Assembly: GCF_027063845.1 (NCBI RefSeq)
Contig: NZ_JAMOQU010000019.1
Location: 97,340 to 161,339, forward strand
Direction of reading: 5' to 3'
Length of the DNA: 64,000 nt
Origin: Thermococcus sp.
GTDB lineage: Archaea; Methanobacteriota_B; Thermococci; Thermococcales; Thermococcaceae
Part shown: positions 1-64,000 of the stretch, piece after piece
How the letters are laid out: each line of letters opens with the position of its first letter
How positions within the stretch are numbered: position 1 is the first letter of the stretch
Translations under genes and position numbers: made by a program
Notes under the pieces: generated by a model
Seen by the model: the letters and a program-made list of their open reading frames with translations, nothing else
The model's database searches: none
What the model was told of the DNA's origin: nothing

Positions 1-162
1 ATATTTCCCTTGCCGAGTTCTATGACTTTGGCCTTAAAAATCTTTTGGCAAGTTTTTGGTTAATTTATTGATGAAAAAGCGAATTTTTTGACATTTTTTG
101 CTCAATACAAACCCCGAAATCTTTAAACGCCCTTGCACATTAGCGTCCTATCAGTGGGGAAA

Positions 163-717
163 ATGGAACCATTGAACTCGGGGGAAGTGCCCAAGGACGT
201 TAAGACAAAAAAGGTTCAGATAATCCATACCAAGCGCAGAATGCTCCAGCTCAAGCGCAAGGAGGAACTTAGCCACAACATCCGCTACATCTCAAAGGTC
301 CCCGTGAAGCTTGTAATGGACAGGGAGTTTCTGACCCTTCACCCGGAGGACTCCTTATCAAAGCTCGTCCAGAGCCTCAGGGGTGAGGAGAGCTCTGCGG
401 TGGTTGTTGACGATGAAGGTAAACTCCTCGGCTTCATCACGATGAAGGACCTCCTCCGCTTCTTCGAACCCCCGAGGAGGTACTCCATAGTGGGCATAAA
501 CCTGCTCAAAAAGTACTCCATAAACAACGCTTCCCGCGTGGAGGACATAATGGTTCGAAAGCCCATAACGATTCACGTCAATGAAAACCTCGGGCGGGCG
601 ATACGGATAATGCTCGAAACCGGAAAGCACCACCTCCCGGTGGTTGATGATAAAAACCGCGTTCACGGTATCCTGGAGGTCAAGGACATAATCCGTCTGA
701 TACGCATAGTGTCATAG
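163..717 (+). CDS. CBS-domain protein (tandem CBS)
   Basis: ORF with repeated CBS motifs (LVVDDEGKLLGFITMKDLL; HLPVVDDKNRVHGILEVKDIIRL). ATG at 163 preferred over 133 because a TATA-like TCTTTAAACG lies at ~119-128. Confidence 0.85.
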   Translation: MEPLNSGEVPKDVKTKKVQIIHTKRRMLQLKRKEELSHNIRYISKVPVKLVMDREFLTLHPEDSLSKLVQSLRGEESSAVVVDDEGKLLGFITMKDLLRFFEPPRRYSIVGINLLKKYSINNASRVEDIMVRKPITIHVNENLGRAIRIMLETGKHHLPVVDDKNRVHGILEVKDIIRLIRIVS

Positions 718-747
718 TAACGGCTGGAATCTAAAGCACCCACAGGG

Positions 748-1899
748 ATGATAATCATGGACGTGTTCCTGGAGCTGGCTCTAATACTAATCGTTGCGAA
801 GCTCTTCGGCTACCTCGCCGTTCGCCTCGGCTTTCCAGCGGCCCTCGGCCAGCTGATTGGCGGGATTCTAATCGGGCCGTCCATTCTGGGACTGGTCGGC
901 TTCGACGAGGCCGTGAAGCTCCTGGCTGACCTCGGCGTCGTCATGCTGCTCTTTCTGGCGGGCCTCGAAACGGACGTTGAGGAGTTCAAGCACGTCGGCA
1001 TTCCCGCCTTTATAATAGCGTCCCTCGGCGTTCTCATACCCTTCATCCTCGGCTACGTCGGGGCTCTGGCCTGGGGATATTCGAACATTGAGGCAATGTT
1101 CCTCGGTGGGGTTCTGACCGCCACGAGCGTTGGTCTCACCACGAGCATACTTATGGAGATGAAGAAGCTCCGCACGAGGGTCGGAACGACGATTTTAGCT
1201 GCTGCCGTCGTTGACGACGTCCTCGGCATCATCGTGCTCACGATACTCGTTGGAATAAACACCAGGGGGAGCGTCTACTTCAAGGACCTCCTCATAATCC
1301 TCGGCGAGGTCGTCCTTTACTTCGGCATTGGCCTTCTTATCGGCAATCCCGCCGTCAGGGAGGCTTTGAAGCTTTCGGAGAGAATCACTTTACCTGAGAC
1401 CGTTACGGCTTTTGCCATAGCGATAATGCTTATCTTCGCCTACCTCGCCGAGCAGTTCCAGATAGCGGGCATAACCGGTGCCTATCTGGCAGGTCTCCTC
1501 GTGGCGAGCACCGACGAGGCGAAGGAAGTTGACAGAAAGTTCATGACGATAGGCTACTCCCTCTTCATTCCAGTGTTCCTCGTGAGCATAGGCATAGAGA
1601 GCGACGTGCGGGTTTTAGCCCACGCTGGAACCTTTGCCCTAATCTACGCCATACTCGCGATAGTGAGCAAGGTGGTCGGATGCGGCTTCGGCGCCTTCGT
1701 CTCGAAGTTCAGGCCGATTGAGTCCCTTCAGGTGGGCGTTGGCATGATACCCCGCATGGAGGTGGCCCTCATCATGGCCAACGTGGCCCTCAACGAGGGC
1801 GTCTTCGACAGCGGGACGTTTTCCATACCGGTCACGATGGTTCTGGTGACGACGATAGTGACGCCGTTCCTCCTGAAGTGGGCATTCTCAAGGGAATAG
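748..1899 (+). CDS. Cation:proton antiporter (CPA2/KefB-like)
   Basis: Polytopic ORF with GQLIGGILIGPSILG and AAAVVDDVLGIIVL motifs of Na+/H+ exchangers. Confidence 0.9.
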   Translation: MIIMDVFLELALILIVAKLFGYLAVRLGFPAALGQLIGGILIGPSILGLVGFDEAVKLLADLGVVMLLFLAGLETDVEEFKHVGIPAFIIASLGVLIPFILGYVGALAWGYSNIEAMFLGGVLTATSVGLTTSILMEMKKLRTRVGTTILAAAVVDDVLGIIVLTILVGINTRGSVYFKDLLIILGEVVLYFGIGLLIGNPAVREALKLSERITLPETVTAFAIAIMLIFAYLAEQFQIAGITGAYLAGLLVASTDEAKEVDRKFMTIGYSLFIPVFLVSIGIESDVRVLAHAGTFALIYAILAIVSKVVGCGFGAFVSKFRPIESLQVGVGMIPRMEVALIMANVALNEGVFDSGTFSIPVTMVLVTTIVTPFLLKWAFSRE

Positions 1900-1909
1900 G
1901 GGCGGTAGC

Positions 1910-3034
1910 ATGGAGATACTCCTCCTGATAGCGGTAATGCTCGCGACGGCGAAGCTGATGGGGTATCTCTTCGAGAGACTGGGTCAGCCCGTTGTCCTCG
2001 GCCAGATATTCGGGGGCCTGCTGATTGGCATCTTCTTCGAAACTAACCCGGTGATAGGCCAGTTCGCCAACCTCGGCGTCCTCCTGCTTCTCTTCATGGC
2101 CGGTCTTGAGAGCGAGCTGGAGGAGTTCAAGCGCGTTGGAAAGCAGAGCGTCGTTGTTGCGAGCCTCGGCGTTCTGGTCGCTTTCCTCTTCGGCTTTGCC
2201 GTGGCTTACCTCTTCGTCCCCCTCCACGAGGCAATCCTCTACGGTGCGATGATGACACCGACGAGCGTGAGCATAACGGTAAAGGTGCTCATGGAGATGA
2301 GGAAGCTCAACACGCGCGAGGGGACGACGATTTTAGCGGCTGCGGTCGTGGATGACGTCCTCGGAATCCTCGTTCTCACCGTGGCGATTTCGATGATAAA
2401 GGGAGGCGAGGTCAACTACGCGAGCCTCGCCGAGGTCGTTCTCTCGGTCTCTCTACTCCTCTTCTTCTTCCTCTACTTCGGGCCCGGCCTCGCGGACAGG
2501 GTCTTTCGCATTCTCTCAAGGATTGACCTGCCCGAGAGCGAGACGGCCTTTGCCCTCGTTTTCCTCATAGTCTTCGCCTTCCTCGCCGAGCACCTGAACC
2601 TCGCCTCGATTCTCGGTGCCTATCTGACGGGCCTCGCCCTCGGCCAGAGCTCCAAGAAGAAGACGATAATGGACCACATGAACGTCCTCGGCTATTCCCT
2701 CTTCATCCCGCTCTTCTTTGTCGAGGTCGGGATGAGGATAGAGCTGGACTACATCCTCCACGCGGGCCTCTTCGCGGTCCTCTACACCATTGCCTCCATA
2801 GTGAGCAAAATAGTCGGCTGCGGCCTTGGCGCCAAGCTGGCCGGCTTTGACTGGGGTGCCTCCCTCAGGATAGGCGTCGGAATGATTCCGAGGATGGGTG
2901 TTGAACTGGCGATGCTGGCCGTTGCCATGGGGAGCGGAATAATAGGCCCCGACGCCCTGACCGTGGCGATTCTCATGGTGTTCGTTACGACTGTGATAAC
3001 ACCGCCCCTGCTCAAGTGGCTCTATTCGAGGTAG
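1910..3034 (+). CDS. Cation:proton antiporter (CPA2 family), paralogue of upstream gene
   Basis: Same motifs (GQIFGGLLIGIFF, AAAVVDDVLGILVL); tandem with the preceding gene. Confidence 0.9.
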   Translation: MEILLLIAVMLATAKLMGYLFERLGQPVVLGQIFGGLLIGIFFETNPVIGQFANLGVLLLLFMAGLESELEEFKRVGKQSVVVASLGVLVAFLFGFAVAYLFVPLHEAILYGAMMTPTSVSITVKVLMEMRKLNTREGTTILAAAVVDDVLGILVLTVAISMIKGGEVNYASLAEVVLSVSLLLFFFLYFGPGLADRVFRILSRIDLPESETAFALVFLIVFAFLAEHLNLASILGAYLTGLALGQSSKKKTIMDHMNVLGYSLFIPLFFVEVGMRIELDYILHAGLFAVLYTIASIVSKIVGCGLGAKLAGFDWGASLRIGVGMIPRMGVELAMLAVAMGSGIIGPDALTVAILMVFVTTVITPPLLKWLYSR

Positions 3035-3035
3035 C

Positions 3036-3084
3036 TCCGCCAACCGAGTGTTCATCACGACTCAGCCAGTGCCGGTTTCGTCAT
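3036..3084 (-). ncRNA. Candidate C/D box sRNA (2'-O-methylation guide)
   Basis: Minus strand: C ATGACGA - 12-nt AACCGGCACTGG - D' CTGA - GTC - C' GTGATGA - 12-nt ACACTCGGTTGG - D-like CGGA; flanking AGC/GCT stem potential; TATA-like TTTAAA ~28 bp upstream. Confidence 0.7.
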
Positions 3085-3107
3085 CGCTCGCCCTGGGTTG
3101 GCATAGG

Positions 3108-3116
3108 TTTTTAAAT
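3108..3116. promoter_or_regulatory. TATA-like element possibly serving both marC-like gene (+) and C/D sRNA (-)
   Basis: TTTTTAAAT; ~25 bp to ATG 3137 on + and ~25-28 bp to the sRNA 5' end on -. Confidence 0.5.
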
Positions 3117-3136
3117 TGCTTTCCCCAGCTTCCAGC

Positions 3137-3751
3137 ATGAGCGAGCTCTCAACGATACTCAGCTCGGCACTGCTGATGCTCATCATGATTGACCCGAGCG
3201 ACAAGATACTCCTCGTTAGCTTCCTGCGCGAGGATTTTCACATAGAGGACATAAAGGCCCTAATCGTGAGAGCCAACCTGATAGGCTTCCTTCTCCTGGC
3301 GAGCTTCGCGGTGGCAGGTCAGATAATCCTCCAGGAGATTTTTCACATCGACATAAACGCCCTGAAGGTTGCCGGGGGCTTCGTTCTCTTCAAAATTGGT
3401 CTCGAGGCTTTAGAAGGCGGTGGAATGTTCACGCTGAAGAGGGAACGCGATATTCTGGCTTTGGCCGCCGTCCCCGTCGCGATGCCCCTCATAGCTGGCC
3501 CCGCCGCTATAACCGCGGTAATAACCCTCACAGCAGAATACGGCTATCTCGTCTCGCTCTCCGCAACGGCCATAGCGATTGCAGTCGTTGCGCTCTCGAT
3601 GTTCGTGGCGCTCTACATGATGAAGTCCGTCAACAAAACCTTCCTGAGCGTTACTATCAGGATAATCGGTCTCTTCATAATGGCCATTGGGGCTCAGATG
3701 ATGGTCGAGGGCGTCGTTGGGATATACCTCCTCATGACATCTTCTGGATAA
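3137..3751 (+). CDS. MarC family integral membrane protein
   Basis: Six-TM-like ORF with [27 protein letters not shown] and [19 protein letters not shown] motifs. Confidence 0.85.
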
Positions 3752-3815
3752 ACGTCAAACTTTGTCGGGATAACCTTTTAACTCCTCCCTTCCCTCTTCC
3801 GAAAAGGTGAGAGGG

Positions 3816-5123
3816 ATGAAGGTTGAGCGCGTTAAGGGGACGAGGGACTTTTTACCGGAGGAGATGGCGAAGAGGAGATGGGTCTTCGAGAGGATTCGCG
3901 AGGTCTTCGAGCGCTATAACTTTCACGAGGTTCTCACGCCAACTTTCGAATACACTGAGCTCTTCAAGCTCAGGAGCGGTGAGGAAGTTGTAAAACAGCT
4001 CTACGCCTTCCTCGACAAGGGCGGGAGGGACATCTCGCTCCGCCCGGATATGACTTCGAGCGTCGCGAGGCTCTACGTTTCAGCCTTCCAAACGGCTCCG
4101 AAGCCCATCAAGTGGTACTACATCGCCAACATGTTCCGCTACGAGGAACCGCAGAGCGGTCGCTACCGCGAGTTCTGGCAGGCGGGCGTTGAGCTCATCG
4201 GGAGCGATAAGGTTGAGGCCGACGCCGAGGTTATAGCGCTCTTCACCGAGAGCTACCTCGCCACAGGCCTTGAGGACTTCACGGTGAACATCGGCGACCG
4301 CGTTCTGCTCGACGAGTTCGCCAAGATGCTCGGCGTCAAAGACGATATCGGGCTCATGAGGCTCATAGACAAGAAGGACAAGCTTACCCAAGAGGAGTTC
4401 GTCAAAGCTTTGAAAGACTTCGGGCTGAGCGATGAAGGAGTCGAGAAGGTTCTCTCGCTGATTGAAATTAAGGGCGAGTCAAATGAAGTCCTCCCAAAGG
4501 CCGAGGAGCTCTTCACGAGTGAGAAAGCCAAAGCCGAGATAAGGCGCCTCTACGAGCTGGTTGACCTGCTCGACGCCTATGGAGTCTCGAAATGGATTAG
4601 GATTGACCTCGGAATAGCGCGCGGTTTTGACTACTACACGAGCGTGGTTTTTGAGGCGATAGCGCCGAACGACCTCGGAATCGGCTCGATTGGCGGTGGT
4701 GGCCGTTACGACAACCTCATCGAGGTCTTCGGTGGCAAGCCTACGCCAGCGACGGGTTTCGCAATAGGCATAGAGAGGCTCATCCCGATACTCGAGTGGA
4801 AGGGCCTTATACCCGAAATCAGGCTCAGGCCCGACGTTTACGTGATTCCCATCGGAAAGGATGTTGAGCTCAGAAAGACGGCCATCGAGGTGGTATCTGC
4901 CCTCAGAAGGGCGGGCGTTAAGGCCGACGTCGAGCTTACTGGGAGGAAGCTGAGGAAGGCCCTCGACCATGCTGGCAGGCTCAACGTGCCGTACGTGGTT
5001 CTCATCGGGAAGAGGGATCTCGAGAACGGCAACGTCACGATAAGGGACATGGAAACGGGCGAGCAGAGGGTCGTGAAGAAAGAAGACGTTGTGAAGGAGC
5101 TCTTGGAAGCTCTGGGGCTTTAG
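3816..5123 (+). CDS. hisS: Histidyl-tRNA synthetase
   Basis: Class II aaRS: GTRDFLPEEM, RPDMTSSVAR, MFRYEEPQSGRYREFWQAGVE, GIARGFDYYTSVVFE, TGFAIGIERL. Confidence 0.97.
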   Translation: MKVERVKGTRDFLPEEMAKRRWVFERIREVFERYNFHEVLTPTFEYTELFKLRSGEEVVKQLYAFLDKGGRDISLRPDMTSSVARLYVSAFQTAPKPIKWYYIANMFRYEEPQSGRYREFWQAGVELIGSDKVEADAEVIALFTESYLATGLEDFTVNIGDRVLLDEFAKMLGVKDDIGLMRLIDKKDKLTQEEFVKALKDFGLSDEGVEKVLSLIEIKGESNEVLPKAEELFTSEKAKAEIRRLYELVDLLDAYGVSKWIRIDLGIARGFDYYTSVVFEAIAPNDLGIGSIGGGGRYDNLIEVFGGKPTPATGFAIGIERLIPILEWKGLIPEIRLRPDVYVIPIGKDVELRKTAIEVVSALRRAGVKADVELTGRKLRKALDHAGRLNVPYVVLIGKRDLENGNVTIRDMETGEQRVVKKEDVVKELLEALGL

Positions 5124-5209
5124 AATTTTTGGCCAATTGTTCTTTTCATTGCACCGTAACTTTTAAACCTGGTTTTGTGAATTACTGGAGTGTTATGTTA
5201 TCATGTTAG

Positions 5210-7078
5210 TTGGTGGAGAAAATGGACAAGCTTGACCCCAAGATGGAAGGGCTCTTAGACATATTAAAACAGGCTGAAATGGGAAAACTTGTTTTGCCTC
5301 AGTTTCAGAGAGACTTCGTGTGGTCAAGGCAGGATATCGAGGATTTGTTGGTATCTTTGCTTAATGGGTACTTTGTTGGCACATTTCTTTTCCTCAGAAC
5401 AGACCCTACAAAACCTCCATTCAAATGGAGACCAATTCAAGGTGTCCGTCTGCCAGTTGATAGGGAGGGTAACTATATTGCGGAGCCTGAGGCTATGATT
5501 CTTGATGGCCAGCAAAGGATAACGTCACTGCACTATGTTTTTTATGCACCTCCAAAAGATGTTGTCACACCAAAGTACACCACTAGGCGATACCTCTTTT
5601 CTTCTTGAGGCTTGAGGAGTTAGAGAATGGTAATGTTGAAGAAGCCGTGTTTAGCGTAAATGAGGACGATGCCGAGAGACACAAGTACTTTGACAAAGCT
5701 TATCAGTTTGAGAAAAGGATAGTGCCGTTCACGGAGTTATCCAGCAAGGAAAAGTGGAAGGCTTGGAAGGATGGGTTTGTTGATTACCATATTGGAAAAT
5801 ATTCCGATGAATTAAAAGATAGAAATGTTGGATTTGATGAAGGGTGGAAACTAGTCCAGGAGTATAGAAGGTCACTGGAAGAAAAAATTAATGTGTGGGA
5901 GAAGTACATTAACAACCTCTTGGACTTTAAAGTCCCAGTCTTGTACTTGCCAAAAATTGGGCCAGATGACAAACAAAAACTTAGTGAAGTATGCACAATT
6001 TTTGAGAAAATGAACAGTACGGGGGTCCGGTTGTCGGTCTTTGATTTACTAACGGCCAGACTCTACAAGGAGGGTATTGACCTTCATCAGATGTGGCAGG
6101 ATACCCTTGATGTATTTGGTAACATCAAGAAATTATCTGAGGACAATCCAGACCTCTTCAAAGTGTTGCTACTCAGGGCACTGGGGCTTATGAGAGTGCT
6201 CAGGGATAAAGATAAGGGTGAGAAGGAGATTAGCGATGTTAAAAACAGGTCTTTGATTAATCTGTCACCAGTTGGTTTCGAGGAAGATTGGTGGATTATG
6301 GCAAAGTATTTTGACAGAGCCATTGAGAGTTATGAGCACCAATCAAGATGGGTTTGGAGCATTCTTGCCAAAGTGGGTTCCATACAAACCCATACTTCCA
6401 GTATTGGCGACACTTCTTTACTATGTGGAAGGCACTAAGGAGCTATCCCCCACAGAAAAGAGCAGGGCATATACCCTGATAAGACAGTGGTACTGGAGTT
6501 CGGTGTTCACCGAGAGGTATAGCAGTGCGGTTGAATCCAAGTCTCTGAGCGACACATTGGAACTAATAGAAGCCTTCAAGAACTCCGAGTCTGTGCCTTC
6601 AATGGTTGCCGACGCGAGGACCAAGATTACATCCCTAAACTTTTATACTGTCTCTCGGAGTGGGAGTGCAGTTTACAGGGGCATAATGAACTTGATAGCT
6701 CTGAATCATGCGAGGGATTTCCTTCAGGTTGATGCTATTGAGTTCCACAATCTGGAAGACCATCATATATTTCCCCAAGCCTTTCTGAGGAGGCAGGGAT
6801 TTGGAAACAAAGATAAGTCGAAAATTAACACTATACTTAATAGGACGCTTATCACTGATGAGACCAACAGAAAAATCTCAGCGACGTCTCCCAGGGAATA
6901 TCTCAAATGGATTCCAGGAGATGTGGAGGAAGTTTTAAGGCCACACTTCATTGACTCGGAATGCATTGAGGCTATGAAGGAGAACAATTATGAAAGGTTT
7001 TTGAAAAGACGAAATGAGCTTATACTTAACAGAATCAAAGAGCTCATAGGTCAGCCTCAGCCCAAAAACTCAGTTTGA
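5210..7078 (+). pseudogene. DUF262/DUF1524 (GmrSD-like) protein split into three ORFs by two frameshifts
   Basis: ORFs 5210-5608, 5605-6438, 6272-7078 in frames 2-1-2: LPQFQRDFVW and ILDGQQRITSLHYVF (DUF262), then DHHIFPQAFLRR (DUF1524/HNH-like). Region visibly more AT-rich than its neighbours. Confidence 0.8.
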
Positions 7079-7205
7079 CGCCAATGTTATCTGTGTCCTT
7101 GGTATTTAGCTTGAACTCCTTTGCCTTCCTCTTCATCCTCCACTCCTCAAGCCTTCGGACGAAAGGAGGGCGGGCGCGCCACATTTGGGGTATCCAAAGC
7201 CTCAT
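7044..7205 (-). CDS. Possible 53-aa ORF or gene remnant, just downstream of the PLD gene
   Basis: Manual translation MRLWIPQMWRARPPFVRRLEEWRMKRKAKEFKLNTKDTDNIGVKLSFWAEADL*; starts 4 nt after PLD stop; 3' end overlaps the DUF262 gene. Confidence 0.3.
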   Translation of the reverse strand: MRLWIPQMWRARPPFVRRLEEWRMKRKAKEFKLNTKDTDNIGVKLSFWAEADL

Positions 7206-7208
7206 TCT

Positions 7209-7985
7209 CTAAAACCCCCTTCTAATCTCGTTGAAGTAATTCAAGAGAACATCCGCCATTTCCCTGGACTCGATTCTAACGCTGACCTCGTGGTTCCAGT
7301 CGAGAGCGGCTTCGCTCCAGTTGTGGCTCCCAATGTACACGATTCTGCCGTCTATAATGACCATCTTCGTGTGAAGGGTCGTTGACGGCGAATCGAAAAC
7401 TACATCGACGCCGTTGGAGCGCAGGTAGTTGTAAGCGGCCCTGTTGTCATCTATGCTGTTTTCAAGCACAACGTGAACGCTCACACCCCTCCTTCTGGCC
7501 TCAACGAGGGCCCTGATTAGGTCGTTGGCGTGGTCGTAGCTGTCCGCGGGGTCGTACTTCATGAGGAACATTGTTACGTAAATGCTCTTCTTGGCGCTTT
7601 TCAAGTCGTTTATTAGTCGCATGTAGTACTCTCCATCGATTAGCAGTTCTGGTTGGGAGAAGTTTTCTTTTGTCCCTTCTTGACCCTTCGTAATGCACTC
7701 CCTGTATTTCTCGGCAAGTTCGATTAGGTTCTCGCGGGTCTGATTCAGCGTTGCGTTCAGGAGGGACAGCTCTTCTGTGCAGCGGGTAAGGTTTTCTCTC
7801 AGCTCGGCCTCTGCACTTTTGTTTTCTACAATAACCGTCTTCGTAATAGTGATTGTTTTTGTGAAAGTTTCTGTTTTCTCCACTGTCACCGTTTTTGTCT
7901 TATCTCCTGTTTCCTGGCCGAGGCATCCTGCGGTGAGAATGACCGCAATGATTATGAACACCAGCACAGAGTTTTTTGGTCTCAT
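7209..7985 (-). CDS. Phospholipase D-like (Nuc-type) lipoprotein
   Basis: Lipobox-like LTAGCLG; single HKD motif HTKMVIIDG and YIGSHNWSEAAL. Confidence 0.88.
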   Translation of the reverse strand: MRPKNSVLVFIIIAVILTAGCLGQETGDKTKTVTVEKTETFTKTITITKTVIVENKSAEAELRENLTRCTEELSLLNATLNQTRENLIELAEKYRECITKGQEGTKENFSQPELLIDGEYYMRLINDLKSAKKSIYVTMFLMKYDPADSYDHANDLIRALVEARRRGVSVHVVLENSIDDNRAAYNYLRSNGVDVVFDSPSTTLHTKMVIIDGRIVYIGSHNWSEAALDWNHEVSVRIESREMADVLLNYFNEIRRGF

Positions 7986-8007
7986 AGAGCATCAGTTCCC
8001 CGTGACA

Positions 8008-8014
8008 TTTAAAT
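8008..8014. promoter_or_regulatory. TATA-like element between PLD gene (-) and C/D sRNA (+)
   Basis: TTTAAAT; ~26 bp from PLD start codon on - and ~30 bp from C box on +. Confidence 0.5.
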
Positions 8015-8043
8015 TACTTATGGGTGAATTGTTGTTGTTTGGG

Positions 8044-8092
8044 ATGATGAGTCTGGAGCCCCCTGATTGGTGACGACGTTTCGCGGGGCTGA
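8044..8092 (+). ncRNA. Candidate C/D box sRNA (2'-O-methylation guide)
   Basis: C ATGATGA - 12-nt GTCTGGAGCCCC - D' CTGA - TTG - C' GTGACGA - 12-nt CGTTTCGCGGGG - D CTGA. Confidence 0.85.
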
Positions 8093-8098
8093 CCGGTC

Positions 8099-8350
8099 AT
8101 GAAGAGACGTATCTGCCGCGAGTACATCGAGGAGATTGAGAGGCTTGAGCGCTCTATCCGCGAGCTTGAGGAGGAGATAATAGAGCTGAGGATGCAGTTG
8201 AAGCTCAAGGTCGACGAGGTCAACAGGCTTGCCATCGAGAACGCGAGCCTAAGGCACAAGCTTGAGATGCAAAAGAAGACTTACCAGCGCATGGTCGAAC
8301 TGCTGAAGAAAATGAAGTTCCCTATAATCCTCCTTCCAGATGATGAGTGA
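8099..8350 (+). CDS. Small coiled-coil protein
   Basis: 83 aa, heptad-rich (EEIERLERSIRELEEEIIELRMQLKLKVDEVNRL). Confidence 0.6.
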   Translation: MKRRICREYIEEIERLERSIRELEEEIIELRMQLKLKVDEVNRLAIENASLRHKLEMQKKTYQRMVELLKKMKFPIILLPDDE

Positions 8351-8645
8351 TTCGGATGTAGTCTTGTACTCTTGTATGTATTTGTGTATTATTGTAGTTT
8401 TGCTATGTCCCTTAGTACTTTATTGTGTTTTTTCCAATGTAACTAGCTGAGCTCGGATTGCCCCTACTCCGAATGTTAGAGATTATCTAAATTACTATTA
8501 AAAATCTTGGATGTTATATAACCCACAAAGTTTAAATAGAACTTCGACGTTACTCTGTTTTGTATAACCAGGTTGTGCTACAATCTGTTCTCTAAAATAC
8601 AGCTCTCAAATACGGCTTGCAATCTTTCCTGTTGGGGGTTGGGGC

Positions 8646-8918
8646 ATGAGGCGTTCGAGAGTTGAAATTATTGCTGATATCCTAGAGTCAGCCAACGGTA
8701 AGGGTGCGACAAAGACCCAGATAGTTTACCGAGCGAATCTGAACTTCAAACTGGCCACGAACTACATACGGTACCTCCTCCAAAAGGGGTACCTTATTGA
8801 AGCCATAGAAGGTAACCGGCGGATATACAGGGTCACGGACAAGGGAAGAACGTTTTTACGCAGTTTCTCAACGATTTACCGTGAACTAGGTGATTTTGAT
8901 TCCTTCGATGGCTTTTGA
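8646..8918 (+). CDS. Winged-helix transcriptional regulator (archaeal HTH type)
   Basis: 90 aa; RSRVEIIADILESANGKGATKTQIVYRANLNFKLATNYIRYLLQKGYLI. Confidence 0.85.
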   Translation: MRRSRVEIIADILESANGKGATKTQIVYRANLNFKLATNYIRYLLQKGYLIEAIEGNRRIYRVTDKGRTFLRSFSTIYRELGDFDSFDGF

Positions 8919-9078
8919 TTTCTTCCAATGTCTCTGAACTTTGGGTCCTTTCGTTTTCTTTTCCGGAACAAAGTTACGGATTTCATGTCAGAACGTTCTG
9001 TTCTAAACTCATTTTCTTGGAGCTTATAAACCTGAAAAATAACATATAGTACGGGCATGTTGCCCGGAGGTGCATGGA

Positions 9079-9657
9079 ATGAAGAGCGGAATCCTGGCCC
9101 TGTTGGTTGTTGGTGTTGTACTGTTTGGACTTGGAGCAGGAACTTGGGCGTACTTCGACGACACGGAGTCAAGCACTGGGAACTACATAACGGCGGACAT
9201 TCTTAACCTTAAAGTCAGCCATGATAACAGCACTTGGTACGATGGAACTGACGTTCCCTCGAGCATTGATTTTGGGATGGTTTATCCCGGTTGGAGTGGT
9301 AGCGATAACGTTTACGTCATGAACGAGGGTGGACTTCCAGGTGAAGTCTATCTATACCTGAACTACTCCCTCGATGAGAACATCAACCCGGAGTCAGAGA
9401 CCAACGGTGGACAGACCCTTGCGGATGTTATATACGTTAAGATTTACTACAACGATGCCCTCGTTTGGGAAGGCTATCTCAAGGACTGGACTTATGACGA
9501 CCCCGGAAATATGCTTGACCTTGGGCCTCTCAACGGCGGGAAGACCGGAAAGATAACGGTTGAGGCGTCTATTGACTACAACGACGCTGGAAATGACATC
9601 CAGGGTGATAAGCTTATCTTCGATGTCCACCTCTACCTCAAGCAGGTGCAGGAGTGA
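9079..9657 (+). CDS. TasA/CalY-like secreted protein with SipW-type signal peptide
   Basis: ILALLVVGVVLFGLGAGTWAYFDDTESSTGNYITADILNL; beta-rich remainder; ATG 9079 preceded by GGAGGTG. Confidence 0.85.
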   Translation: MKSGILALLVVGVVLFGLGAGTWAYFDDTESSTGNYITADILNLKVSHDNSTWYDGTDVPSSIDFGMVYPGWSGSDNVYVMNEGGLPGEVYLYLNYSLDENINPESETNGGQTLADVIYVKIYYNDALVWEGYLKDWTYDDPGNMLDLGPLNGGKTGKITVEASIDYNDAGNDIQGDKLIFDVHLYLKQVQE

Positions 9658-9690
9658 TTCCCTTTAACCTTTTTACTGGGGTGAGCAGGA

Positions 9691-10449
9691 ATGCGCAGTG
9701 CCCTCTTTGCCTTTTTCCTGGTTGGAATCGTTGTATTGGCCGTGGGTTACGGCACATGGGCATACTTCAGTGACATTGAGGTCAGTGCCGGAGACTATGT
9801 GACTGCTGATACCCTTGACCTCGTGCTCACAGACCACACTAGCGATGCTAACGCTCAGTGGGGCTATTTTTACATAGCCCCTGGCAGGGTACCTGGGGTG
9901 AACGGAGGATATAGTGGGGGTGATAGGGCTATTCATATTTTCAACAACGGTACATACCCCAACACCACAGTCGAGATATGGTTCACATTTGAGTGCTATG
10001 AAGACAACGATGGTAATTACACAAATGGACTTCAGCCGGGCCCTGAATCAGATACTCTGCAGACAAATGAGAGTGCTTATCTAATGTTGAATGAAATAAC
10101 ATTAAACACTATGGAGTATACAGATAGTCAGGCTGTCCGTCTCATTTATGACAAAAAACTCACTAGTTCCGGGTATGATTACCTTGCTCCAGAGCTCAAA
10201 AGCGAGTTCAGTCCTGGACAGGAAATTACCCTTGCGGACTTGGCCAGAATGAAATTCGTGGGATTGCCAGGTCCGGAGCCTCTCTACGGGACGTTAGACA
10301 CTAGCAGTAGTCAGTACCTGGATGAGCCCAACACTCAGCTCTCCTTGGATGGTCCCGAAGGAAAAATGCTAAACTCCAGCCAGAACTACTGGCAGGGCGA
10401 CGTCTGTATAATGACCGTCCACGTGCGGTTAGTGCAGTCGGAGCCGTGA
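9691..10449 (+). CDS. Second TasA/SipW-type secreted protein
   Basis: LFAFFLVGIVVLAVGYGTWAYFSDIEVSAGDYVTADTLDL. Confidence 0.82.
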   Translation: MRSALFAFFLVGIVVLAVGYGTWAYFSDIEVSAGDYVTADTLDLVLTDHTSDANAQWGYFYIAPGRVPGVNGGYSGGDRAIHIFNNGTYPNTTVEIWFTFECYEDNDGNYTNGLQPGPESDTLQTNESAYLMLNEITLNTMEYTDSQAVRLIYDKKLTSSGYDYLAPELKSEFSPGQEITLADLARMKFVGLPGPEPLYGTLDTSSSQYLDEPNTQLSLDGPEGKMLNSSQNYWQGDVCIMTVHVRLVQSEP

Positions 10450-10454
10450 GCCCC

Positions 10455-10706
10455 ATGCGGGTTCTCTACGCCATCTTTTTCTTTGTTGCAGTTACGTTCA
10501 CACTATACCTCCTCACCATGTATGAGGTAGGCAACATTGAACCTCAGGCTTCAAGTGTCTTTGATAACGTGACCCAGAACGTCAGTGCCACTCCAGCCGA
10601 GATGACAATGGCCCTTGGAACGATTTCGTTCCTTGCGAGGGTTGGCCTCGCCGTGGTGTTCCTGACAATGGCAGTTTACGTAATCTCCGAGCTGGTGATG
10701 AAATGA
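10455..10706 (+). CDS. Small two-TM membrane protein
   Basis: Two hydrophobic segments; overlaps the downstream start codon. Confidence 0.65.
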   Translation: MRVLYAIFFFVAVTFTLYLLTMYEVGNIEPQASSVFDNVTQNVSATPAEMTMALGTISFLARVGLAVVFLTMAVYVISELVMK

Positions 10707-11191
10707 TGAGGGCTCTCTTGGCATGGCTCGTGGTCGTTTCAATTTTTGTCTACTCGTACTTCGGCTCGTTTGCTTACTTCTCGGATTCTGCTTCAATAAG
10801 GCTGTCGCTTCAAATGGAGCAGACTTCGGTTCAAATCAGCTGTGAAAACCTTACTCTCATTCACTGTCACTGCTCCTGCCCCTGCTTCTGCGGCTACTAC
10901 ATCCTCAGGGGCATTATTGTTAACACCACCGGCAACTCCACGCTTGATGGAATCTATTTCAATAGCAGGGGATGGGTTTTAGGCGGTGTGATTGTTGACA
11001 ATTCAAGCTTTAGGGTTAGAACTGGCCAGTACATATCCATAAACGCTACTCTATCCCCCGGGGTTCACAACGTTTCCCTAATCTTCTACAGGACGAATCC
11101 CTGCAGAAATGGACATACCATGTACTTGGTGTTCTACATTAATGGTGGAGAGTACCCTCTGTCAATCGTTCCAAGGTGGTGTCGGCGATGA
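10703..11191 (+). CDS. Third SipW-type exported protein, Cys-rich
   Basis: FGSFAYFSDSASIRLSL signal; HCHCSCPCFCGYY cluster. Confidence 0.72.
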   Translation: MMRALLAWLVVVSIFVYSYFGSFAYFSDSASIRLSLQMEQTSVQISCENLTLIHCHCSCPCFCGYYILRGIIVNTTGNSTLDGIYFNSRGWVLGGVIVDNSSFRVRTGQYISINATLSPGVHNVSLIFYRTNPCRNGHTMYLVFYINGGEYPLSIVPRWCRR

Positions 11192-12102
11192 GAAGGCTTC
11201 TCTCATTCGCGGTCATCCTCGTGCTCCTGCTGACCTTTCCAAGGCTCAGGACGCTGACCCCGCTCGTTGTTCTAAGCGGAAGCATGGAGCCTTACTTCAA
11301 TCCCGGTGATATGGTCTTAATAGAGCCGGTGAACGCCTCCGGTGTTCAAATCGGGGACGTGGTGGCCTTCCATCCGGCGTGGGCTAAGGGAGAAGAGGCG
11401 CGCAATACACTGTACACCCATAGGGTCGTTGGCATAATCAGGAACGCAACCGGTTTATACTTCGTCACCAAGGGGGACAACAACGAGGAAAATGACCCCG
11501 CGCCGGTTCCCGCCCAGAACGTCGTCGGGAAGGTCACCATCGTCCTTCCCTATCTTGGCTACCTGACGAGGCACAATCCGGATAGAAGGGTGCTCCTGGC
11601 TGTTTACGTGCTGTTCATTTTGCTCCCAGGAATTTACATACTCGTGTCCACGCTTCGAGGGCTCTCTGAGCGTCCAGTAGTAGCACGGAGGGAAGAACGC
11701 CTCCAGATAATTAGCTCAAGGTATTCCCGTCTTGTTTTCCCCAAGAAGGCTCTCTCCATATTCATCGGTTTTCTGCTGTTTTTCACTGTCTCACTAACTC
11801 CCCGGCTTGATTCGGCCGAAGATGGGTTTACCAACGGCGGAAAACTGCCGGTGCTCCTAATCTCAGAGGGAGTTCCTGGATACGTTTACCTCGACCCTGG
11901 CGACTCCTGCGCCTGCAACTACACATCCGCAGTGAACGCCGTTCTCCCGGTTCAGTGGCTTGTCTTTCTCTCCTGGATGCCCCTTTTTCCCCGGTCGCTC
12001 GCTCTTCTCCTAGCTCTGCTCTCAACTCTCATGCTGTATCCTCTCTGGACGTCCAGGTTCCCGAACGTGGAGGTGAAAAGGCATGGACCCCGCTTTATTT
12101 GA
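11188..12102 (+). CDS. Signal peptidase I, SipW-like archaeal type
   Basis: LSGSMEPYFNPGDMVLI (Ser), TLYTHRVVGI (His), FVTKGDNNEENDP (Asp). Confidence 0.9.
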   Translation: MRRLLSFAVILVLLLTFPRLRTLTPLVVLSGSMEPYFNPGDMVLIEPVNASGVQIGDVVAFHPAWAKGEEARNTLYTHRVVGIIRNATGLYFVTKGDNNEENDPAPVPAQNVVGKVTIVLPYLGYLTRHNPDRRVLLAVYVLFILLPGIYILVSTLRGLSERPVVARREERLQIISSRYSRLVFPKKALSIFIGFLLFFTVSLTPRLDSAEDGFTNGGKLPVLLISEGVPGYVYLDPGDSCACNYTSAVNAVLPVQWLVFLSWMPLFPRSLALLLALLSTLMLYPLWTSRFPNVEVKRHGPRFI

Positions 12103-13105
12103 AGTCCTCCTTAAAATTAGGCGGAACTGGCTGGCCGTTTTCCTGCTTTCCCTGCTACTCTCCGGGGCGCTGGCGTACGCCTACACGGTGACCCCTGACG
12201 TCGTGCGCGAAACCTCAAAGGTCTCCAAGCCCCTCTACCGCTGGGGCAGTGTCCTCAACGCTTCCGCCGTCGTTGCAAAGGAGAACCCCATCTGGTCTTT
12301 GGGGGAGAGGGTTAGCCTTCCAATCTACCCCCTTGACGTCACCCCCGTGCTTGAGCCGACGCTAACATGGAAAATCTACGCCAAATCCGCCGACGTCAAC
12401 GTCACCGCCCACATGAATGTTCTCTATTACGTCTCTTACAACGGCGAAAGGCTGTTTGAGAAAGTGTACAACGCATCTTCGGCATCGGGACATAACGGAG
12501 TTGTTCTTTCAATCCCAGTCAACGTCTCCGATGTCGTTTCAAGGATTGAGGCCGATGTGGCCTTCCTGAAGTTGCCCCGCTTTGAGAGCGGTATCGAGGT
12601 GAAAGGGGACTTCTCCTACTCGGGAACCGTCGAGGGAAAGCCCGTTTCGGGAAGCGGTTTCCTGAACGGAAACGTTAAAGTGTCCTACGGCTCGGTTTAT
12701 ACCTTTACCGGTGACGCCGTCAACGGCACGGGCACGTACACTGAAACTGTAACCTTCACGAGGCCGGTCAACCGCGTAAAGCGCACACTGCTTCTCGGAG
12801 GCTCTGTCCTGGCTATCGTCCTGGCCATTGTAGCGCTTGTGTTGAGGTTCCGCTTCAATCCATCTCCTGAGGAGGTGGAAAGGGCTGGGGCCATGGCGGA
12901 GCTCAGGCGGTACGGCAAGTGGATAAGCACGGGAAAGCTTCCGGAGAGCTACGTCCACTCACCGCCCAAGGTGGAGTTCCCGAGCCTCGGAGACCTCGTT
13001 GAAACGGCCATTGACCACGGAAAGAGGGTAATCCACGACCCGGAAAGGGGACTTTACTTCTTCGTTGACGGGGGAGTTCTCTACGTCTTCTCTCCGAAAT
13101 CCTAA
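12083..13105 (+). CDS. DUF5305-type membrane protein
   Basis: N-terminal and C-terminal TM, large extracytoplasmic beta-rich region; last gene of the SipW cluster. Confidence 0.7.
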
Positions 13106-13152
13106 CGAAAGCCTTTTTTACATCCCCTTTCAGTTACCCCCAGGTGAGAATT

Positions 13153-15894
13153 ATGAGCATGGACATGACCACGAGAATGTTTAAAGAGGAAGGCTGGATA
13201 AGAAAGAAGTGCCCCAAGTGTGGCAAATACTTCTGGACGCTTGACCCGGACAGGGAAACCTGTGGCGACCCGCCCTGTGACGAGTACGGGTTCATTGGAA
13301 AGCCCGGCATACCGAAGAAGTACACCCTCGACGAGATGCGCGAGAAGTTCCTGAGCTTCTTTGAGAAGCACGGCCACGGAAGGGTCAAGCGCTACCCGGT
13401 TCTGCCGAGATGGAGAGACGATGTGCTTTTGGTTGGCGCTTCAATCATGGACTTCCAGCCCTGGGTAATCAGCGGTGAGGCCGACCCGCCCGCAAACCCG
13501 CTCACCATAAGCCAGCCCTCGATAAGGTTCACCGATATAGACAACGTCGGAATAACGGGCAGGCACTTTACGATTTTCGAGATGATGGCCCACCACGCCT
13601 TCAACTACCCGGGCAAGCCGATTTACTGGATGGACGAGACCGTTGAGCTCGCCTTCGAGTTCTTCACGAAGGAGCTCGGCATGAAGCCAGAGGACATTAC
13701 CTTCAAGGAGAACCCCTGGGCTGGTGGAGGAAACGCCGGGCCGGCGTTCGAGGTGCTCTACCGCGGTCTTGAGGTTGCAACGCTCGTCTTCATGCAGTAC
13801 AAGAAGGCCCCAGAAAACGCCGACCCGAGCCAGGTGGTCGAGATAAAGGGCGACTACTACGTCCCGATGGAGACGAAGGTCGTTGATACCGGCTACGGCC
13901 TTGAGAGGCTCGTCTGGATGAGCCACGGCACGCCCACCGCTTATGACGCCGTTCTCGGCTACGTTATCGAACCGCTCAAGAGGATGGCCGGCGTTGAAAA
14001 GATAGATGAGAGAATTCTGATGGAGAACTCCCGTCTCGCTGGAATGTTCGACATCGAGGACATGGGCGACCTGCGTTACCTCCGCGAGCAGGTGGCGAAG
14101 CGCGTCGGCATAACCGTCGAGGAGCTTGAGAAGGCCGTTAGGCCCTACGAGCTAATCTACGCCATAGCGGACCACACCAAGGCCCTAACCTTCATGCTCG
14201 CCGACGGCGTAATCCCGTCCAACGTCAAGGCAGGCTACCTCGCGCGCCTGCTAATTAGAAAGAGCATAAGGCACCTCCGCGAGCTCGGCCTCGAAGTTCC
14301 GCTCGCTGAAATCGTCGCGATGCACATCAAGGAGCTCTCGCCGACGTTCCCAGAGTTCAAGGAGATGGAGGACGTTATCCTCGACATAATCAATGTTGAG
14401 GAGAAGCGCTACCACGAGACCCTCAAGAGGGGAAGCGACCTTGTCAGGAGAGAAATAGCGAAGCTCAAGAAGAAGGGCATCAACGAGCTCCCGCTCGAAA
14501 AGCTCATCCTCTTCTACGAGAGCCACGGCCTTACCCCTGAGATAGTGGCGGAAGTGGCTCAGAAGGAGGGCATAAAGGTCGAGATTCCCGACAACTTCTA
14601 CACGCTCGTGGCTAAACAGGCCGAGAAGACCGAGAAGAAAACCGCCGCTGAGTATGTAGTGGACTTCGAACTCGTTAAGGACTTACCCGAGACGAGGACG
14701 CTCTACTACGAGGACCCCTTCATGAAGGAGTTCGACGCCGAGGTCGTTAAGGTCATAGACGACTGGGTCGTGCTCAACCAGACGGCCTTCTACCCTGAGG
14801 GCGGAGGTCAGCCCTACGACACAGGAACGCTTGAGGTTGATGGGGAAGAGGTCAAGGTTACGAACGTCCAGAAGGTCGGGAAGGTAATCCTCCACCGCGT
14901 TGATAAACCTGAGCTCTTCAAGCCCGGAGCGAAGGTTCACGGAAAGCTCGACTGGGACAGAAGGATACAGCACATGCGCCACCACACTGGAACGCACGTC
15001 CTCATGGGAGCTCTCGTCAGAGTCTTAGGAAAACACGTCTGGCAAGCTGGAAGTCAGCTCCACACCGACTGGGCCAGGCTGGATATAAGTCACTACAAGC
15101 GCATAACCGAGGAAGAACTTAGAGAAATCGAGCGCCTCGCCAACCGCGTCGTCATGGAGAACAGGAAGGTGACCTGGGAGTGGCTTCCGAGGACTGAAGC
15201 GGAGATGAAGTACGGCTTCCGCCTTTATCAGGGCGGCGTCGTTCCCGGAAGAACGATAAGGGTCGTTAAAATAGAGGACTGGGACGTTCAGGCCTGCGGT
15301 GGAACGCACCTGCCGAACACAGGTTTAATCGGCCCGATTAAGATTCTAAGAACCGAGCGCATACAGGACGGCGTTGAGAGGATAATCTTCGCAGCGGGAG
15401 AAGCGGCAATCGACTGGATGCAGGAGACCGAGAGGCTTCTCAAGAAGACCGCCGAAATCTTCCGCGTCCCGCCCGAGAAGGTGCCAGAGACGGCGGAGAG
15501 GTTCTTCAACGAGTGGAAGGAGGCCAGAAAGGAGGCAGAGAAGCTCAGGAAAGAGTTAGCCAAGCTCCTCGTCTACGAGTTGGAGAACAAGGTCGAGAAG
15601 GTTGGCGATGTAGAGTTCATAGGCGGGGTCGTCGAGGGCACGATGGAGGACCTCCGCGAGGCTGCCAACAGGCTCAGGAAGGAGAAGAGGGTTGTAGTCC
15701 TCATCAGCAGGGAGGGTCACTTTGTTGTTGCAGTTGGCGATGGCCTCGACCTTAAAGCGGGAGAGCTGGCGAAGATAATAACCTCCGTCGCCGGCGGCGG
15801 CGGTGGCGGAAGGAAAGAGCTCGCCCAGGGCAGGATAAAGAACCCGCTGAAGGCCGAGGAGGCGATAGAGGAGGTCAAGAAGAGGCTCGGGTGA
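13153..15894 (+). CDS. alaS: Alanyl-tRNA synthetase (archaeal)
   Basis: N-terminal Zn ribbon [23 protein letters not shown]; editing HHTGTH and CGGTH; Gly-rich C-terminal [14 protein letters not shown]. Confidence 0.97.
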
Positions 15895-15962
15895 GCTTTG
15901 GTGAATGTCCTTTGAGAAGCCGTTATCTTTTTAAATCCTCTCTCTAACTTTTCTCGGTTGAA

Positions 15963-16520
15963 ATGAGGGACGGCCTTAGAATAGTCCACGAGTTCTTCGA
16001 GGTTCAGAGGGAGGTCTTTTTCAGCTACCGCTGGGACGTGGTCAGCTATCTGATAGGCCTTCTAATCCAGGTTGCGGTGATGGGGATATTCGCCAGCCTG
16101 GTGACTATAAATGCGAACATCGAGCAGTACGGGACAGACTCTTTCCTCCAGTTCTTTCTGATAGGCTTCATCGTGCACAACATAATATTCCTTCCGCGGG
16201 GCAGCCTTTCCAAGCTCCTGATTGGGCGGAGCTTCCCAATGCTCTACGCCTCTCCAGCAGGAATGGTGGCGATCTTCGTGGGAATAAACGCTTGGAATGT
16301 TATCCGGAGCCTTATGATAATGGGCCTGATAACGGCAGTCTTCGTTCTCTTCTACGGCTTGGTCATACACATCAACCTCGGTGCTTTGCTTGTTATCCTT
16401 GCGGGCTTCACCCTCACTTTCGCCCTTGAACTTTTTTCGGCGGGCTTTCGGGCCGCAACTAAAGCCAGACAGGACCCCATAAACTGGAGTATGGTTACAA
16501 TCAATAGCTGGGGGCGTTAA
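15963..16520 (+). pseudogene. ABC-2 type permease, apparently 3'-truncated
   Basis: ABC-2-like TM ORF ending abruptly after KARQDPINWSMVTINSWGR; no terminal TM segments. Confidence 0.55.
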
Positions 16521-16521
16521 A

Positions 16522-17193
16522 ATGGATGGCTGGAAGGGTACCCTCTTCCTTGGCATTGGCTATGCGGTTGTAATCAGCTGGGGCCTTGAACTGAGCATTA
16601 ACAGGGTGTTTGGGGCTGTTTTTGGCTCAGGAATCAAATATTACGTCGCGAGTTTATGGGGGATAACCGTTCTAAGACTTTTGCTTATGGGCATCTTTCT
16701 TAAATGGTTAAATCTGAATTGGGCTAATCTGTGGAGAGGGGAGCCCTCGTTCAAGGGGCTGGGACTTGCCTTCCTCTGCGCCCTCGTTTTGTTGCTTCCA
16801 ATAGCCGTTCCTGCACTCCTCATGAAAGCTTATCACCCCCAGATACTTGGGGAATACCGGTACTTTCTCAAACTCGCATCTGGAGATAGGGCCATGGCAG
16901 TGTTCGCTCTCTTTTCTCAGTACGTATACTACCTCGTAGAGGCACTGTCCGTCAATATGCTGTACCTTGGCAGTGCTAAGTTCGTGGGGGAAAAGAGCGC
17001 GATAGTGATTCCAATGGTTTTTTGGGGTGCAATGCATATTCTCCAGGCTCTGAACAGACCATTGCCCGTAGCCACTACAGTCGCAATTCTCGCTTCAGTA
17101 GAAGCGGGGGTAATGTATGGCTACGCCTACAAAACCGGCAACATGATTGGCCCGCTAATAATCTTCTTCACCGTGGTTACGTTTGCGGTGTAA
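16522..17193 (+). CDS. CPBP (Rce1-like) intramembrane protease-like protein, degenerate motif 1
   Basis: Polytopic; VFWGAMHILQAL and GVMYGYAYKTGNMIGPLIIFF match CPBP motifs; EExxxR not preserved (VEALSVN). Confidence 0.6.
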   Translation: MDGWKGTLFLGIGYAVVISWGLELSINRVFGAVFGSGIKYYVASLWGITVLRLLLMGIFLKWLNLNWANLWRGEPSFKGLGLAFLCALVLLLPIAVPALLMKAYHPQILGEYRYFLKLASGDRAMAVFALFSQYVYYLVEALSVNMLYLGSAKFVGEKSAIVIPMVFWGAMHILQALNRPLPVATTVAILASVEAGVMYGYAYKTGNMIGPLIIFFTVVTFAV

Positions 17194-17358
17194 TGGCACG
17201 CTTTTTTGAATCTCTATCGGTTTTTGCTGTCGAATGGTTGTCACTATTTCAAAATCAGGACAGATATAGATACTACAATTGATGCTGAAAGTGAGAATCA
17301 GAGAGGACATCCCAAAAAACTTAGAAAATAGCACAGGAATTAGTAAAAGAAAATAAGC

Positions 17359-17778
17359 TTGACAGCGGGTCAGTTTTGGCAAACCCTAAAGTTTGAGGAC
17401 GGAAAGTTCTACATTATAGCCGGCGCTTTGGGGAGCGGGAGGGCTACCCTTCTCAACATCTTGACATGCATAGACAGGCCGACGGACGGCAGGGTTATCG
17501 TGGACGGAACCGATATAACCGCGATGGGGGAGAAGGGGCTGAGGCGTTACCGCCTTGAGAACTTTGGGATAATATTCCAGTTCTTTTACCTCGTGCCCTA
17601 CCTGACCGGCCTTGAAAACGTCATGCTCCCGATGAAGTACTCCCGGAAAATCGAGAACCCAGGGGGAGGGCGCTTAACAGGCTTGACGTCGTTAAAGCGC
17701 GGAGGAGCTAACGGAGCTTCGGGCGGCTTTTCATTCATTTTTTGGTTTTGGGCGGTTGGAAAAATTTTAACACCCTGA
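17359..17778 (+). pseudogene. Truncated/degenerate ABC transporter ATP-binding protein (MacB/LolD type)
   Basis: Walker A changed to GALGSGRAT; recognisable to FGIIFQFFYLVPYLTGLENVMLPMKYS, then no LSGGQ or Walker B. Confidence 0.75.
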
Positions 17779-17844
17779 TAACTCTTCGGAGATAGAAAAA
17801 TCTTATAAAAATCTTTGTAGTTTCTGTTTAGTGGATGTGGTTTA

Positions 17845-19098
17845 ATGTCGGGGGTTGTCTGGCGCGGGGCATATCCGGTGTTTACGCTCGAATCGCTGAA
17901 GCTCAAGTGGAACGTGTTCCTGCTCTACGCGGTGGGATTAGCCCTTTATCCCCTCCTCGATGATGCACGCCTCGTGTTACCCTACTTTGTTGCGGGTTTT
18001 CTCTTCGTGGCGTTCTCCGGTGATTTCTGGGAGACAGCCCAGATTTTTCTCTCCAAGCCTTACCGGCGACTGCGCCTGTTTTTTGAGCTCTTTTTCTCCC
18101 ACCTGCTGATTGTTTTCCTTATGATCGCCCCATTTGCTCTCTTTGACGTCCGCTCTGTGGTCTTTGCCCTTTTTGCCATTCCCTTCCTCCCGCTGGGTTA
18201 TCTGACTTCCCTTGCAATTAAGAGCCCCAAAAAGGCCATGACCGCGGGCATTGTAATTTTTCTCCTGCTCACCTTCGTCCCCCCGGGAATCATTCAGCTT
18301 AAGGCCCAGGAAAAGGCCCAGAGTGCCCTTGAGATAAAGAGCCTGGAAGACTACGAGGCTAATAAAGAAGAATATGGCAGGCTCGTTACTGAGCTTGAGA
18401 GACGCTACTCAAACTACGCCTTCCTTTCTCCCGGTGCACAGCTTGAGCTCTTCGCGAGGGACGTTGAAACAGGCGACAGCGATGCTTTCCTCAGGCTCTC
18501 CCTAACGCTGGCCACTTTCTTGGCCCTCACCGTGCTCACCTTCCTCCTCTTCCTGCGCTTTGAGCCGGGAACCGTTATCAAACCCTCCCTCCCTGCACTG
18601 TATATCTCCTTCCTTCCCTGGTGGATTGGAAAAGAACTCGCTGGCCTGTGGGCCTCAAGGACCTTTCAGACCCTTATACTTCTCCTGATTCTTCCCGTTG
18701 ACGGGACACTGAAGTCCTTCGCACTGCTATTCCTCCTGCTCCTCGCCTCCCTTGAAGTTCTCTCGGAGAACCCCGTTTTAATACTCAGCAAACCAGTTGG
18801 CAGGAGCTACCTCCTGAGGCTCTTTCTCATTACTTCCCTGCTCTTTGGAATCTCAATCCCCGTGTGCAGGTTTTCCTTTGGAGTGGCCTTCTTTTTAGCG
18901 TCCCCGACTTTCTTCACAGGACTGTTCACGAGGAAAGGTGCTTTACTTCTCATTCCCCTGCTCGCACTCCTCTTCGCTCCGGCGATTAGCTCAGCGGAGG
19001 CGTCTCTGGTTCTTATGGTGCTCTCTGCTATCCCGCTCATCCTTTCAGCGTTCAGGCTTTTGAGGATGGACTTCAGCGCTTGGGGTGGTGTGAAATGA
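17845..19098 (+). CDS. ABC-2 type transporter permease
   Basis: Polytopic ORF in tandem with two more ABC-2 permeases. Confidence 0.65.
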   Translation: MSGVVWRGAYPVFTLESLKLKWNVFLLYAVGLALYPLLDDARLVLPYFVAGFLFVAFSGDFWETAQIFLSKPYRRLRLFFELFFSHLLIVFLMIAPFALFDVRSVVFALFAIPFLPLGYLTSLAIKSPKKAMTAGIVIFLLLTFVPPGIIQLKAQEKAQSALEIKSLEDYEANKEEYGRLVTELERRYSNYAFLSPGAQLELFARDVETGDSDAFLRLSLTLATFLALTVLTFLLFLRFEPGTVIKPSLPALYISFLPWWIGKELAGLWASRTFQTLILLLILPVDGTLKSFALLFLLLLASLEVLSENPVLILSKPVGRSYLLRLFLITSLLFGISIPVCRFSFGVAFFLASPTFFTGLFTRKGALLLIPLLALLFAPAISSAEASLVLMVLSAIPLILSAFRLLRMDFSAWGGVK

Positions 19099-20618
19099 GA
19101 ACTAAACTCCTGCTCTTCCTCATCTCCATTTTACCGGCCGTAGCCGTCGAGATAGACGTTCACAGGTTTACCGCTCACTACCCCAGCGTATCTCCCGAAA
19201 AACTCGGCTACCTGATAACCGCCGACCTGCTCGCCAAGTGGCTCCCCAACTTCCTCAAGTTCCTCTTCATGCCTCTCCTGCTAATCATTCTCCTCTCGCA
19301 CTTTGGCTCGGAGTTCGAGCAAGGCAACGTTCTCCTGATGTTCTCAAAGCCCCTGACCAGGAGGCGCTACTTCCTCGGCTGGGCCGCTGAAGGCCTAAAA
19401 CTCTCCCTGATTTTTGCTATAGGAGTAGCTGTTTCCGGGACACTCGCGATGCTCGCCCACGGTCTCGAGGTTAGGGGCTACCTAATCAGCTCCCTCGCCC
19501 TCTCGCTCTCGCTGGTTGGTATCCTTGGAATCGCCCTGCTCCGCCTCCCTTTAGCGACCTCCCGCGATTCGGGGGTCTTCCTCGGGCTGGGAGCCTTCGT
19601 CATCCTCATGCTCCTCGGGGAGTTTGATTATTCCTTCATCCCGACGGCTTACCTTGAAAAAGCCATCTCCATCGGGGGGAGCGTTTCCGTCTCTTACGAG
19701 GCCGTTGGAGGACTTTTGGCCCTTTCTGCTGGCCTGTCGCTCGTCGGAATGGAGCTGTTTAGAAGGAGGGAGCTTAGAGGCCCCGAGGCCCTTTCACTTC
19801 CAGAGTTTTCCTTCTCGCCACGTGGGCTCTACGGTGTTTTCCTCGGGCTGAGCCTTCAGAGCAGGCGCTTCATTGCTTTCGTCGCCTTTACAGCCCTTAT
19901 GGCGCTTTTAAACAAGGCAACCTTCGATAAGTATCACTCCCTTTACGGCCCTACCGGCGTTTTGAACGCCCTGATTTCGACTTTGGATAGCGTGCTCCTG
20001 CCGTTTGTAGTCCTTCCCCTCGGGGCGGTTTCGATAAGTTCGACCATCGAGAACGGCACTGTTAGAGTTCTGCTGAGCAAGCCGTTGGGGAGGAGGGACT
20101 TTTTCCTCGGGACGCTCCTGAGCGACGTCTTTGCGGTGTTCATTGGCACGGCATTCTACGCGGTCGTTCTCGTTGCCTACGCCCTTCGCTTGGGTGCCCC
20201 TCTGAGTAAAACCCTTGAACTCGGCTTGGTTTTCGGTTCCCTGCTCCTTCTCTCGCTCGTCCAGTATCTGGCGCTCGGTTACCTGCTTTCATCCTTCATG
20301 AGGGGCAGAAAGGCGCTTTTCATCTCACTGGTCCTGGCCTTCCTCCTGGGCTTCGCCGTTCCAATCGCCGTCATCGCAGCTTCAAATTCGGCGGGGGGTT
20401 CCTTCGTTGATGCTCTGGCCAAAAATTCCCTTCCCGTGCCGAGTCCTTTCCTGCAATACGCCGTGCTTGCGACGGCAGTCTCTCTGAAGAAGCACCTTCC
20501 GCCTAAGTCCCTTTCGGAGATTCTAAGCTATCCTGGCAATCTGGCGATGCTGGTCATACCTACGGTGGTTTACCTTACAATCGCCTGGCTCAAATTCAGA
20601 AAAGCCGACCTGAGGTGA
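19095..20618 (+). CDS. ABC-2 type transporter permease (duplicated architecture)
   Basis: Two repeats of FEQGNVLLMFSKPLTRRRYFLG / IENGTVRVLLSKPLGRRDFFLG. Confidence 0.8.
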   Translation: MRTKLLLFLISILPAVAVEIDVHRFTAHYPSVSPEKLGYLITADLLAKWLPNFLKFLFMPLLLIILLSHFGSEFEQGNVLLMFSKPLTRRRYFLGWAAEGLKLSLIFAIGVAVSGTLAMLAHGLEVRGYLISSLALSLSLVGILGIALLRLPLATSRDSGVFLGLGAFVILMLLGEFDYSFIPTAYLEKAISIGGSVSVSYEAVGGLLALSAGLSLVGMELFRRRELRGPEALSLPEFSFSPRGLYGVFLGLSLQSRRFIAFVAFTALMALLNKATFDKYHSLYGPTGVLNALISTLDSVLLPFVVLPLGAVSISSTIENGTVRVLLSKPLGRRDFFLGTLLSDVFAVFIGTAFYAVVLVAYALRLGAPLSKTLELGLVFGSLLLLSLVQYLALGYLLSSFMRGRKALFISLVLAFLLGFAVPIAVIAASNSAGGSFVDALAKNSLPVPSPFLQYAVLATAVSLKKHLPPKSLSEILSYPGNLAMLVIPTVVYLTIAWLKFRKADLR

Positions 20619-20623
20619 TAAGA

Positions 20624-21421
20624 ATGTGGGGGTTTAAACTCGAACTGGAGAAGAGTCTAAGAACGAAGAAGTTCTGGCTGATACTCGTTTTGATTTTGCT
20701 GATATATGCAATGGCCTTCAGGGAAGTTAAGGATAACCTTGAAGGTGCTACAAATTCTCAGGAACTGCTCGCCATGAGCATTATGGATTACATAGCGGCC
20801 AGCGCCTTCCTCTTCATCGGCCTCTATGCCCTCATTGCAGGGGCAACTGCCGTTAACTCGGACCTTGAAAACGGAACGGTCAGAATAGCTCTAAGCAAGC
20901 CGTTGGGAAGGACTTCTTACCTGCTCGGCAAGTTCCTCGGAGGGGGTTCCAGCATAGTCGTGGCTATGGCCCTTGCCACTCTCATGTCCTTCGTGGTGAC
21001 GAAGTACTACGGCCTCTCGCTAACGGCTTCCCTCGTTGAGGACTTAACGCTCACGAACCTGCTAATCCTCCTCGCCATGCTCCAGCTTCTGGCCCTCGGC
21101 CTGTTGATTTCTACCTTTGTCCGCTCCTCCAACACTGCCCTGGGGCTGGCCCTCGTTATATTCTTGGTTACGGGCCTCGTTGCGCCACAGATAGTGAACG
21201 GCATGGCTAAGGACAAAGTTAACTCCGAATTCGGCATTCAGAAACCTGGGCTGACTCCTCAGGAGAGGGCGGCCTATCAGGAGAGGCTCGCCGAGGTCAA
21301 AAAGGAGTACCACCTGAAGTATCTCTTCTACGTTCCTCAGGTGCTCATGCTCGACGTTTTTGATGGTAAAAGAACCAACCCTCGAAGAAATATTTCTCAG
21401 GCTCGTCGAGTAGGTTTTTAA
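20624..21421 (+). pseudogene. ABC-2 type permease, C-terminally truncated and fused to an ATPase scar
   Basis: LENGTVRIALSKPLGRTSYLLGKFLG motif; terminal TM missing; ends in out-of-frame RTNPRRNISQARRVGF. Confidence 0.7.
21366..21413 (+). pseudogene. C-terminal remnant of an ABC transporter ATPase gene
   Basis: Alternate-frame reading VKEPTLEEIFLRLVE*, the classic C-terminus of ABC-2-associated ATPases. Confidence 0.7.
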
Positions 21422-21445
21422 CTTCTCGTTTATCTTTTTCTTTTG

Positions 21446-21814
21446 GTGTCCCCAATCAAGGTCAAAACCCTAACACGTCAGATAATCGCGCTCGCAGATG
21501 AGCTCGGCTTCAAGGCCGTTCCAGAATACCGGACGCCCGACGGGACGAGGATAGACGTGGCAATCCTCCGGGGCGAAGAAAGGCTCCTGGCCATCGAACT
21601 CGAAGCGTCTTTCAAGTGGTTTCCTCAGAGGGTTCTCTACGATGTGGTCAAGGCCCACCGCGCCGGCTTTCCCGAGCTGTGGGTGGTAACTCCTTTCAGA
21701 GCTAGTCCCGGTTGGGTTCTCAAATACGCAGAAGAACTTGGCATTTCTGTCAGAATAATGGGGGAAGAAAAGGTTCTCTCGGAGCTCAGGACTTCTCTTT
21801 CTTCCGGTACTTGA
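21446..21814 (+). CDS. Putative PD-(D/E)xK-fold nuclease-like protein
   Basis: GTRIDVAILRGEERLLAIELEASFKWFPQRVLYDVVKAH: D...ExE core followed by a helix. Confidence 0.5.
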   Translation: MSPIKVKTLTRQIIALADELGFKAVPEYRTPDGTRIDVAILRGEERLLAIELEASFKWFPQRVLYDVVKAHRAGFPELWVVTPFRASPGWVLKYAEELGISVRIMGEEKVLSELRTSLSSGT

Positions 21815-22250
21815 TGTAAATGACGTCTTCGGCGTGCCAGAATGGGGTCTTTTCGCCGATAACCTTTATCTCGGGGCTCTCGCCTTCGTAGATTATCCTC
21901 CGCGTGAGCTCCTCCGGGAGCTGAAACTGGACGTACACCTCGCCGGGAACACTGTCCTTGTCAACGGTAATCTTGAACGTATCCTTTCCTCTGTAGTCCC
22001 TGTCTCCGTAGCGGACGAGGTAGCTCGTTCCCTCCGGGAACTGTATCGTTAGCTCGAAGGAGCTTATTTTGGGCTTTATGTGCATTGTGAAGAGTCCATA
22101 ACCGTCTTTAGTGATAAAGGTAATGCTCTGGTTGTCTATATAGAACACTTCTTTGTATTCAATGGTCGCTGGCGGCAGCTGGGCTGTCTCAAATGCGTAC
22201 GCGACGAGTGCAATCGTGATAATCGCCATGATAGCGAGGGCCTTGTTCAT
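21786..22250 (-). CDS. Secreted/membrane-anchored hypothetical protein
   Basis: N-terminal hydrophobic anchor ALAIMAIITIALVAYAF, beta-rich rest; 3' end overlaps the previous gene convergently. Confidence 0.65.
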   Translation of the reverse strand: MNKALAIMAIITIALVAYAFETAQLPPATIEYKEVFYIDNQSITFITKDGYGLFTMHIKPKISSFELTIQFPEGTSYLVRYGDRDYRGKDTFKITVDKDSVPGEVYVQFQLPEELTRRIIYEGESPEIKVIGEKTPFWHAEDVIYIKYRKKEKS

Positions 22251-22325
22251 CCCTGTCACCCAAAAAACTTTGTTTCGGCCGGTTATTAACGCTTTTGTGT
22301 AGGTAGTTACGCCGAAAAAACGAAA

Positions 22326-23078
22326 TTAAAGGCCCGTTGGTTCGTCTATGAAGAAGACATCGAGACCAAAGCGCTCCCTAATGAGCTCCATCAGGGCCTT
22401 AACACCAAGGGTTTCCGTCTTGTAGTGGCCCGCAACCAAAACGCTCTGGGGCAGGTCAAGGGCCGTTAAATAATCCGCGTGCGTGAACTCTCCCGTTATG
22501 AGGAGGTCCATTCCCTTCCTGTAAGCTTCTTCCAGTGCAAAAGCGCCTGCCCCGCTTATCGCGCCAACTGTTTTAATAACTCTCCTCCCGAACTCGTAGG
22601 TTCTAACTGTTGTGTCGAGCTTTTCCGCTATTATTTGGGCAACTTTCTCAATCGGCTGAGGTTCTTCAAACTCGCCGTAGAAGCCTATGCTCAGGCTTTT
22701 GTACTCGCCGAAGGGCCCTTTGGGCTCTAAATCGAGCAGTTTCAAAAGCCCGACGTTGTTGCCGACTTCAGGGTGAGCATCGAGGGGCAGGTGAGCCACG
22801 TAGAGGTTCAGGCCGCTCTCGATTAGCGCCTTCAGCCTTTTGTAGTGGATACCTGTTATATAGTTAAGGCCTCCCCAAATCATTCCGTGGTGGACAACGA
22901 GCATGTCGGCCTTTCCTTTAACGGCCCTCTCGATTGTTCTGAGTGTCGTGTCAACGGCAAAGGCTACCCTCTCAACCTCTTCCTTTCCCTCCACCTGCAG
23001 TCCGTTGCTCGACTTGTCGGGGTACGCCGAAATCTGAAGGTATTCGTCGAGGAAAGCGACCAGCTCGTCGCGGTTCAT
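22326..23078 (-). CDS. Nif3-like dinuclear metal centre protein
   Basis: SSNGLQVEG, ADMLVVHHGMIWGG, LPLDAHPEVGNN, ITGEFTHADYL. Confidence 0.92.
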   Translation of the reverse strand: MNRDELVAFLDEYLQISAYPDKSSNGLQVEGKEEVERVAFAVDTTLRTIERAVKGKADMLVVHHGMIWGGLNYITGIHYKRLKALIESGLNLYVAHLPLDAHPEVGNNVGLLKLLDLEPKGPFGEYKSLSIGFYGEFEEPQPIEKVAQIIAEKLDTTVRTYEFGRRVIKTVGAISGAGAFALEEAYRKGMDLLITGEFTHADYLTALDLPQSVLVAGHYKTETLGVKALMELIRERFGLDVFFIDEPTGL

Positions 23079-23174
23079 AGCTATCACCTATTCACTTGGT
23101 GAATTATTTAGTAACTGAATATGCCCCGCAAACCCTTTTAAAACCCCGCCCTACATCGAGCGAGAGGTGTCGCT

Positions 23175-24947
23175 ATGGATGAGAGATTCCAAGAGGCAGT
23201 TAGAGAGCTTGCGAGACTCGTGATGGAGGGCGAGATTAAAAGTAGGGACGAGCTCAACCGCTGGAAGATTAAGGTGGCGAGAAAGTATCATCTTTCAAAG
23301 ATTCCAGGTAACTCGGACATTCTGAAGGCCATTCCAGAGGAGAGGCGCGAGGAGTTCAGGGAACTGCTCAAGAGAAAGCCAACCCGAACTATAAGTGGCG
23401 TCGCCGTCGTCGCCATGATGACGAAGCCATTTCCCTGTCCTCATGGCAGATGTATCTACTGTCCCGGTGGGCCGAGCGTCGGCTCGCCCCAGAGTTACAC
23501 GGGAAGGGAGCCTTCCGCTTTGAGGGCAATCCAGAGCGCATATCACCCCTACATCATCATGATGCGTAGGTTAAAGCAACTCACCGACATCGGCCACGAC
23601 GTTGACAAGGTCGAGGTCATAATCCAGGGCGGAACGTTTCCAGCGGTTGACCTGGATTATCAGGAGTGGTTCATCAAGTGCGCCTTCAAGGCGATGAACG
23701 ACTTTCCGTATTTCAAGGACATTGAGAACCTCGAGGAGAAGCTGATTAGGCTGATAGTGAAGAAGGACGAGTCCGTTTTTGAGGAGGACCCTAAGTTCCG
23801 TGAGGCTTGGCAGAAAACCCACTCGAAGCCCTACTACTACCTTGAAGACGAGCAGAGGAAGAACGAGAGGGCGAAGGTGAGGATGGTCGGCCTAACCATA
23901 GAGACCCGCCCGGACTGGGCCTTCGAGAGACACATAGACAGGATGCTCAAGCTGGGAACCACGCGCGTTGAGCTTGGCGTCCAGACTATATTCAACTTCA
24001 TCCACGAGAGAACTAAGAGAGGTCACGGCGTCGAGGAGATAGTAAAGGCCACCCAACTTTTGAGAGACGCTGGGTTGAAAATCAACTACCACATAATGCC
24101 CGGTCTGCCGGGGAGCAACTTTGAGAGAGATTTGTACACCTTCCGCACAATATTCGAAGACCCCCGCTTCAGGCCCGATATGCTGAAAATCTATCCGACG
24201 CTCGTTACGAGGGACGCTCCCCTCTATCGCTGGTGGAAGGAAGGTAAATACCGCCCCTACCGCACGGAGGAGGCCGTTGAACTTCTCGTCGAGGCCTACA
24301 AGCTCTTCCCGAAGTGGGTTAGGGTAATGAGAATCCAGCGCGACATTCCCGTTCAACTTATAGTTGACGGCGTTAAGCACTCAAACCTGGGCCAGCTGGT
24401 CTTCAACGAGCTGATAAAGCGCGGCATAAGGCCGAGGGAGATTCGCTTTAGAGAAGTCGGCCACATGATGGAGAAGTTCGGAATCCAGCCGGAGGTCGAG
24501 CATATAAAGCTCCTCCGCGAGGACTACGATGCCGCTGGCGGAAGGGAAATCTTCCTCAGCTTCGAGGACGTTAAGAACGACATCCTAATCGGCTTCCTCA
24601 GGCTTAGAATTCCGAGCGAGAAGGCCCACAGGAAGGAGATAAACTGCTGTCCCTCAGCCATAGTCAGGGAGCTCCACGTTTACGGCCCGCTCGTGCCGAT
24701 TGGAGGAAAGCCACGCTATGAGTGGCAGCATCGCGGATACGGAAGGGAGCTTTTGGCCGAGGCCGAGAGGATAGCGCGGGAGGAGTTTGAGGTTAAGAAG
24801 ATGCTCGTCATCAGCGGCATCGGTGTCAGGGAGTACTACAGGAAGTTCGGCTACAGAAAAAACGGGCCCTACGTCGCGAAGAGGCTCGATAGGGGCTATG
24901 CCGAATATAAAAAGAGCAGGGAGTTCGACGCGCACCTGAACACTTAA
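23175..24947 (+). CDS. elp3: Elp3 tRNA uridine(34) acetyl-/carboxymethyl transferase (radical SAM + GNAT)
   Basis: TKPFPCPHGRCIYCPGGPSVGSPQSYTG; C-terminal GNAT with QHRGYGRELL. Confidence 0.95.
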   Translation: MDERFQEAVRELARLVMEGEIKSRDELNRWKIKVARKYHLSKIPGNSDILKAIPEERREEFRELLKRKPTRTISGVAVVAMMTKPFPCPHGRCIYCPGGPSVGSPQSYTGREPSALRAIQSAYHPYIIMMRRLKQLTDIGHDVDKVEVIIQGGTFPAVDLDYQEWFIKCAFKAMNDFPYFKDIENLEEKLIRLIVKKDESVFEEDPKFREAWQKTHSKPYYYLEDEQRKNERAKVRMVGLTIETRPDWAFERHIDRMLKLGTTRVELGVQTIFNFIHERTKRGHGVEEIVKATQLLRDAGLKINYHIMPGLPGSNFERDLYTFRTIFEDPRFRPDMLKIYPTLVTRDAPLYRWWKEGKYRPYRTEEAVELLVEAYKLFPKWVRVMRIQRDIPVQLIVDGVKHSNLGQLVFNELIKRGIRPREIRFREVGHMMEKFGIQPEVEHIKLLREDYDAAGGREIFLSFEDVKNDILIGFLRLRIPSEKAHRKEINCCPSAIVRELHVYGPLVPIGGKPRYEWQHRGYGRELLAEAERIAREEFEVKKMLVISGIGVREYYRKFGYRKNGPYVAKRLDRGYAEYKKSREFDAHLNT

Positions 24948-25687
24948 GCCTGGAGCTCCTCTTCCAGCCTCCTTAGCTCGGCCTCTTTAACCGCTTTTTC
25001 ATGCTCTCTGTCGCCTTCCTTGCCTTTAAGCCTCTGTGAGAGGTTTAATAGTGCACTCTCTGGACCGTAGCATATCAGAACGTCGCCTGGCTTTATCAGC
25101 GTGTCCCCCCTCGGGGCGCCGATATAGATTTCGCCCTTCTCGGTTTTCCTGTAAATCCCGAGGACGAGGATTCCCTCCTTGTCGAGTTCAAGCTCCCTCA
25201 ATGTCCTGTTGGCGAGCCAGCTGTTTTTCTTAACCTTAATCTGGGAAATCGAGTAGCCGTGGGTTATGCCGAGGAGCTGGGTGTAGTCGTAAACCCTGAG
25301 CTGGGGAAAGGCCCTCTGCAGGAAACGCCTAATCCACTTTTTCATCCACTTCTCTACTCTCTTGGAGGTGAAGACGACGTAGAGGGTCCCTAGGCTGAGC
25401 GCAAGGATTATCAGGGAGCTCGTTGCCTCACTCCTGCTCTTCCCAACGAACGTAAGCACGAGGGTTGCTATTGCCGAGGTTATTCCAGCGCTCCCGAGGA
25501 AGATTAGAATCCTGATTATCTTCCTCCTCACTGGATGGGAAACCACGTACTCGCTTTCGCTCGTTGTAAAGCCCGTCCCCGAAAAGGCCGACTGGGCCTG
25601 AAACGAGGCGACCTCCTTGGATAGGCCCGTCATCTCAAGGGCGGTGGCGCCTATCCTGACGATTATGAGCGAGAGCGTTATGACCAA
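24944..25687 (-). CDS. TrkA-C (RCK_C) domain membrane protein
   Basis: TM N-terminus; C-terminal LIKPGDVLICYGPESAL typical of TrkA-C. Confidence 0.75.
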   Translation of the reverse strand: MVITLSLIIVRIGATALEMTGLSKEVASFQAQSAFSGTGFTTSESEYVVSHPVRRKIIRILIFLGSAGITSAIATLVLTFVGKSRSEATSSLIILALSLGTLYVVFTSKRVEKWMKKWIRRFLQRAFPQLRVYDYTQLLGITHGYSISQIKVKKNSWLANRTLRELELDKEGILVLGIYRKTEKGEIYIGAPRGDTLIKPGDVLICYGPESALLNLSQRLKGKEGDREHEKAVKEAELRRLEEELQA

Positions 25688-25707
25688 AATAAGGGAAATT
25701 AGGGCTA

Positions 25708-26274
25708 TCAGCCTGCCACACCTCCTGCAGGAGTTTTTTCGCCCTCGACCTTTGCCGCGAGGGCTATCGCTATGAAGTTAGCTCCACTCATTATAAGGTC
25801 AACGGACACGAACAGTCCGATTGCCCAGAGGCTTGACCAGGGCCACTGGAGCACTATCATAACTCCCAGCAGAATCGTCAGGACTCCCGAGAGAACCATC
25901 AGGGCCCACTGGTTGACGTCCTTGTTCTGAAACGCGATGCCAATCCTTATCGCCCCTATTGTAATCAGCGAGAAGCCGAGGACGAGCGTTAGTATTGTCG
26001 TCGCGAGAACGGGATTCTCAAGGGTCGCTATACCTCCGATGAGATATATAACGCCCATAAGGATGTGCAGGCCCCTGCTCTTCCAGTCTCTGGCCTTCGC
26101 TATTCCCTGCGCAATCTGGAGGGTTCCTCCAACGACCATGAAGGCTCCGAAGACGGCAACGCTCGTTATCGTCGTTAGAGGCAAGAGGAGCAGTCCCGCG
26201 ACTCCAAGGGTTACGAAGATTATCCCAAGGCCCAACAGCCAGGCCCAGTTCTTCTTGAGCTCACCGTATTCCAT
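25708..26274 (-). CDS. HdeD/DUF308 family membrane protein
   Basis: Six-TM DUF308-like: GIIFVTLGVAGLLLL, GVIYLIGGIATLENP, IGLFVSVDLIMSGANFI. Confidence 0.85.
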   Translation of the reverse strand: MEYGELKKNWAWLLGLGIIFVTLGVAGLLLLPLTTITSVAVFGAFMVVGGTLQIAQGIAKARDWKSRGLHILMGVIYLIGGIATLENPVLATTILTLVLGFSLITIGAIRIGIAFQNKDVNQWALMVLSGVLTILLGVMIVLQWPWSSLWAIGLFVSVDLIMSGANFIAIALAAKVEGEKTPAGGVAG

Positions 26275-26389
26275 TCTACCACCCCCAAATTTTTTCACGA
26301 CAAGTAACTTTAAATCGCTTAAAAAGATTTCTGTAGGGAAGTTACTAAAATATCGAGAGCTTTATAAAGGGAGAGCCCAACACCCGCCT

Positions 26390-26905
26390 ATGCGCTTCAA
26401 ACCGAGACCCTTCACAGAGCCGGTCGGCTTCCGCTGTCTCTACTGCCTCGACTGTTGCAGGGGTAGGCACGTCTATCTAACTCTAAGGGATGTTGAGCGA
26501 ATAGCCAAAGCCGGAAACGACCCCCAGGACTTCGTGACGTTCTCCGTTGAGGGTGATAAGATACGCTTCGTTCTCGCCGTCCGCGAGTGGGATTTGGGTT
26601 GTGTCTTCCACGACCCGGAGACCGGTAAGTGCCGGATTCACGAGGTCAGACCTATTATTTGCCGTATTTACCCCTTTATGGTCTCCAGAAAACCGCTCGG
26701 CGTCGAGGGGGAGAGACCCTTCCAGTACAAAGGAGAAACCCTGTGGCTCTACTACGACGGGAGTTGCCCTGGAATAAACGCTGAAAACCCGGAGACGACG
26801 ATAACGCCCGAGGAGATAGCGGAGCTCGGGCTTGAGTTCGAGAGGGAGTTCGAGAAAACTGACATGGATGGTTTTGCAAGGCTCCTCGATGAGCTCGAAA
26901 AGTAA
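26390..26905 (+). CDS. YkgJ-type cysteine cluster protein
   Basis: FRCLYCLDCCRG ... CVFHDPETGKCRIHEVRPIICRIYPF. Confidence 0.88.
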   Translation: MRFKPRPFTEPVGFRCLYCLDCCRGRHVYLTLRDVERIAKAGNDPQDFVTFSVEGDKIRFVLAVREWDLGCVFHDPETGKCRIHEVRPIICRIYPFMVSRKPLGVEGERPFQYKGETLWLYYDGSCPGINAENPETTITPEEIAELGLEFEREFEKTDMDGFARLLDELEK

Positions 26906-26932
26906 ATATACAACTTTCCGCCAACACCTTCC

Positions 26933-27499
26933 ATGAAGGGCCTCCTGCTGACTTCCGTTTATCTCGTTCAAGGTGTTCTCAACCTTGTCTTCTACGGGAT
27001 TCCCCCGGTGATGTTCTCTGTTCTCCTACCCCAGCGGGCGTTTCGTGAAGTTGCGTGGCTCCTTCCGTTCCTGGTTCTCCTGTACTTCGCCATCGGGGCT
27101 TTCTCCCTCTATTATCTTGGCCTTTCTTCGGTCCCCATAAGGGGAAAATACCTTGGGGTCGTTTACTTCTCCATCGGGCTGGCCGGTTCAACGGCGGTCT
27201 CCCTTGAACCCTTCGATGAGACTCCCCTCCTGAGGGTCCTCTTCGTTGCCTGGGCTTTCCTCTCGCTCCTTGGCCTGTTCCTTCTGCTCCGCACGGAAAA
27301 CCTTGAAGATGTTTCGCCCCTGCTCATCGTTTCGGCGCTCCTGATTCTGCTGTTCTCGGGCGCGGTGAGCTTTCTGACCGCCCAGTGGATTGTTGAGGAC
27401 TACTACATCCACGTTCATATGAACGAAAGCGTCCCCGAGAACGCGACCGTTATAGTTGCCTACCCTGAAAACGTCAGCCCTCCTGGCGGAACGGGCTAA
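26933..27499 (+). CDS. Hypothetical polytopic membrane protein
   Basis: Several hydrophobic segments; codon usage like neighbours. Confidence 0.6.
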   Translation: MKGLLLTSVYLVQGVLNLVFYGIPPVMFSVLLPQRAFREVAWLLPFLVLLYFAIGAFSLYYLGLSSVPIRGKYLGVVYFSIGLAGSTAVSLEPFDETPLLRVLFVAWAFLSLLGLFLLLRTENLEDVSPLLIVSALLILLFSGAVSFLTAQWIVEDYYIHVHMNESVPENATVIVAYPENVSPPGGTG

Positions 27500-27529
27500 G
27501 CTTTTAAGTTCCGTGCCAAGCATAGTGAC

Positions 27530-28033
27530 ATGAGCCAGGAACTCCGCTACCGCCGTGCTTCGGCCTGGGAGTACGACCTCATACTGCGGGAGGCCGAGAA
27601 GTACGGCGAGTTAAAGCACCATTTTTTCGCCGTCGTTGAGGGTAAGTTCAGGGACGTTTATGCCGTCAACGGGAGGGTCTGGAGGGAGCTTGAGGACCTG
27701 GCCGTCAAGCCCTACGCCTACGGAACCTTCGTCGGCACGATTAAGGTTGACAATTTGGTTGAGAAGTTCTATCCCAACGTCGAGTTCTTCTACTTCGTTG
27801 AGGTCGAGAAGAACTACGCGGTGCTGAGTCCAAAGGCCGGCTTCCTCTTCACCACGGGCAAGGACGTCCCGAGGAGTGGCGTGCGAAAGTACGTCTGGCA
27901 GGGGACGAAGAAGCTCGTAATATACGATGAGAACGGGGTTATCCTCGGCATTGGCAGGATAAACCCTGAGAGCAGAAGGAAATTCATCCTGAATGTCACC
28001 GACATCGGGGAGTTCCTGAGGCGGAAGCGCTGA
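27530..28033 (+). CDS. PUA-domain protein, NIP7-like
   Basis: Short protein with GRINPES and pre-PUA/PUA-like organisation. Confidence 0.55.
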
Positions 28034-28116
28034 ATTTTCTAACCGCACGTAACCTTTTTAAGACCTTTTGCGTAGAGCCTAATGGTAACTAAAGGTTACT
28101 AAAGGGGGTGACGCTC

Positions 28117-28863
28117 ATGATTAGGAAGGTCAAGACCGGCATTCCGGGCATGGACGAAATCCTTCACGGGGGAATTCCCGAGAGGAACGTTGTCCTGCTC
28201 AGCGGCGGGCCGGGAACTGGCAAGTCCATATTCAGCCAGCAGTTCATCTGGAACGGCCTCCAGATGGGCGAGCCCGGCATTTACGTCGCCCTTGAGGAGC
28301 ACCCGGTTCAGGTCAGGCAGAACATGGCCCAGTTCGGCTGGGACGTGAGAAAGTACGAGGAGGAAGGTTTATTCGCGATGGTTGACGCCTTCACCGCGGG
28401 AATCGGTAAGAGCAAGGAGTACGAGAAGTACATCGTTCACGACCTTACGGACATCAGGGAGTTCATAGACGTCCTTAGAACGGCCGTTAAAGACCTCGGG
28501 GCCAAGCGCGTTGTTATAGACTCGGTTACGACGCTCTACATCAACAAGCCGGCGATGGCGAGGAGCATCGTCATGCATCTCAAGCGCGTTTTAGCGGGTC
28601 TCGGCGTCACGAGCATACTCGTGAGCCAGATAAGCGTTGGCGAGCGCGGATTCGGTGGGCCTGGCGTTGAGCACGGCGTTGACGGCATAATAAGGCTCGA
28701 CCTTGATGAGATTGACGGCGAGCTCAAGCGCTCGCTGATAGTCTGGAAGATGCGCGGAACAAGTCACTCCATGAGGAGGCACCCGTTCGAGATAACCGAC
28801 AGGGGAATCGTGGTTTACCCGGACAAGGTGCTGAAGAGGAAGACCGTTGTTGAGATTGAGTGA
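28117..28863 (+). CDS. KaiC-domain (RecA superfamily) ATPase
   Basis: [48 protein letters not shown]. Confidence 0.92.
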
Positions 28864-28885
28864 AAACTGAAAGGGGGTGAGAGGC

Positions 28886-29431
28886 ATGGAGGTTCCCCTG
28901 AATCCGATTGGAAGGGAGGAGATACACAGGCTCGAGAGCATACTGCTCTTCGCGACGCTCTTCAGGCCAGAGGTGATAGAGCTCATAAAGGACCCGGCCG
29001 AGAGGCTCACCTGGGTTGACAGCCTCGCGGTAGCGGCCGGAGCGATAGCGAGGGAGAAGGCTGGAATGACCGTCAGGGAAATCGCTGAGGAACTCGGCAG
29101 GACTGAGGCAACGATAAGGAAGCACCTCAAGGGCGAGACAAAGGCCGGTCAGCTCGTCAGGGAAACTTATGAGCTCATAAAACAGGGCAAGCTGGACGAG
29201 CTCGTCAGGAATGTTGAAGTCCTCGCCAAGGGTGGTCAGCTCGTTGCCATGGAGGAGTACGAGAAGCTCAAGCGCGAGAAGGAGGAGCTTGAGGCGAAGC
29301 TCACCGAACTCAGAGAGCAGGTCAAGAAGCTTGAGGAGCAGAACCGCGAGCTCCAGGCGAAGCTCGAGAACGTCAGAAAGGTTCTCAGCGATGCCCTAGA
29401 AAGGATAAGGGAAATAGAGAAGCTCCTTTAA
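28886..29431 (+). CDS. HTH + coiled-coil regulator paired with KaiC-like ATPase
   Basis: MTVREIAEELGRTEATIRKHLKGETKAG HTH; C-terminal coiled coil. Confidence 0.75.
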   Translation: MEVPLNPIGREEIHRLESILLFATLFRPEVIELIKDPAERLTWVDSLAVAAGAIAREKAGMTVREIAEELGRTEATIRKHLKGETKAGQLVRETYELIKQGKLDELVRNVEVLAKGGQLVAMEEYEKLKREKEELEAKLTELREQVKKLEEQNRELQAKLENVRKVLSDALERIREIEKLL

Positions 29432-29856
29432 CTTCCGTTTCCGTTTTTCCTGAGGCTCTCTTCCCAGGTCATTATCATGTGGGTAAAGGTCTCGTCGTCT
29501 TCTTCTATTCCGCGCTTTATCTCGGAGACGTGGGCGTACTTTGCCTTCAGCTTGTCGAGGATGTAGTCAACGGCCTTCTCGGGCTCCGCCTTGGTTCCGC
29601 AGGTGTAAACGTCCAGAGCCGCGTAACCCTTCTCCGGCCAGGTGTGGATTGAGATGTGGCTCTCCGCGACAATGACGACGCCACTGACGCCGGTCGGTGA
29701 GAACTTGAAGAAGTAGCTCGACTTGACCTCCATGTTGCCGACCTTCGCCGCCTCGAGGAATATCTGTCTTATCTTGTCAGCGTCACCGAGTATCTCTGGG
29801 TCACAGCCAGCGGCTTCAACAACGTAGTGAAAGCCAATGGTCTCTATCTCGCTCAT
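29428..29856 (-). CDS. speD: S-adenosylmethionine decarboxylase proenzyme
   Basis: AESHISIHTWPEKGYAALDVYTCG with pyruvoyl-forming Ser. Confidence 0.95.
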   Translation of the reverse strand: MSEIETIGFHYVVEAAGCDPEILGDADKIRQIFLEAAKVGNMEVKSSYFFKFSPTGVSGVVIVAESHISIHTWPEKGYAALDVYTCGTKAEPEKAVDYILDKLKAKYAHVSEIKRGIEEDDETFTHMIMTWEESLRKNGNGS

Positions 29857-30161
29857 GGCCTCTCACCTGAGGGGTGGGTAGTGCGCTCCCTTTTTAAAGT
29901 TAATCCCCGAAGTGAACGGGAATGGCCGGGCCGTTTCGGTTCTGAACTAACCGGAACGGAGCTTTATTGATTTAAACTGAAAGTTTCTGGCAGTTTTCGG
30001 AGAATTCTGTTACTCTCTGCCAAAACGGACTTTAAGGCTTGTGAAGCCGTTTAAACCTTTCTGGTGAGTGGTGCTCAACTTAAACCAGCGAACCACTAAT
30101 TTTAAAACTCGCCCTTCAAATTAACCACAAGTTGGGATTAAAAACTCTCAGGGGTGAACGT

Positions 30162-31070
30162 ATGGCCAGGAAGAAGGCTAAAAAGCCCGGGGAGGTCAAC
30201 GAGTTCCGGGCGAAAAAGCGCGAAAAGCTCAGGTTTTTGGCCGAGATGGAACCAAGGAAGATGATAATCTACCCGCTCGTGGTTTTCATAGTCGCACTGC
30301 TCCTGCTGGCGGTGCACTTTCCCCCGCTTGGCATTGACCTCAAGGGCGGTGTCGTGGTTACCGGTTACGGTGTGAACGCGAACCCAGACCAGGTTGAGAA
30401 GTGGCTCAGAAGCGAGCTCGGCGTCAACGTAAACGTTGAGAGCTTCACGAGCGTAGAGGGAACGAAGGGAATCCGCGTTTACGCTCCGAGTGGTGTTGAC
30501 CCGGCAAGGATTATCAACCTCCTCGGGCAGAAGTATCCAGACGCGGATTACACTCACAGCGAAGTTCAGCCCACCTTTGGAGAGCTCGCAAAGAAGCAGG
30601 GAATAAGGGCAATAGCCTTCGCCTTCCTTGCGATGGCGGTGGTGGTCTTCCTGTTCTTCAGGAATCCCGTCTCATCGCTGGCGATAATCTTCTCAGCCCT
30701 CTCGGACATGGTTATAGCCGTTGCCCTTATGGGGGTCTTCGGAATCCAGCTTACCACCGCGACGATAGCCGCGTTGCTGATGCTCATAGGTTACACCGTC
30801 GACAGCAACATCCTCCTCACAACCAAGCTCACGCGCAGGAAGGAGGACACAATAGAGGAGGCATATCTAAGCGCGGTTTCAACAGGTCTTACAATGAGCA
30901 CTACAACTCTTGGAGCGCTCCTCGTGCTTTGGTTAGTCTCAACGTCGCCGACGTTAGACAACATTGCCATAGTCCTCATCTTCGGTCTCCTCGCGGACTT
31001 CATGAACACCTGGATTTTCAACGCCGGTGTTCTCCGCTGGTATCTCACCACAAGGGGGGTTAAGGCATGA
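30162..31070 (+). CDS. secF: Protein-export membrane protein SecF
   Basis: GIDLKGGVVVTGY; GYTVDSNILLTTKL. Confidence 0.93.
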   Translation: MARKKAKKPGEVNEFRAKKREKLRFLAEMEPRKMIIYPLVVFIVALLLLAVHFPPLGIDLKGGVVVTGYGVNANPDQVEKWLRSELGVNVNVESFTSVEGTKGIRVYAPSGVDPARIINLLGQKYPDADYTHSEVQPTFGELAKKQGIRAIAFAFLAMAVVVFLFFRNPVSSLAIIFSALSDMVIAVALMGVFGIQLTTATIAALLMLIGYTVDSNILLTTKLTRRKEDTIEEAYLSAVSTGLTMSTTTLGALLVLWLVSTSPTLDNIAIVLIFGLLADFMNTWIFNAGVLRWYLTTRGVKA

Positions 31071-32587
31071 ACAGGAAGCTTAAGAAGCTCCTCTTCAACT
31101 GGAAGGTTCTCCTGCTCATCATCTTCGTCGTCGGCTCGATAGCGACGCTTGCCGTTCGTCCATTAACCTATGGAATAGACATCGCGGGTGGAGTTGCCAT
31201 AGTTGCCCAGACAGAGCACCCCGTTGACTCCAAGACGATGGAGCTCGTCACTGATTCACTCCAGAAGCGTTTGAACACCTTTGGATTGAGAGACATAAGC
31301 GTCGAGGCCCAGGGGGACCAGATAGTCCTCGTCAAGGTGGCAAACGTAACGAGTCCTGAGGAGGCGAACGCTCTCAAGAGGGTTATTGAGAGCCAGGGTG
31401 TCTTCTACATGGAGTTCGACGGCGTGATATTTGGAACGGGCAAGGACATAACCTACGTCGGGGTGTATCAGATTAAGCCGGATAACAGCTGGGCTGTTCC
31501 ATTCAGGATTTCTAAGGAAGCCGCTGAGAAGTTCGCGAAGCTTGCAAAGGGTAAGGCCGGCTGGCCCGTTGACATGTTCCTCGACCCTCCCGTTAACTCG
31601 CTCCTCGTTGTTCCCAAGAGCATGTACGACCTCATGAACAGCACCGCCTTCAACGCTCAGGCACCTCAGGCTCCCTACCTCATAGAGAGAATCAACAGGG
31701 CATTTAACGTAACCACGATAGCCTACGCCAATCAGAGCGCTGAGGAGATCAAGAAGCTCGCCGACGGTAAGCCGATAGTTCTCGTTGACGTTGGAACGAG
31801 CCTCGTTGACGAGCTCAGGGCAATGAACGTGAGCGTCCGCTACGTACCGAGACAGAGCGGTGTTGGTGATGCGGAGCTCGTTCGCAGCGTTCTCGGTCTC
31901 TATGGCCCGTATTCACTCGGTGAGGGTCTTGCCAACGGCGAACCTCAGACCGACGTTCAGATAACCGGTCATGCCTCTGACAGGCTTCAGGCGGAGCAGG
32001 AGGCCAAGACCGTTTACACCGTCCTCAAGAGCGGTTCGCTTCCGGTCAAGCTCAAGGTCATCGGAATGCAGTTTATCTCTCCTAAGCTCGGTGAGAACTT
32101 CAGGACCCAAGCTCTCTACGCGGGAATAGGCGCCCTCATAGCCGTGCTTCTAATCGTTTACTTCCACTACCGGAAGTGGGGGATAGCCATACCCATTGCC
32201 AGTACGAGCTTCTTTGAGGTTCTCATAATCCTCGGAATCGCCGCCTTAATCAAGTGGAACCTCGACCTGCCGAGCATAGCGGGCATCATCGCGGCAATAG
32301 GTACGGGAGTAGACCAGCAGATAGTCATAACCGACGAGCTCCTCGGGGGCGAAAAGCTCACGAAGATAACGAGGCGTTCAAGCACGCTCAAGAGGATTGG
32401 ACGGGCGTTCTTCATCATATTCGCCTCGGCAGCAACCACGGTAGCGGCCATGAGCTTCCTCCTGGTTTACTTCGTCGGAACGCTGAAGGGCTTCGCGGTG
32501 ACGACCATCATCGGCGTCCTCATAGGAATATTCATCACGAGGCCTGCCTACGCTGAGATAGCCAAGTACCTCGTCGGTGAGGACTGA
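31067..32587 (+). CDS. secD: Protein-export membrane protein SecD
   Basis: LTYGIDIAGGVAIV; GTGVDQQIVITDE; overlaps secF by 4 nt. Confidence 0.93.
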   Translation: MNRKLKKLLFNWKVLLLIIFVVGSIATLAVRPLTYGIDIAGGVAIVAQTEHPVDSKTMELVTDSLQKRLNTFGLRDISVEAQGDQIVLVKVANVTSPEEANALKRVIESQGVFYMEFDGVIFGTGKDITYVGVYQIKPDNSWAVPFRISKEAAEKFAKLAKGKAGWPVDMFLDPPVNSLLVVPKSMYDLMNSTAFNAQAPQAPYLIERINRAFNVTTIAYANQSAEEIKKLADGKPIVLVDVGTSLVDELRAMNVSVRYVPRQSGVGDAELVRSVLGLYGPYSLGEGLANGEPQTDVQITGHASDRLQAEQEAKTVYTVLKSGSLPVKLKVIGMQFISPKLGENFRTQALYAGIGALIAVLLIVYFHYRKWGIAIPIASTSFFEVLIILGIAALIKWNLDLPSIAGIIAAIGTGVDQQIVITDELLGGEKLTKITRRSSTLKRIGRAFFIIFASAATTVAAMSFLLVYFVGTLKGFAVTTIIGVLIGIFITRPAYAEIAKYLVGED

Positions 32588-33264
32588 TGTACGTTATAAT
32601 AATGGGTGCCGGAAGGGTTGGCTACCTCGTCGCCAAGATGCTTGAGGAGGACGGCCACGACGTCACGATAATAGAGATGGACAGGGACAGGGCGAAGGAG
32701 CTCTCGATGCAGATAAATGGCCTCGTCATAGAGGGCGACGCAACGGACCCGAAGACGCTGGAAGAAGCAAACATAAAGCAGGCCGACGCCTTTGCCGCTT
32801 TAACGGGCAAGGACGACGCCAACCTGCTCGCCTGCATCTTGGCTAAGAACCTCAACCCGAACGTCAAGACCTCGCTGAGGATAAGCAACCCAAAGAATAA
32901 GAAAATCTTCGAAGAAGTCGGCGACCTGAAGAAGTACTTCGACTTCGTGATTTCGCCGGAGGAGATAGCGGCCGAATACATCAGCAGGAACATAGTCACA
33001 CCGGGCTTTGACCGCGTTCTCTTCCCCAAGGAGGGGGCCGAGATAGTGAGGTTCACGATAGACGAGAACAGCAGGATTGCTGGAAAGCTCGTTAAGGAGC
33101 TCAACCTCCCCAAGGACGCGCTGATTATAGCGGTTTACGACGAAAAGGGCAACTTAATCATTCCCTCCGGCGATACGAAGTTGCCCGAGAAAGGTCAGGT
33201 CATCGTCTTTGCCAAGAACTCCGTCCTCAAGGAAGTGAAGGAACTTTTGGAGGGCGGGGAGTAG
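32587..33264 (+). CDS. trkA: TrkA family K+ uptake regulatory protein (RCK)
   Basis: MGAGRVGYLVAKMLEEDGHDVTIIEMD; GDATDPKTLEEANIKQADAFAALTG. Confidence 0.88.
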   Translation: MYVIIMGAGRVGYLVAKMLEEDGHDVTIIEMDRDRAKELSMQINGLVIEGDATDPKTLEEANIKQADAFAALTGKDDANLLACILAKNLNPNVKTSLRISNPKNKKIFEEVGDLKKYFDFVISPEEIAAEYISRNIVTPGFDRVLFPKEGAEIVRFTIDENSRIAGKLVKELNLPKDALIIAVYDEKGNLIIPSGDTKLPEKGQVIVFAKNSVLKEVKELLEGGE

Positions 33265-33407
33265 ACCTAAAATCCGACGAAAATGCGTGCACCCCTCTAA
33301 TCATTTTTCCATGTCCCTACCCCAAACCATAAACTATTTAAACCAGTTAGGGAAGCCAAAGGTGGCGAAAAGCTCAACTGTTTTCAGGGTCATCGGAGGG
33401 ACGGCTC

Positions 33408-33719
33408 ATGGAGGACGTCATCAAGCGGATTGTTGATGCAGAAAAGGAAGCAGAGGAGCGTATTGAGCGGGCCGAGGAGGAAGCAAAGGCCATCGTCCTC
33501 AGGGCCAAGGAAGAAGCAAAGGCTATAAAAGAGGAAATCCTCGCCAAGGCTCAGGTTGAGGCAGACTCCCTCGTTCAGAAAGCTAGGGAAGAGGGGGAGG
33601 CCGAGGCCAAGAAGATTCTTGAGGAGGGCGAGAGGGAGATTGAGTCCCTCCGCGCGAAGGCCGAGGCCAACTTCGAGAGCGCCATAACCCAGGCAATAGA
33701 GCTCGTGAGAGGGGGCTGA
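33408..33719 (+). CDS. atpH: A-type ATP synthase subunit H
   Basis: Charged coiled coil, first in the ATPase operon. Confidence 0.88.
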   Translation: MEDVIKRIVDAEKEAEERIERAEEEAKAIVLRAKEEAKAIKEEILAKAQVEADSLVQKAREEGEAEAKKILEEGEREIESLRAKAEANFESAITQAIELVRGG

Positions 33720-33720
33720 G

Positions 33721-35730
33721 ATGTTCAGGCCCGAGGAGATGGTCAAGCTCGACGTCATAACGCTCAACCGCTACAAGGACGAGCTGCTGACCTACCTTCA
33801 CGAGGCCGGGCTCGTGGAGATTCGCGAGCTCGACGTTAAAATCGCCCAGAAAGATGCTCCCAACGAGTACCACAGGAAGGCCGCTTCCTACAGCATAACA
33901 ATCTCAAGGCTCGTTGATTTCCTGAAGGCCCACAAGAAGGCTCATGGAGGGGGAATAAAGGAGTTCTTCTTCCCCAAGGAGAAGGCCAAGAGAACCTACC
34001 GCTACGAGGGCATTGAGAAGCTCATCAAGGACGTTGAGGAGTTCCTCGCAAAGGCTGAGCCCGAGATAAGGGCCGTTGAAGGGAAGCTCAGCTCGCTTCA
34101 GACCGAGATTGAGAGGATTAAAGAGGCCATAGCCACCTTAGAACTCCTGTCCGTCTTCAAGCTTCCCGTTCAGTACCTCAGGCACAGCGGTCTCGTCGAG
34201 GTTTCCGTCGGTTCCGTTGAAAGGCTAAAGCTCCAGGCGCTCATCGAAGACCTTAGGAAAATCACGGAGGGTAGGGTCGCCCTTGTGAGCAAAGAGCTCG
34301 GCGACAAGGCGCTCCTCGTCGTTGCAAACCTTTCAAAAGACCACGATAAGGTCAACTCCGTCCTGGCCAAGCACTCCTTTGAGAGGATTGAGGTTCCCGA
34401 GGGAGAGGGAACGCCCGAGGAACTCGTCAGGGAGTACAGGAAGAAGCTCGATGCTAAGCTCAGGGAGCTCGACAAGACGAAGAAGGAAGCCGAAAAGCTC
34501 GCCGAGAAGTACTACGACGACGTCGTCTTCTACCAGGAGCTGATGGAAAACGAGCGCGACAAGGCCTCAGTGCTCCCGATGCTCGCGAGGACGAACATGA
34601 CCTTCGCATTAACGGGCTGGCTCCCGAGGGTTGACGTTCCAAAGGTCCTTGAAGGGATAAAGAAGGTCACCGAGGGTAAGGCCTACATAAACGTCCGCGA
34701 GCCGAGCAGAGAGGAAATCGAGGAGATTCCGATTAAGCTCAAGAACCCAAGCTGGGCGAAACCCTTCGAGATGCTCACCGAGATGTACGGCGTTCCGAGG
34801 TACGACGAGATAGACCCAACGCCGATTATAGCCTTCACGTACTCGTTCTTCTTCGGCTTCATGCTCACCGACTTCATGTACGGTCTCATCGTCGGCATCG
34901 TCGCGGCACTTCTCGTCAAGGGACACAAGAAGTTCAACGACGGAACCTACAAGTTCGCCTACACCCTTCTCTGGAGCTCGGTCTTCACGATGCTCATGGG
35001 AATCCTCTTCGGCAGCTACTTCGGCAACGCAGGAGACATAGTCCTCCAGTACGTCACGGGCAATCCGAACGCCCAGTTCTGGCGCATAGCGGATGCGTTA
35101 AAAGACCCGATGTTTGTCTTAATGCTTGCACTCGCCATAGGTCTCGCGCACCTCTTCACTGGCTACACCATAGGCTTCATAGTCAAGTGGAAGAACGGCG
35201 ACGTCAAGGGGGCAGTACTTGAGCAGCTTCCTTGGATGCTGATTATAATCGCCATAGTCCTCCTCGCGACCAGGAACGCCTCTCTTGCAATGCCCGCTAA
35301 GGCACTCTTCGGAATCGGCATAGTACTCTTCGCAATCGGCGAGATAGTTGCCAACGGCGGACTCGCGGCGCTGATGATAATCTCGGACTTCTTCGGCTTC
35401 GTGGGAACCTGGCTCAGCTACGCAAGGCTCATGGCCCTCGCACTGGCAACCAGCGGAATAGCGATGGTCATCAACGTTTTAGTAGACATGGTCTGGGGAA
35501 TCAAGATAAGCGTCGTTCCGCTCGGAATCATCATAGGTCTGATTATCTTCGTCGGCGGTCAGCTGTTTTCGACTGCCATAAACGCCCTCGGAGCGTTCGT
35601 TCACTCGCTCCGTCTCCAGTACGTTGAGTTCTTCGGAACCTTTTACTCGGGCGATGGAAAGCCCTTCACCCCGTTCAAGTCCAAGAGGGAGGTTTCAAAA
35701 CTCGAGTTGAAAGCTGATGGAGGTGCATGA
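33721..35730 (+). CDS. atpI: A-type ATP synthase subunit I
   Basis: 669 aa, soluble N-half and polytopic C-half; IAFTYSFFFGFMLTDFMYG. Confidence 0.95.
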   Translation: MFRPEEMVKLDVITLNRYKDELLTYLHEAGLVEIRELDVKIAQKDAPNEYHRKAASYSITISRLVDFLKAHKKAHGGGIKEFFFPKEKAKRTYRYEGIEKLIKDVEEFLAKAEPEIRAVEGKLSSLQTEIERIKEAIATLELLSVFKLPVQYLRHSGLVEVSVGSVERLKLQALIEDLRKITEGRVALVSKELGDKALLVVANLSKDHDKVNSVLAKHSFERIEVPEGEGTPEELVREYRKKLDAKLRELDKTKKEAEKLAEKYYDDVVFYQELMENERDKASVLPMLARTNMTFALTGWLPRVDVPKVLEGIKKVTEGKAYINVREPSREEIEEIPIKLKNPSWAKPFEMLTEMYGVPRYDEIDPTPIIAFTYSFFFGFMLTDFMYGLIVGIVAALLVKGHKKFNDGTYKFAYTLLWSSVFTMLMGILFGSYFGNAGDIVLQYVTGNPNAQFWRIADALKDPMFVLMLALAIGLAHLFTGYTIGFIVKWKNGDVKGAVLEQLPWMLIIIAIVLLATRNASLAMPAKALFGIGIVLFAIGEIVANGGLAALMIISDFFGFVGTWLSYARLMALALATSGIAMVINVLVDMVWGIKISVVPLGIIIGLIIFVGGQLFSTAINALGAFVHSLRLQYVEFFGTFYSGDGKPFTPFKSKREVSKLELKADGGA

Positions 35731-36219
<489 letters not shown>

Positions 36220-36254
36220 ACCCTCTCCTTTTTACAGCTTGAGGAGGATTGAAG

Positions 36255-36866
36255 ATGGAAGGGGCTGAACTGATAATTCAGGAGATAAACAGGGAGGCCG
36301 AGCAGAAGATACAGTACATACTCAGCGAAGCCAGAGAAGAGGCCGAGAAGCTCAAGGAAGAGGCCAGAAAGAGGGCGGAGGCCAAGGCCGAGTGGATACT
36401 CCGAAAGGCCAAGACCCAGGCCGAGATAGAGAAGCAGAGGATAATAGCCAACGCCAAGCTCGAGGTCAGGAAGAAGAAGCTCGCCGTTCAGGAGGAGCTC
36501 ATAAGGTCTGTCATCGAGTCCCTCAAGGAGAGGCTCGCGAACCTTCCTGAGGACGAGTACTTCCCGATGCTCGTTGAACTCACTGCAAAGGCCGTTGAGG
36601 AGCTCGGAACCGATAAGGTAATCGTCCGCTCCAACGAGAGGACCCTCAAGCTCATCGTTGAGAGGCTTCCCGAGTTCAGGGAGAAGCTCAAGGAATTCCT
36701 TGGAAAGGACGTTGAGGTCACCGTCGGTGAGCCGATTCAGACCATCGGCGGAATCCTCGTGGAGAGCTCCGACGGAACGGTTAGGGTTGACAACACTTTC
36801 GAGGCCAGGATAGAGCGCTTTGAGAGTGACCTGAGGGCTACCATTGCCAAGGCCCTCTTCGGGTGA
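36255..36866 (+). CDS. atpE: A-type ATP synthase subunit E
   Basis: Coiled-coil N-terminus, operon position. Confidence 0.93.
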   Translation: MEGAELIIQEINREAEQKIQYILSEAREEAEKLKEEARKRAEAKAEWILRKAKTQAEIEKQRIIANAKLEVRKKKLAVQEELIRSVIESLKERLANLPEDEYFPMLVELTAKAVEELGTDKVIVRSNERTLKLIVERLPEFREKLKEFLGKDVEVTVGEPIQTIGGILVESSDGTVRVDNTFEARIERFESDLRATIAKALFG

Positions 36867-36871
36867 TTGAG

Positions 36872-38271
<1,400 letters not shown>

Positions 38272-38277
38272 AGGGAA

Positions 38278-40035
38278 ATGGGAAGGATAATTCGTGTTAC
38301 GGGACCACTCGTCGTTGCGGACGGCATGAAAGGAAGCAAGATGTACGAGGTCGTTCGCGTCGGTGAGATGGGTCTCATCGGAGAAATCATCCGTCTCGAA
38401 GGCGACAAGGCAGTCATCCAGGTCTACGAGGAGACAGCAGGCATTAGGCCCGGTGAGCCTGTTGAGGGAACCGGTTCGTCGCTCAGCGTCGAGCTCGGTC
38501 CCGGTCTGCTCACCTCGATGTACGACGGAATTCAGAGACCGCTTGAAAAGCTCCGCGAGCTCAGCGGAGACTTCATAGCGAGGGGTCTTACCGCCCCTGC
38601 ACTGCCGAGGGACAAGAAGTGGCACTTCACGCCAACCGTTAAGGTCGGCGACAAGGTCACTGGTGGAGACATCCTCGGTGTCGTTCCCGAAACCAGCATC
38701 ATCGAGCACAAAATCCTCGTTCCTCCATGGGTCGAGGGTGAGATAGTCGAGATAGCCGAGGAAGGAGACTACACCGTCGAAGAGGTTATTGCCAAGGTCA
38801 AGAAGCCCGACGGGAGCATAGAGGAGCTCAAGATGTACCACAAGTGGCCCGTCCGTGTTAAGAGGCCCTACAAGAACAAGCTCCCGCCCGAGGTTCCGCT
38901 CATCACCGGACAGAGAACGATAGACACCTTCTTCTCGATAGCCAAGGGTGGAACAGCCGCCATTCCGGGTCCGTTCGGTTCAGGAAAGACCGTCACCCAG
39001 CACCAGCTGGCGAAGTGGAGTGACGCACAGGTGGTAGTTTACATAGGCTGTGGCGAGCGCGGAAACGAGATGACCGACGTCCTTGAGGAGTTCCCCAAGC
39101 TCAAGGACCCGAAGACCGGGAAGCCGCTCATGGAGAGAACGGTTTTGATAGCCAACACCTCAAACATGCCGGTGGCTGCTCGTGAGGCTTCAATCTACAC
39201 CGGAATCACCATAGCGGAGTACTTCCGCGACCAGGGCTACGACGTCGCTCTGATGGCAGACTCAACGAGCAGGTGGGCCGAGGCCCTGCGTGAGATTTCG
39301 GGCCGTCTCGAGGAGATGCCCGGTGAGGAAGGTTATCCGGCCTACCTCGCGAGCAAGATAGCGGAGTTCTATGAGCGTGCCGGTCGTGTCGTTACCCTCG
39401 GAAGCGAGCCGAGGGTCGGTAGTGTCTCCGTCATCGGTGCCGTTTCACCGCCTGGTGGAGACTTCAGCGAGCCCGTCGTCCAGAACACCCTGCGTGTCGT
39501 CAAGGTCTTCTGGGCCCTCGACGCCGACCTCGCGAGGAGGAGGCACTTCCCGGCAATCAACTGGCTGAGGAGCTACTCACTCTACCTCGACGCCATTCAG
39601 GACTGGTGGCACGAGAATGTTGACCCAGAGTGGAGGAAGATGCGCGACACCGCTATGGCCCTCCTCCAGAAGGAAGCCGAACTCCAGGAGATTGTCAGAA
39701 TCGTCGGTCCAGATGCACTGCCCGACAGGGAGAAGGCGATACTCATCGTTACGAGGATGCTCCGTGAGGACTACCTCCAGCAGGATGCTTTCGACGAGGT
39801 CGACACCTACTGCCCGCCGAAGAAGCAGGTCACCATGATGCGCGTAATCCTCAACTTCTACAACAGGACCATGGAGGCCGTTGACAGGGGCGTTCCGGTT
39901 GACGAGATAGCCAAGCTCCCGGTCAGGGAGAAGATTGGCCGTATGAAGTTCGAGCCCGACGTTGAGAAGATTAGGGCTCTCATCGATGAGACGAACGAGC
40001 AGTTTGAAGAGCTCTTCAAGAAGTACGGGGCGTGA
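38278..40035 (+). CDS. atpA: A-type ATP synthase subunit A
   Basis: [12 protein letters not shown]-loop; catalytic subunit; no intein. Confidence 0.97.
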
Positions 40036-41432
40036 TGCTCATGCCGGGAATGGAGTACTCCACCGTTAGCAAGATTTACGGCCCGCTGATGATTGTCGAG
40101 GGCGTCAAGGGAGTTGCCTACGGTGAGGTCGTCGAGATAGAGACCGAGAGCGGGGAGAAGAGGAAGGGACAGGTGCTCGAGGCCAGGGAGAACCTCGCTA
40201 TAGTCCAGGTCTTCGAGGGAACCCGCGATTTGGACGTTAAGACCACCAGCGTTCGCTTCACAGGCGAGACCCTCAAGGTTCCCGTTTCAATGGACATGCT
40301 GGGAAGAATCTTCAACGGTATCGGTAAGCCCATCGACGGCGGACCGGAAATCATCCCCGAGGACAGGAGGGACGTTCACGGTGCACCGCTCAATCCGGTC
40401 GCGAGAGCCTATCCGAGGGACTTCATCCAGACCGGTATCTCGGCCATAGACGGTATGAACACCCTCGTCCGCGGTCAGAAGCTGCCCATTTTCAGCGGTT
40501 CTGGTCTGCCACACAACATGCTCGCGGCCCAGATAGCGAGGCAGGCCAAGGTCCTCGGTGAGGAGGAGCAGTTCGCCGTCGTCTTCGCGGCGATGGGTAT
40601 CACCTACGAGGAGGCCAACTTCTTCAAGAAGAGCTTCGAGGAGACCGGAGCAATAGAGAGGGCCGTCCTCTTCCTCAACCTCGCCGACGACCCGGCAATC
40701 GAGCGTATCATTACCCCGCGTATGGCGCTGACGGTTGCCGAATACCTTGCCTTCGACTACGACATGCAGGTTCTGGTTATTCTCACTGACATGACCAACT
40801 ACGCCGAGGCCCTGCGTGAGATTTCCGCTGCCAGAGAAGAGGTTCCAGGAAGGCGCGGTTATCCGGGTTACATGTACACCGATTTGGCGACAATCTACGA
40901 AAGGGCAGGTCGTGTCAGGGGCAAGAAGGGAAGCATAACCCAGATGCCAATCCTCACGATGCCCGACGACGACATCACCCATCCGATTCCGGATCTTACC
41001 GGTTACATCACCGAGGGCCAGATAGTCCTCAGCAGGGAGCTCCACAGGAAGGGTATCTATCCACCAATTGACGTCCTTCCGAGTCTCAGCCGTCTGATGA
41101 AGGACGGTATCGGTAAGGGAAGAACCAGGGAGGACCACCCACAGCTCAGCCAGCAGCTCTACGCGGCCTACGCCGAGGGACGCTCCCTTAGGGACCTCGT
41201 CGCCGTCGTCGGTGAGGAGGCTCTCAGCGAGACCGACAGGAGATACCTCAAGTTCGCCGACCGCTTTGAGAGAGAATTCGTCGCCCAGCGCTACGACGAG
41301 GACAGGAGCATCTTCGAGACCCTCGACCTTGGCTGGGAGCTCCTTGCCGAGCTTCCGGAGAGCGAGCTCAAGCGTGTCAGGAAGGAGTACATCCTCAAGT
41401 ACCACCCCAAGTACAGGAAGAGGGGCGAGTGA
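40035..41432 (+). CDS. atpB: A-type ATP synthase subunit B
   Basis: [22 protein letters not shown]-like region and operon position. Confidence 0.96.
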
Positions 41433-41460
41433 GCCCCTACCAACTTTTTAGGTGGTCGAG

Positions 41461-42105
41461 ATGGCAGAACTGCTCAACGTGAAGCCGACGCGAATGGAGC
41501 TCCTCAACCTGAAGAGGCGCATCCAGCTGGCCAAGAAGGGCCACAAACTCCTCAAGGACAAGCAGGACGCTCTGGTCATGGAGTTCTTTACAATCTACGA
41601 CGAGGCGCTTCAGCTGAGGCGCGAGCTCAACCTTAAGATGAAGGAGGCTTTTGAGGCCCTTCAGATGGCTGAGATTGACGTTGGAACGCTCCGCCTCAAG
41701 GAGATAAGCCTCTCCGTGAAGCCCAACAGGGAGGTCGAGATTAGGAAGAGGAACGTCATGGGCGTCCCGGTTCCCCTCATCGAGGCCGAGAGCTTCAAGA
41801 GGAACGCGGGTGAGAGGGGTTACGCCTTCGTTTCGAGCTCCGCCAAGGTTGACCTCGTGGCCGAGAAGTTCGAGGAGGTTCTTGATTTAGCGGTCCGCCT
41901 TGCGGAGGTCGAGGAGACCCTCAAGAGGCTCGCGAGGGAAATTGAGGTCACCAAGAGGCGCGTCAACGCGCTCGAGTACATCATAATCCCGCGCATGGAG
42001 GCAACGGTTAAGTTCATCAAGCAGCGCCTCGACGAGATGGAGCGCGAGAACTTCTTCAGGCTCAAGAGGGTTAAGGCGTTAATCGAGGCCAGGGGCGGTT
42101 CCTGA
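41461..42105 (+). CDS. atpD: A-type ATP synthase subunit D
   Basis: [36 protein letters not shown]. Confidence 0.95.
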
Positions 42106-42205
42106 GCCCTTTGCGCTCTCCTTTTTCTGAGGGGCGTTTATGTAGGTGCTTGTGTAGGCAAATCGCTTAAATATACTCTTCTCGTAATTAAGCTGGGGGT
42201 GAGCG

Positions 42206-42973
42206 ATGGGAGAGTACTTTATTGAGCCCGGACTCGACCCGAGAAAAGACCACGTTCTCTACCGCGATGACGAGCACCTCGTCGTCTATCTTGGAACACA
42301 GGAAGGCGGAGAGGACGTTGACGTCAACAGCTACCTCATAGTCAGCAGGGGGAAGGGCATCCTCATAGACCCCGGAGGGTATAAGATTTTCTCGAAGGTT
42401 CTCGCCAACGCGTCAAAGTACATCGACCCGAGGGACATCGAGTACGTCTACATATGCCACCAGGACCCGGACGTTGCCGGTAGCTTGCCCCTGTGGAGAG
42501 AGGTGAGCAATGCGAAAATTATAGTCCACTGGCTCTGGACGAGGTTTTTGCCGCACTTCGGATTTGAGGACGTCGGGGCGGTAACCCATGAGTTACCAGA
42601 CGAGGGCGAGACTATGCCCTTTGGGGCAACGACCCTCGAGTTCATACCTGCCCACTTCCTCCACAGCCCAGGACACTTCACGATATATGACCACCGAAGC
42701 AAGTTCCTCTTCACCGGCGATATCGGCATAGCGCTCCTGGACGAGCCCTATATAGTTGTTGAGAACATGGAAAGGCACATTCAGGCGATGAGGCCGGTTC
42801 ACGAGAGGCTTATGGCCAGCAACCGGGCCATAAAGGCCTGGCTCGACAGGGTGAAGTTCCTCGACGTTGAGGCCATACTGCCCCAGCACGGGGCGATAAT
42901 ACCGAAGAGGTTCATACCGCGCTTTTACGACTTCCTCGAGAACCTGAAGTGTGGCGTTGACCTCTACCGCTGA
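42206..42973 (+). CDS. MBL-fold di-iron protein, FprA/ODP-like without flavodoxin domain
   Basis: YICHQDPDVAGSLP, HFLHSPGHFTIYD, LFTGDIG, ILPQHGAIIP; 255 aa; TATA-like CTTAAATATAC upstream. Confidence 0.85.
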   Translation: MGEYFIEPGLDPRKDHVLYRDDEHLVVYLGTQEGGEDVDVNSYLIVSRGKGILIDPGGYKIFSKVLANASKYIDPRDIEYVYICHQDPDVAGSLPLWREVSNAKIIVHWLWTRFLPHFGFEDVGAVTHELPDEGETMPFGATTLEFIPAHFLHSPGHFTIYDHRSKFLFTGDIGIALLDEPYIVVENMERHIQAMRPVHERLMASNRAIKAWLDRVKFLDVEAILPQHGAIIPKRFIPRFYDFLENLKCGVDLYR

Positions 42974-42982
42974 GGTGGTATC

Positions 42983-43735
42983 ATGAACGTCAGGAGCATC
43001 GAGAAGGCATCGAACGCCCTGGCTCAGTCGGTTCGTATAAAAACCTCCAGCAGGGAGTCCAGCAAAATCATAGACGAGCTGGCGGAGCAGATTAGCGGAC
43101 AGTTCCTTGAGAACAACATGGTGATTATCGAGAACATTGAGAAGCTGTCTCAGGTTATGAAGGAGCTCGAAAAGTTTCAGGAGGAGTTCCTGCCCTTCTT
43201 CCAGCGCTTTGAAGTCTTTGCCCAGGAGTTCAACACCCTCGTTGAGAACCTTGAGTACGTGTCGAGGATAAGCGACTCGATAGCGAGCGTGGCGAAGCAG
43301 ACCAACCTCGTTGCCCTGAACGCCTCGATAGAGGCCGCGAGAGCTGGGGAAGCCGGGAGGGGCTTCGCGGTGGTTGCCGATGAGATTCGAAAAATGGCCG
43401 TTCAAACGATGAACCTCGCCAAGGAAATAAAGGACTTCAACACCCGCGTCATGGGTCAGCTCGAGACGCTCCGCGACGCTTTAGCTGTAATGGACAGGAT
43501 TAAGGAGGGCACAGAGATACTCGGCAGGGACATAGAGGCGATGGTCGAGATTAGCTCCGTCCTCGACGAGATTTCGCGCGAGCAGGAGGAGATAGTGAAC
43601 GACATCAAGAGGCTTAAGGGAATAGCCCTGGCCTTGAGGAAGTTCGCCGACATGCAGGATAAATACAACAAGGAACTCGCCTCACTCCTCAGGATGATGG
43701 TCAGCGAGTACGCGAAGGAGCATGCTGAAAGGTGA
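42983..43735 (+). CDS. Soluble methyl-accepting chemotaxis signalling-domain protein
   Basis: [33 protein letters not shown] hairpin tip; no TM segment. Confidence 0.92.
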
Positions 43736-43745
43736 GGTGTTGGGA

Positions 43746-44969
43746 ATGACGGAGAGGCTTTACTACTCCGACCCCTACCTCACGGAGACCACCGCAAAGG
43801 TGGTTGAGGTTAAGGATTTGGGTAACGGCCTCGTTGAGGTTCTCCTCGACAGAACGATATTCTACCCTGAAGGCGGTGGCCAGCCCTCCGACAGGGGGCT
43901 TATAGAGGGCGACGGGTTCATAATAGAGGTCACTAAGGTGAAGGAGCGGGAGGAAATCTGGCACGAGGGCGTTATCGAGGGCAGGCTTCCTGAGAAGGGT
44001 GAGGAAGTTAAGCTGAAGCTCGACTGGGACTGGAGATACGAGAACATGAAGAACCACACCGGCCAGCACATCCTCTCGGCCGTTCTGAAGAAGCTCTACG
44101 ACCTCGACACGACGGGCTTCCAGATTTTCGAGCACTACAACAAGATTGAGGTCAACGGTCCGCTCGACTGGGATATGATTACCGAGGCCGAAATCGAGGC
44201 CAACAGGATAATAGCGGAGGGAATTCCCGTAACGGTCGAGGAGTTCAAGTACCTTCCCGACGACATCGTCAAGACCCTCAGGAAGCACGTGAGCAAGGTA
44301 ACTGACAGGGTCAGGATAGTGAGCATCGGCGACGTTGACAGGACTCCCTGCGGTGGAACCCACGTTAGGAACACCTCCGAGATAGGGTTCATCAAGGTTC
44401 TCCGCTTCTACAAGAAGTCCAAGAACCTCTGGCGGATAGAGTTCGTCGCCGGAAACAGGGCTTTGAGGGCGCTCAACGAGCTCCTTGAGGACTACTGGAG
44501 CGCTCTGGGCGAGATGCCGAACAAGAACAGGCCGCTCGTTGAGAGGGTTAGGGAACTGAAGGCCGAGATGGATTCCCTGGAGGAAAAACTCGATGAACTC
44601 AGGCACGAGCTCTGGCGCTGGAAGGGACTGGCCTTGATTGACAAGGCCGAGGAGATAGGGGACTACAACGTTGTCACTCTCGTCGAGAAGTGGCCCATGA
44701 AGGATGCCCAGGCATTCGCAGTCAACTTCGTTGAGAACAACCCCGGTTCGATACTCCTCCTCGCGAGCGAGGATTACGTTCTCTTTGCCAGGAACGAGGA
44801 AGTTGATGTGTCAATGAAGGAGCTTCTCTCAAAGGTCATCGAGGAGCTCGGCGGCAAGGGCGGTGGAACCGACAACCTGGCAAGGGGAAGGGTTGAGGCG
44901 GAACCGGAAGACGTTCTCGACGTTGCAAAGGAAAAGCTGAGGGAGCTCATAGGCTCTCCCAAGGATTGA
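43746..44969 (+). CDS. Alanyl-tRNA editing protein AlaX-L
   Basis: [36 protein letters not shown]1-like C-terminus. Confidence 0.93.
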   Translation: MTERLYYSDPYLTETTAKVVEVKDLGNGLVEVLLDRTIFYPEGGGQPSDRGLIEGDGFIIEVTKVKEREEIWHEGVIEGRLPEKGEEVKLKLDWDWRYENMKNHTGQHILSAVLKKLYDLDTTGFQIFEHYNKIEVNGPLDWDMITEAEIEANRIIAEGIPVTVEEFKYLPDDIVKTLRKHVSKVTDRVRIVSIGDVDRTPCGGTHVRNTSEIGFIKVLRFYKKSKNLWRIEFVAGNRALRALNELLEDYWSALGEMPNKNRPLVERVRELKAEMDSLEEKLDELRHELWRWKGLALIDKAEEIGDYNVVTLVEKWPMKDAQAFAVNFVENNPGSILLLASEDYVLFARNEEVDVSMKELLSKVIEELGGKGGGTDNLARGRVEAEPEDVLDVAKEKLRELIGSPKD

Positions 44970-46212
44970 TGAACCTCTCCTCCACTTCGCTTTTTATCAG
45001 CAGGAGGGCTATCGCTATCACCGTTATGGCCACTCCAACGGGCAGGACCATCCACCAGGCGCCGTTGTAGATGGCCCTCTGGGTTACCACCATCGCGAGC
45101 AGTTCTCCCCAGTTGAAGCCGAAGTTGACGTTGAAGAATCCGAGGATTGAGATTATGGATATTACCTTGGCCGCCGTTAGTATGAGCTGGGAAACCGCGT
45201 AGGGTAGAACGGCCTTCAGAACGTGCCTTTTAAGAATCCAGAGCTCGCTTCCACCAACGGCCTTTGAGGCGAGGATGTGTTCTTTTGAGAGTTCTGTCAT
45301 GGTTATTGTTCTGACGTTCTGGCTGACCTTGCCGAAGAGGAGGAGCGACTGGGCAAGGACGAAAGCACCGGTTGATATCCCTATGGTTCCATAGTAGCTG
45401 ACGCTTCCGAGTATTGGGACGAGGAGAATCATCGCTGGAACAAGGGGGAGCATCGAGGAAACCTTTGCAAAGCCTTCCACTAGGGCTCCTAGCTTTCCTG
45501 AGAGGGCCCCGAACAAGCCCGTCGCCGTGCCGAGGAGAACCGTTGTCAGGGCGGTCAGAAAAACTATCACAAGAGTCTGGGGCAGTCCACCGAGGAATAT
45601 AACCGCTATGTCCCTCCCGTCCGAGTCCGTTCCGAGGGGACCGTAAGTTCTTCCAACGACGCGGAGGGTTATTTTTGATGAGGCGTTGACTCTGAAGGTG
45701 TACTTTCCTTTTACTGGAACCCATTCGTCTCCCTCCTTTCTGAAAAACAGAATCTTAAGACCCTCCCCCTTGACTACCATGTCCGAGATGTCGTCGTTGA
45801 CTCCCATCTGTCTTGCGAGGTCAAAAACTGTGAAAAAGGCCTTTTCTGTGGACGTTATTCTCGTTATGGTGCCGGAGTAGAGCGTTACTCTCTTCCCGTC
45901 CGGTGTCAGTACCTTTACTTCTACGAAGCCGGACCAGTTTGCTGGGGGTATTATTAGGATGTCCTGTGGTGGCTGGTCGTAGTGGAAGTTGTACACGTAC
46001 TCTCCGGGCTTTTCCTCCCTCAGGTTTCCCGTTGGAGGAAGGTTCTTTCCAAAGAGGTTAACCCACTCTGGTGGGGCCATTCTGGGATTCTTCAGCCAGT
46101 AGGTTTTGTAGTTCCAGTTCTTGATGTCCTCCGCTGGAATCACGTGGGGTGAGATGAGTGCGAGGAGGACGTAGATTAGGAGAATCGCAAAGCCTGCCTT
46201 CATCTTCCTCAT
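44947..46212 (-). CDS. Peptide-type ABC permease (DppC-like) with extracytoplasmic insert
   Basis: TMD ending typical of DppC plus NWNYKTYWLKNPRMAPPEWVNLFGK insert. Confidence 0.85.
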   Translation of the reverse strand: MRKMKAGFAILLIYVLLALISPHVIPAEDIKNWNYKTYWLKNPRMAPPEWVNLFGKNLPPTGNLREEKPGEYVYNFHYDQPPQDILIIPPANWSGFVEVKVLTPDGKRVTLYSGTITRITSTEKAFFTVFDLARQMGVNDDISDMVVKGEGLKILFFRKEGDEWVPVKGKYTFRVNASSKITLRVVGRTYGPLGTDSDGRDIAVIFLGGLPQTLVIVFLTALTTVLLGTATGLFGALSGKLGALVEGFAKVSSMLPLVPAMILLVPILGSVSYYGTIGISTGAFVLAQSLLLFGKVSQNVRTITMTELSKEHILASKAVGGSELWILKRHVLKAVLPYAVSQLILTAAKVISIISILGFFNVNFGFNWGELLAMVVTQRAIYNGAWWMVLPVGVAITVIAIALLLIKSEVEERFINPWESL

Positions 46213-47276
46213 TGTCTTCTCACCCTCGGGTCAAGGTATACGTAGACTATCTCGGTCAGGAGCGAATTGATGAAGTAAATCAACAGCATGGCAAAACCAA
46301 CGACAAAGATGGCCTCTGGGTAGTAGACGAACCCAACGCCCTCCGGCGGCTTGTTGATTACCCTGAAGGAGTGTAGCAGGATGTATCCGAGGCCTGGAAC
46401 GTCGAAGACGAGCTCTATGACGAGGACGCTCATGAAAACGTCCATGAAGTTGTAGGTTGTGTAGGTTAGAAAACTCGGAAAGACCACACGGAGGAGCTTT
46501 TTCATGATTCTGCCGTCGGGCAGGCCCCTTGCTATGTCGTAGGTTATGTGGTCGCTCTTCCTTTCACTCACGACGATGTTCCTCAGCGTGAAGGCGTACT
46601 CCCACGTTGCCGAGAGAATCATTGCGATAGCGGGCAGGGCGAAGCCGACGGCGTACTCACCCAGCCCGGGGGAACCCTCAGTTGAGGCGAGCTGGATTCT
46701 CATGGCGAAATCAGGAAGGACTGAAAACCTCCAAGCGAGCAGGAACACAACGGCGCCTATAAACCACACTGGAATTGCGGAGAAGAGCTGGGCCATGGTG
46801 GAAATCACGGAATCAAGGCGTCCGCCCCTGTAGCCTGCCCGTAGGCCGAGGTACGTTCCAACTGCGAGAATGCACAGTTCCACGAGGATTAGGATTACGA
46901 TGGTGTTTTTGAGGTAATAGCCCATAGGGTGGCTGAAGCCCTTGAGTCCTGCGCTCCCGAGGTCTTTGAAAACGGATAGGGAGGTTTTGAAGTAGTACTC
47001 AAGGGTTCCCGTGAAAGTTGGCTTTATCCTGAGCACCTTATACGTCCAGTACCATGCGTACTCAGTTTCGTTCATTCCCAGCTTTTCCATCTGGGCCTCA
47101 AAGTACTGCCTGTTCTCGTGTATGACCTTGAGGTTCTGCGTAAAGACGTCTTGTATTTTGTACTGTGTTAACTTCCACTGGGCAGACGTCACGAGAATTA
47201 GGAACACGAAGACGGCGACGGTAAAAAACACGAAGTTTTTGACTATTACTTTTCCAACTTGTCTTCGCGCACCCAC
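46209..47276 (-). CDS. Peptide-type ABC permease (DppB-like)
   Basis: DITYDIARGLPDGRIMKKLLRVVFPSFL; VFDVPGLGYILLHSF; YVYLDPRVRR. Confidence 0.88.
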   Translation of the reverse strand: MGARRQVGKVIVKNFVFFTVAVFVFLILVTSAQWKLTQYKIQDVFTQNLKVIHENRQYFEAQMEKLGMNETEYAWYWTYKVLRIKPTFTGTLEYYFKTSLSVFKDLGSAGLKGFSHPMGYYLKNTIVILILVELCILAVGTYLGLRAGYRGGRLDSVISTMAQLFSAIPVWFIGAVVFLLAWRFSVLPDFAMRIQLASTEGSPGLGEYAVGFALPAIAMILSATWEYAFTLRNIVVSERKSDHITYDIARGLPDGRIMKKLLRVVFPSFLTYTTYNFMDVFMSVLVIELVFDVPGLGYILLHSFRVINKPPEGVGFVYYPEAIFVVGFAMLLIYFINSLLTEIVYVYLDPRVRRQ

Positions 47277-47429
47277 TTATTCCACCATGAGAAATACTCA
47301 TCATGAGTTTAAAAGTTTTGACATTTTTCCTTTTTCAGTCCTCGTTCCCTTCCGTAAGAAATTGAAAAATTTCAAAGGGCTCTCAGGGAGTTTGTGGGCT
47401 TTTTCTCGATTTCCCTTTTATTAAATTTA

Positions 47430-48263
47430 TTAAACTTTGAACCTGTTTCTATCCAGCCCAAGCTTTTCCAGCACAATCTTCCACTGCTCCTCTGGTACCT
47501 CCGGCTTTTGGAGTTCCTCCTCCGCCCTCTCCCTGCTCATGAGGCCGTAGCGAACGAGAGCCGCTATTCGTCTGTGTTCGAAGCTGTGGCCGTGCTTCTC
47601 CCAGTAGAGCTGCAGAGCCGGCCCAAGAACGAGGCAGTTGGTGGTGTAGCCGGGTAACTCAGGAAACTCAAAGGGGAGCTTTTTCAGTATCTCAAAGCGC
47701 TCCCTCTCGGTCATCATTGAGAGGAGCCTAATCTGAACGACTCCACCGCTCATGAGCCTATACGGGTGGTGGCCGAATGGAAGCTCGTGGCCGGTTATTA
47801 TGTACTTGTATCCGTTCCTAAGGGCGTACTTCCTCAGCTTCTCCATCGTCCTCTTCGAGCAGGCCCGGCATGGGCTCTGGCCCTTCAGGAGGGCGTTTCT
47901 GAATATGTCGGAGTAGTCGTGGCGTAAGACTTTGAATGGAACTCCAAGATGCTTGGCTATTCGCTTCGCGTTCTCTATAGCTTCCTCGGCCATGAGCCCG
48001 TGGTCTATCATCACCGCCTCGAGCTCCGGAACTTTGTAGACTTCCTTGGCTAAATAGAGCGCAACAACGCTGTCCTTTCCGCCGGAGTAGGCAACCACTG
48101 CCCTGTCGACGTCCTTCATGAGTTCTTCAAGTTCCTTCCTGATTTTCTCCCTGTCGAGGGGGTGCTTTAGGTAAACCTGACATTCACGGCATATTGGCTT
48201 TCCGTTTACGATGTCTATTCTTGAAGTTCTCTCATCGTTGACGCAGAGTGAGCACTTCAGCAT
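47430..48263 (-). CDS. PP-loop ATPase, TtcA/TtuA-like tRNA thiolation family
   Basis: VAYSGGKDSVVALYL; CSLCVNDERTSRIDIVNGKPICRECQ; SPCRACSKR. Confidence 0.8.
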   Translation of the reverse strand: MLKCSLCVNDERTSRIDIVNGKPICRECQVYLKHPLDREKIRKELEELMKDVDRAVVAYSGGKDSVVALYLAKEVYKVPELEAVMIDHGLMAEEAIENAKRIAKHLGVPFKVLRHDYSDIFRNALLKGQSPCRACSKRTMEKLRKYALRNGYKYIITGHELPFGHHPYRLMSGGVVQIRLLSMMTERERFEILKKLPFEFPELPGYTTNCLVLGPALQLYWEKHGHSFEHRRIAALVRYGLMSRERAEEELQKPEVPEEQWKIVLEKLGLDRNRFKV

Positions 48264-48293
48264 GGCGAAAGGAAGGGGGCGCGTTTTATAAGG

Positions 48294-48971
48294 TTACCTC
48301 CACCTTTCGAAGCCCTTAGCAGTTTTAAGAACCGAGTCAATCGTTTCCTCGGTCTTCTCCTTGCCCTTCTTTCCGGCGAAGAGCAGGACTACGGTTATCT
48401 GGTCTTCAAGGAGGATTCCCTCGTTGTTCCTCGCTATGAACCAGCCGAAGATTGCTCCGAAGATTAGGCCCGCCAACCAGAGGGTCATCACGAACAGCGT
48501 CGTCGATGTTCCCGTTGCTGTTGTCGTTAGAGAAAGGGCCTTGTAGGCCAGCGCGAAAGCTACAACGAACATGCCTTCAAGGAGCAGGCTCACCTTAACG
48601 GCCTTCCCGATTATCCCGAGGACCCTGCTATCGCTCGTGTACTTCTCGATAATCTTGCCGTCGTGAACGCTGTAAACTAACGTCCTGGAGACGTTAGCAC
48701 CGCTTCTGAAGGCCAGAAAGGCGAAGACCATGGCCAGGTAGTCCCAGCGAACCTTCCACGCCCCGTAGAGGCCTACTATGATCCAAATTGGGGTGAACAG
48801 CCGTTCGAGGGTTTTCTTCTGGTTCCTGGGAACGTCGATATGAAGGGTCCTCTTGAGCGTCGTTCCTGCCAACTTACCCGCTAGCCTGAATACCGTCATT
48901 GTCAGGTTTATGAAGGGAAACGCTAACAGGAGAAGGATTGCTAGAACCTTGGTCAGCAACGTCACCACCAC
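48294..48971 (-). CDS. Hypothetical membrane protein
   Basis: Four or so TM segments, good codon usage. Confidence 0.6.
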   Translation of the reverse strand: MVVTLLTKVLAILLLLAFPFINLTMTVFRLAGKLAGTTLKRTLHIDVPRNQKKTLERLFTPIWIIVGLYGAWKVRWDYLAMVFAFLAFRSGANVSRTLVYSVHDGKIIEKYTSDSRVLGIIGKAVKVSLLLEGMFVVAFALAYKALSLTTTATGTSTTLFVMTLWLAGLIFGAIFGWFIARNNEGILLEDQITVVLLFAGKKGKEKTEETIDSVLKTAKGFERWR

Positions 48972-48985
48972 ATTTAATACGCGTT

Positions 48986-50290
48986 TCAGGTTTTAGACCT
49001 TTTGAGGAACCTTATCTCGAGGAACCTTCCAAGGTCTATAAAAGCGTAGGCTATCAGACCGAGGGAGAGGCCGAGGGGGACTATCTGCCACCAGTATGGG
49101 ACATATCTCGCTATTCCAGCCATCAGGGGCGTGCTCATTATGGTGCCCCAGTTGAACCCCGGAACGACGTGGAAGAACCCGAGGAGGGTTATGAAGGCTA
49201 TTATCCCTGGTACTGAGATTGTAAAGAGGTAAACCACGTACGGAAGCAGAACCGGAAGTATGTGAAACCTCAGGATTTGGAGTGGGCTTGCTCCCATTGC
49301 CCTGCTTGACTCTATGTACTCCTTTCTGAGCTCCTCCTCGACTATGGAGCGGATTTCCCTCGAAGAGGTGCCTATGAAGACTATGGCGACTATGAGCGCC
49401 ATCACGTAGGGGTTGACGTGTATCTTGATGTCATTGGGAGTTAGACCATACTCGATATGGCCGAGAATTACGACGAGGAGCACTGCCAGTGGCAGGGATG
49501 GGGTTGAGGTTAAAATCTTGGAGGCCGCGTTTACTATGGAACCGAACTTCGTTGAAATGACGCTCAGGGAGCCTACGGCAAAGGCGAGGAGCGCGAGAAT
49601 GCCCGCGCCGAGTATTGAAACCATTATCGTTTCCCTTGCGCCGTAGGCGTAGCCTGTCCAAACGTCCCTCCCGTAAGCATCCGTCCCCAGCCTGCCGTAG
49701 CTTAACCCTAGGACTCTAACCTTCGGCTCGTCGTTGGGTTCGAGCTTTCCGAATGTACCAGTTATTACAATTTTGTAGGTTCCCTTTAGCGGGACGAAAT
49801 GGAAGACGCAGTCCGTTCCTGGTTCGGCGAATACTGCCTTGAGCGGGTTGTGGAACAGGAGCTGGGACCACGTTGGCTTTGGATTGCACTTTTCCTCTGC
49901 GATATTCATTATCGATGAACGGATGGTGGCTAGGTTGAGGGAATCGGGAACTATTCCGTTCCAGACGGAATACTCTTTTCCGCGCGGGTCAACGATTGAT
50001 ATCCTCAGGCTCTTGGTGAGGTTTGGGATGACCAAGATGTTCTGGGGAACGCTCTCGTAGTGAAAGTCGTAGTAGTACACGAAACTGCCGTTCTGGTAGG
50101 TTCCCTCAAGCCATTCCGTCTTGGGGAGTCCTGCCAGCTTGCCGTACCACTCAGGGGGAACCCCGATGGGGTTGTACTTCCAGTAGGAGGCGTTGTTCCA
50201 GTTCTCGGCGTTTTTTTCGACAACCATGTGGGGCCCAATGATTGAGAATGCAATGAAGAATGCTATTATAAGAACCGAGAACTTACTCAT
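48986..50290 (-). CDS. Peptide-type ABC permease (DppC-like) with extracytoplasmic insert
   Basis: NWNNASYWKYNPIGVPPEWYGKLAG insert; EYIESSRAMGASPLQILRFHILPVLLP. Confidence 0.85.
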   Translation of the reverse strand: MSKFSVLIIAFFIAFSIIGPHMVVEKNAENWNNASYWKYNPIGVPPEWYGKLAGLPKTEWLEGTYQNGSFVYYYDFHYESVPQNILVIPNLTKSLRISIVDPRGKEYSVWNGIVPDSLNLATIRSSIMNIAEEKCNPKPTWSQLLFHNPLKAVFAEPGTDCVFHFVPLKGTYKIVITGTFGKLEPNDEPKVRVLGLSYGRLGTDAYGRDVWTGYAYGARETIMVSILGAGILALLAFAVGSLSVISTKFGSIVNAASKILTSTPSLPLAVLLVVILGHIEYGLTPNDIKIHVNPYVMALIVAIVFIGTSSREIRSIVEEELRKEYIESSRAMGASPLQILRFHILPVLLPYVVYLFTISVPGIIAFITLLGFFHVVPGFNWGTIMSTPLMAGIARYVPYWWQIVPLGLSLGLIAYAFIDLGRFLEIRFLKRSKT

Positions 50291-51281
50291 CCCGCCTCAC
50301 CCTTGGGTCGAGCTTTAGGTACAGGCCTTCAAGGATTGAAGCGTTCACGAAGTACAGGGTGGACATTATAAGACTCGCAAAGAAGAGCATGCTCCCTTTT
50401 AGGTAGAAGATTAACTCCCCGACTCCTATCATAAACGTCCTGCCGATTCCTGGAACGTTGAAGAGAACCTCCACCGCCATGTCGTTCATCAGCAGGTTTA
50501 GGAAGCTATAGCTCGTAAAGGTCAGGAAGCTCGGAAGGACAACGCGGAGGAGCTTGCGCTCTATTCTGCCGTTGGGGAGACCCTTTAGGACGTCGGTTAT
50601 GACGTAGTCCTCCTCCCTTGCCCTGATGATTAGGTTCCTGACGGTCATTGCATAAACGGGAATGTTGACCAGGGTTAGGGTGAGAATCGGCAGGGCCAGG
50701 CCCTTCAGGTGGGTGAAAACGGTAACACTGCCCTCAACGCTTGCCCGATGAATGTAGTCGAGGTAGCTCAGGGGGAGAACGCTGAGCTTCCACCAGAGAA
50801 TCCAGAGGAGTGCAACTGCCCAGAACCAGCCGGGAATAGCGGAGAAAGAGGGCCCGAGGATTCTCAGGATTCTATCTGGGATTCCTTCCCGATAACCGGC
50901 TCTCAAGCCCCACAGGGCTCCGAAGATGAGAATCAACAGGAGCGAAACCGAAAGAATTGCCAGGGTCAGGAGAATTGACGTGCCCGGGGTTGTTCCAACG
51001 GTGGAAGTGAAGATGCTGTGTGGGGTTGGGATGTAGTATATGAGAGTTGAGTTGCCCCTAGTTATCGTTATTACCTTTTCATCCTCATTTTTGAAGACGT
51101 CGGCCGAAAACTGGAAGTACTCTTTTGTTTTGTTGACGAGGTTTGCGGGGTGCAGTGCACTTCCAATGGATTCCCCGCGTAGAGTGGCTTCTGAGGATGC
51201 TATGAGAGCCGACAGTATCATAACCACCGTTATAAATATAGCCAACTCCCTTAGGATAACTCCAATTATTCTAGTGGTCAT
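50283..51281 (-). CDS. Peptide-type ABC permease (DppB-like)
   Basis: VLFNVPGIGRTFMIGV; LKLDPRVRRDE. Confidence 0.85.
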   Translation of the reverse strand: MTTRIIGVILRELAIFITVVMILSALIASSEATLRGESIGSALHPANLVNKTKEYFQFSADVFKNEDEKVITITRGNSTLIYYIPTPHSIFTSTVGTTPGTSILLTLAILSVSLLLILIFGALWGLRAGYREGIPDRILRILGPSFSAIPGWFWAVALLWILWWKLSVLPLSYLDYIHRASVEGSVTVFTHLKGLALPILTLTLVNIPVYAMTVRNLIIRAREEDYVITDVLKGLPNGRIERKLLRVVLPSFLTFTSYSFLNLLMNDMAVEVLFNVPGIGRTFMIGVGELIFYLKGSMLFFASLIMSTLYFVNASILEGLYLKLDPRVRRDE

Positions 51282-51322
51282 CGGTTTAATTACACAAGGA
51301 ATGAATAAAAAAGTTGTGGTCG

Positions 51323-52225
51323 CTACTCAAATCTCGCCCTCTTCACAACCGGCGCGACTTCCCTCGCGACCCTCCTGACGCTGAACAGCGTGAGCGCGTC
51401 CATTTTCTTGAGCTGGGCTAAAAGGCAACCGCTTATCCTGACGTCTATGTACTTCTTTGCCTCCATCGCTGTCTTGAGAAGCTCCCTCATGCTCTCGGCC
51501 CTCTCGAAATCGAGGCCGGCTTTTCTGAGCCGGTCCACGTTGAGCTCGTGAATCGTCAACGGCTGTAGGTGCATCTCGTCTATTCCAAGGGAAGCTGCCA
51601 GCTCCGCTATCCTCGGTATGTCTTCGTCGTTTATTCCTGGCATGAATATGGTTCTCACAACCGAGCGGACGCTTTTGTCGCTCCCAACTATCCTCAGCGC
51701 GTTGACGACGGCGTCGAAGGTGTCGGCGTTCGTAATTTTGAGGTGCTTTTCGCGTGTCGAGGCGTCGAGGCTTATCATGACGATGTCGAAGTCGAGCTTT
51801 TGCCAGAGCTCCTCGGTGAGGAGCGAGCCGTTGGTCTGGAGGTCGAGCCTCGCCTCGGGAAACCTCTCGCGGAGCATTCTGTTGACCTCTACTATTCGCT
51901 TGCTCAGCAGTGGCTCCCCGTACTGCGAAACGGTTATCGCCTTCGGGTTCTCCCAGCCGTAGTAGCCCGGCTTCGGGGCCTTCCCGAGCTTCACCGCGAC
52001 GTTCGAGTAGCAGAAGATACAGTCGTGGTTGCACGCTGGAGTAAGCTCGTAGCTCGGGTGGTGAACGGGGTTTGGATTGCTCAAATCGAGGCCCTGGCAG
52101 TATCTGCAGTGGCTCGGGTAGAGCATCTCGTCAACGAACTTCTTTAGGAGCCTCGCCTCCTCGTTTTCAAGGATTTGGGGCTCGACGCCCATCTTCCTCG
52201 CAAACTCCTCCCAGCTGTACCTCAT
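51323..52225 (-). CDS. Radical SAM protein
   Basis: ELTPACNHDCIFCYSNV (CX3CX2C). Confidence 0.9.
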   Translation of the reverse strand: MRYSWEEFARKMGVEPQILENEEARLLKKFVDEMLYPSHCRYCQGLDLSNPNPVHHPSYELTPACNHDCIFCYSNVAVKLGKAPKPGYYGWENPKAITVSQYGEPLLSKRIVEVNRMLRERFPEARLDLQTNGSLLTEELWQKLDFDIVMISLDASTREKHLKITNADTFDAVVNALRIVGSDKSVRSVVRTIFMPGINDEDIPRIAELAASLGIDEMHLQPLTIHELNVDRLRKAGLDFERAESMRELLKTAMEAKKYIDVRISGCLLAQLKKMDALTLFSVRRVAREVAPVVKRARFE

Positions 52226-52271
52226 CCTCTCACCGGCCGGAGCGGATAAAAGGGACTTAAAAAGTGATTGG

Positions 52272-52973
52272 TCAGAGCAGTCCCCTAAGCTGAACCCCGT
52301 CGAAGACCGGGCCGTCTCTGCATACGAGGTACTTTCCGAGGTTGCATGAACCGCAGACGCCGATTCCGCACTTCATGTAGCGCTCCGCCGAGACTTGGAC
52401 GTTTCCGTAGTCCATGACCCTCAGAACGGCCTTGAGCATGGGTTCCGGACCGCAGGCATAAACCCCCTCAAATTCACTCTTTCTTTCGGCTAAGACGTCC
52501 GTTGGGAAGCCCTTTCTCCCAAAAGAGCCGTCGTCAGTGGTGATTACAACCTCGTCCACGTAATCCTCGATATCGAGAATGGCCAGCTCTTCCTTCGAGC
52601 GGGCGCCGTAGATTAGGGTTATCTCCTCGAAGTCCTTTCCCCACGCCCTTGCGAGGGCGTAGAGCGGTGGAATTCCAATCCCTCCGGCGACGAGCGCTAC
52701 CCGTTTCCACTTTCTCTCGAAGCCCCTCCCGTAAGGCCCGCGAACCCACAGCCTCTCGCCTTCCTCCAGCTCGAAGAGCTTCGAGGTGAAGAGCCCGACG
52801 CGCTTGACAACGAGCAGGTCCTTCCATGCCAGACTGAAGGGCTTCTCACCGACTCCTGGAAGCCAGACCATCACGAACTGCCCTGGCATGAAGTCGAACC
52901 CCTTCGAGAGCCTAAAGGCCTTAACGTTCTTTGCAACCTCCCAGGTTTCCCTCAGCTCAACCACGCTGTACAT
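52272..52973 (-). CDS. pyrK: Dihydroorotate dehydrogenase electron-transfer subunit
   Basis: PGQFVMVWLPGVGEKPFSLA; CGIGVCGSCNLGKYLVCRDGPVF 2Fe-2S. Confidence 0.93.
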   Translation of the reverse strand: MYSVVELRETWEVAKNVKAFRLSKGFDFMPGQFVMVWLPGVGEKPFSLAWKDLLVVKRVGLFTSKLFELEEGERLWVRGPYGRGFERKWKRVALVAGGIGIPPLYALARAWGKDFEEITLIYGARSKEELAILDIEDYVDEVVITTDDGSFGRKGFPTDVLAERKSEFEGVYACGPEPMLKAVLRVMDYGNVQVSAERYMKCGIGVCGSCNLGKYLVCRDGPVFDGVQLRGLL

Positions 52974-54180
52974 CCAAACGAACCCCCTCAGGCTTTCCTA
53001 CGATTTCGTCAGCCTCCATAACGACTTTTCCGCGGAGAATCGTCATCACAACCTTTCCCTTTAACTTCCTTCCCTCCCAGGGGCTCCATTTAGCTTTGGT
53101 GTAGAACTCCTCCGGTTTGACCGTCCACTCCCGCTTAAGGTCAACGACCGTAAAGGTGGCCTCGTTTCCGATGGCGAAGTTCCTACCTCTGATTCCGAAG
53201 ACCTTAATCGGGTTGTCGTGCATCTTCTCAACGATGTCAAGGATATCTATAATCCCACGGTTCACTGCATCGAGGAGGAGCGCAACCTCCGTCTCGAGCC
53301 CAGGAATCCCCGCCGCTCCCGCTTCCTTGTCCTCGAGCGTGTGCGGTGCGTGGTCGCTTGCTATTATAGGAATCCGCGAGAAGTTCTCCCAGAGCGCTTT
53401 AACGTGCTCCTCCGTCCTCAGAGGGGGATAGACCTTCAGGAGCGGGTTCCTCTCGTAGTTCCTCTTCGTCAGGAACAAGTGGTGGGGCGTGACCTCGAAG
53501 CTCACCCAGGGGAGGTTTTTTCGGAGTATGGCTTCAATTCCTCCCCTCGTTGAGACATGGCAGATGTTGAGGGGCTTTTTGAGACTCTCAGCGCTTTCAA
53601 GAGCTCGCTTTACAGCCACTTCTTCGACCTCTGGCGGTCTCTCGGGTTTCTCATGGATTAGCTCTGCATCTTCCGCATGGACGCTCAGAACGCCGGGTGA
53701 GCAGGCGTAGTCCCTTTCAAAGTCCTCTGAGTAGATTCCGCCTGTGGAGGCGCCCATAAAGGCTTTGTAGAAATCTGCCCTGGCTTTTTTAGCCTCTCCG
53801 CAGTTGCTCCTCATCAAAAAGCTGAGGGCATAGTCGGCGTAGGCATTCCTTCGGAAGAGCTCAAGGCGCTTCTCAAAGGTCCTTGAGTCCATGACAGGTG
53901 GCTTCGTGTTGGGCATGTCAAAAACTGCCGTGATTCCTCCATGTAGAGCAGCCTTCGTCCCGCTCTCAACGGTTTCTTTTTCCTTCTGCTTGAAGTCTCT
54001 GAGGTGGACGTGGGTGTCCATGAGGCCCGGAAGGATTAGATACCCGGATAAATCCAGCTCTTTTTCTCCACGAAGCTCTTGAACAGATATCTTTGATATT
54101 CTGCCGTTGTCAACACCTATACTGCCTTCCACAATCCGTCCTTTGAAAAGGAACTTTCCCTTTAAAACGAGCTCGTGCAT
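52957..54180 (-). CDS. pyrC: Dihydroorotase
   Basis: PGLMDTHVHLRDF; IASDHAPHTLEDK. Confidence 0.95.
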   Translation of the reverse strand: MHELVLKGKFLFKGRIVEGSIGVDNGRISKISVQELRGEKELDLSGYLILPGLMDTHVHLRDFKQKEKETVESGTKAALHGGITAVFDMPNTKPPVMDSRTFEKRLELFRRNAYADYALSFLMRSNCGEAKKARADFYKAFMGASTGGIYSEDFERDYACSPGVLSVHAEDAELIHEKPERPPEVEEVAVKRALESAESLKKPLNICHVSTRGGIEAILRKNLPWVSFEVTPHHLFLTKRNYERNPLLKVYPPLRTEEHVKALWENFSRIPIIASDHAPHTLEDKEAGAAGIPGLETEVALLLDAVNRGIIDILDIVEKMHDNPIKVFGIRGRNFAIGNEATFTVVDLKREWTVKPEEFYTKAKWSPWEGRKLKGKVVMTILRGKVVMEADEIVGKPEGVRLDVQRG

Positions 54181-54482
54181 TGAAGCCCGCACGGGGTTTT
54201 TTGGTTCGGGGTTTTAAGATTTTTGATTGTGAAATCGGAAGGAGATACTTTTTTCGACTTTCTATGGGGAGAGTATCTGCTTATTTTGCGTTTAACCAGT
54301 CTGTGCCACCGGCTGCTTTTTCATGGGAATGCTCGATATCGCATTGCCGTGTTCCTCCTCAGGATTCTTTCCAATTTTGAATAGCGCCGTTGTCATCTTG
54401 GTTGCATTTCCGTTCCTTTTACACTAACGTAACCCTTAAATAGGGCTCGGATGTATAGCTTCATGCCATTATACCCCGTATG

Positions 54483-54496
54483 TGGCAACGTTGCCA
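54483..54496. repeat. 14-bp perfect palindrome TGGCAACGTTGCCA in leader of the peptide-binding protein gene
   Basis: Read directly; ~24 bp upstream of ATG 54520. Confidence 0.85.
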
Positions 54497-54519
54497 AAAA
54501 GTGAAGGAGGCAGTGGAGT

Positions 54520-57021
54520 ATGAATAGGAAAGCCCTAAGCCTGTTTGTTATGGGCTTGATGTTGTTTAGCGTTTTCTTGGTTGCCAAGCCAGCAAGCGCG
54601 CAGACGGTCCAGGGAGACAAGCTTAAAATCGTGTACCTTGCTGCCCAGGGTAGTCTCTTTATGGGTGTCTTTAACCCGTCCCCGAGCGGAATGACCGACG
54701 TTTACACCCACCGCATCTGGTACTTCCTCAACGACCCGGCGATAGTTATGGGCCCGGACGCCCAGAGGCACAACTACAGGTGCCAGCTCGTTGACGTCAA
54801 GTACAACGTTCAGGTTCCGGACGATGCCGTAATCTGGAATGGAACCGAGAAGAAGTGGGTCAGCCCCTACGCGGGTAAGACCGCTACCAGCGCCGTTACT
54901 TGGAAGTGCGGTCTCGGAACCTGGGTTGACGGCCAGAAGATAACCCTCGCTGACTACCTCTTCGACTACGCCATGACCTGGGAGTGGGCCTACCAGGACG
55001 GCAAGGACGACAAGTATTACGACGAGGAATGGGGCAACAACGCCCAGGGAACCCTCGAGACCATAATGGGTTTCAAGGTCAACAAGGTCACCGACGACTA
55101 CATCGAGTACACTATCTATCAGGACTACATTGTTCCGTACAGCAAGTGGGCGACCGCCGTCAACTTCATTGAGAAGCCGGCTCTTCCGTGGGAGCTTTAC
55201 AACGTTATGAGCGAGATGGTTGCCAATGGAGTTAACGGTAAGGCCTTCTCCTGGAGCGAGCAGCCGCAGGATGGTTACCAGATTGACATGATTGACCCCG
55301 ACCAGATGAAGTACTTCAAGGCCGAGGCTCAGGCCATACTCGACGGCGGAAAGCTCATCCCAGTCTGGCTTGAGACCGCCAAGGACGTCCTCCAGAAGTG
55401 GGGCATCAGCGAGGAGCAGGCTGGACTGACTGAGGACCTTGCCAAGAAGGGCTACGAGAGCGTCATCAGCTGGGTTGACAAGTACAACAACGCCATCATC
55501 AGCGACGGTCCGTACTACGTTGAGAAGTACGACCCGAAGGCCATGACCGTCGTTCTCAAGGCTGCCAACAACAAGAGGGTTGGTTACCCCGATGAGATAA
55601 ACGGCAAGAAGCTCCCGTGGGACCCGTACTGGAAGGAGATTGACATCTACGGTAGCCTTAACGACGACACCGCTATCCTCGCCGTTGCCAAGGGCGAGTA
55701 CGACCTCTACTGGTACGCCAGGCCCTACAACAAGATAGCCAAGGCCCTCCAGGAGTACGGTGACAATCTCAACCCGATGAAGACCATCGCCGTCTGGTGG
55801 AGCGTTAACCTCAACCTCGTCGGCGACCCGCAGACCGGTCTCGTCAACTCAAGCGGCCAGACTAAGTTCAACCCGTTCGCGCTCCGTGAGGTCAGGTTTG
55901 CTATGAACTGGCTCATCAACAGGCAGTACATCGTCAGCCAGGTCCTCCAGGGAAGCGGTGCTCCGCTCTTCGGTACCGCCGTCAGCGGTCAGGTTGACGC
56001 TTACAGCAACTACATGAAGGTTGCCAAGGCCCTTGGCTTCACCCCGCAGGGTGACGAGGCCTACGCCATCAAGATGATTGACGAGGCCATGAACAAGGCC
56101 GCTCAGGAGCTCGCCAAGAAGGGTCACAAGCTTGAGAAGAAGGATGGCGTCTGGACCTTCGACGGAGAGCCTGTTACCGTGAAGATTATTGCTCGTGTTG
56201 AGGACGAGAGGCTTGATGAGGGCAAGTACCTTGCCCAGATACTCCAGAAGGCGGGCTTCAAGGTTGACCTCCTCCAGTGGCAGAGGAGCCAGGCCAGCAA
56301 GGCCGTCTACCTCAGCGACCCGACCACCCTCCAGTGGCACGTTTACACTGAGGGTTGGGTCGTCAGCGGAATCCAGGACGTTGCGAGCCTTGCCTGGGAC
56401 TTCTGGTTCTTCGACATCTACGTTGACCCGAACTGGGGTACCGACTACCACAACCCGATGACCGTCAGGGACCTCGTTGACGCTACTGCCAACGGTGACC
56501 TTGCCAAGTTCATAAGCACCGTTGACCTCAAGTACTACAACACTCCAGACAAGCTTGAGAAGATCCTTGACTGGACCGGCTACGACCTCGCCAGCCTGCT
56601 TGCCTTCGCCAAGTGGACCGGACCGAACAACGACACCGTCAAGCTCGAGAGCCTTGACCAGTTCTGGGACCTCTACAAGCTCGCCTACGGTACTCACTCG
56701 CTCAACGCTCCGCGTGTCTACACCGCCGAGACCTGGAACTTCTTCCTCCTCAACAAGAAGATAAAGGTCGAGTTCGTTGACCCGATAAGCGGTGTTGGCA
56801 GCATCCTCTCAGCTAGGTCAATAATGCCCGCCCCGAAGGAGACCCCGACCACCACCACGCAGACCACCAGCAGTGAGGAGAAGCCGACCACCAGCAAGCC
56901 CAGCACTGAGAAGCCAACTACCTCATCCAGCGCCGGTGGCGAGGAGAAGAAGGAACTCTGTGGCCCGGCCTTCATCGTCGGCCTTGCCATAGTGCCGCTC
57001 CTCCTCAGGAGGAGGAAGTGA
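54520..57021 (+). CDS. ABC transporter substrate-binding protein (SBP_bac_5-like) with CGP-CTERM anchor
   Basis: Signal peptide; T/S/P/E-rich linker then CGPAFIVGLAIVPLLLRRRK. Confidence 0.92.
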   Translation: MNRKALSLFVMGLMLFSVFLVAKPASAQTVQGDKLKIVYLAAQGSLFMGVFNPSPSGMTDVYTHRIWYFLNDPAIVMGPDAQRHNYRCQLVDVKYNVQVPDDAVIWNGTEKKWVSPYAGKTATSAVTWKCGLGTWVDGQKITLADYLFDYAMTWEWAYQDGKDDKYYDEEWGNNAQGTLETIMGFKVNKVTDDYIEYTIYQDYIVPYSKWATAVNFIEKPALPWELYNVMSEMVANGVNGKAFSWSEQPQDGYQIDMIDPDQMKYFKAEAQAILDGGKLIPVWLETAKDVLQKWGISEEQAGLTEDLAKKGYESVISWVDKYNNAIISDGPYYVEKYDPKAMTVVLKAANNKRVGYPDEINGKKLPWDPYWKEIDIYGSLNDDTAILAVAKGEYDLYWYARPYNKIAKALQEYGDNLNPMKTIAVWWSVNLNLVGDPQTGLVNSSGQTKFNPFALREVRFAMNWLINRQYIVSQVLQGSGAPLFGTAVSGQVDAYSNYMKVAKALGFTPQGDEAYAIKMIDEAMNKAAQELAKKGHKLEKKDGVWTFDGEPVTVKIIARVEDERLDEGKYLAQILQKAGFKVDLLQWQRSQASKAVYLSDPTTLQWHVYTEGWVVSGIQDVASLAWDFWFFDIYVDPNWGTDYHNPMTVRDLVDATANGDLAKFISTVDLKYYNTPDKLEKILDWTGYDLASLLAFAKWTGPNNDTVKLESLDQFWDLYKLAYGTHSLNAPRVYTAETWNFFLLNKKIKVEFVDPISGVGSILSARSIMPAPKETPTTTTQTTSSEEKPTTSKPSTEKPTTSSSAGGEEKKELCGPAFIVGLAIVPLLLRRRK

Positions 57022-57185
57022 TTTCCTTTCCCTCTTTTTCTTGTTCCTACCTGATGAACACGGCTGTTCTTGTGTTCAAAATGTGTACATTTGTGCTCGT
57101 TTTGGGGAAAACTATTTAAACTTTAACTGGCACGTAAAAGTTGACTTCATGGAGAGCCAGTAGTATCGCTGCTGGAGGGGATAGA

Positions 57186-58226
57186 ATGGGGATGAGCTTT
57201 GGAAAGTACGTGGCGTACCGTTTGATAAACGCTGTGATAATCCTCTTCCTGGCGGTTCTGTTGATGTCCGCCCTCTTCACGAAGCTCGCAACAATACAGC
57301 TGACCGCCCAGGTGAACGAGGAAGTGCAGATGTGGGTCAGGTCTTACACGCAGACCCACCACACCCAGCCTTCTCAGGAGCTCATTGAGCAGTACAAGCA
57401 GACCAGGATTAAGTACTACCACCTCGACCAGCCCTACTGGAAGAGAACGTGGGAATACGCGATAAATACGTTCTTTTTCAAATGGGGACAATCCTTCCAG
57501 AAGGTCTTTGGAACCACTGTCATAACGGACCAGATTAAGACAGCCCTTGCGAGGACCGTTCTCCTCTTCACAACCGCGGAAATCCTGGTTATCATCATAG
57601 GTCTTGCCCTCGGTATCAAGAGCGCCCGCAGTCCTGGAAGCCTGCTCGACAGAACCATATCCATCCTGGCAATGGTCACCACGAGCCTTCCGATGTGGTG
57701 GCTCGGAATGCTCATGATACTCGTTTTCGTCGTCTACCTCGGCTGGCTACCGATAACTCTCTACTCACAGGTTCAGGTCTCCGGCTGGGCAAACATCCTC
57801 AAGAAGATGAGCCTCCCGGTCGTTACAATCGTCATCAACCTCTTCGGTGGCTGGGCCTGGACGACCAGAAACATCATGATTGGAACCATGCAGGAAGACT
57901 TCATCATGGTTGCTAGGGCAAAGGGTGTCCCCGAGAGGAAGATTATCTACGGTCACGCCCTCAAGGCCGCCGCTCCGCCGATTATCACCATGGTCATCTT
58001 CGGTCTCATAGGCTCCCTTGGCGGTGCAATGATTACCGAGATAGTCTTCAACTGGCCGGGAATGGGACGTCTCTACTACGAGGCGCTCCAGCTCAACGCC
58101 GTTAAGACGATGATGGCACTGAACTACATGTTCGCAATACTCACTGTCCTCTCAATGGTGCTCGCGGACATACTGTACGCATACCTCGACCCGAGAATCA
58201 GGATTGGCGCCGCAGCCCGCTCGTGA
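57186..58226 (+). CDS. Peptide-type ABC permease (DppB-like)
   Basis: DFIMVARAKGVPERKIIYGHALKAAAPPI; FNWPGMGRLYYEAL. Confidence 0.93.
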   Translation: MGMSFGKYVAYRLINAVIILFLAVLLMSALFTKLATIQLTAQVNEEVQMWVRSYTQTHHTQPSQELIEQYKQTRIKYYHLDQPYWKRTWEYAINTFFFKWGQSFQKVFGTTVITDQIKTALARTVLLFTTAEILVIIIGLALGIKSARSPGSLLDRTISILAMVTTSLPMWWLGMLMILVFVVYLGWLPITLYSQVQVSGWANILKKMSLPVVTIVINLFGGWAWTTRNIMIGTMQEDFIMVARAKGVPERKIIYGHALKAAAPPIITMVIFGLIGSLGGAMITEIVFNWPGMGRLYYEALQLNAVKTMMALNYMFAILTVLSMVLADILYAYLDPRIRIGAAARS

Positions 58227-58236
58227 GGTGGTGTAA

Positions 58237-59781
58237 ATGAGATGGGTTGATTTCAAGGACAGCGTCAGAAGGTTTTGGGAGGATTACAAACACCAGAAGA
58301 GTGGAATGTTCGGATTATTTTTCCTCATCGTCCTCATAGTCCTCGCAATCGCCGCTCCTTATATTACCAGTCCAGACGTACCCAAGGAATGGCAGACTGG
58401 AACCGCCTGGGTTACCAATCCCAAGAACGCCCCTCCCTCGTGGGAGAACTACTTCGTGAGCGAGACGAGGGCACCTCAGGTTGAGTACACCATAGACGAC
58501 CTTCATCTCACCAAGGCCCAGAACGGTAGCTACACCGTTTACACTATGACGTTTACCTATGACATGAGGTACGACATTCCGCCCAAGGACATAGTCATCA
58601 CTGGCCTTAACTCGACCGCTGAGAGGCCCCAGGACAACCCGCTGGTCACAATGTACGTTGAGAGGCCCAAGGAAAACGGTCTTAAGTACAACTCCCTCAT
58701 GCTTCTCTACAACGTCCAGCTCCCATCAAGCGGTGTCGTCCAGCTTGCCTACACTCAGGAAGTCAAGAGCCTCATCTTCTACTGGCTCTACGAGAACGGC
58801 ATATTCACCCTTCCAATGCAGATCCCTGAGGACCTTCCAATGGATATGAAAATGATGTACCTCACCCAGCAGGTTCAAATGAACTCGACCCTCTACGGTT
58901 ACTACCAGTCAATGGACCCGATGAAGGTCATTTTCGGTAAGATGACTGACAACGGAAAGCTCCGCACCCTCGACCAGATAGTTAACTCCCCCGAAGCCCT
59001 CCAGGGCACGTACAAGTTCACTATAGTCGTCACAGTTCCGAGCGACGTTCAGGTTGACTTCAGCAACTTCAAGGTTGCCCTCGTTGGTAGAACCTACGGC
59101 CTCCTCGGAACCGACCAGTACGGCAGGCCGATTGCCCTTGGCCTCCTCTGGGGTATCCGCGTTGCCCTGGCCATAGGTATCGCCGTTTCAGTCAGTACAG
59201 TTCTCATTGGAGTTCTCATTGGAGTTACAAGTGCCTACCTTGGCGGATGGGCTGACGAGGCAATACAGAGGTTCACTGAGTTCATGATGACCCTGCCGGT
59301 GCTTCCGATGCTCATCCTGCTCTCGCTGTACTTCGGAGGTAAGATTAACCTCAAGCAGCTCGTCTTCATCCTGGTGCTCTTCGGATGGATGGGAACCACC
59401 AAGGTCGCGAGGAGTATGGCACTCCAGATTAAGGAGCAGACCTACGTTGAGGCCGCGAGAGCCCTCGGTGCGAGCACGGGAAGGATAGTCTTCAAGCACA
59501 TCGTTCCGCAGCTCCTACCGTACGCGTTCGCCAGCATAGCCCTCAGCGTTCCGGGAGCAATCCTCAGCGAGGCCGGACTGAGCTTCCTTGGCCTTACGAG
59601 CAACAACATGATTACGTGGGGTCAGATGCTTAACGCCGCCAACGCCAACGGTGCAACACTCAACGGATACTGGTGGCAGGTCATCCCGCCAGGACTTGCA
59701 ATCGCCTTCGTCGGACTGATATTCGTCCTGATTGGTGTCTCGCTCGACACCGTGCTCAACCCGAAGCTCAAGCGCGCGTGA
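58237..59781 (+). CDS. Peptide-type ABC permease (DppC-like) with large extracytoplasmic insert
   Basis: TYVEAARALGASTGRIVFKHIVPQLLP; 514 aa because of insert after TM1. Confidence 0.92.
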   Translation: MRWVDFKDSVRRFWEDYKHQKSGMFGLFFLIVLIVLAIAAPYITSPDVPKEWQTGTAWVTNPKNAPPSWENYFVSETRAPQVEYTIDDLHLTKAQNGSYTVYTMTFTYDMRYDIPPKDIVITGLNSTAERPQDNPLVTMYVERPKENGLKYNSLMLLYNVQLPSSGVVQLAYTQEVKSLIFYWLYENGIFTLPMQIPEDLPMDMKMMYLTQQVQMNSTLYGYYQSMDPMKVIFGKMTDNGKLRTLDQIVNSPEALQGTYKFTIVVTVPSDVQVDFSNFKVALVGRTYGLLGTDQYGRPIALGLLWGIRVALAIGIAVSVSTVLIGVLIGVTSAYLGGWADEAIQRFTEFMMTLPVLPMLILLSLYFGGKINLKQLVFILVLFGWMGTTKVARSMALQIKEQTYVEAARALGASTGRIVFKHIVPQLLPYAFASIALSVPGAILSEAGLSFLGLTSNNMITWGQMLNAANANGATLNGYWWQVIPPGLAIAFVGLIFVLIGVSLDTVLNPKLKRA

Positions 59782-59791
59782 GGTGGTTTAG

Positions 59792-60751
59792 ATGGCTAAG
59801 AACGTCCTTGAAGTTAGGAACCTCAAGATGTATTACTTCACCAGCAAGGGTGTCGTCAAGGCCGTTGACAACATCAGCTTCGACCTTAAGAAGGGAGAAG
59901 TGCTTGGACTTGCCGGAGAAAGCGGATGTGGCAAGTCCTCCCTTGGTTTTACCCTTTTGGGTATGCCCACCCCTCCAGGAAAGATAGTTGATGGAAGCAT
60001 CAAGATTGACGGCAGGGAGATAGTTGGCCTTCCTGAGGACGTCCTAAGGAAGGAAATCCGCTGGCAGAAGATTTCGATGATATTCCAGGGAGCAATGAAC
60101 GCCCTCAACCCAGTTTACACCATCGGTTTCCAGATGACCGAGCCCCTCATATACCACAAGGGAATGAGCCAGGAGGAGGCCCTTGACAGGGCTCAGAAGT
60201 ACCTTGAGCTCGTCGGTCTCGACCCGGAAATCGTTTACCGTTACCCCCACGAGCTCTCGGGTGGTATGAAACAGCGTGTCGTTATTGCCATGGCCCTCCT
60301 CATGGAGCCGAGCGTCGTCATAGCCGACGAGCCGACGACGGCCCTTGACGTTATCGTTCAGGCGCAGATTATCAACCTCATGAAGAGGCTCAAGAAGGAG
60401 CTCAACCTCTCAATGATATTCATCACCCACGACCTCAGCATCCTCGCCGAGATTAGCGACAAGGTCGCCATCATGTACGCGGGCAAGATTATCGAGATTG
60501 GTGACAGCGAGAAGATTTACTACGAGCCGGCCCACCCGTACACCCAGAAGCTCCTCGCGGCAATACCGAGGCTTCACGAGGACGTTGAGAGGCTCGAGTT
60601 CATCCCCGGACAGCCGCCCAACCTCATCAACCCGCCGAAGGGATGTCGCTTCCACCCGAGGTGCCCCTATGCGATGGACGTTTGTAAGGAGCAGGAGCCC
60701 GAGCTGAAGGAGATTGATAAGGACCACTACGCGGCATGCTGGTTGCTGTGA
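59792..60751 (+). CDS. Peptide ABC transporter ATP-binding protein (DppD/OppD-like)
   Basis: GESGCGKSSLGF; HELSGGMKQRVVIAMAL; C-terminal Cys motif. Confidence 0.95.
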   Translation: MAKNVLEVRNLKMYYFTSKGVVKAVDNISFDLKKGEVLGLAGESGCGKSSLGFTLLGMPTPPGKIVDGSIKIDGREIVGLPEDVLRKEIRWQKISMIFQGAMNALNPVYTIGFQMTEPLIYHKGMSQEEALDRAQKYLELVGLDPEIVYRYPHELSGGMKQRVVIAMALLMEPSVVIADEPTTALDVIVQAQIINLMKRLKKELNLSMIFITHDLSILAEISDKVAIMYAGKIIEIGDSEKIYYEPAHPYTQKLLAAIPRLHEDVERLEFIPGQPPNLINPPKGCRFHPRCPYAMDVCKEQEPELKEIDKDHYAACWLL

Positions 60752-60761
60752 GGTGTTGAGA

Positions 60762-61769
60762 ATGGCCGAGCCGATACTCAAGGTTGAAAACCTCAAGAAA
60801 TACTTCCCGCTCAAGAGGGGTCTCCTCGCCAGCCTGCGCGGTGAGCCTCAGCGCTTCGTCCACGCGGTTGACGGAGTCAGCTTCGAAATCTACAAGCAGC
60901 AGGTCTTTGCCCTCGTCGGTGAGAGTGGCTGTGGTAAGTCAACCACCGGAAGGCTCATCGTCAAGCTCCTTGAGCCAACCGACGGTAAGATTTACCTCGA
61001 GGGCGAGGACGTTACCGAGATTAAAACCAAGGAGGAGCTCCTTGCCTACAGAAGAAGGGTGCAGATGATATTCCAGGACCCGTTTGCTTCCCTCAACCCG
61101 CGCTTCAGAATCTTCGACGTCCTTGAGGAGCCCCTCCTCATCCACGGCATCGGTGAAACCAGGGCCGAGCGTGAGGAGCTTATCTATAAGGCCCTTGAGA
61201 TGGTCAAGATTATCCCACCCGAGGACTACGTCAGCAGGTTCCCGCACATGCTCTCTGGTGGACAGAGGCAGCGTGTTGCTATTGCAAGGGCCCTCATCTT
61301 GAACCCGACGTTTATCGTCGCCGACGAGCCGGTCTCGATGCTCGACGTGTCAATTCGTGCAGAGATTCTTGAGCTCATGAAGAGCCTCAAGGACAAGATG
61401 GGCGTCACGTACCTCTACATCACTCACGACCTCTCAACGGCCAGGTACTTCGCCGACTGGATTGCCGTCATGTACCTCGGTAGAATCGTCGAGATGGGCC
61501 CTGCTGAGAAGGTCATTGACAACCCGCTCCACCCGTACACGAGGGCGCTGCTCGCTGCCGTTCCGGAGCCGAAGCCCGAGAGGAGAAACGTCATCAAGGA
61601 GCTTCCGATTAAGGGTGAGGTTCCGAGCGCCGTCAACATTCCGCCCGGATGCCGCTTCCACCCGAGGTGTATCTACGCCAAGAAGGGCCTCTGTGACGTT
61701 GAACAGCCGAAGCTCATCGAGTACGAGCACAACCACTTCGCCGAGTGCCACCTCGTCGGTAAGTTCTGA
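60762..61769 (+). CDS. Peptide ABC transporter ATP-binding protein (DppF/OppF-like)
   Basis: GESGCGKSTTGR; HMLSGGQRQRVAIARAL. Confidence 0.95.
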   Translation: MAEPILKVENLKKYFPLKRGLLASLRGEPQRFVHAVDGVSFEIYKQQVFALVGESGCGKSTTGRLIVKLLEPTDGKIYLEGEDVTEIKTKEELLAYRRRVQMIFQDPFASLNPRFRIFDVLEEPLLIHGIGETRAEREELIYKALEMVKIIPPEDYVSRFPHMLSGGQRQRVAIARALILNPTFIVADEPVSMLDVSIRAEILELMKSLKDKMGVTYLYITHDLSTARYFADWIAVMYLGRIVEMGPAEKVIDNPLHPYTRALLAAVPEPKPERRNVIKELPIKGEVPSAVNIPPGCRFHPRCIYAKKGLCDVEQPKLIEYEHNHFAECHLVGKF

Positions 61770-61790
61770 CCCCTTTCTTTTTTCTCGGTG

Positions 61791-62267
61791 ATGCCCATGA
61801 AAGAAGCCCTCAAAGTGTTTCTGAGCTCAAGGCTCGTTGTTGCAGGTTTTATCATGATACTGCTCGCCATGATTCTATCGGCAATAGCCGTCTTCCAGAC
61901 GGGGCATCCTTCTTATTACTCAAGCGGAACACTCGGTCCAGGTAATCATGCGCTTGGCAACGATACCTTTGAGAACAGGTACTTCTACTGCAACAGGAGC
62001 CTCTCCCTCAGCTCGAAAAACGCGACCGTTGAGGTCTCCTGGGGCAACTTCACGGCTGTATATAACATAACCGGAAACGCCACGTTCATCCCGACCGACA
62101 GGCCCGAGGTAATGGTTATTAACGGCACCGTCACCTACACATACAGGGCGAAGGCCATAAGCTACCCCTACTCCGACCTCGCGATACCCGCGGCAATCCT
62201 TGCCTTCGTCGGCACCGTTGTCCTGTGGGTTGGATACACCCACACCCTCAGGGGGAAGAGGGAATGA
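61791..62267 (+). CDS. Hypothetical membrane protein
   Basis: N- and C-terminal TM, glycosylation-rich middle. Confidence 0.65.
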
Positions 62268-63028
62268 GGAAGCTTGACTTCAACTCCGTCGTCGAGATAA
62301 TCACTGCCTTTATTAGGGAGAAAGTTGAGGAGGCTAACGCTGAGGGCGTCGTGATAGGGATAAGCGGGGGCATAGACAGTGCAACAACGGCTTATCTCGC
62401 CGTCAAAGCCCTCGGAAGGGAGCGCGTCCTCGGACTCATAATGCCCTACTACCAGAACCAGGACGTTGAGGACGCTAAACTCGTCTGCTCCTCCCTCGGA
62501 ATCGAGTGCAGGGAGATAAGCATAAGGCCAATTGTTGACTCGTTCGTTTCCCAGCTCGGATTCCAGCCCGACAAGAGGAGCCTCGGCAACATAATGTCCC
62601 GGGTGAGAATGGTTCTCCTCTATGCCCACGCCAACTCCAAAAACTACCTCGTCCTTGGAACCAGCAACAGGAGCGAGTTCCTGACGGGTTATTTCACCAA
62701 GTGGGGCGACGGGGCGAGCGACTACGCGCCCCTCATAAACCTCTACAAGACCGAGGTCTGGGAGGTTGCTAAGCTCGTCGGCGTTCCTGAGAAGATAATC
62801 GAGAAGAAGCCAACCGCTGGCCTCTGGGAGGGTCAGACCGACGAGGATGAGCTCGGCATAAGCTACCGCCTCCTCGACGAAATCCTCTGGCGCCTCGTTG
62901 ACCTGTTGAAGGACAAGGAAGAAATAGCCGAGGAGCTGGGCATACCAATCGAGCGGGTCGAATACGTCGAGAACCTCGTTAAGAGGAGCGAGCACAAGCG
63001 CCGTTTGCCACTGGGCCCGAGCTTTTGA
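62264..63028 (+). CDS. nadE: NH3-dependent NAD+ synthetase
   Basis: [42 protein letters not shown]. Confidence 0.95.
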
Positions 63029-63037
63029 GGTGAGCCT

Positions 63038-63883
63038 ATGAAACGGGGCTACTTTTTAGTTTTTCTCGCCGCCTCAACCTGGGGAACGATAGGGATATTC
63101 GCCACCTACATCTACCGCTATAACGTTGATTCCTTCACGATGGTCTTTTGGCGAGTCCTCTTTGCCCTGATAATCCTCGGAACCTACATCTCGCTTTTCC
63201 TGCGTGAGAACCCCTTCACGCGCGAGAAACTGTGGTTCTACGCGGTTTACGGTCTTGTCGGAGTCTTCGCATTCTACACCCTCTACTTCTACACCGTCAA
63301 AATCTCATCGGTCGGCTTCGCGGTTCTGCTCATCTACACCGCCCCTGCTTTCTCTGTAATCCTCGGCAGATTAATCTTCAGGGAGCCCATAACAACCGAG
63401 AAGGCAATCGCACTGGTAATGGTGCTGGCTGGAGTGCTTCTCGTTGCTGGCAACGTGGACTTCAACGTGAGCCACTTGGCTTTACTGACCGGCATAGCGA
63501 CGGGCTTCACATACGCCCTCTACGGGGTTCTGGCCAAGTTCGGTGTCAGAAACGAGAGGCCCGAGAGGGTTCTCTTCATGACCCTGCTCTTTGGCCTACT
63601 CTTCCTTGCCCCCTTCTCTAAGTTCTCCGTCCCGATGGGAGCGATTCCCTACCTCCTCGGTTTAGCGTTTTTCCCGACGTTCCTCGGCTACACCCTCTAC
63701 AACCACGCCCTTAAAGAAGTCGAGGTCAGCAGGGCCAGCATAGTTGCGACTGTTGAGCCCGTGGTTGCAATAGTCCTCGCCTACATCCTGTTTGGCGAGG
63801 CCTTAACGCCCCTTCAGCTCCTCGGCGGGGCGCTTATAATAGGGGCATCAATACTCGTGCACCTGAGGAAGGAGAAGAACTGA
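63038..63883 (+). CDS. EamA/DMT family transporter
   Basis: Ten-TM duplicated EamA pattern; STWGTIGIFATYIYRY. Confidence 0.9.
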   Translation: MKRGYFLVFLAASTWGTIGIFATYIYRYNVDSFTMVFWRVLFALIILGTYISLFLRENPFTREKLWFYAVYGLVGVFAFYTLYFYTVKISSVGFAVLLIYTAPAFSVILGRLIFREPITTEKAIALVMVLAGVLLVAGNVDFNVSHLALLTGIATGFTYALYGVLAKFGVRNERPERVLFMTLLFGLLFLAPFSKFSVPMGAIPYLLGLAFFPTFLGYTLYNHALKEVEVSRASIVATVEPVVAIVLAYILFGEALTPLQLLGGALIIGASILVHLRKEKN

Positions 63884-63890
63884 GAAGGGC

Positions 63891-64000
63891 TCAAACGTAG
63901 AAGTACCTCTCCAGCTCCCACTCGGTCACCTTCTTGGTCTCCACGGGGAGCCCGTTGGCTTCGAGGTAAGTGACGTACTCCCTCCATTCTCTCTCCTTGT
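63891..64000 (-). CDS. glnA: Glutamine synthetase, C-terminal end (partial)
   Basis: Minus-strand translation KEREWREYVTYLEANGLPVETKKVTEWELERYFYV*. Confidence 0.85.
   Translation of the reverse strand, partial: KEREWREYVTYLEANGLPVETKKVTEWELERYFYV

What the first reader, a model, noticed from the sequence alone, without database searches (positions are those of the whole stretch)
8044..8092. Textbook C/D box guide RNA in the leader of a small coiled-coil ORF
Seen directly: ATGATGA (C), 12 nt GTCTGGAGCCCC, CTGA (D'), 3 nt, GTGACGA (C'), 12 nt CGTTTCGCGGGG, CTGA (D). The 12/3/12 spacing fits archaeal di-sRNP geometry. Predicted target complements are GGGGCUCCAGAC and CCCCGCGAAACG; the D+5 rule places 2'-O-methyls at the fifth base of each (C and G). 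It ends 6 nt before the ATG at 8099, so that ORF would start just downstream of the RNA.
Basis: partly seen in the sequence, partly recalled or inferred. Interest (0 to 1): 0.7.

Follow-up and report, generated by a model that had tools for sequence, protein, structure and literature searches.

The report
Known guide RNA before start codon
This is the already catalogued archaeal guide RNA sR23, found in almost all related genomes and placed 5 to 6 bases before the start codon of a small conserved gene; what its two guide stretches aim at could not be found.

Summary
Window 8042-8094 (+) is the Rfam family sR23 (RF01138), a box C/D small RNA: 74.5 bits against a cut-off of 45, E = 3e-16. It occurs in 35 of 37 genomes of the genus and in none of 24 more distant ones. 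A genome with the exact length of T. kodakarensis KOD1 carries it at 1371731-1371782. There the published sR46/Tko-sR50 was sequenced as an abundant, partly circular 62-nt RNA at 1371729-1371790 (PMC9014305). So it is already known, with experimental support in a relative.

Two additions. (1) The D box lies 5 or 6 nt before the start codon of the downstream coiled-coil ORF in nearly all of 38 loci. The published circle includes that AUG (±5 nt), so one transcript probably cannot yield both products. Two genomes have separated them; there the ORF has its own GGAGG-type ribosome-binding site. The exact complements are not conserved, and no rRNA or tRNA site beats shuffled guides, although two control sRNAs give clear 23S double targets. 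The nearly invariant D' guide therefore has no identified target.

The parts
8008..8016 (+). TATA-like box TTTAAATTA, the likely promoter of the sRNA and of the downstream ORF together
   Evidence: Sequence. The expected start lies about 23 nt downstream of a TATA box (PMC4247193), i.e. near 8036-8040. The KOD1 orthologue has a mapped TSS 11 nt upstream of the sRNA match. Inference for this genome.
8042..8094 (+). Box C/D sRNA sR23 (RF01138)
   Evidence: cmscan 74.5 bits, E 3.3e-16, full-length 1-54/54
8044..8050 (+). C box ATGATGA
   Evidence: 100% conserved in 38 loci
8051..8062 (+). D' guide GTCTGGAGCCCC
   Evidence: Mean column conservation 0.987 in 38 loci; variable mainly at the first base. 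Target not found.
8063..8066 (+). D' box CTGA
   Evidence: 100% conserved
8070..8076 (+). C' box GTGACGA
   Evidence: Mean conservation 0.90
8077..8088 (+). D guide CGTTTCGCGGGG
   Evidence: Core TTTCGCGGGG shared by most loci. It differs in five divergent members, which keep GGGG next to the D box. Target not found.
8089..8092 (+). D box CTGA
   Evidence: 100% conserved
8099..8350 (+). Small conserved coiled-coil ORF, 83 aa, start codon 6 nt after the D box
   Evidence: Orthologues in nearly all related loci, with start-codon spacing of 5 or 6 nt. Codon-position conservation 0.80/0.87/0.63, the coding pattern. Only sub-threshold coiled-coil matches in Pfam and NCBIfam.

Best explanation
A box C/D guide sRNA of the known family sR23, most likely transcribed from a promoter just upstream together with the downstream coiled-coil ORF. 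L7Ae, Nop5 and fibrillarin would bind the C/D and C'/D' motifs, protect the RNA body and direct 2'-O-methylation of a target that is still unidentified. The mature RNA runs to or past the ORF's AUG, so a transcript that becomes sRNA is lost as mRNA: the sRNA and the protein compete for the same precursor. Shown here: family membership, conservation, fixed spacing to the start codon, a real coding ORF. Shown by others in T. kodakarensis: expression, TSS, partial circularisation. Inferred: co-transcription in this organism, RNP assembly, methylation activity, competition with translation.
For: Rfam match 74.5 bits. Found in 35/37 genus genomes and 0/24 others. Box and guide conservation far above the flanks. 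The published KOD1 RNA sR46/Tko-sR50 (1371729-1371790, TSS 1371720, 176,232 aligned reads, 188 circular reads in wild type versus 3 in the RNA-ligase knockout) coincides with the sR23 match at 1371731-1371782, and the printed sequence of that interval ends ...CTGACCGGCATGA. D box to start codon is 5 nt in 30 loci and 6 nt in 2; two further loci (L056, L057) also have an ATG in that position. In two genomes the pair is separated: a T-run follows the sRNA and the ORF, 140-160 nt downstream, starts MIK.R.CR.Y after a GGAGG-type site, which confirms the start codon. A 5' overlap of this sort is a known, rare arrangement (about 7% of archaeal C/D genes) and lowers expression of the downstream gene (review PMC7994747, citing Tripp 2017).
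Against: No target was found by a method that recovers the targets of two other sRNAs from the same species, so guide activity is assumed, not shown. The window's own draft genome lacks 16S and 23S, so rRNA tests used relatives. The circle's 3' end is known only to +/-5 nt. No transcript data exist for this organism.
Confidence: 0.9

Rival explanations
1. The element is mainly a cis-regulatory leader: L7Ae binding to the C/D kink-turn directly before the AUG represses translation of the coiled-coil ORF, as in the l7ae 5' UTR, and the guides are incidental.
For: D box 5 or 6 nt from the start codon in nearly all loci; L7Ae binding to a 5'-UTR kink-turn represses translation in Sulfolobus (PMC5539422); no target found for the guides. 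PMC4247193 says some predicted 5'-UTR snoRNAs may be cis elements.
Against: Two genomes keep a strongly matching sR23 when the ORF is moved away and has its own ribosome-binding site; guide bases, not only boxes, are conserved; the orthologue exists as an abundant free, partly circular RNA. A mere leader does not need a fixed 11-nt guide.
Confidence: 0.07
2. A dual rRNA guide whose targets are weak by the scoring used: D guide on 16S near 341-354 (AGGCGCGAAACCUC; 11 Watson-Crick pairs in most relatives, 8 contiguous in this genome's version) and D' guide on 16S near 425 or 1418, or both guides on 23S near 1680 and 1701.
For: Best-scoring conserved sites; the 16S pair lies about 84 nt apart, as is usual for archaeal double guides; 23S 1680/1701 lie 21 nt apart and are conserved in all 11 genomes.
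Against: Shuffled guides do as well in 19-58% of trials; the 23S D' site needs a G-U pair at the methylated base; positions next to the D boxes, which are invariant, do not pair in the 16S sites.
Confidence: 0.3
3. Chance C/D-like sequence with no RNA made.
For: None found.
Against: Rfam E 3e-16, zero chance matches, conservation, expression of the orthologue.
Confidence: 0.01

Closest known systems
Rfam RF01138 sR23 (archaeal box C/D sRNA)
   Same: Full-length match, same boxes, same D' guide and D-guide core
   Different: One base deleted after C'; first D-guide bases differ (CG instead of the commoner GG)
T. kodakarensis sR46 / Tko-sR50 (PMC9014305 Table 1; alias from PMC4247193)
   Same: Orthologous locus: coordinates coincide with the sR23 match in a genome of KOD1's exact length
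   Different: Experimentally seen there; here known from sequence only. Spacing to AUG is 5 nt there, 6 nt here.
C/D sRNA genes overlapping the 5' end of an ORF (Tripp 2017, as reviewed in PMC7994747)
   Same: Start codon just after the D box; presumed shared promoter
   Different: Here the exact arrangement is kept across a whole genus rather than in one species
l7ae 5'-UTR kink-turn of Sulfolobus (PMC5539422)
   Same: An L7Ae-type kink-turn next to a start codon
   Different: Here it belongs to a complete two-guide C/D RNA, and regulation of the ORF is untested

Membership tests
Archaeal box C/D sRNA | C (RUGAUGA), D' (CUGA), C' and D (CUGA) boxes in order | tested here: met
   Sequence
Archaeal box C/D sRNA | Two guides of about 10-12 nt with a short D'-C' spacer | tested here: met
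   12/3/12 nt
Archaeal box C/D sRNA | Complementarity of at least one guide to rRNA or tRNA at D+5 | tested here: inconclusive
   No site better than shuffled guides; orphan guides are also known in true members (PMC7994747)
Archaeal box C/D sRNA | Stable small RNA bound by L7Ae, Nop5 and fibrillarin | not testable with these tools
   Orthologue is an abundant, partly circular small RNA in T. kodakarensis; protein binding not examined
Rfam sR23 (RF01138) | Score above the curated gathering threshold over the full model | tested here: met
   74.5 bits vs 45, model 1-54/54
Rfam sR23 (RF01138) | Conserved D' guide UCUGGAGCCCC and D-guide core UUUCGCGGGG | tested here: met
L7Ae-regulated mRNA leader | Kink-turn near the start codon that represses translation | tested here: inconclusive
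   Position met; repression not testable here

The most novel reading that the evidence does not exclude
sR23 and the coiled-coil protein form an obligate either/or pair: box C/D RNP assembly on the nascent transcript removes the start codon, so protein output reports how saturated the L7Ae/Nop5/fibrillarin pool is; and the nearly invariant D' guide acts on an RNA other than rRNA or tRNA.
Probability: 0.15. Interest if true: 0.6.

Novelty: already known. Interest (0 to 1): 0.25.

Why it matters
The RNA itself is catalogued. What may be useful to a specialist is that its D' guide is one of the most constrained parts of the locus across a genus yet matches no rRNA or tRNA site above chance, and that its overlap with an ORF start is a fixed arrangement, with two natural separations, in which sRNA maturation and translation can be set against each other.

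Tried and rejected
Exact complement search for both guides in 11 genomes: only the sRNA itself is conserved. rRNA target scan with Turner stacking energies and permuted guides: not significant. tRNA scan: not significant for the standard guides; G017 and G022 variants had nominal hits (1-2% of shuffles) on this genome's tRNA-Leu and tRNA-Ser variable arms, several tests were made and the tRNAs are not their own. SRP and RNase P RNA: no long conserved pairing. D box as Shine-Dalgarno (GGGGCUGA): only -7.6 kcal/mol, no better than a control stretch. Internal AGCCCC/GGGGCU stem: possible, but the fold is unremarkable (z -0.59), it does not vary enough to test, and L145 breaks one pair. A weak second hit in G018 (20 bits) is not an sR23 by Rfam.

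Full report
Observation. It is the only C/D-like arrangement in the 64 kb window, with none in 60 random resamples, and the only Rfam gathering-level match: RF01138 sR23, 74.5 bits, E 3.3e-16, window 8042-8094. Other archaeal C/D models match the same place far more weakly and below their own cut-offs.

Distribution. sR23 is present in 35 of 37 genomes of the window's genus and in none of 24 genomes outside it. Of the two lacking it, one is 53% complete and the other (G023) also lacks the downstream ORF. The named records that carry the downstream ORF are Thermococcus and Thermococcaceae/Thermococci archaea.

Experimental support in a relative. The hit in G011, a genome of 2,088,737 bases (the length of T. 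kodakarensis KOD1, from my own knowledge), is at 1371731-1371782. PMC9014305 Table 1 lists circRNA sR46 (alias Tko-sR50) at 1371729-1371790, 62 nt, with 176,232 aligned reads, 188 circular reads in wild type and 3 in the RNA-ligase knockout, and a transcription start at 1371720. Three other published coordinates taken from the same genome do show C/D boxes, which supports the identification. The interval reads CGGGATGATGAGTCTGGAGCCCCCTGAGAGGTGAAGAGGTTTCGCGGGGCTGACCGGCATGA, so it contains the ATG of the downstream ORF. The paper groups junctions within 5 nt.

Coupling to the ORF. In 38 related loci the start codon lies 5 nt after the D box in 30 and 6 nt in 2; L056 and L057 have an ATG in the same position too, although my script picked an earlier one. 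Codon-position conservation (0.80/0.87/0.63) shows that the ORF is coding. Two genomes (G009, G030) keep a strong sR23 (72.4 and 67.8 bits) followed by a T-rich run, and have the ORF about 140-160 nt downstream. There it has its own TATA-like sequence and a GGAGG-type ribosome-binding site, and begins with the same MIK.R.CR.Y. So each part can live alone, and the start codon is correctly placed. G016, a fragmented assembly, has sR23 without a detected ORF, and L018 (G025) has a one-base shift near the start. In the coupled form the ORF has no good ribosome-binding site and no room for a promoter of its own, so co-transcription from the promoter before the sRNA is the natural reading. This is inference.

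Targets. The window's draft genome has no 16S or 23S, so 11 relatives were used. With stacking energies and a Watson-Crick pair required at D+5, the best conserved sites are 16S 1418 for D' (-19.0) and 16S 341 for D (-22.3 in most, -14.6 in variants like this one). Shuffled guides reach these values in 29% and 23% of trials. Searching for two sites within 100 nt gives 19-58% for sR23, against 0-1.3% for the controls sR31 and sR42, whose 23S pairs (2583/2644 and 1957/1998) stand out. A third control, the TK0058 RNA, was not significant either, so the method misses some true guides. tRNAs, SRP RNA and RNase P RNA gave nothing convincing. The D' guide stays nearly invariant (0.987) even in five genomes where the D guide has changed, which argues for a real target that these searches did not see.

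Verdict. A real, ordinary and already catalogued C/D sRNA. The guide-target claim is open. The overlap with the ORF start belongs to a known class (PMC7994747) but is unusually well kept here.

Noticed in passing
window 5210-7078 (+): A GmrSD-type (PF03235) restriction endonuclease gene appears split over three overlapping frames; the first two both match parts of the same domain, so it looks frameshifted or disrupted.
   Followed up: partly
window 7209-7985 (-): Divergent neighbour: a PLD-like nuclease/phospholipase-domain protein with a lipoprotein-like N-terminus (PF13091).
   Followed up: no
window 8646-8918 (+): Sso10a-family winged-helix chromatin protein (NF053610, PF14947) downstream of the coiled-coil ORF.
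   Followed up: no
window 9070-11191 (+): Three consecutive secreted proteins with WAYF(D/S)D-type N-termini; the first has a sub-threshold camelysin (PF12389) match, a possible surface or fibre gene cluster.
   Followed up: no
L058 (G018:C1:618649-618697, -): A second complete C/D-box arrangement with different guides, below the sR23 threshold and matching no Rfam family at gathering level.
   Followed up: partly
L053-L057 (G026, G022, G030, G029, G017): Five sR23 relatives have changed D guides but keep GGGG next to the D box; the reason for that conservation is unexplained.
   Followed up: partly
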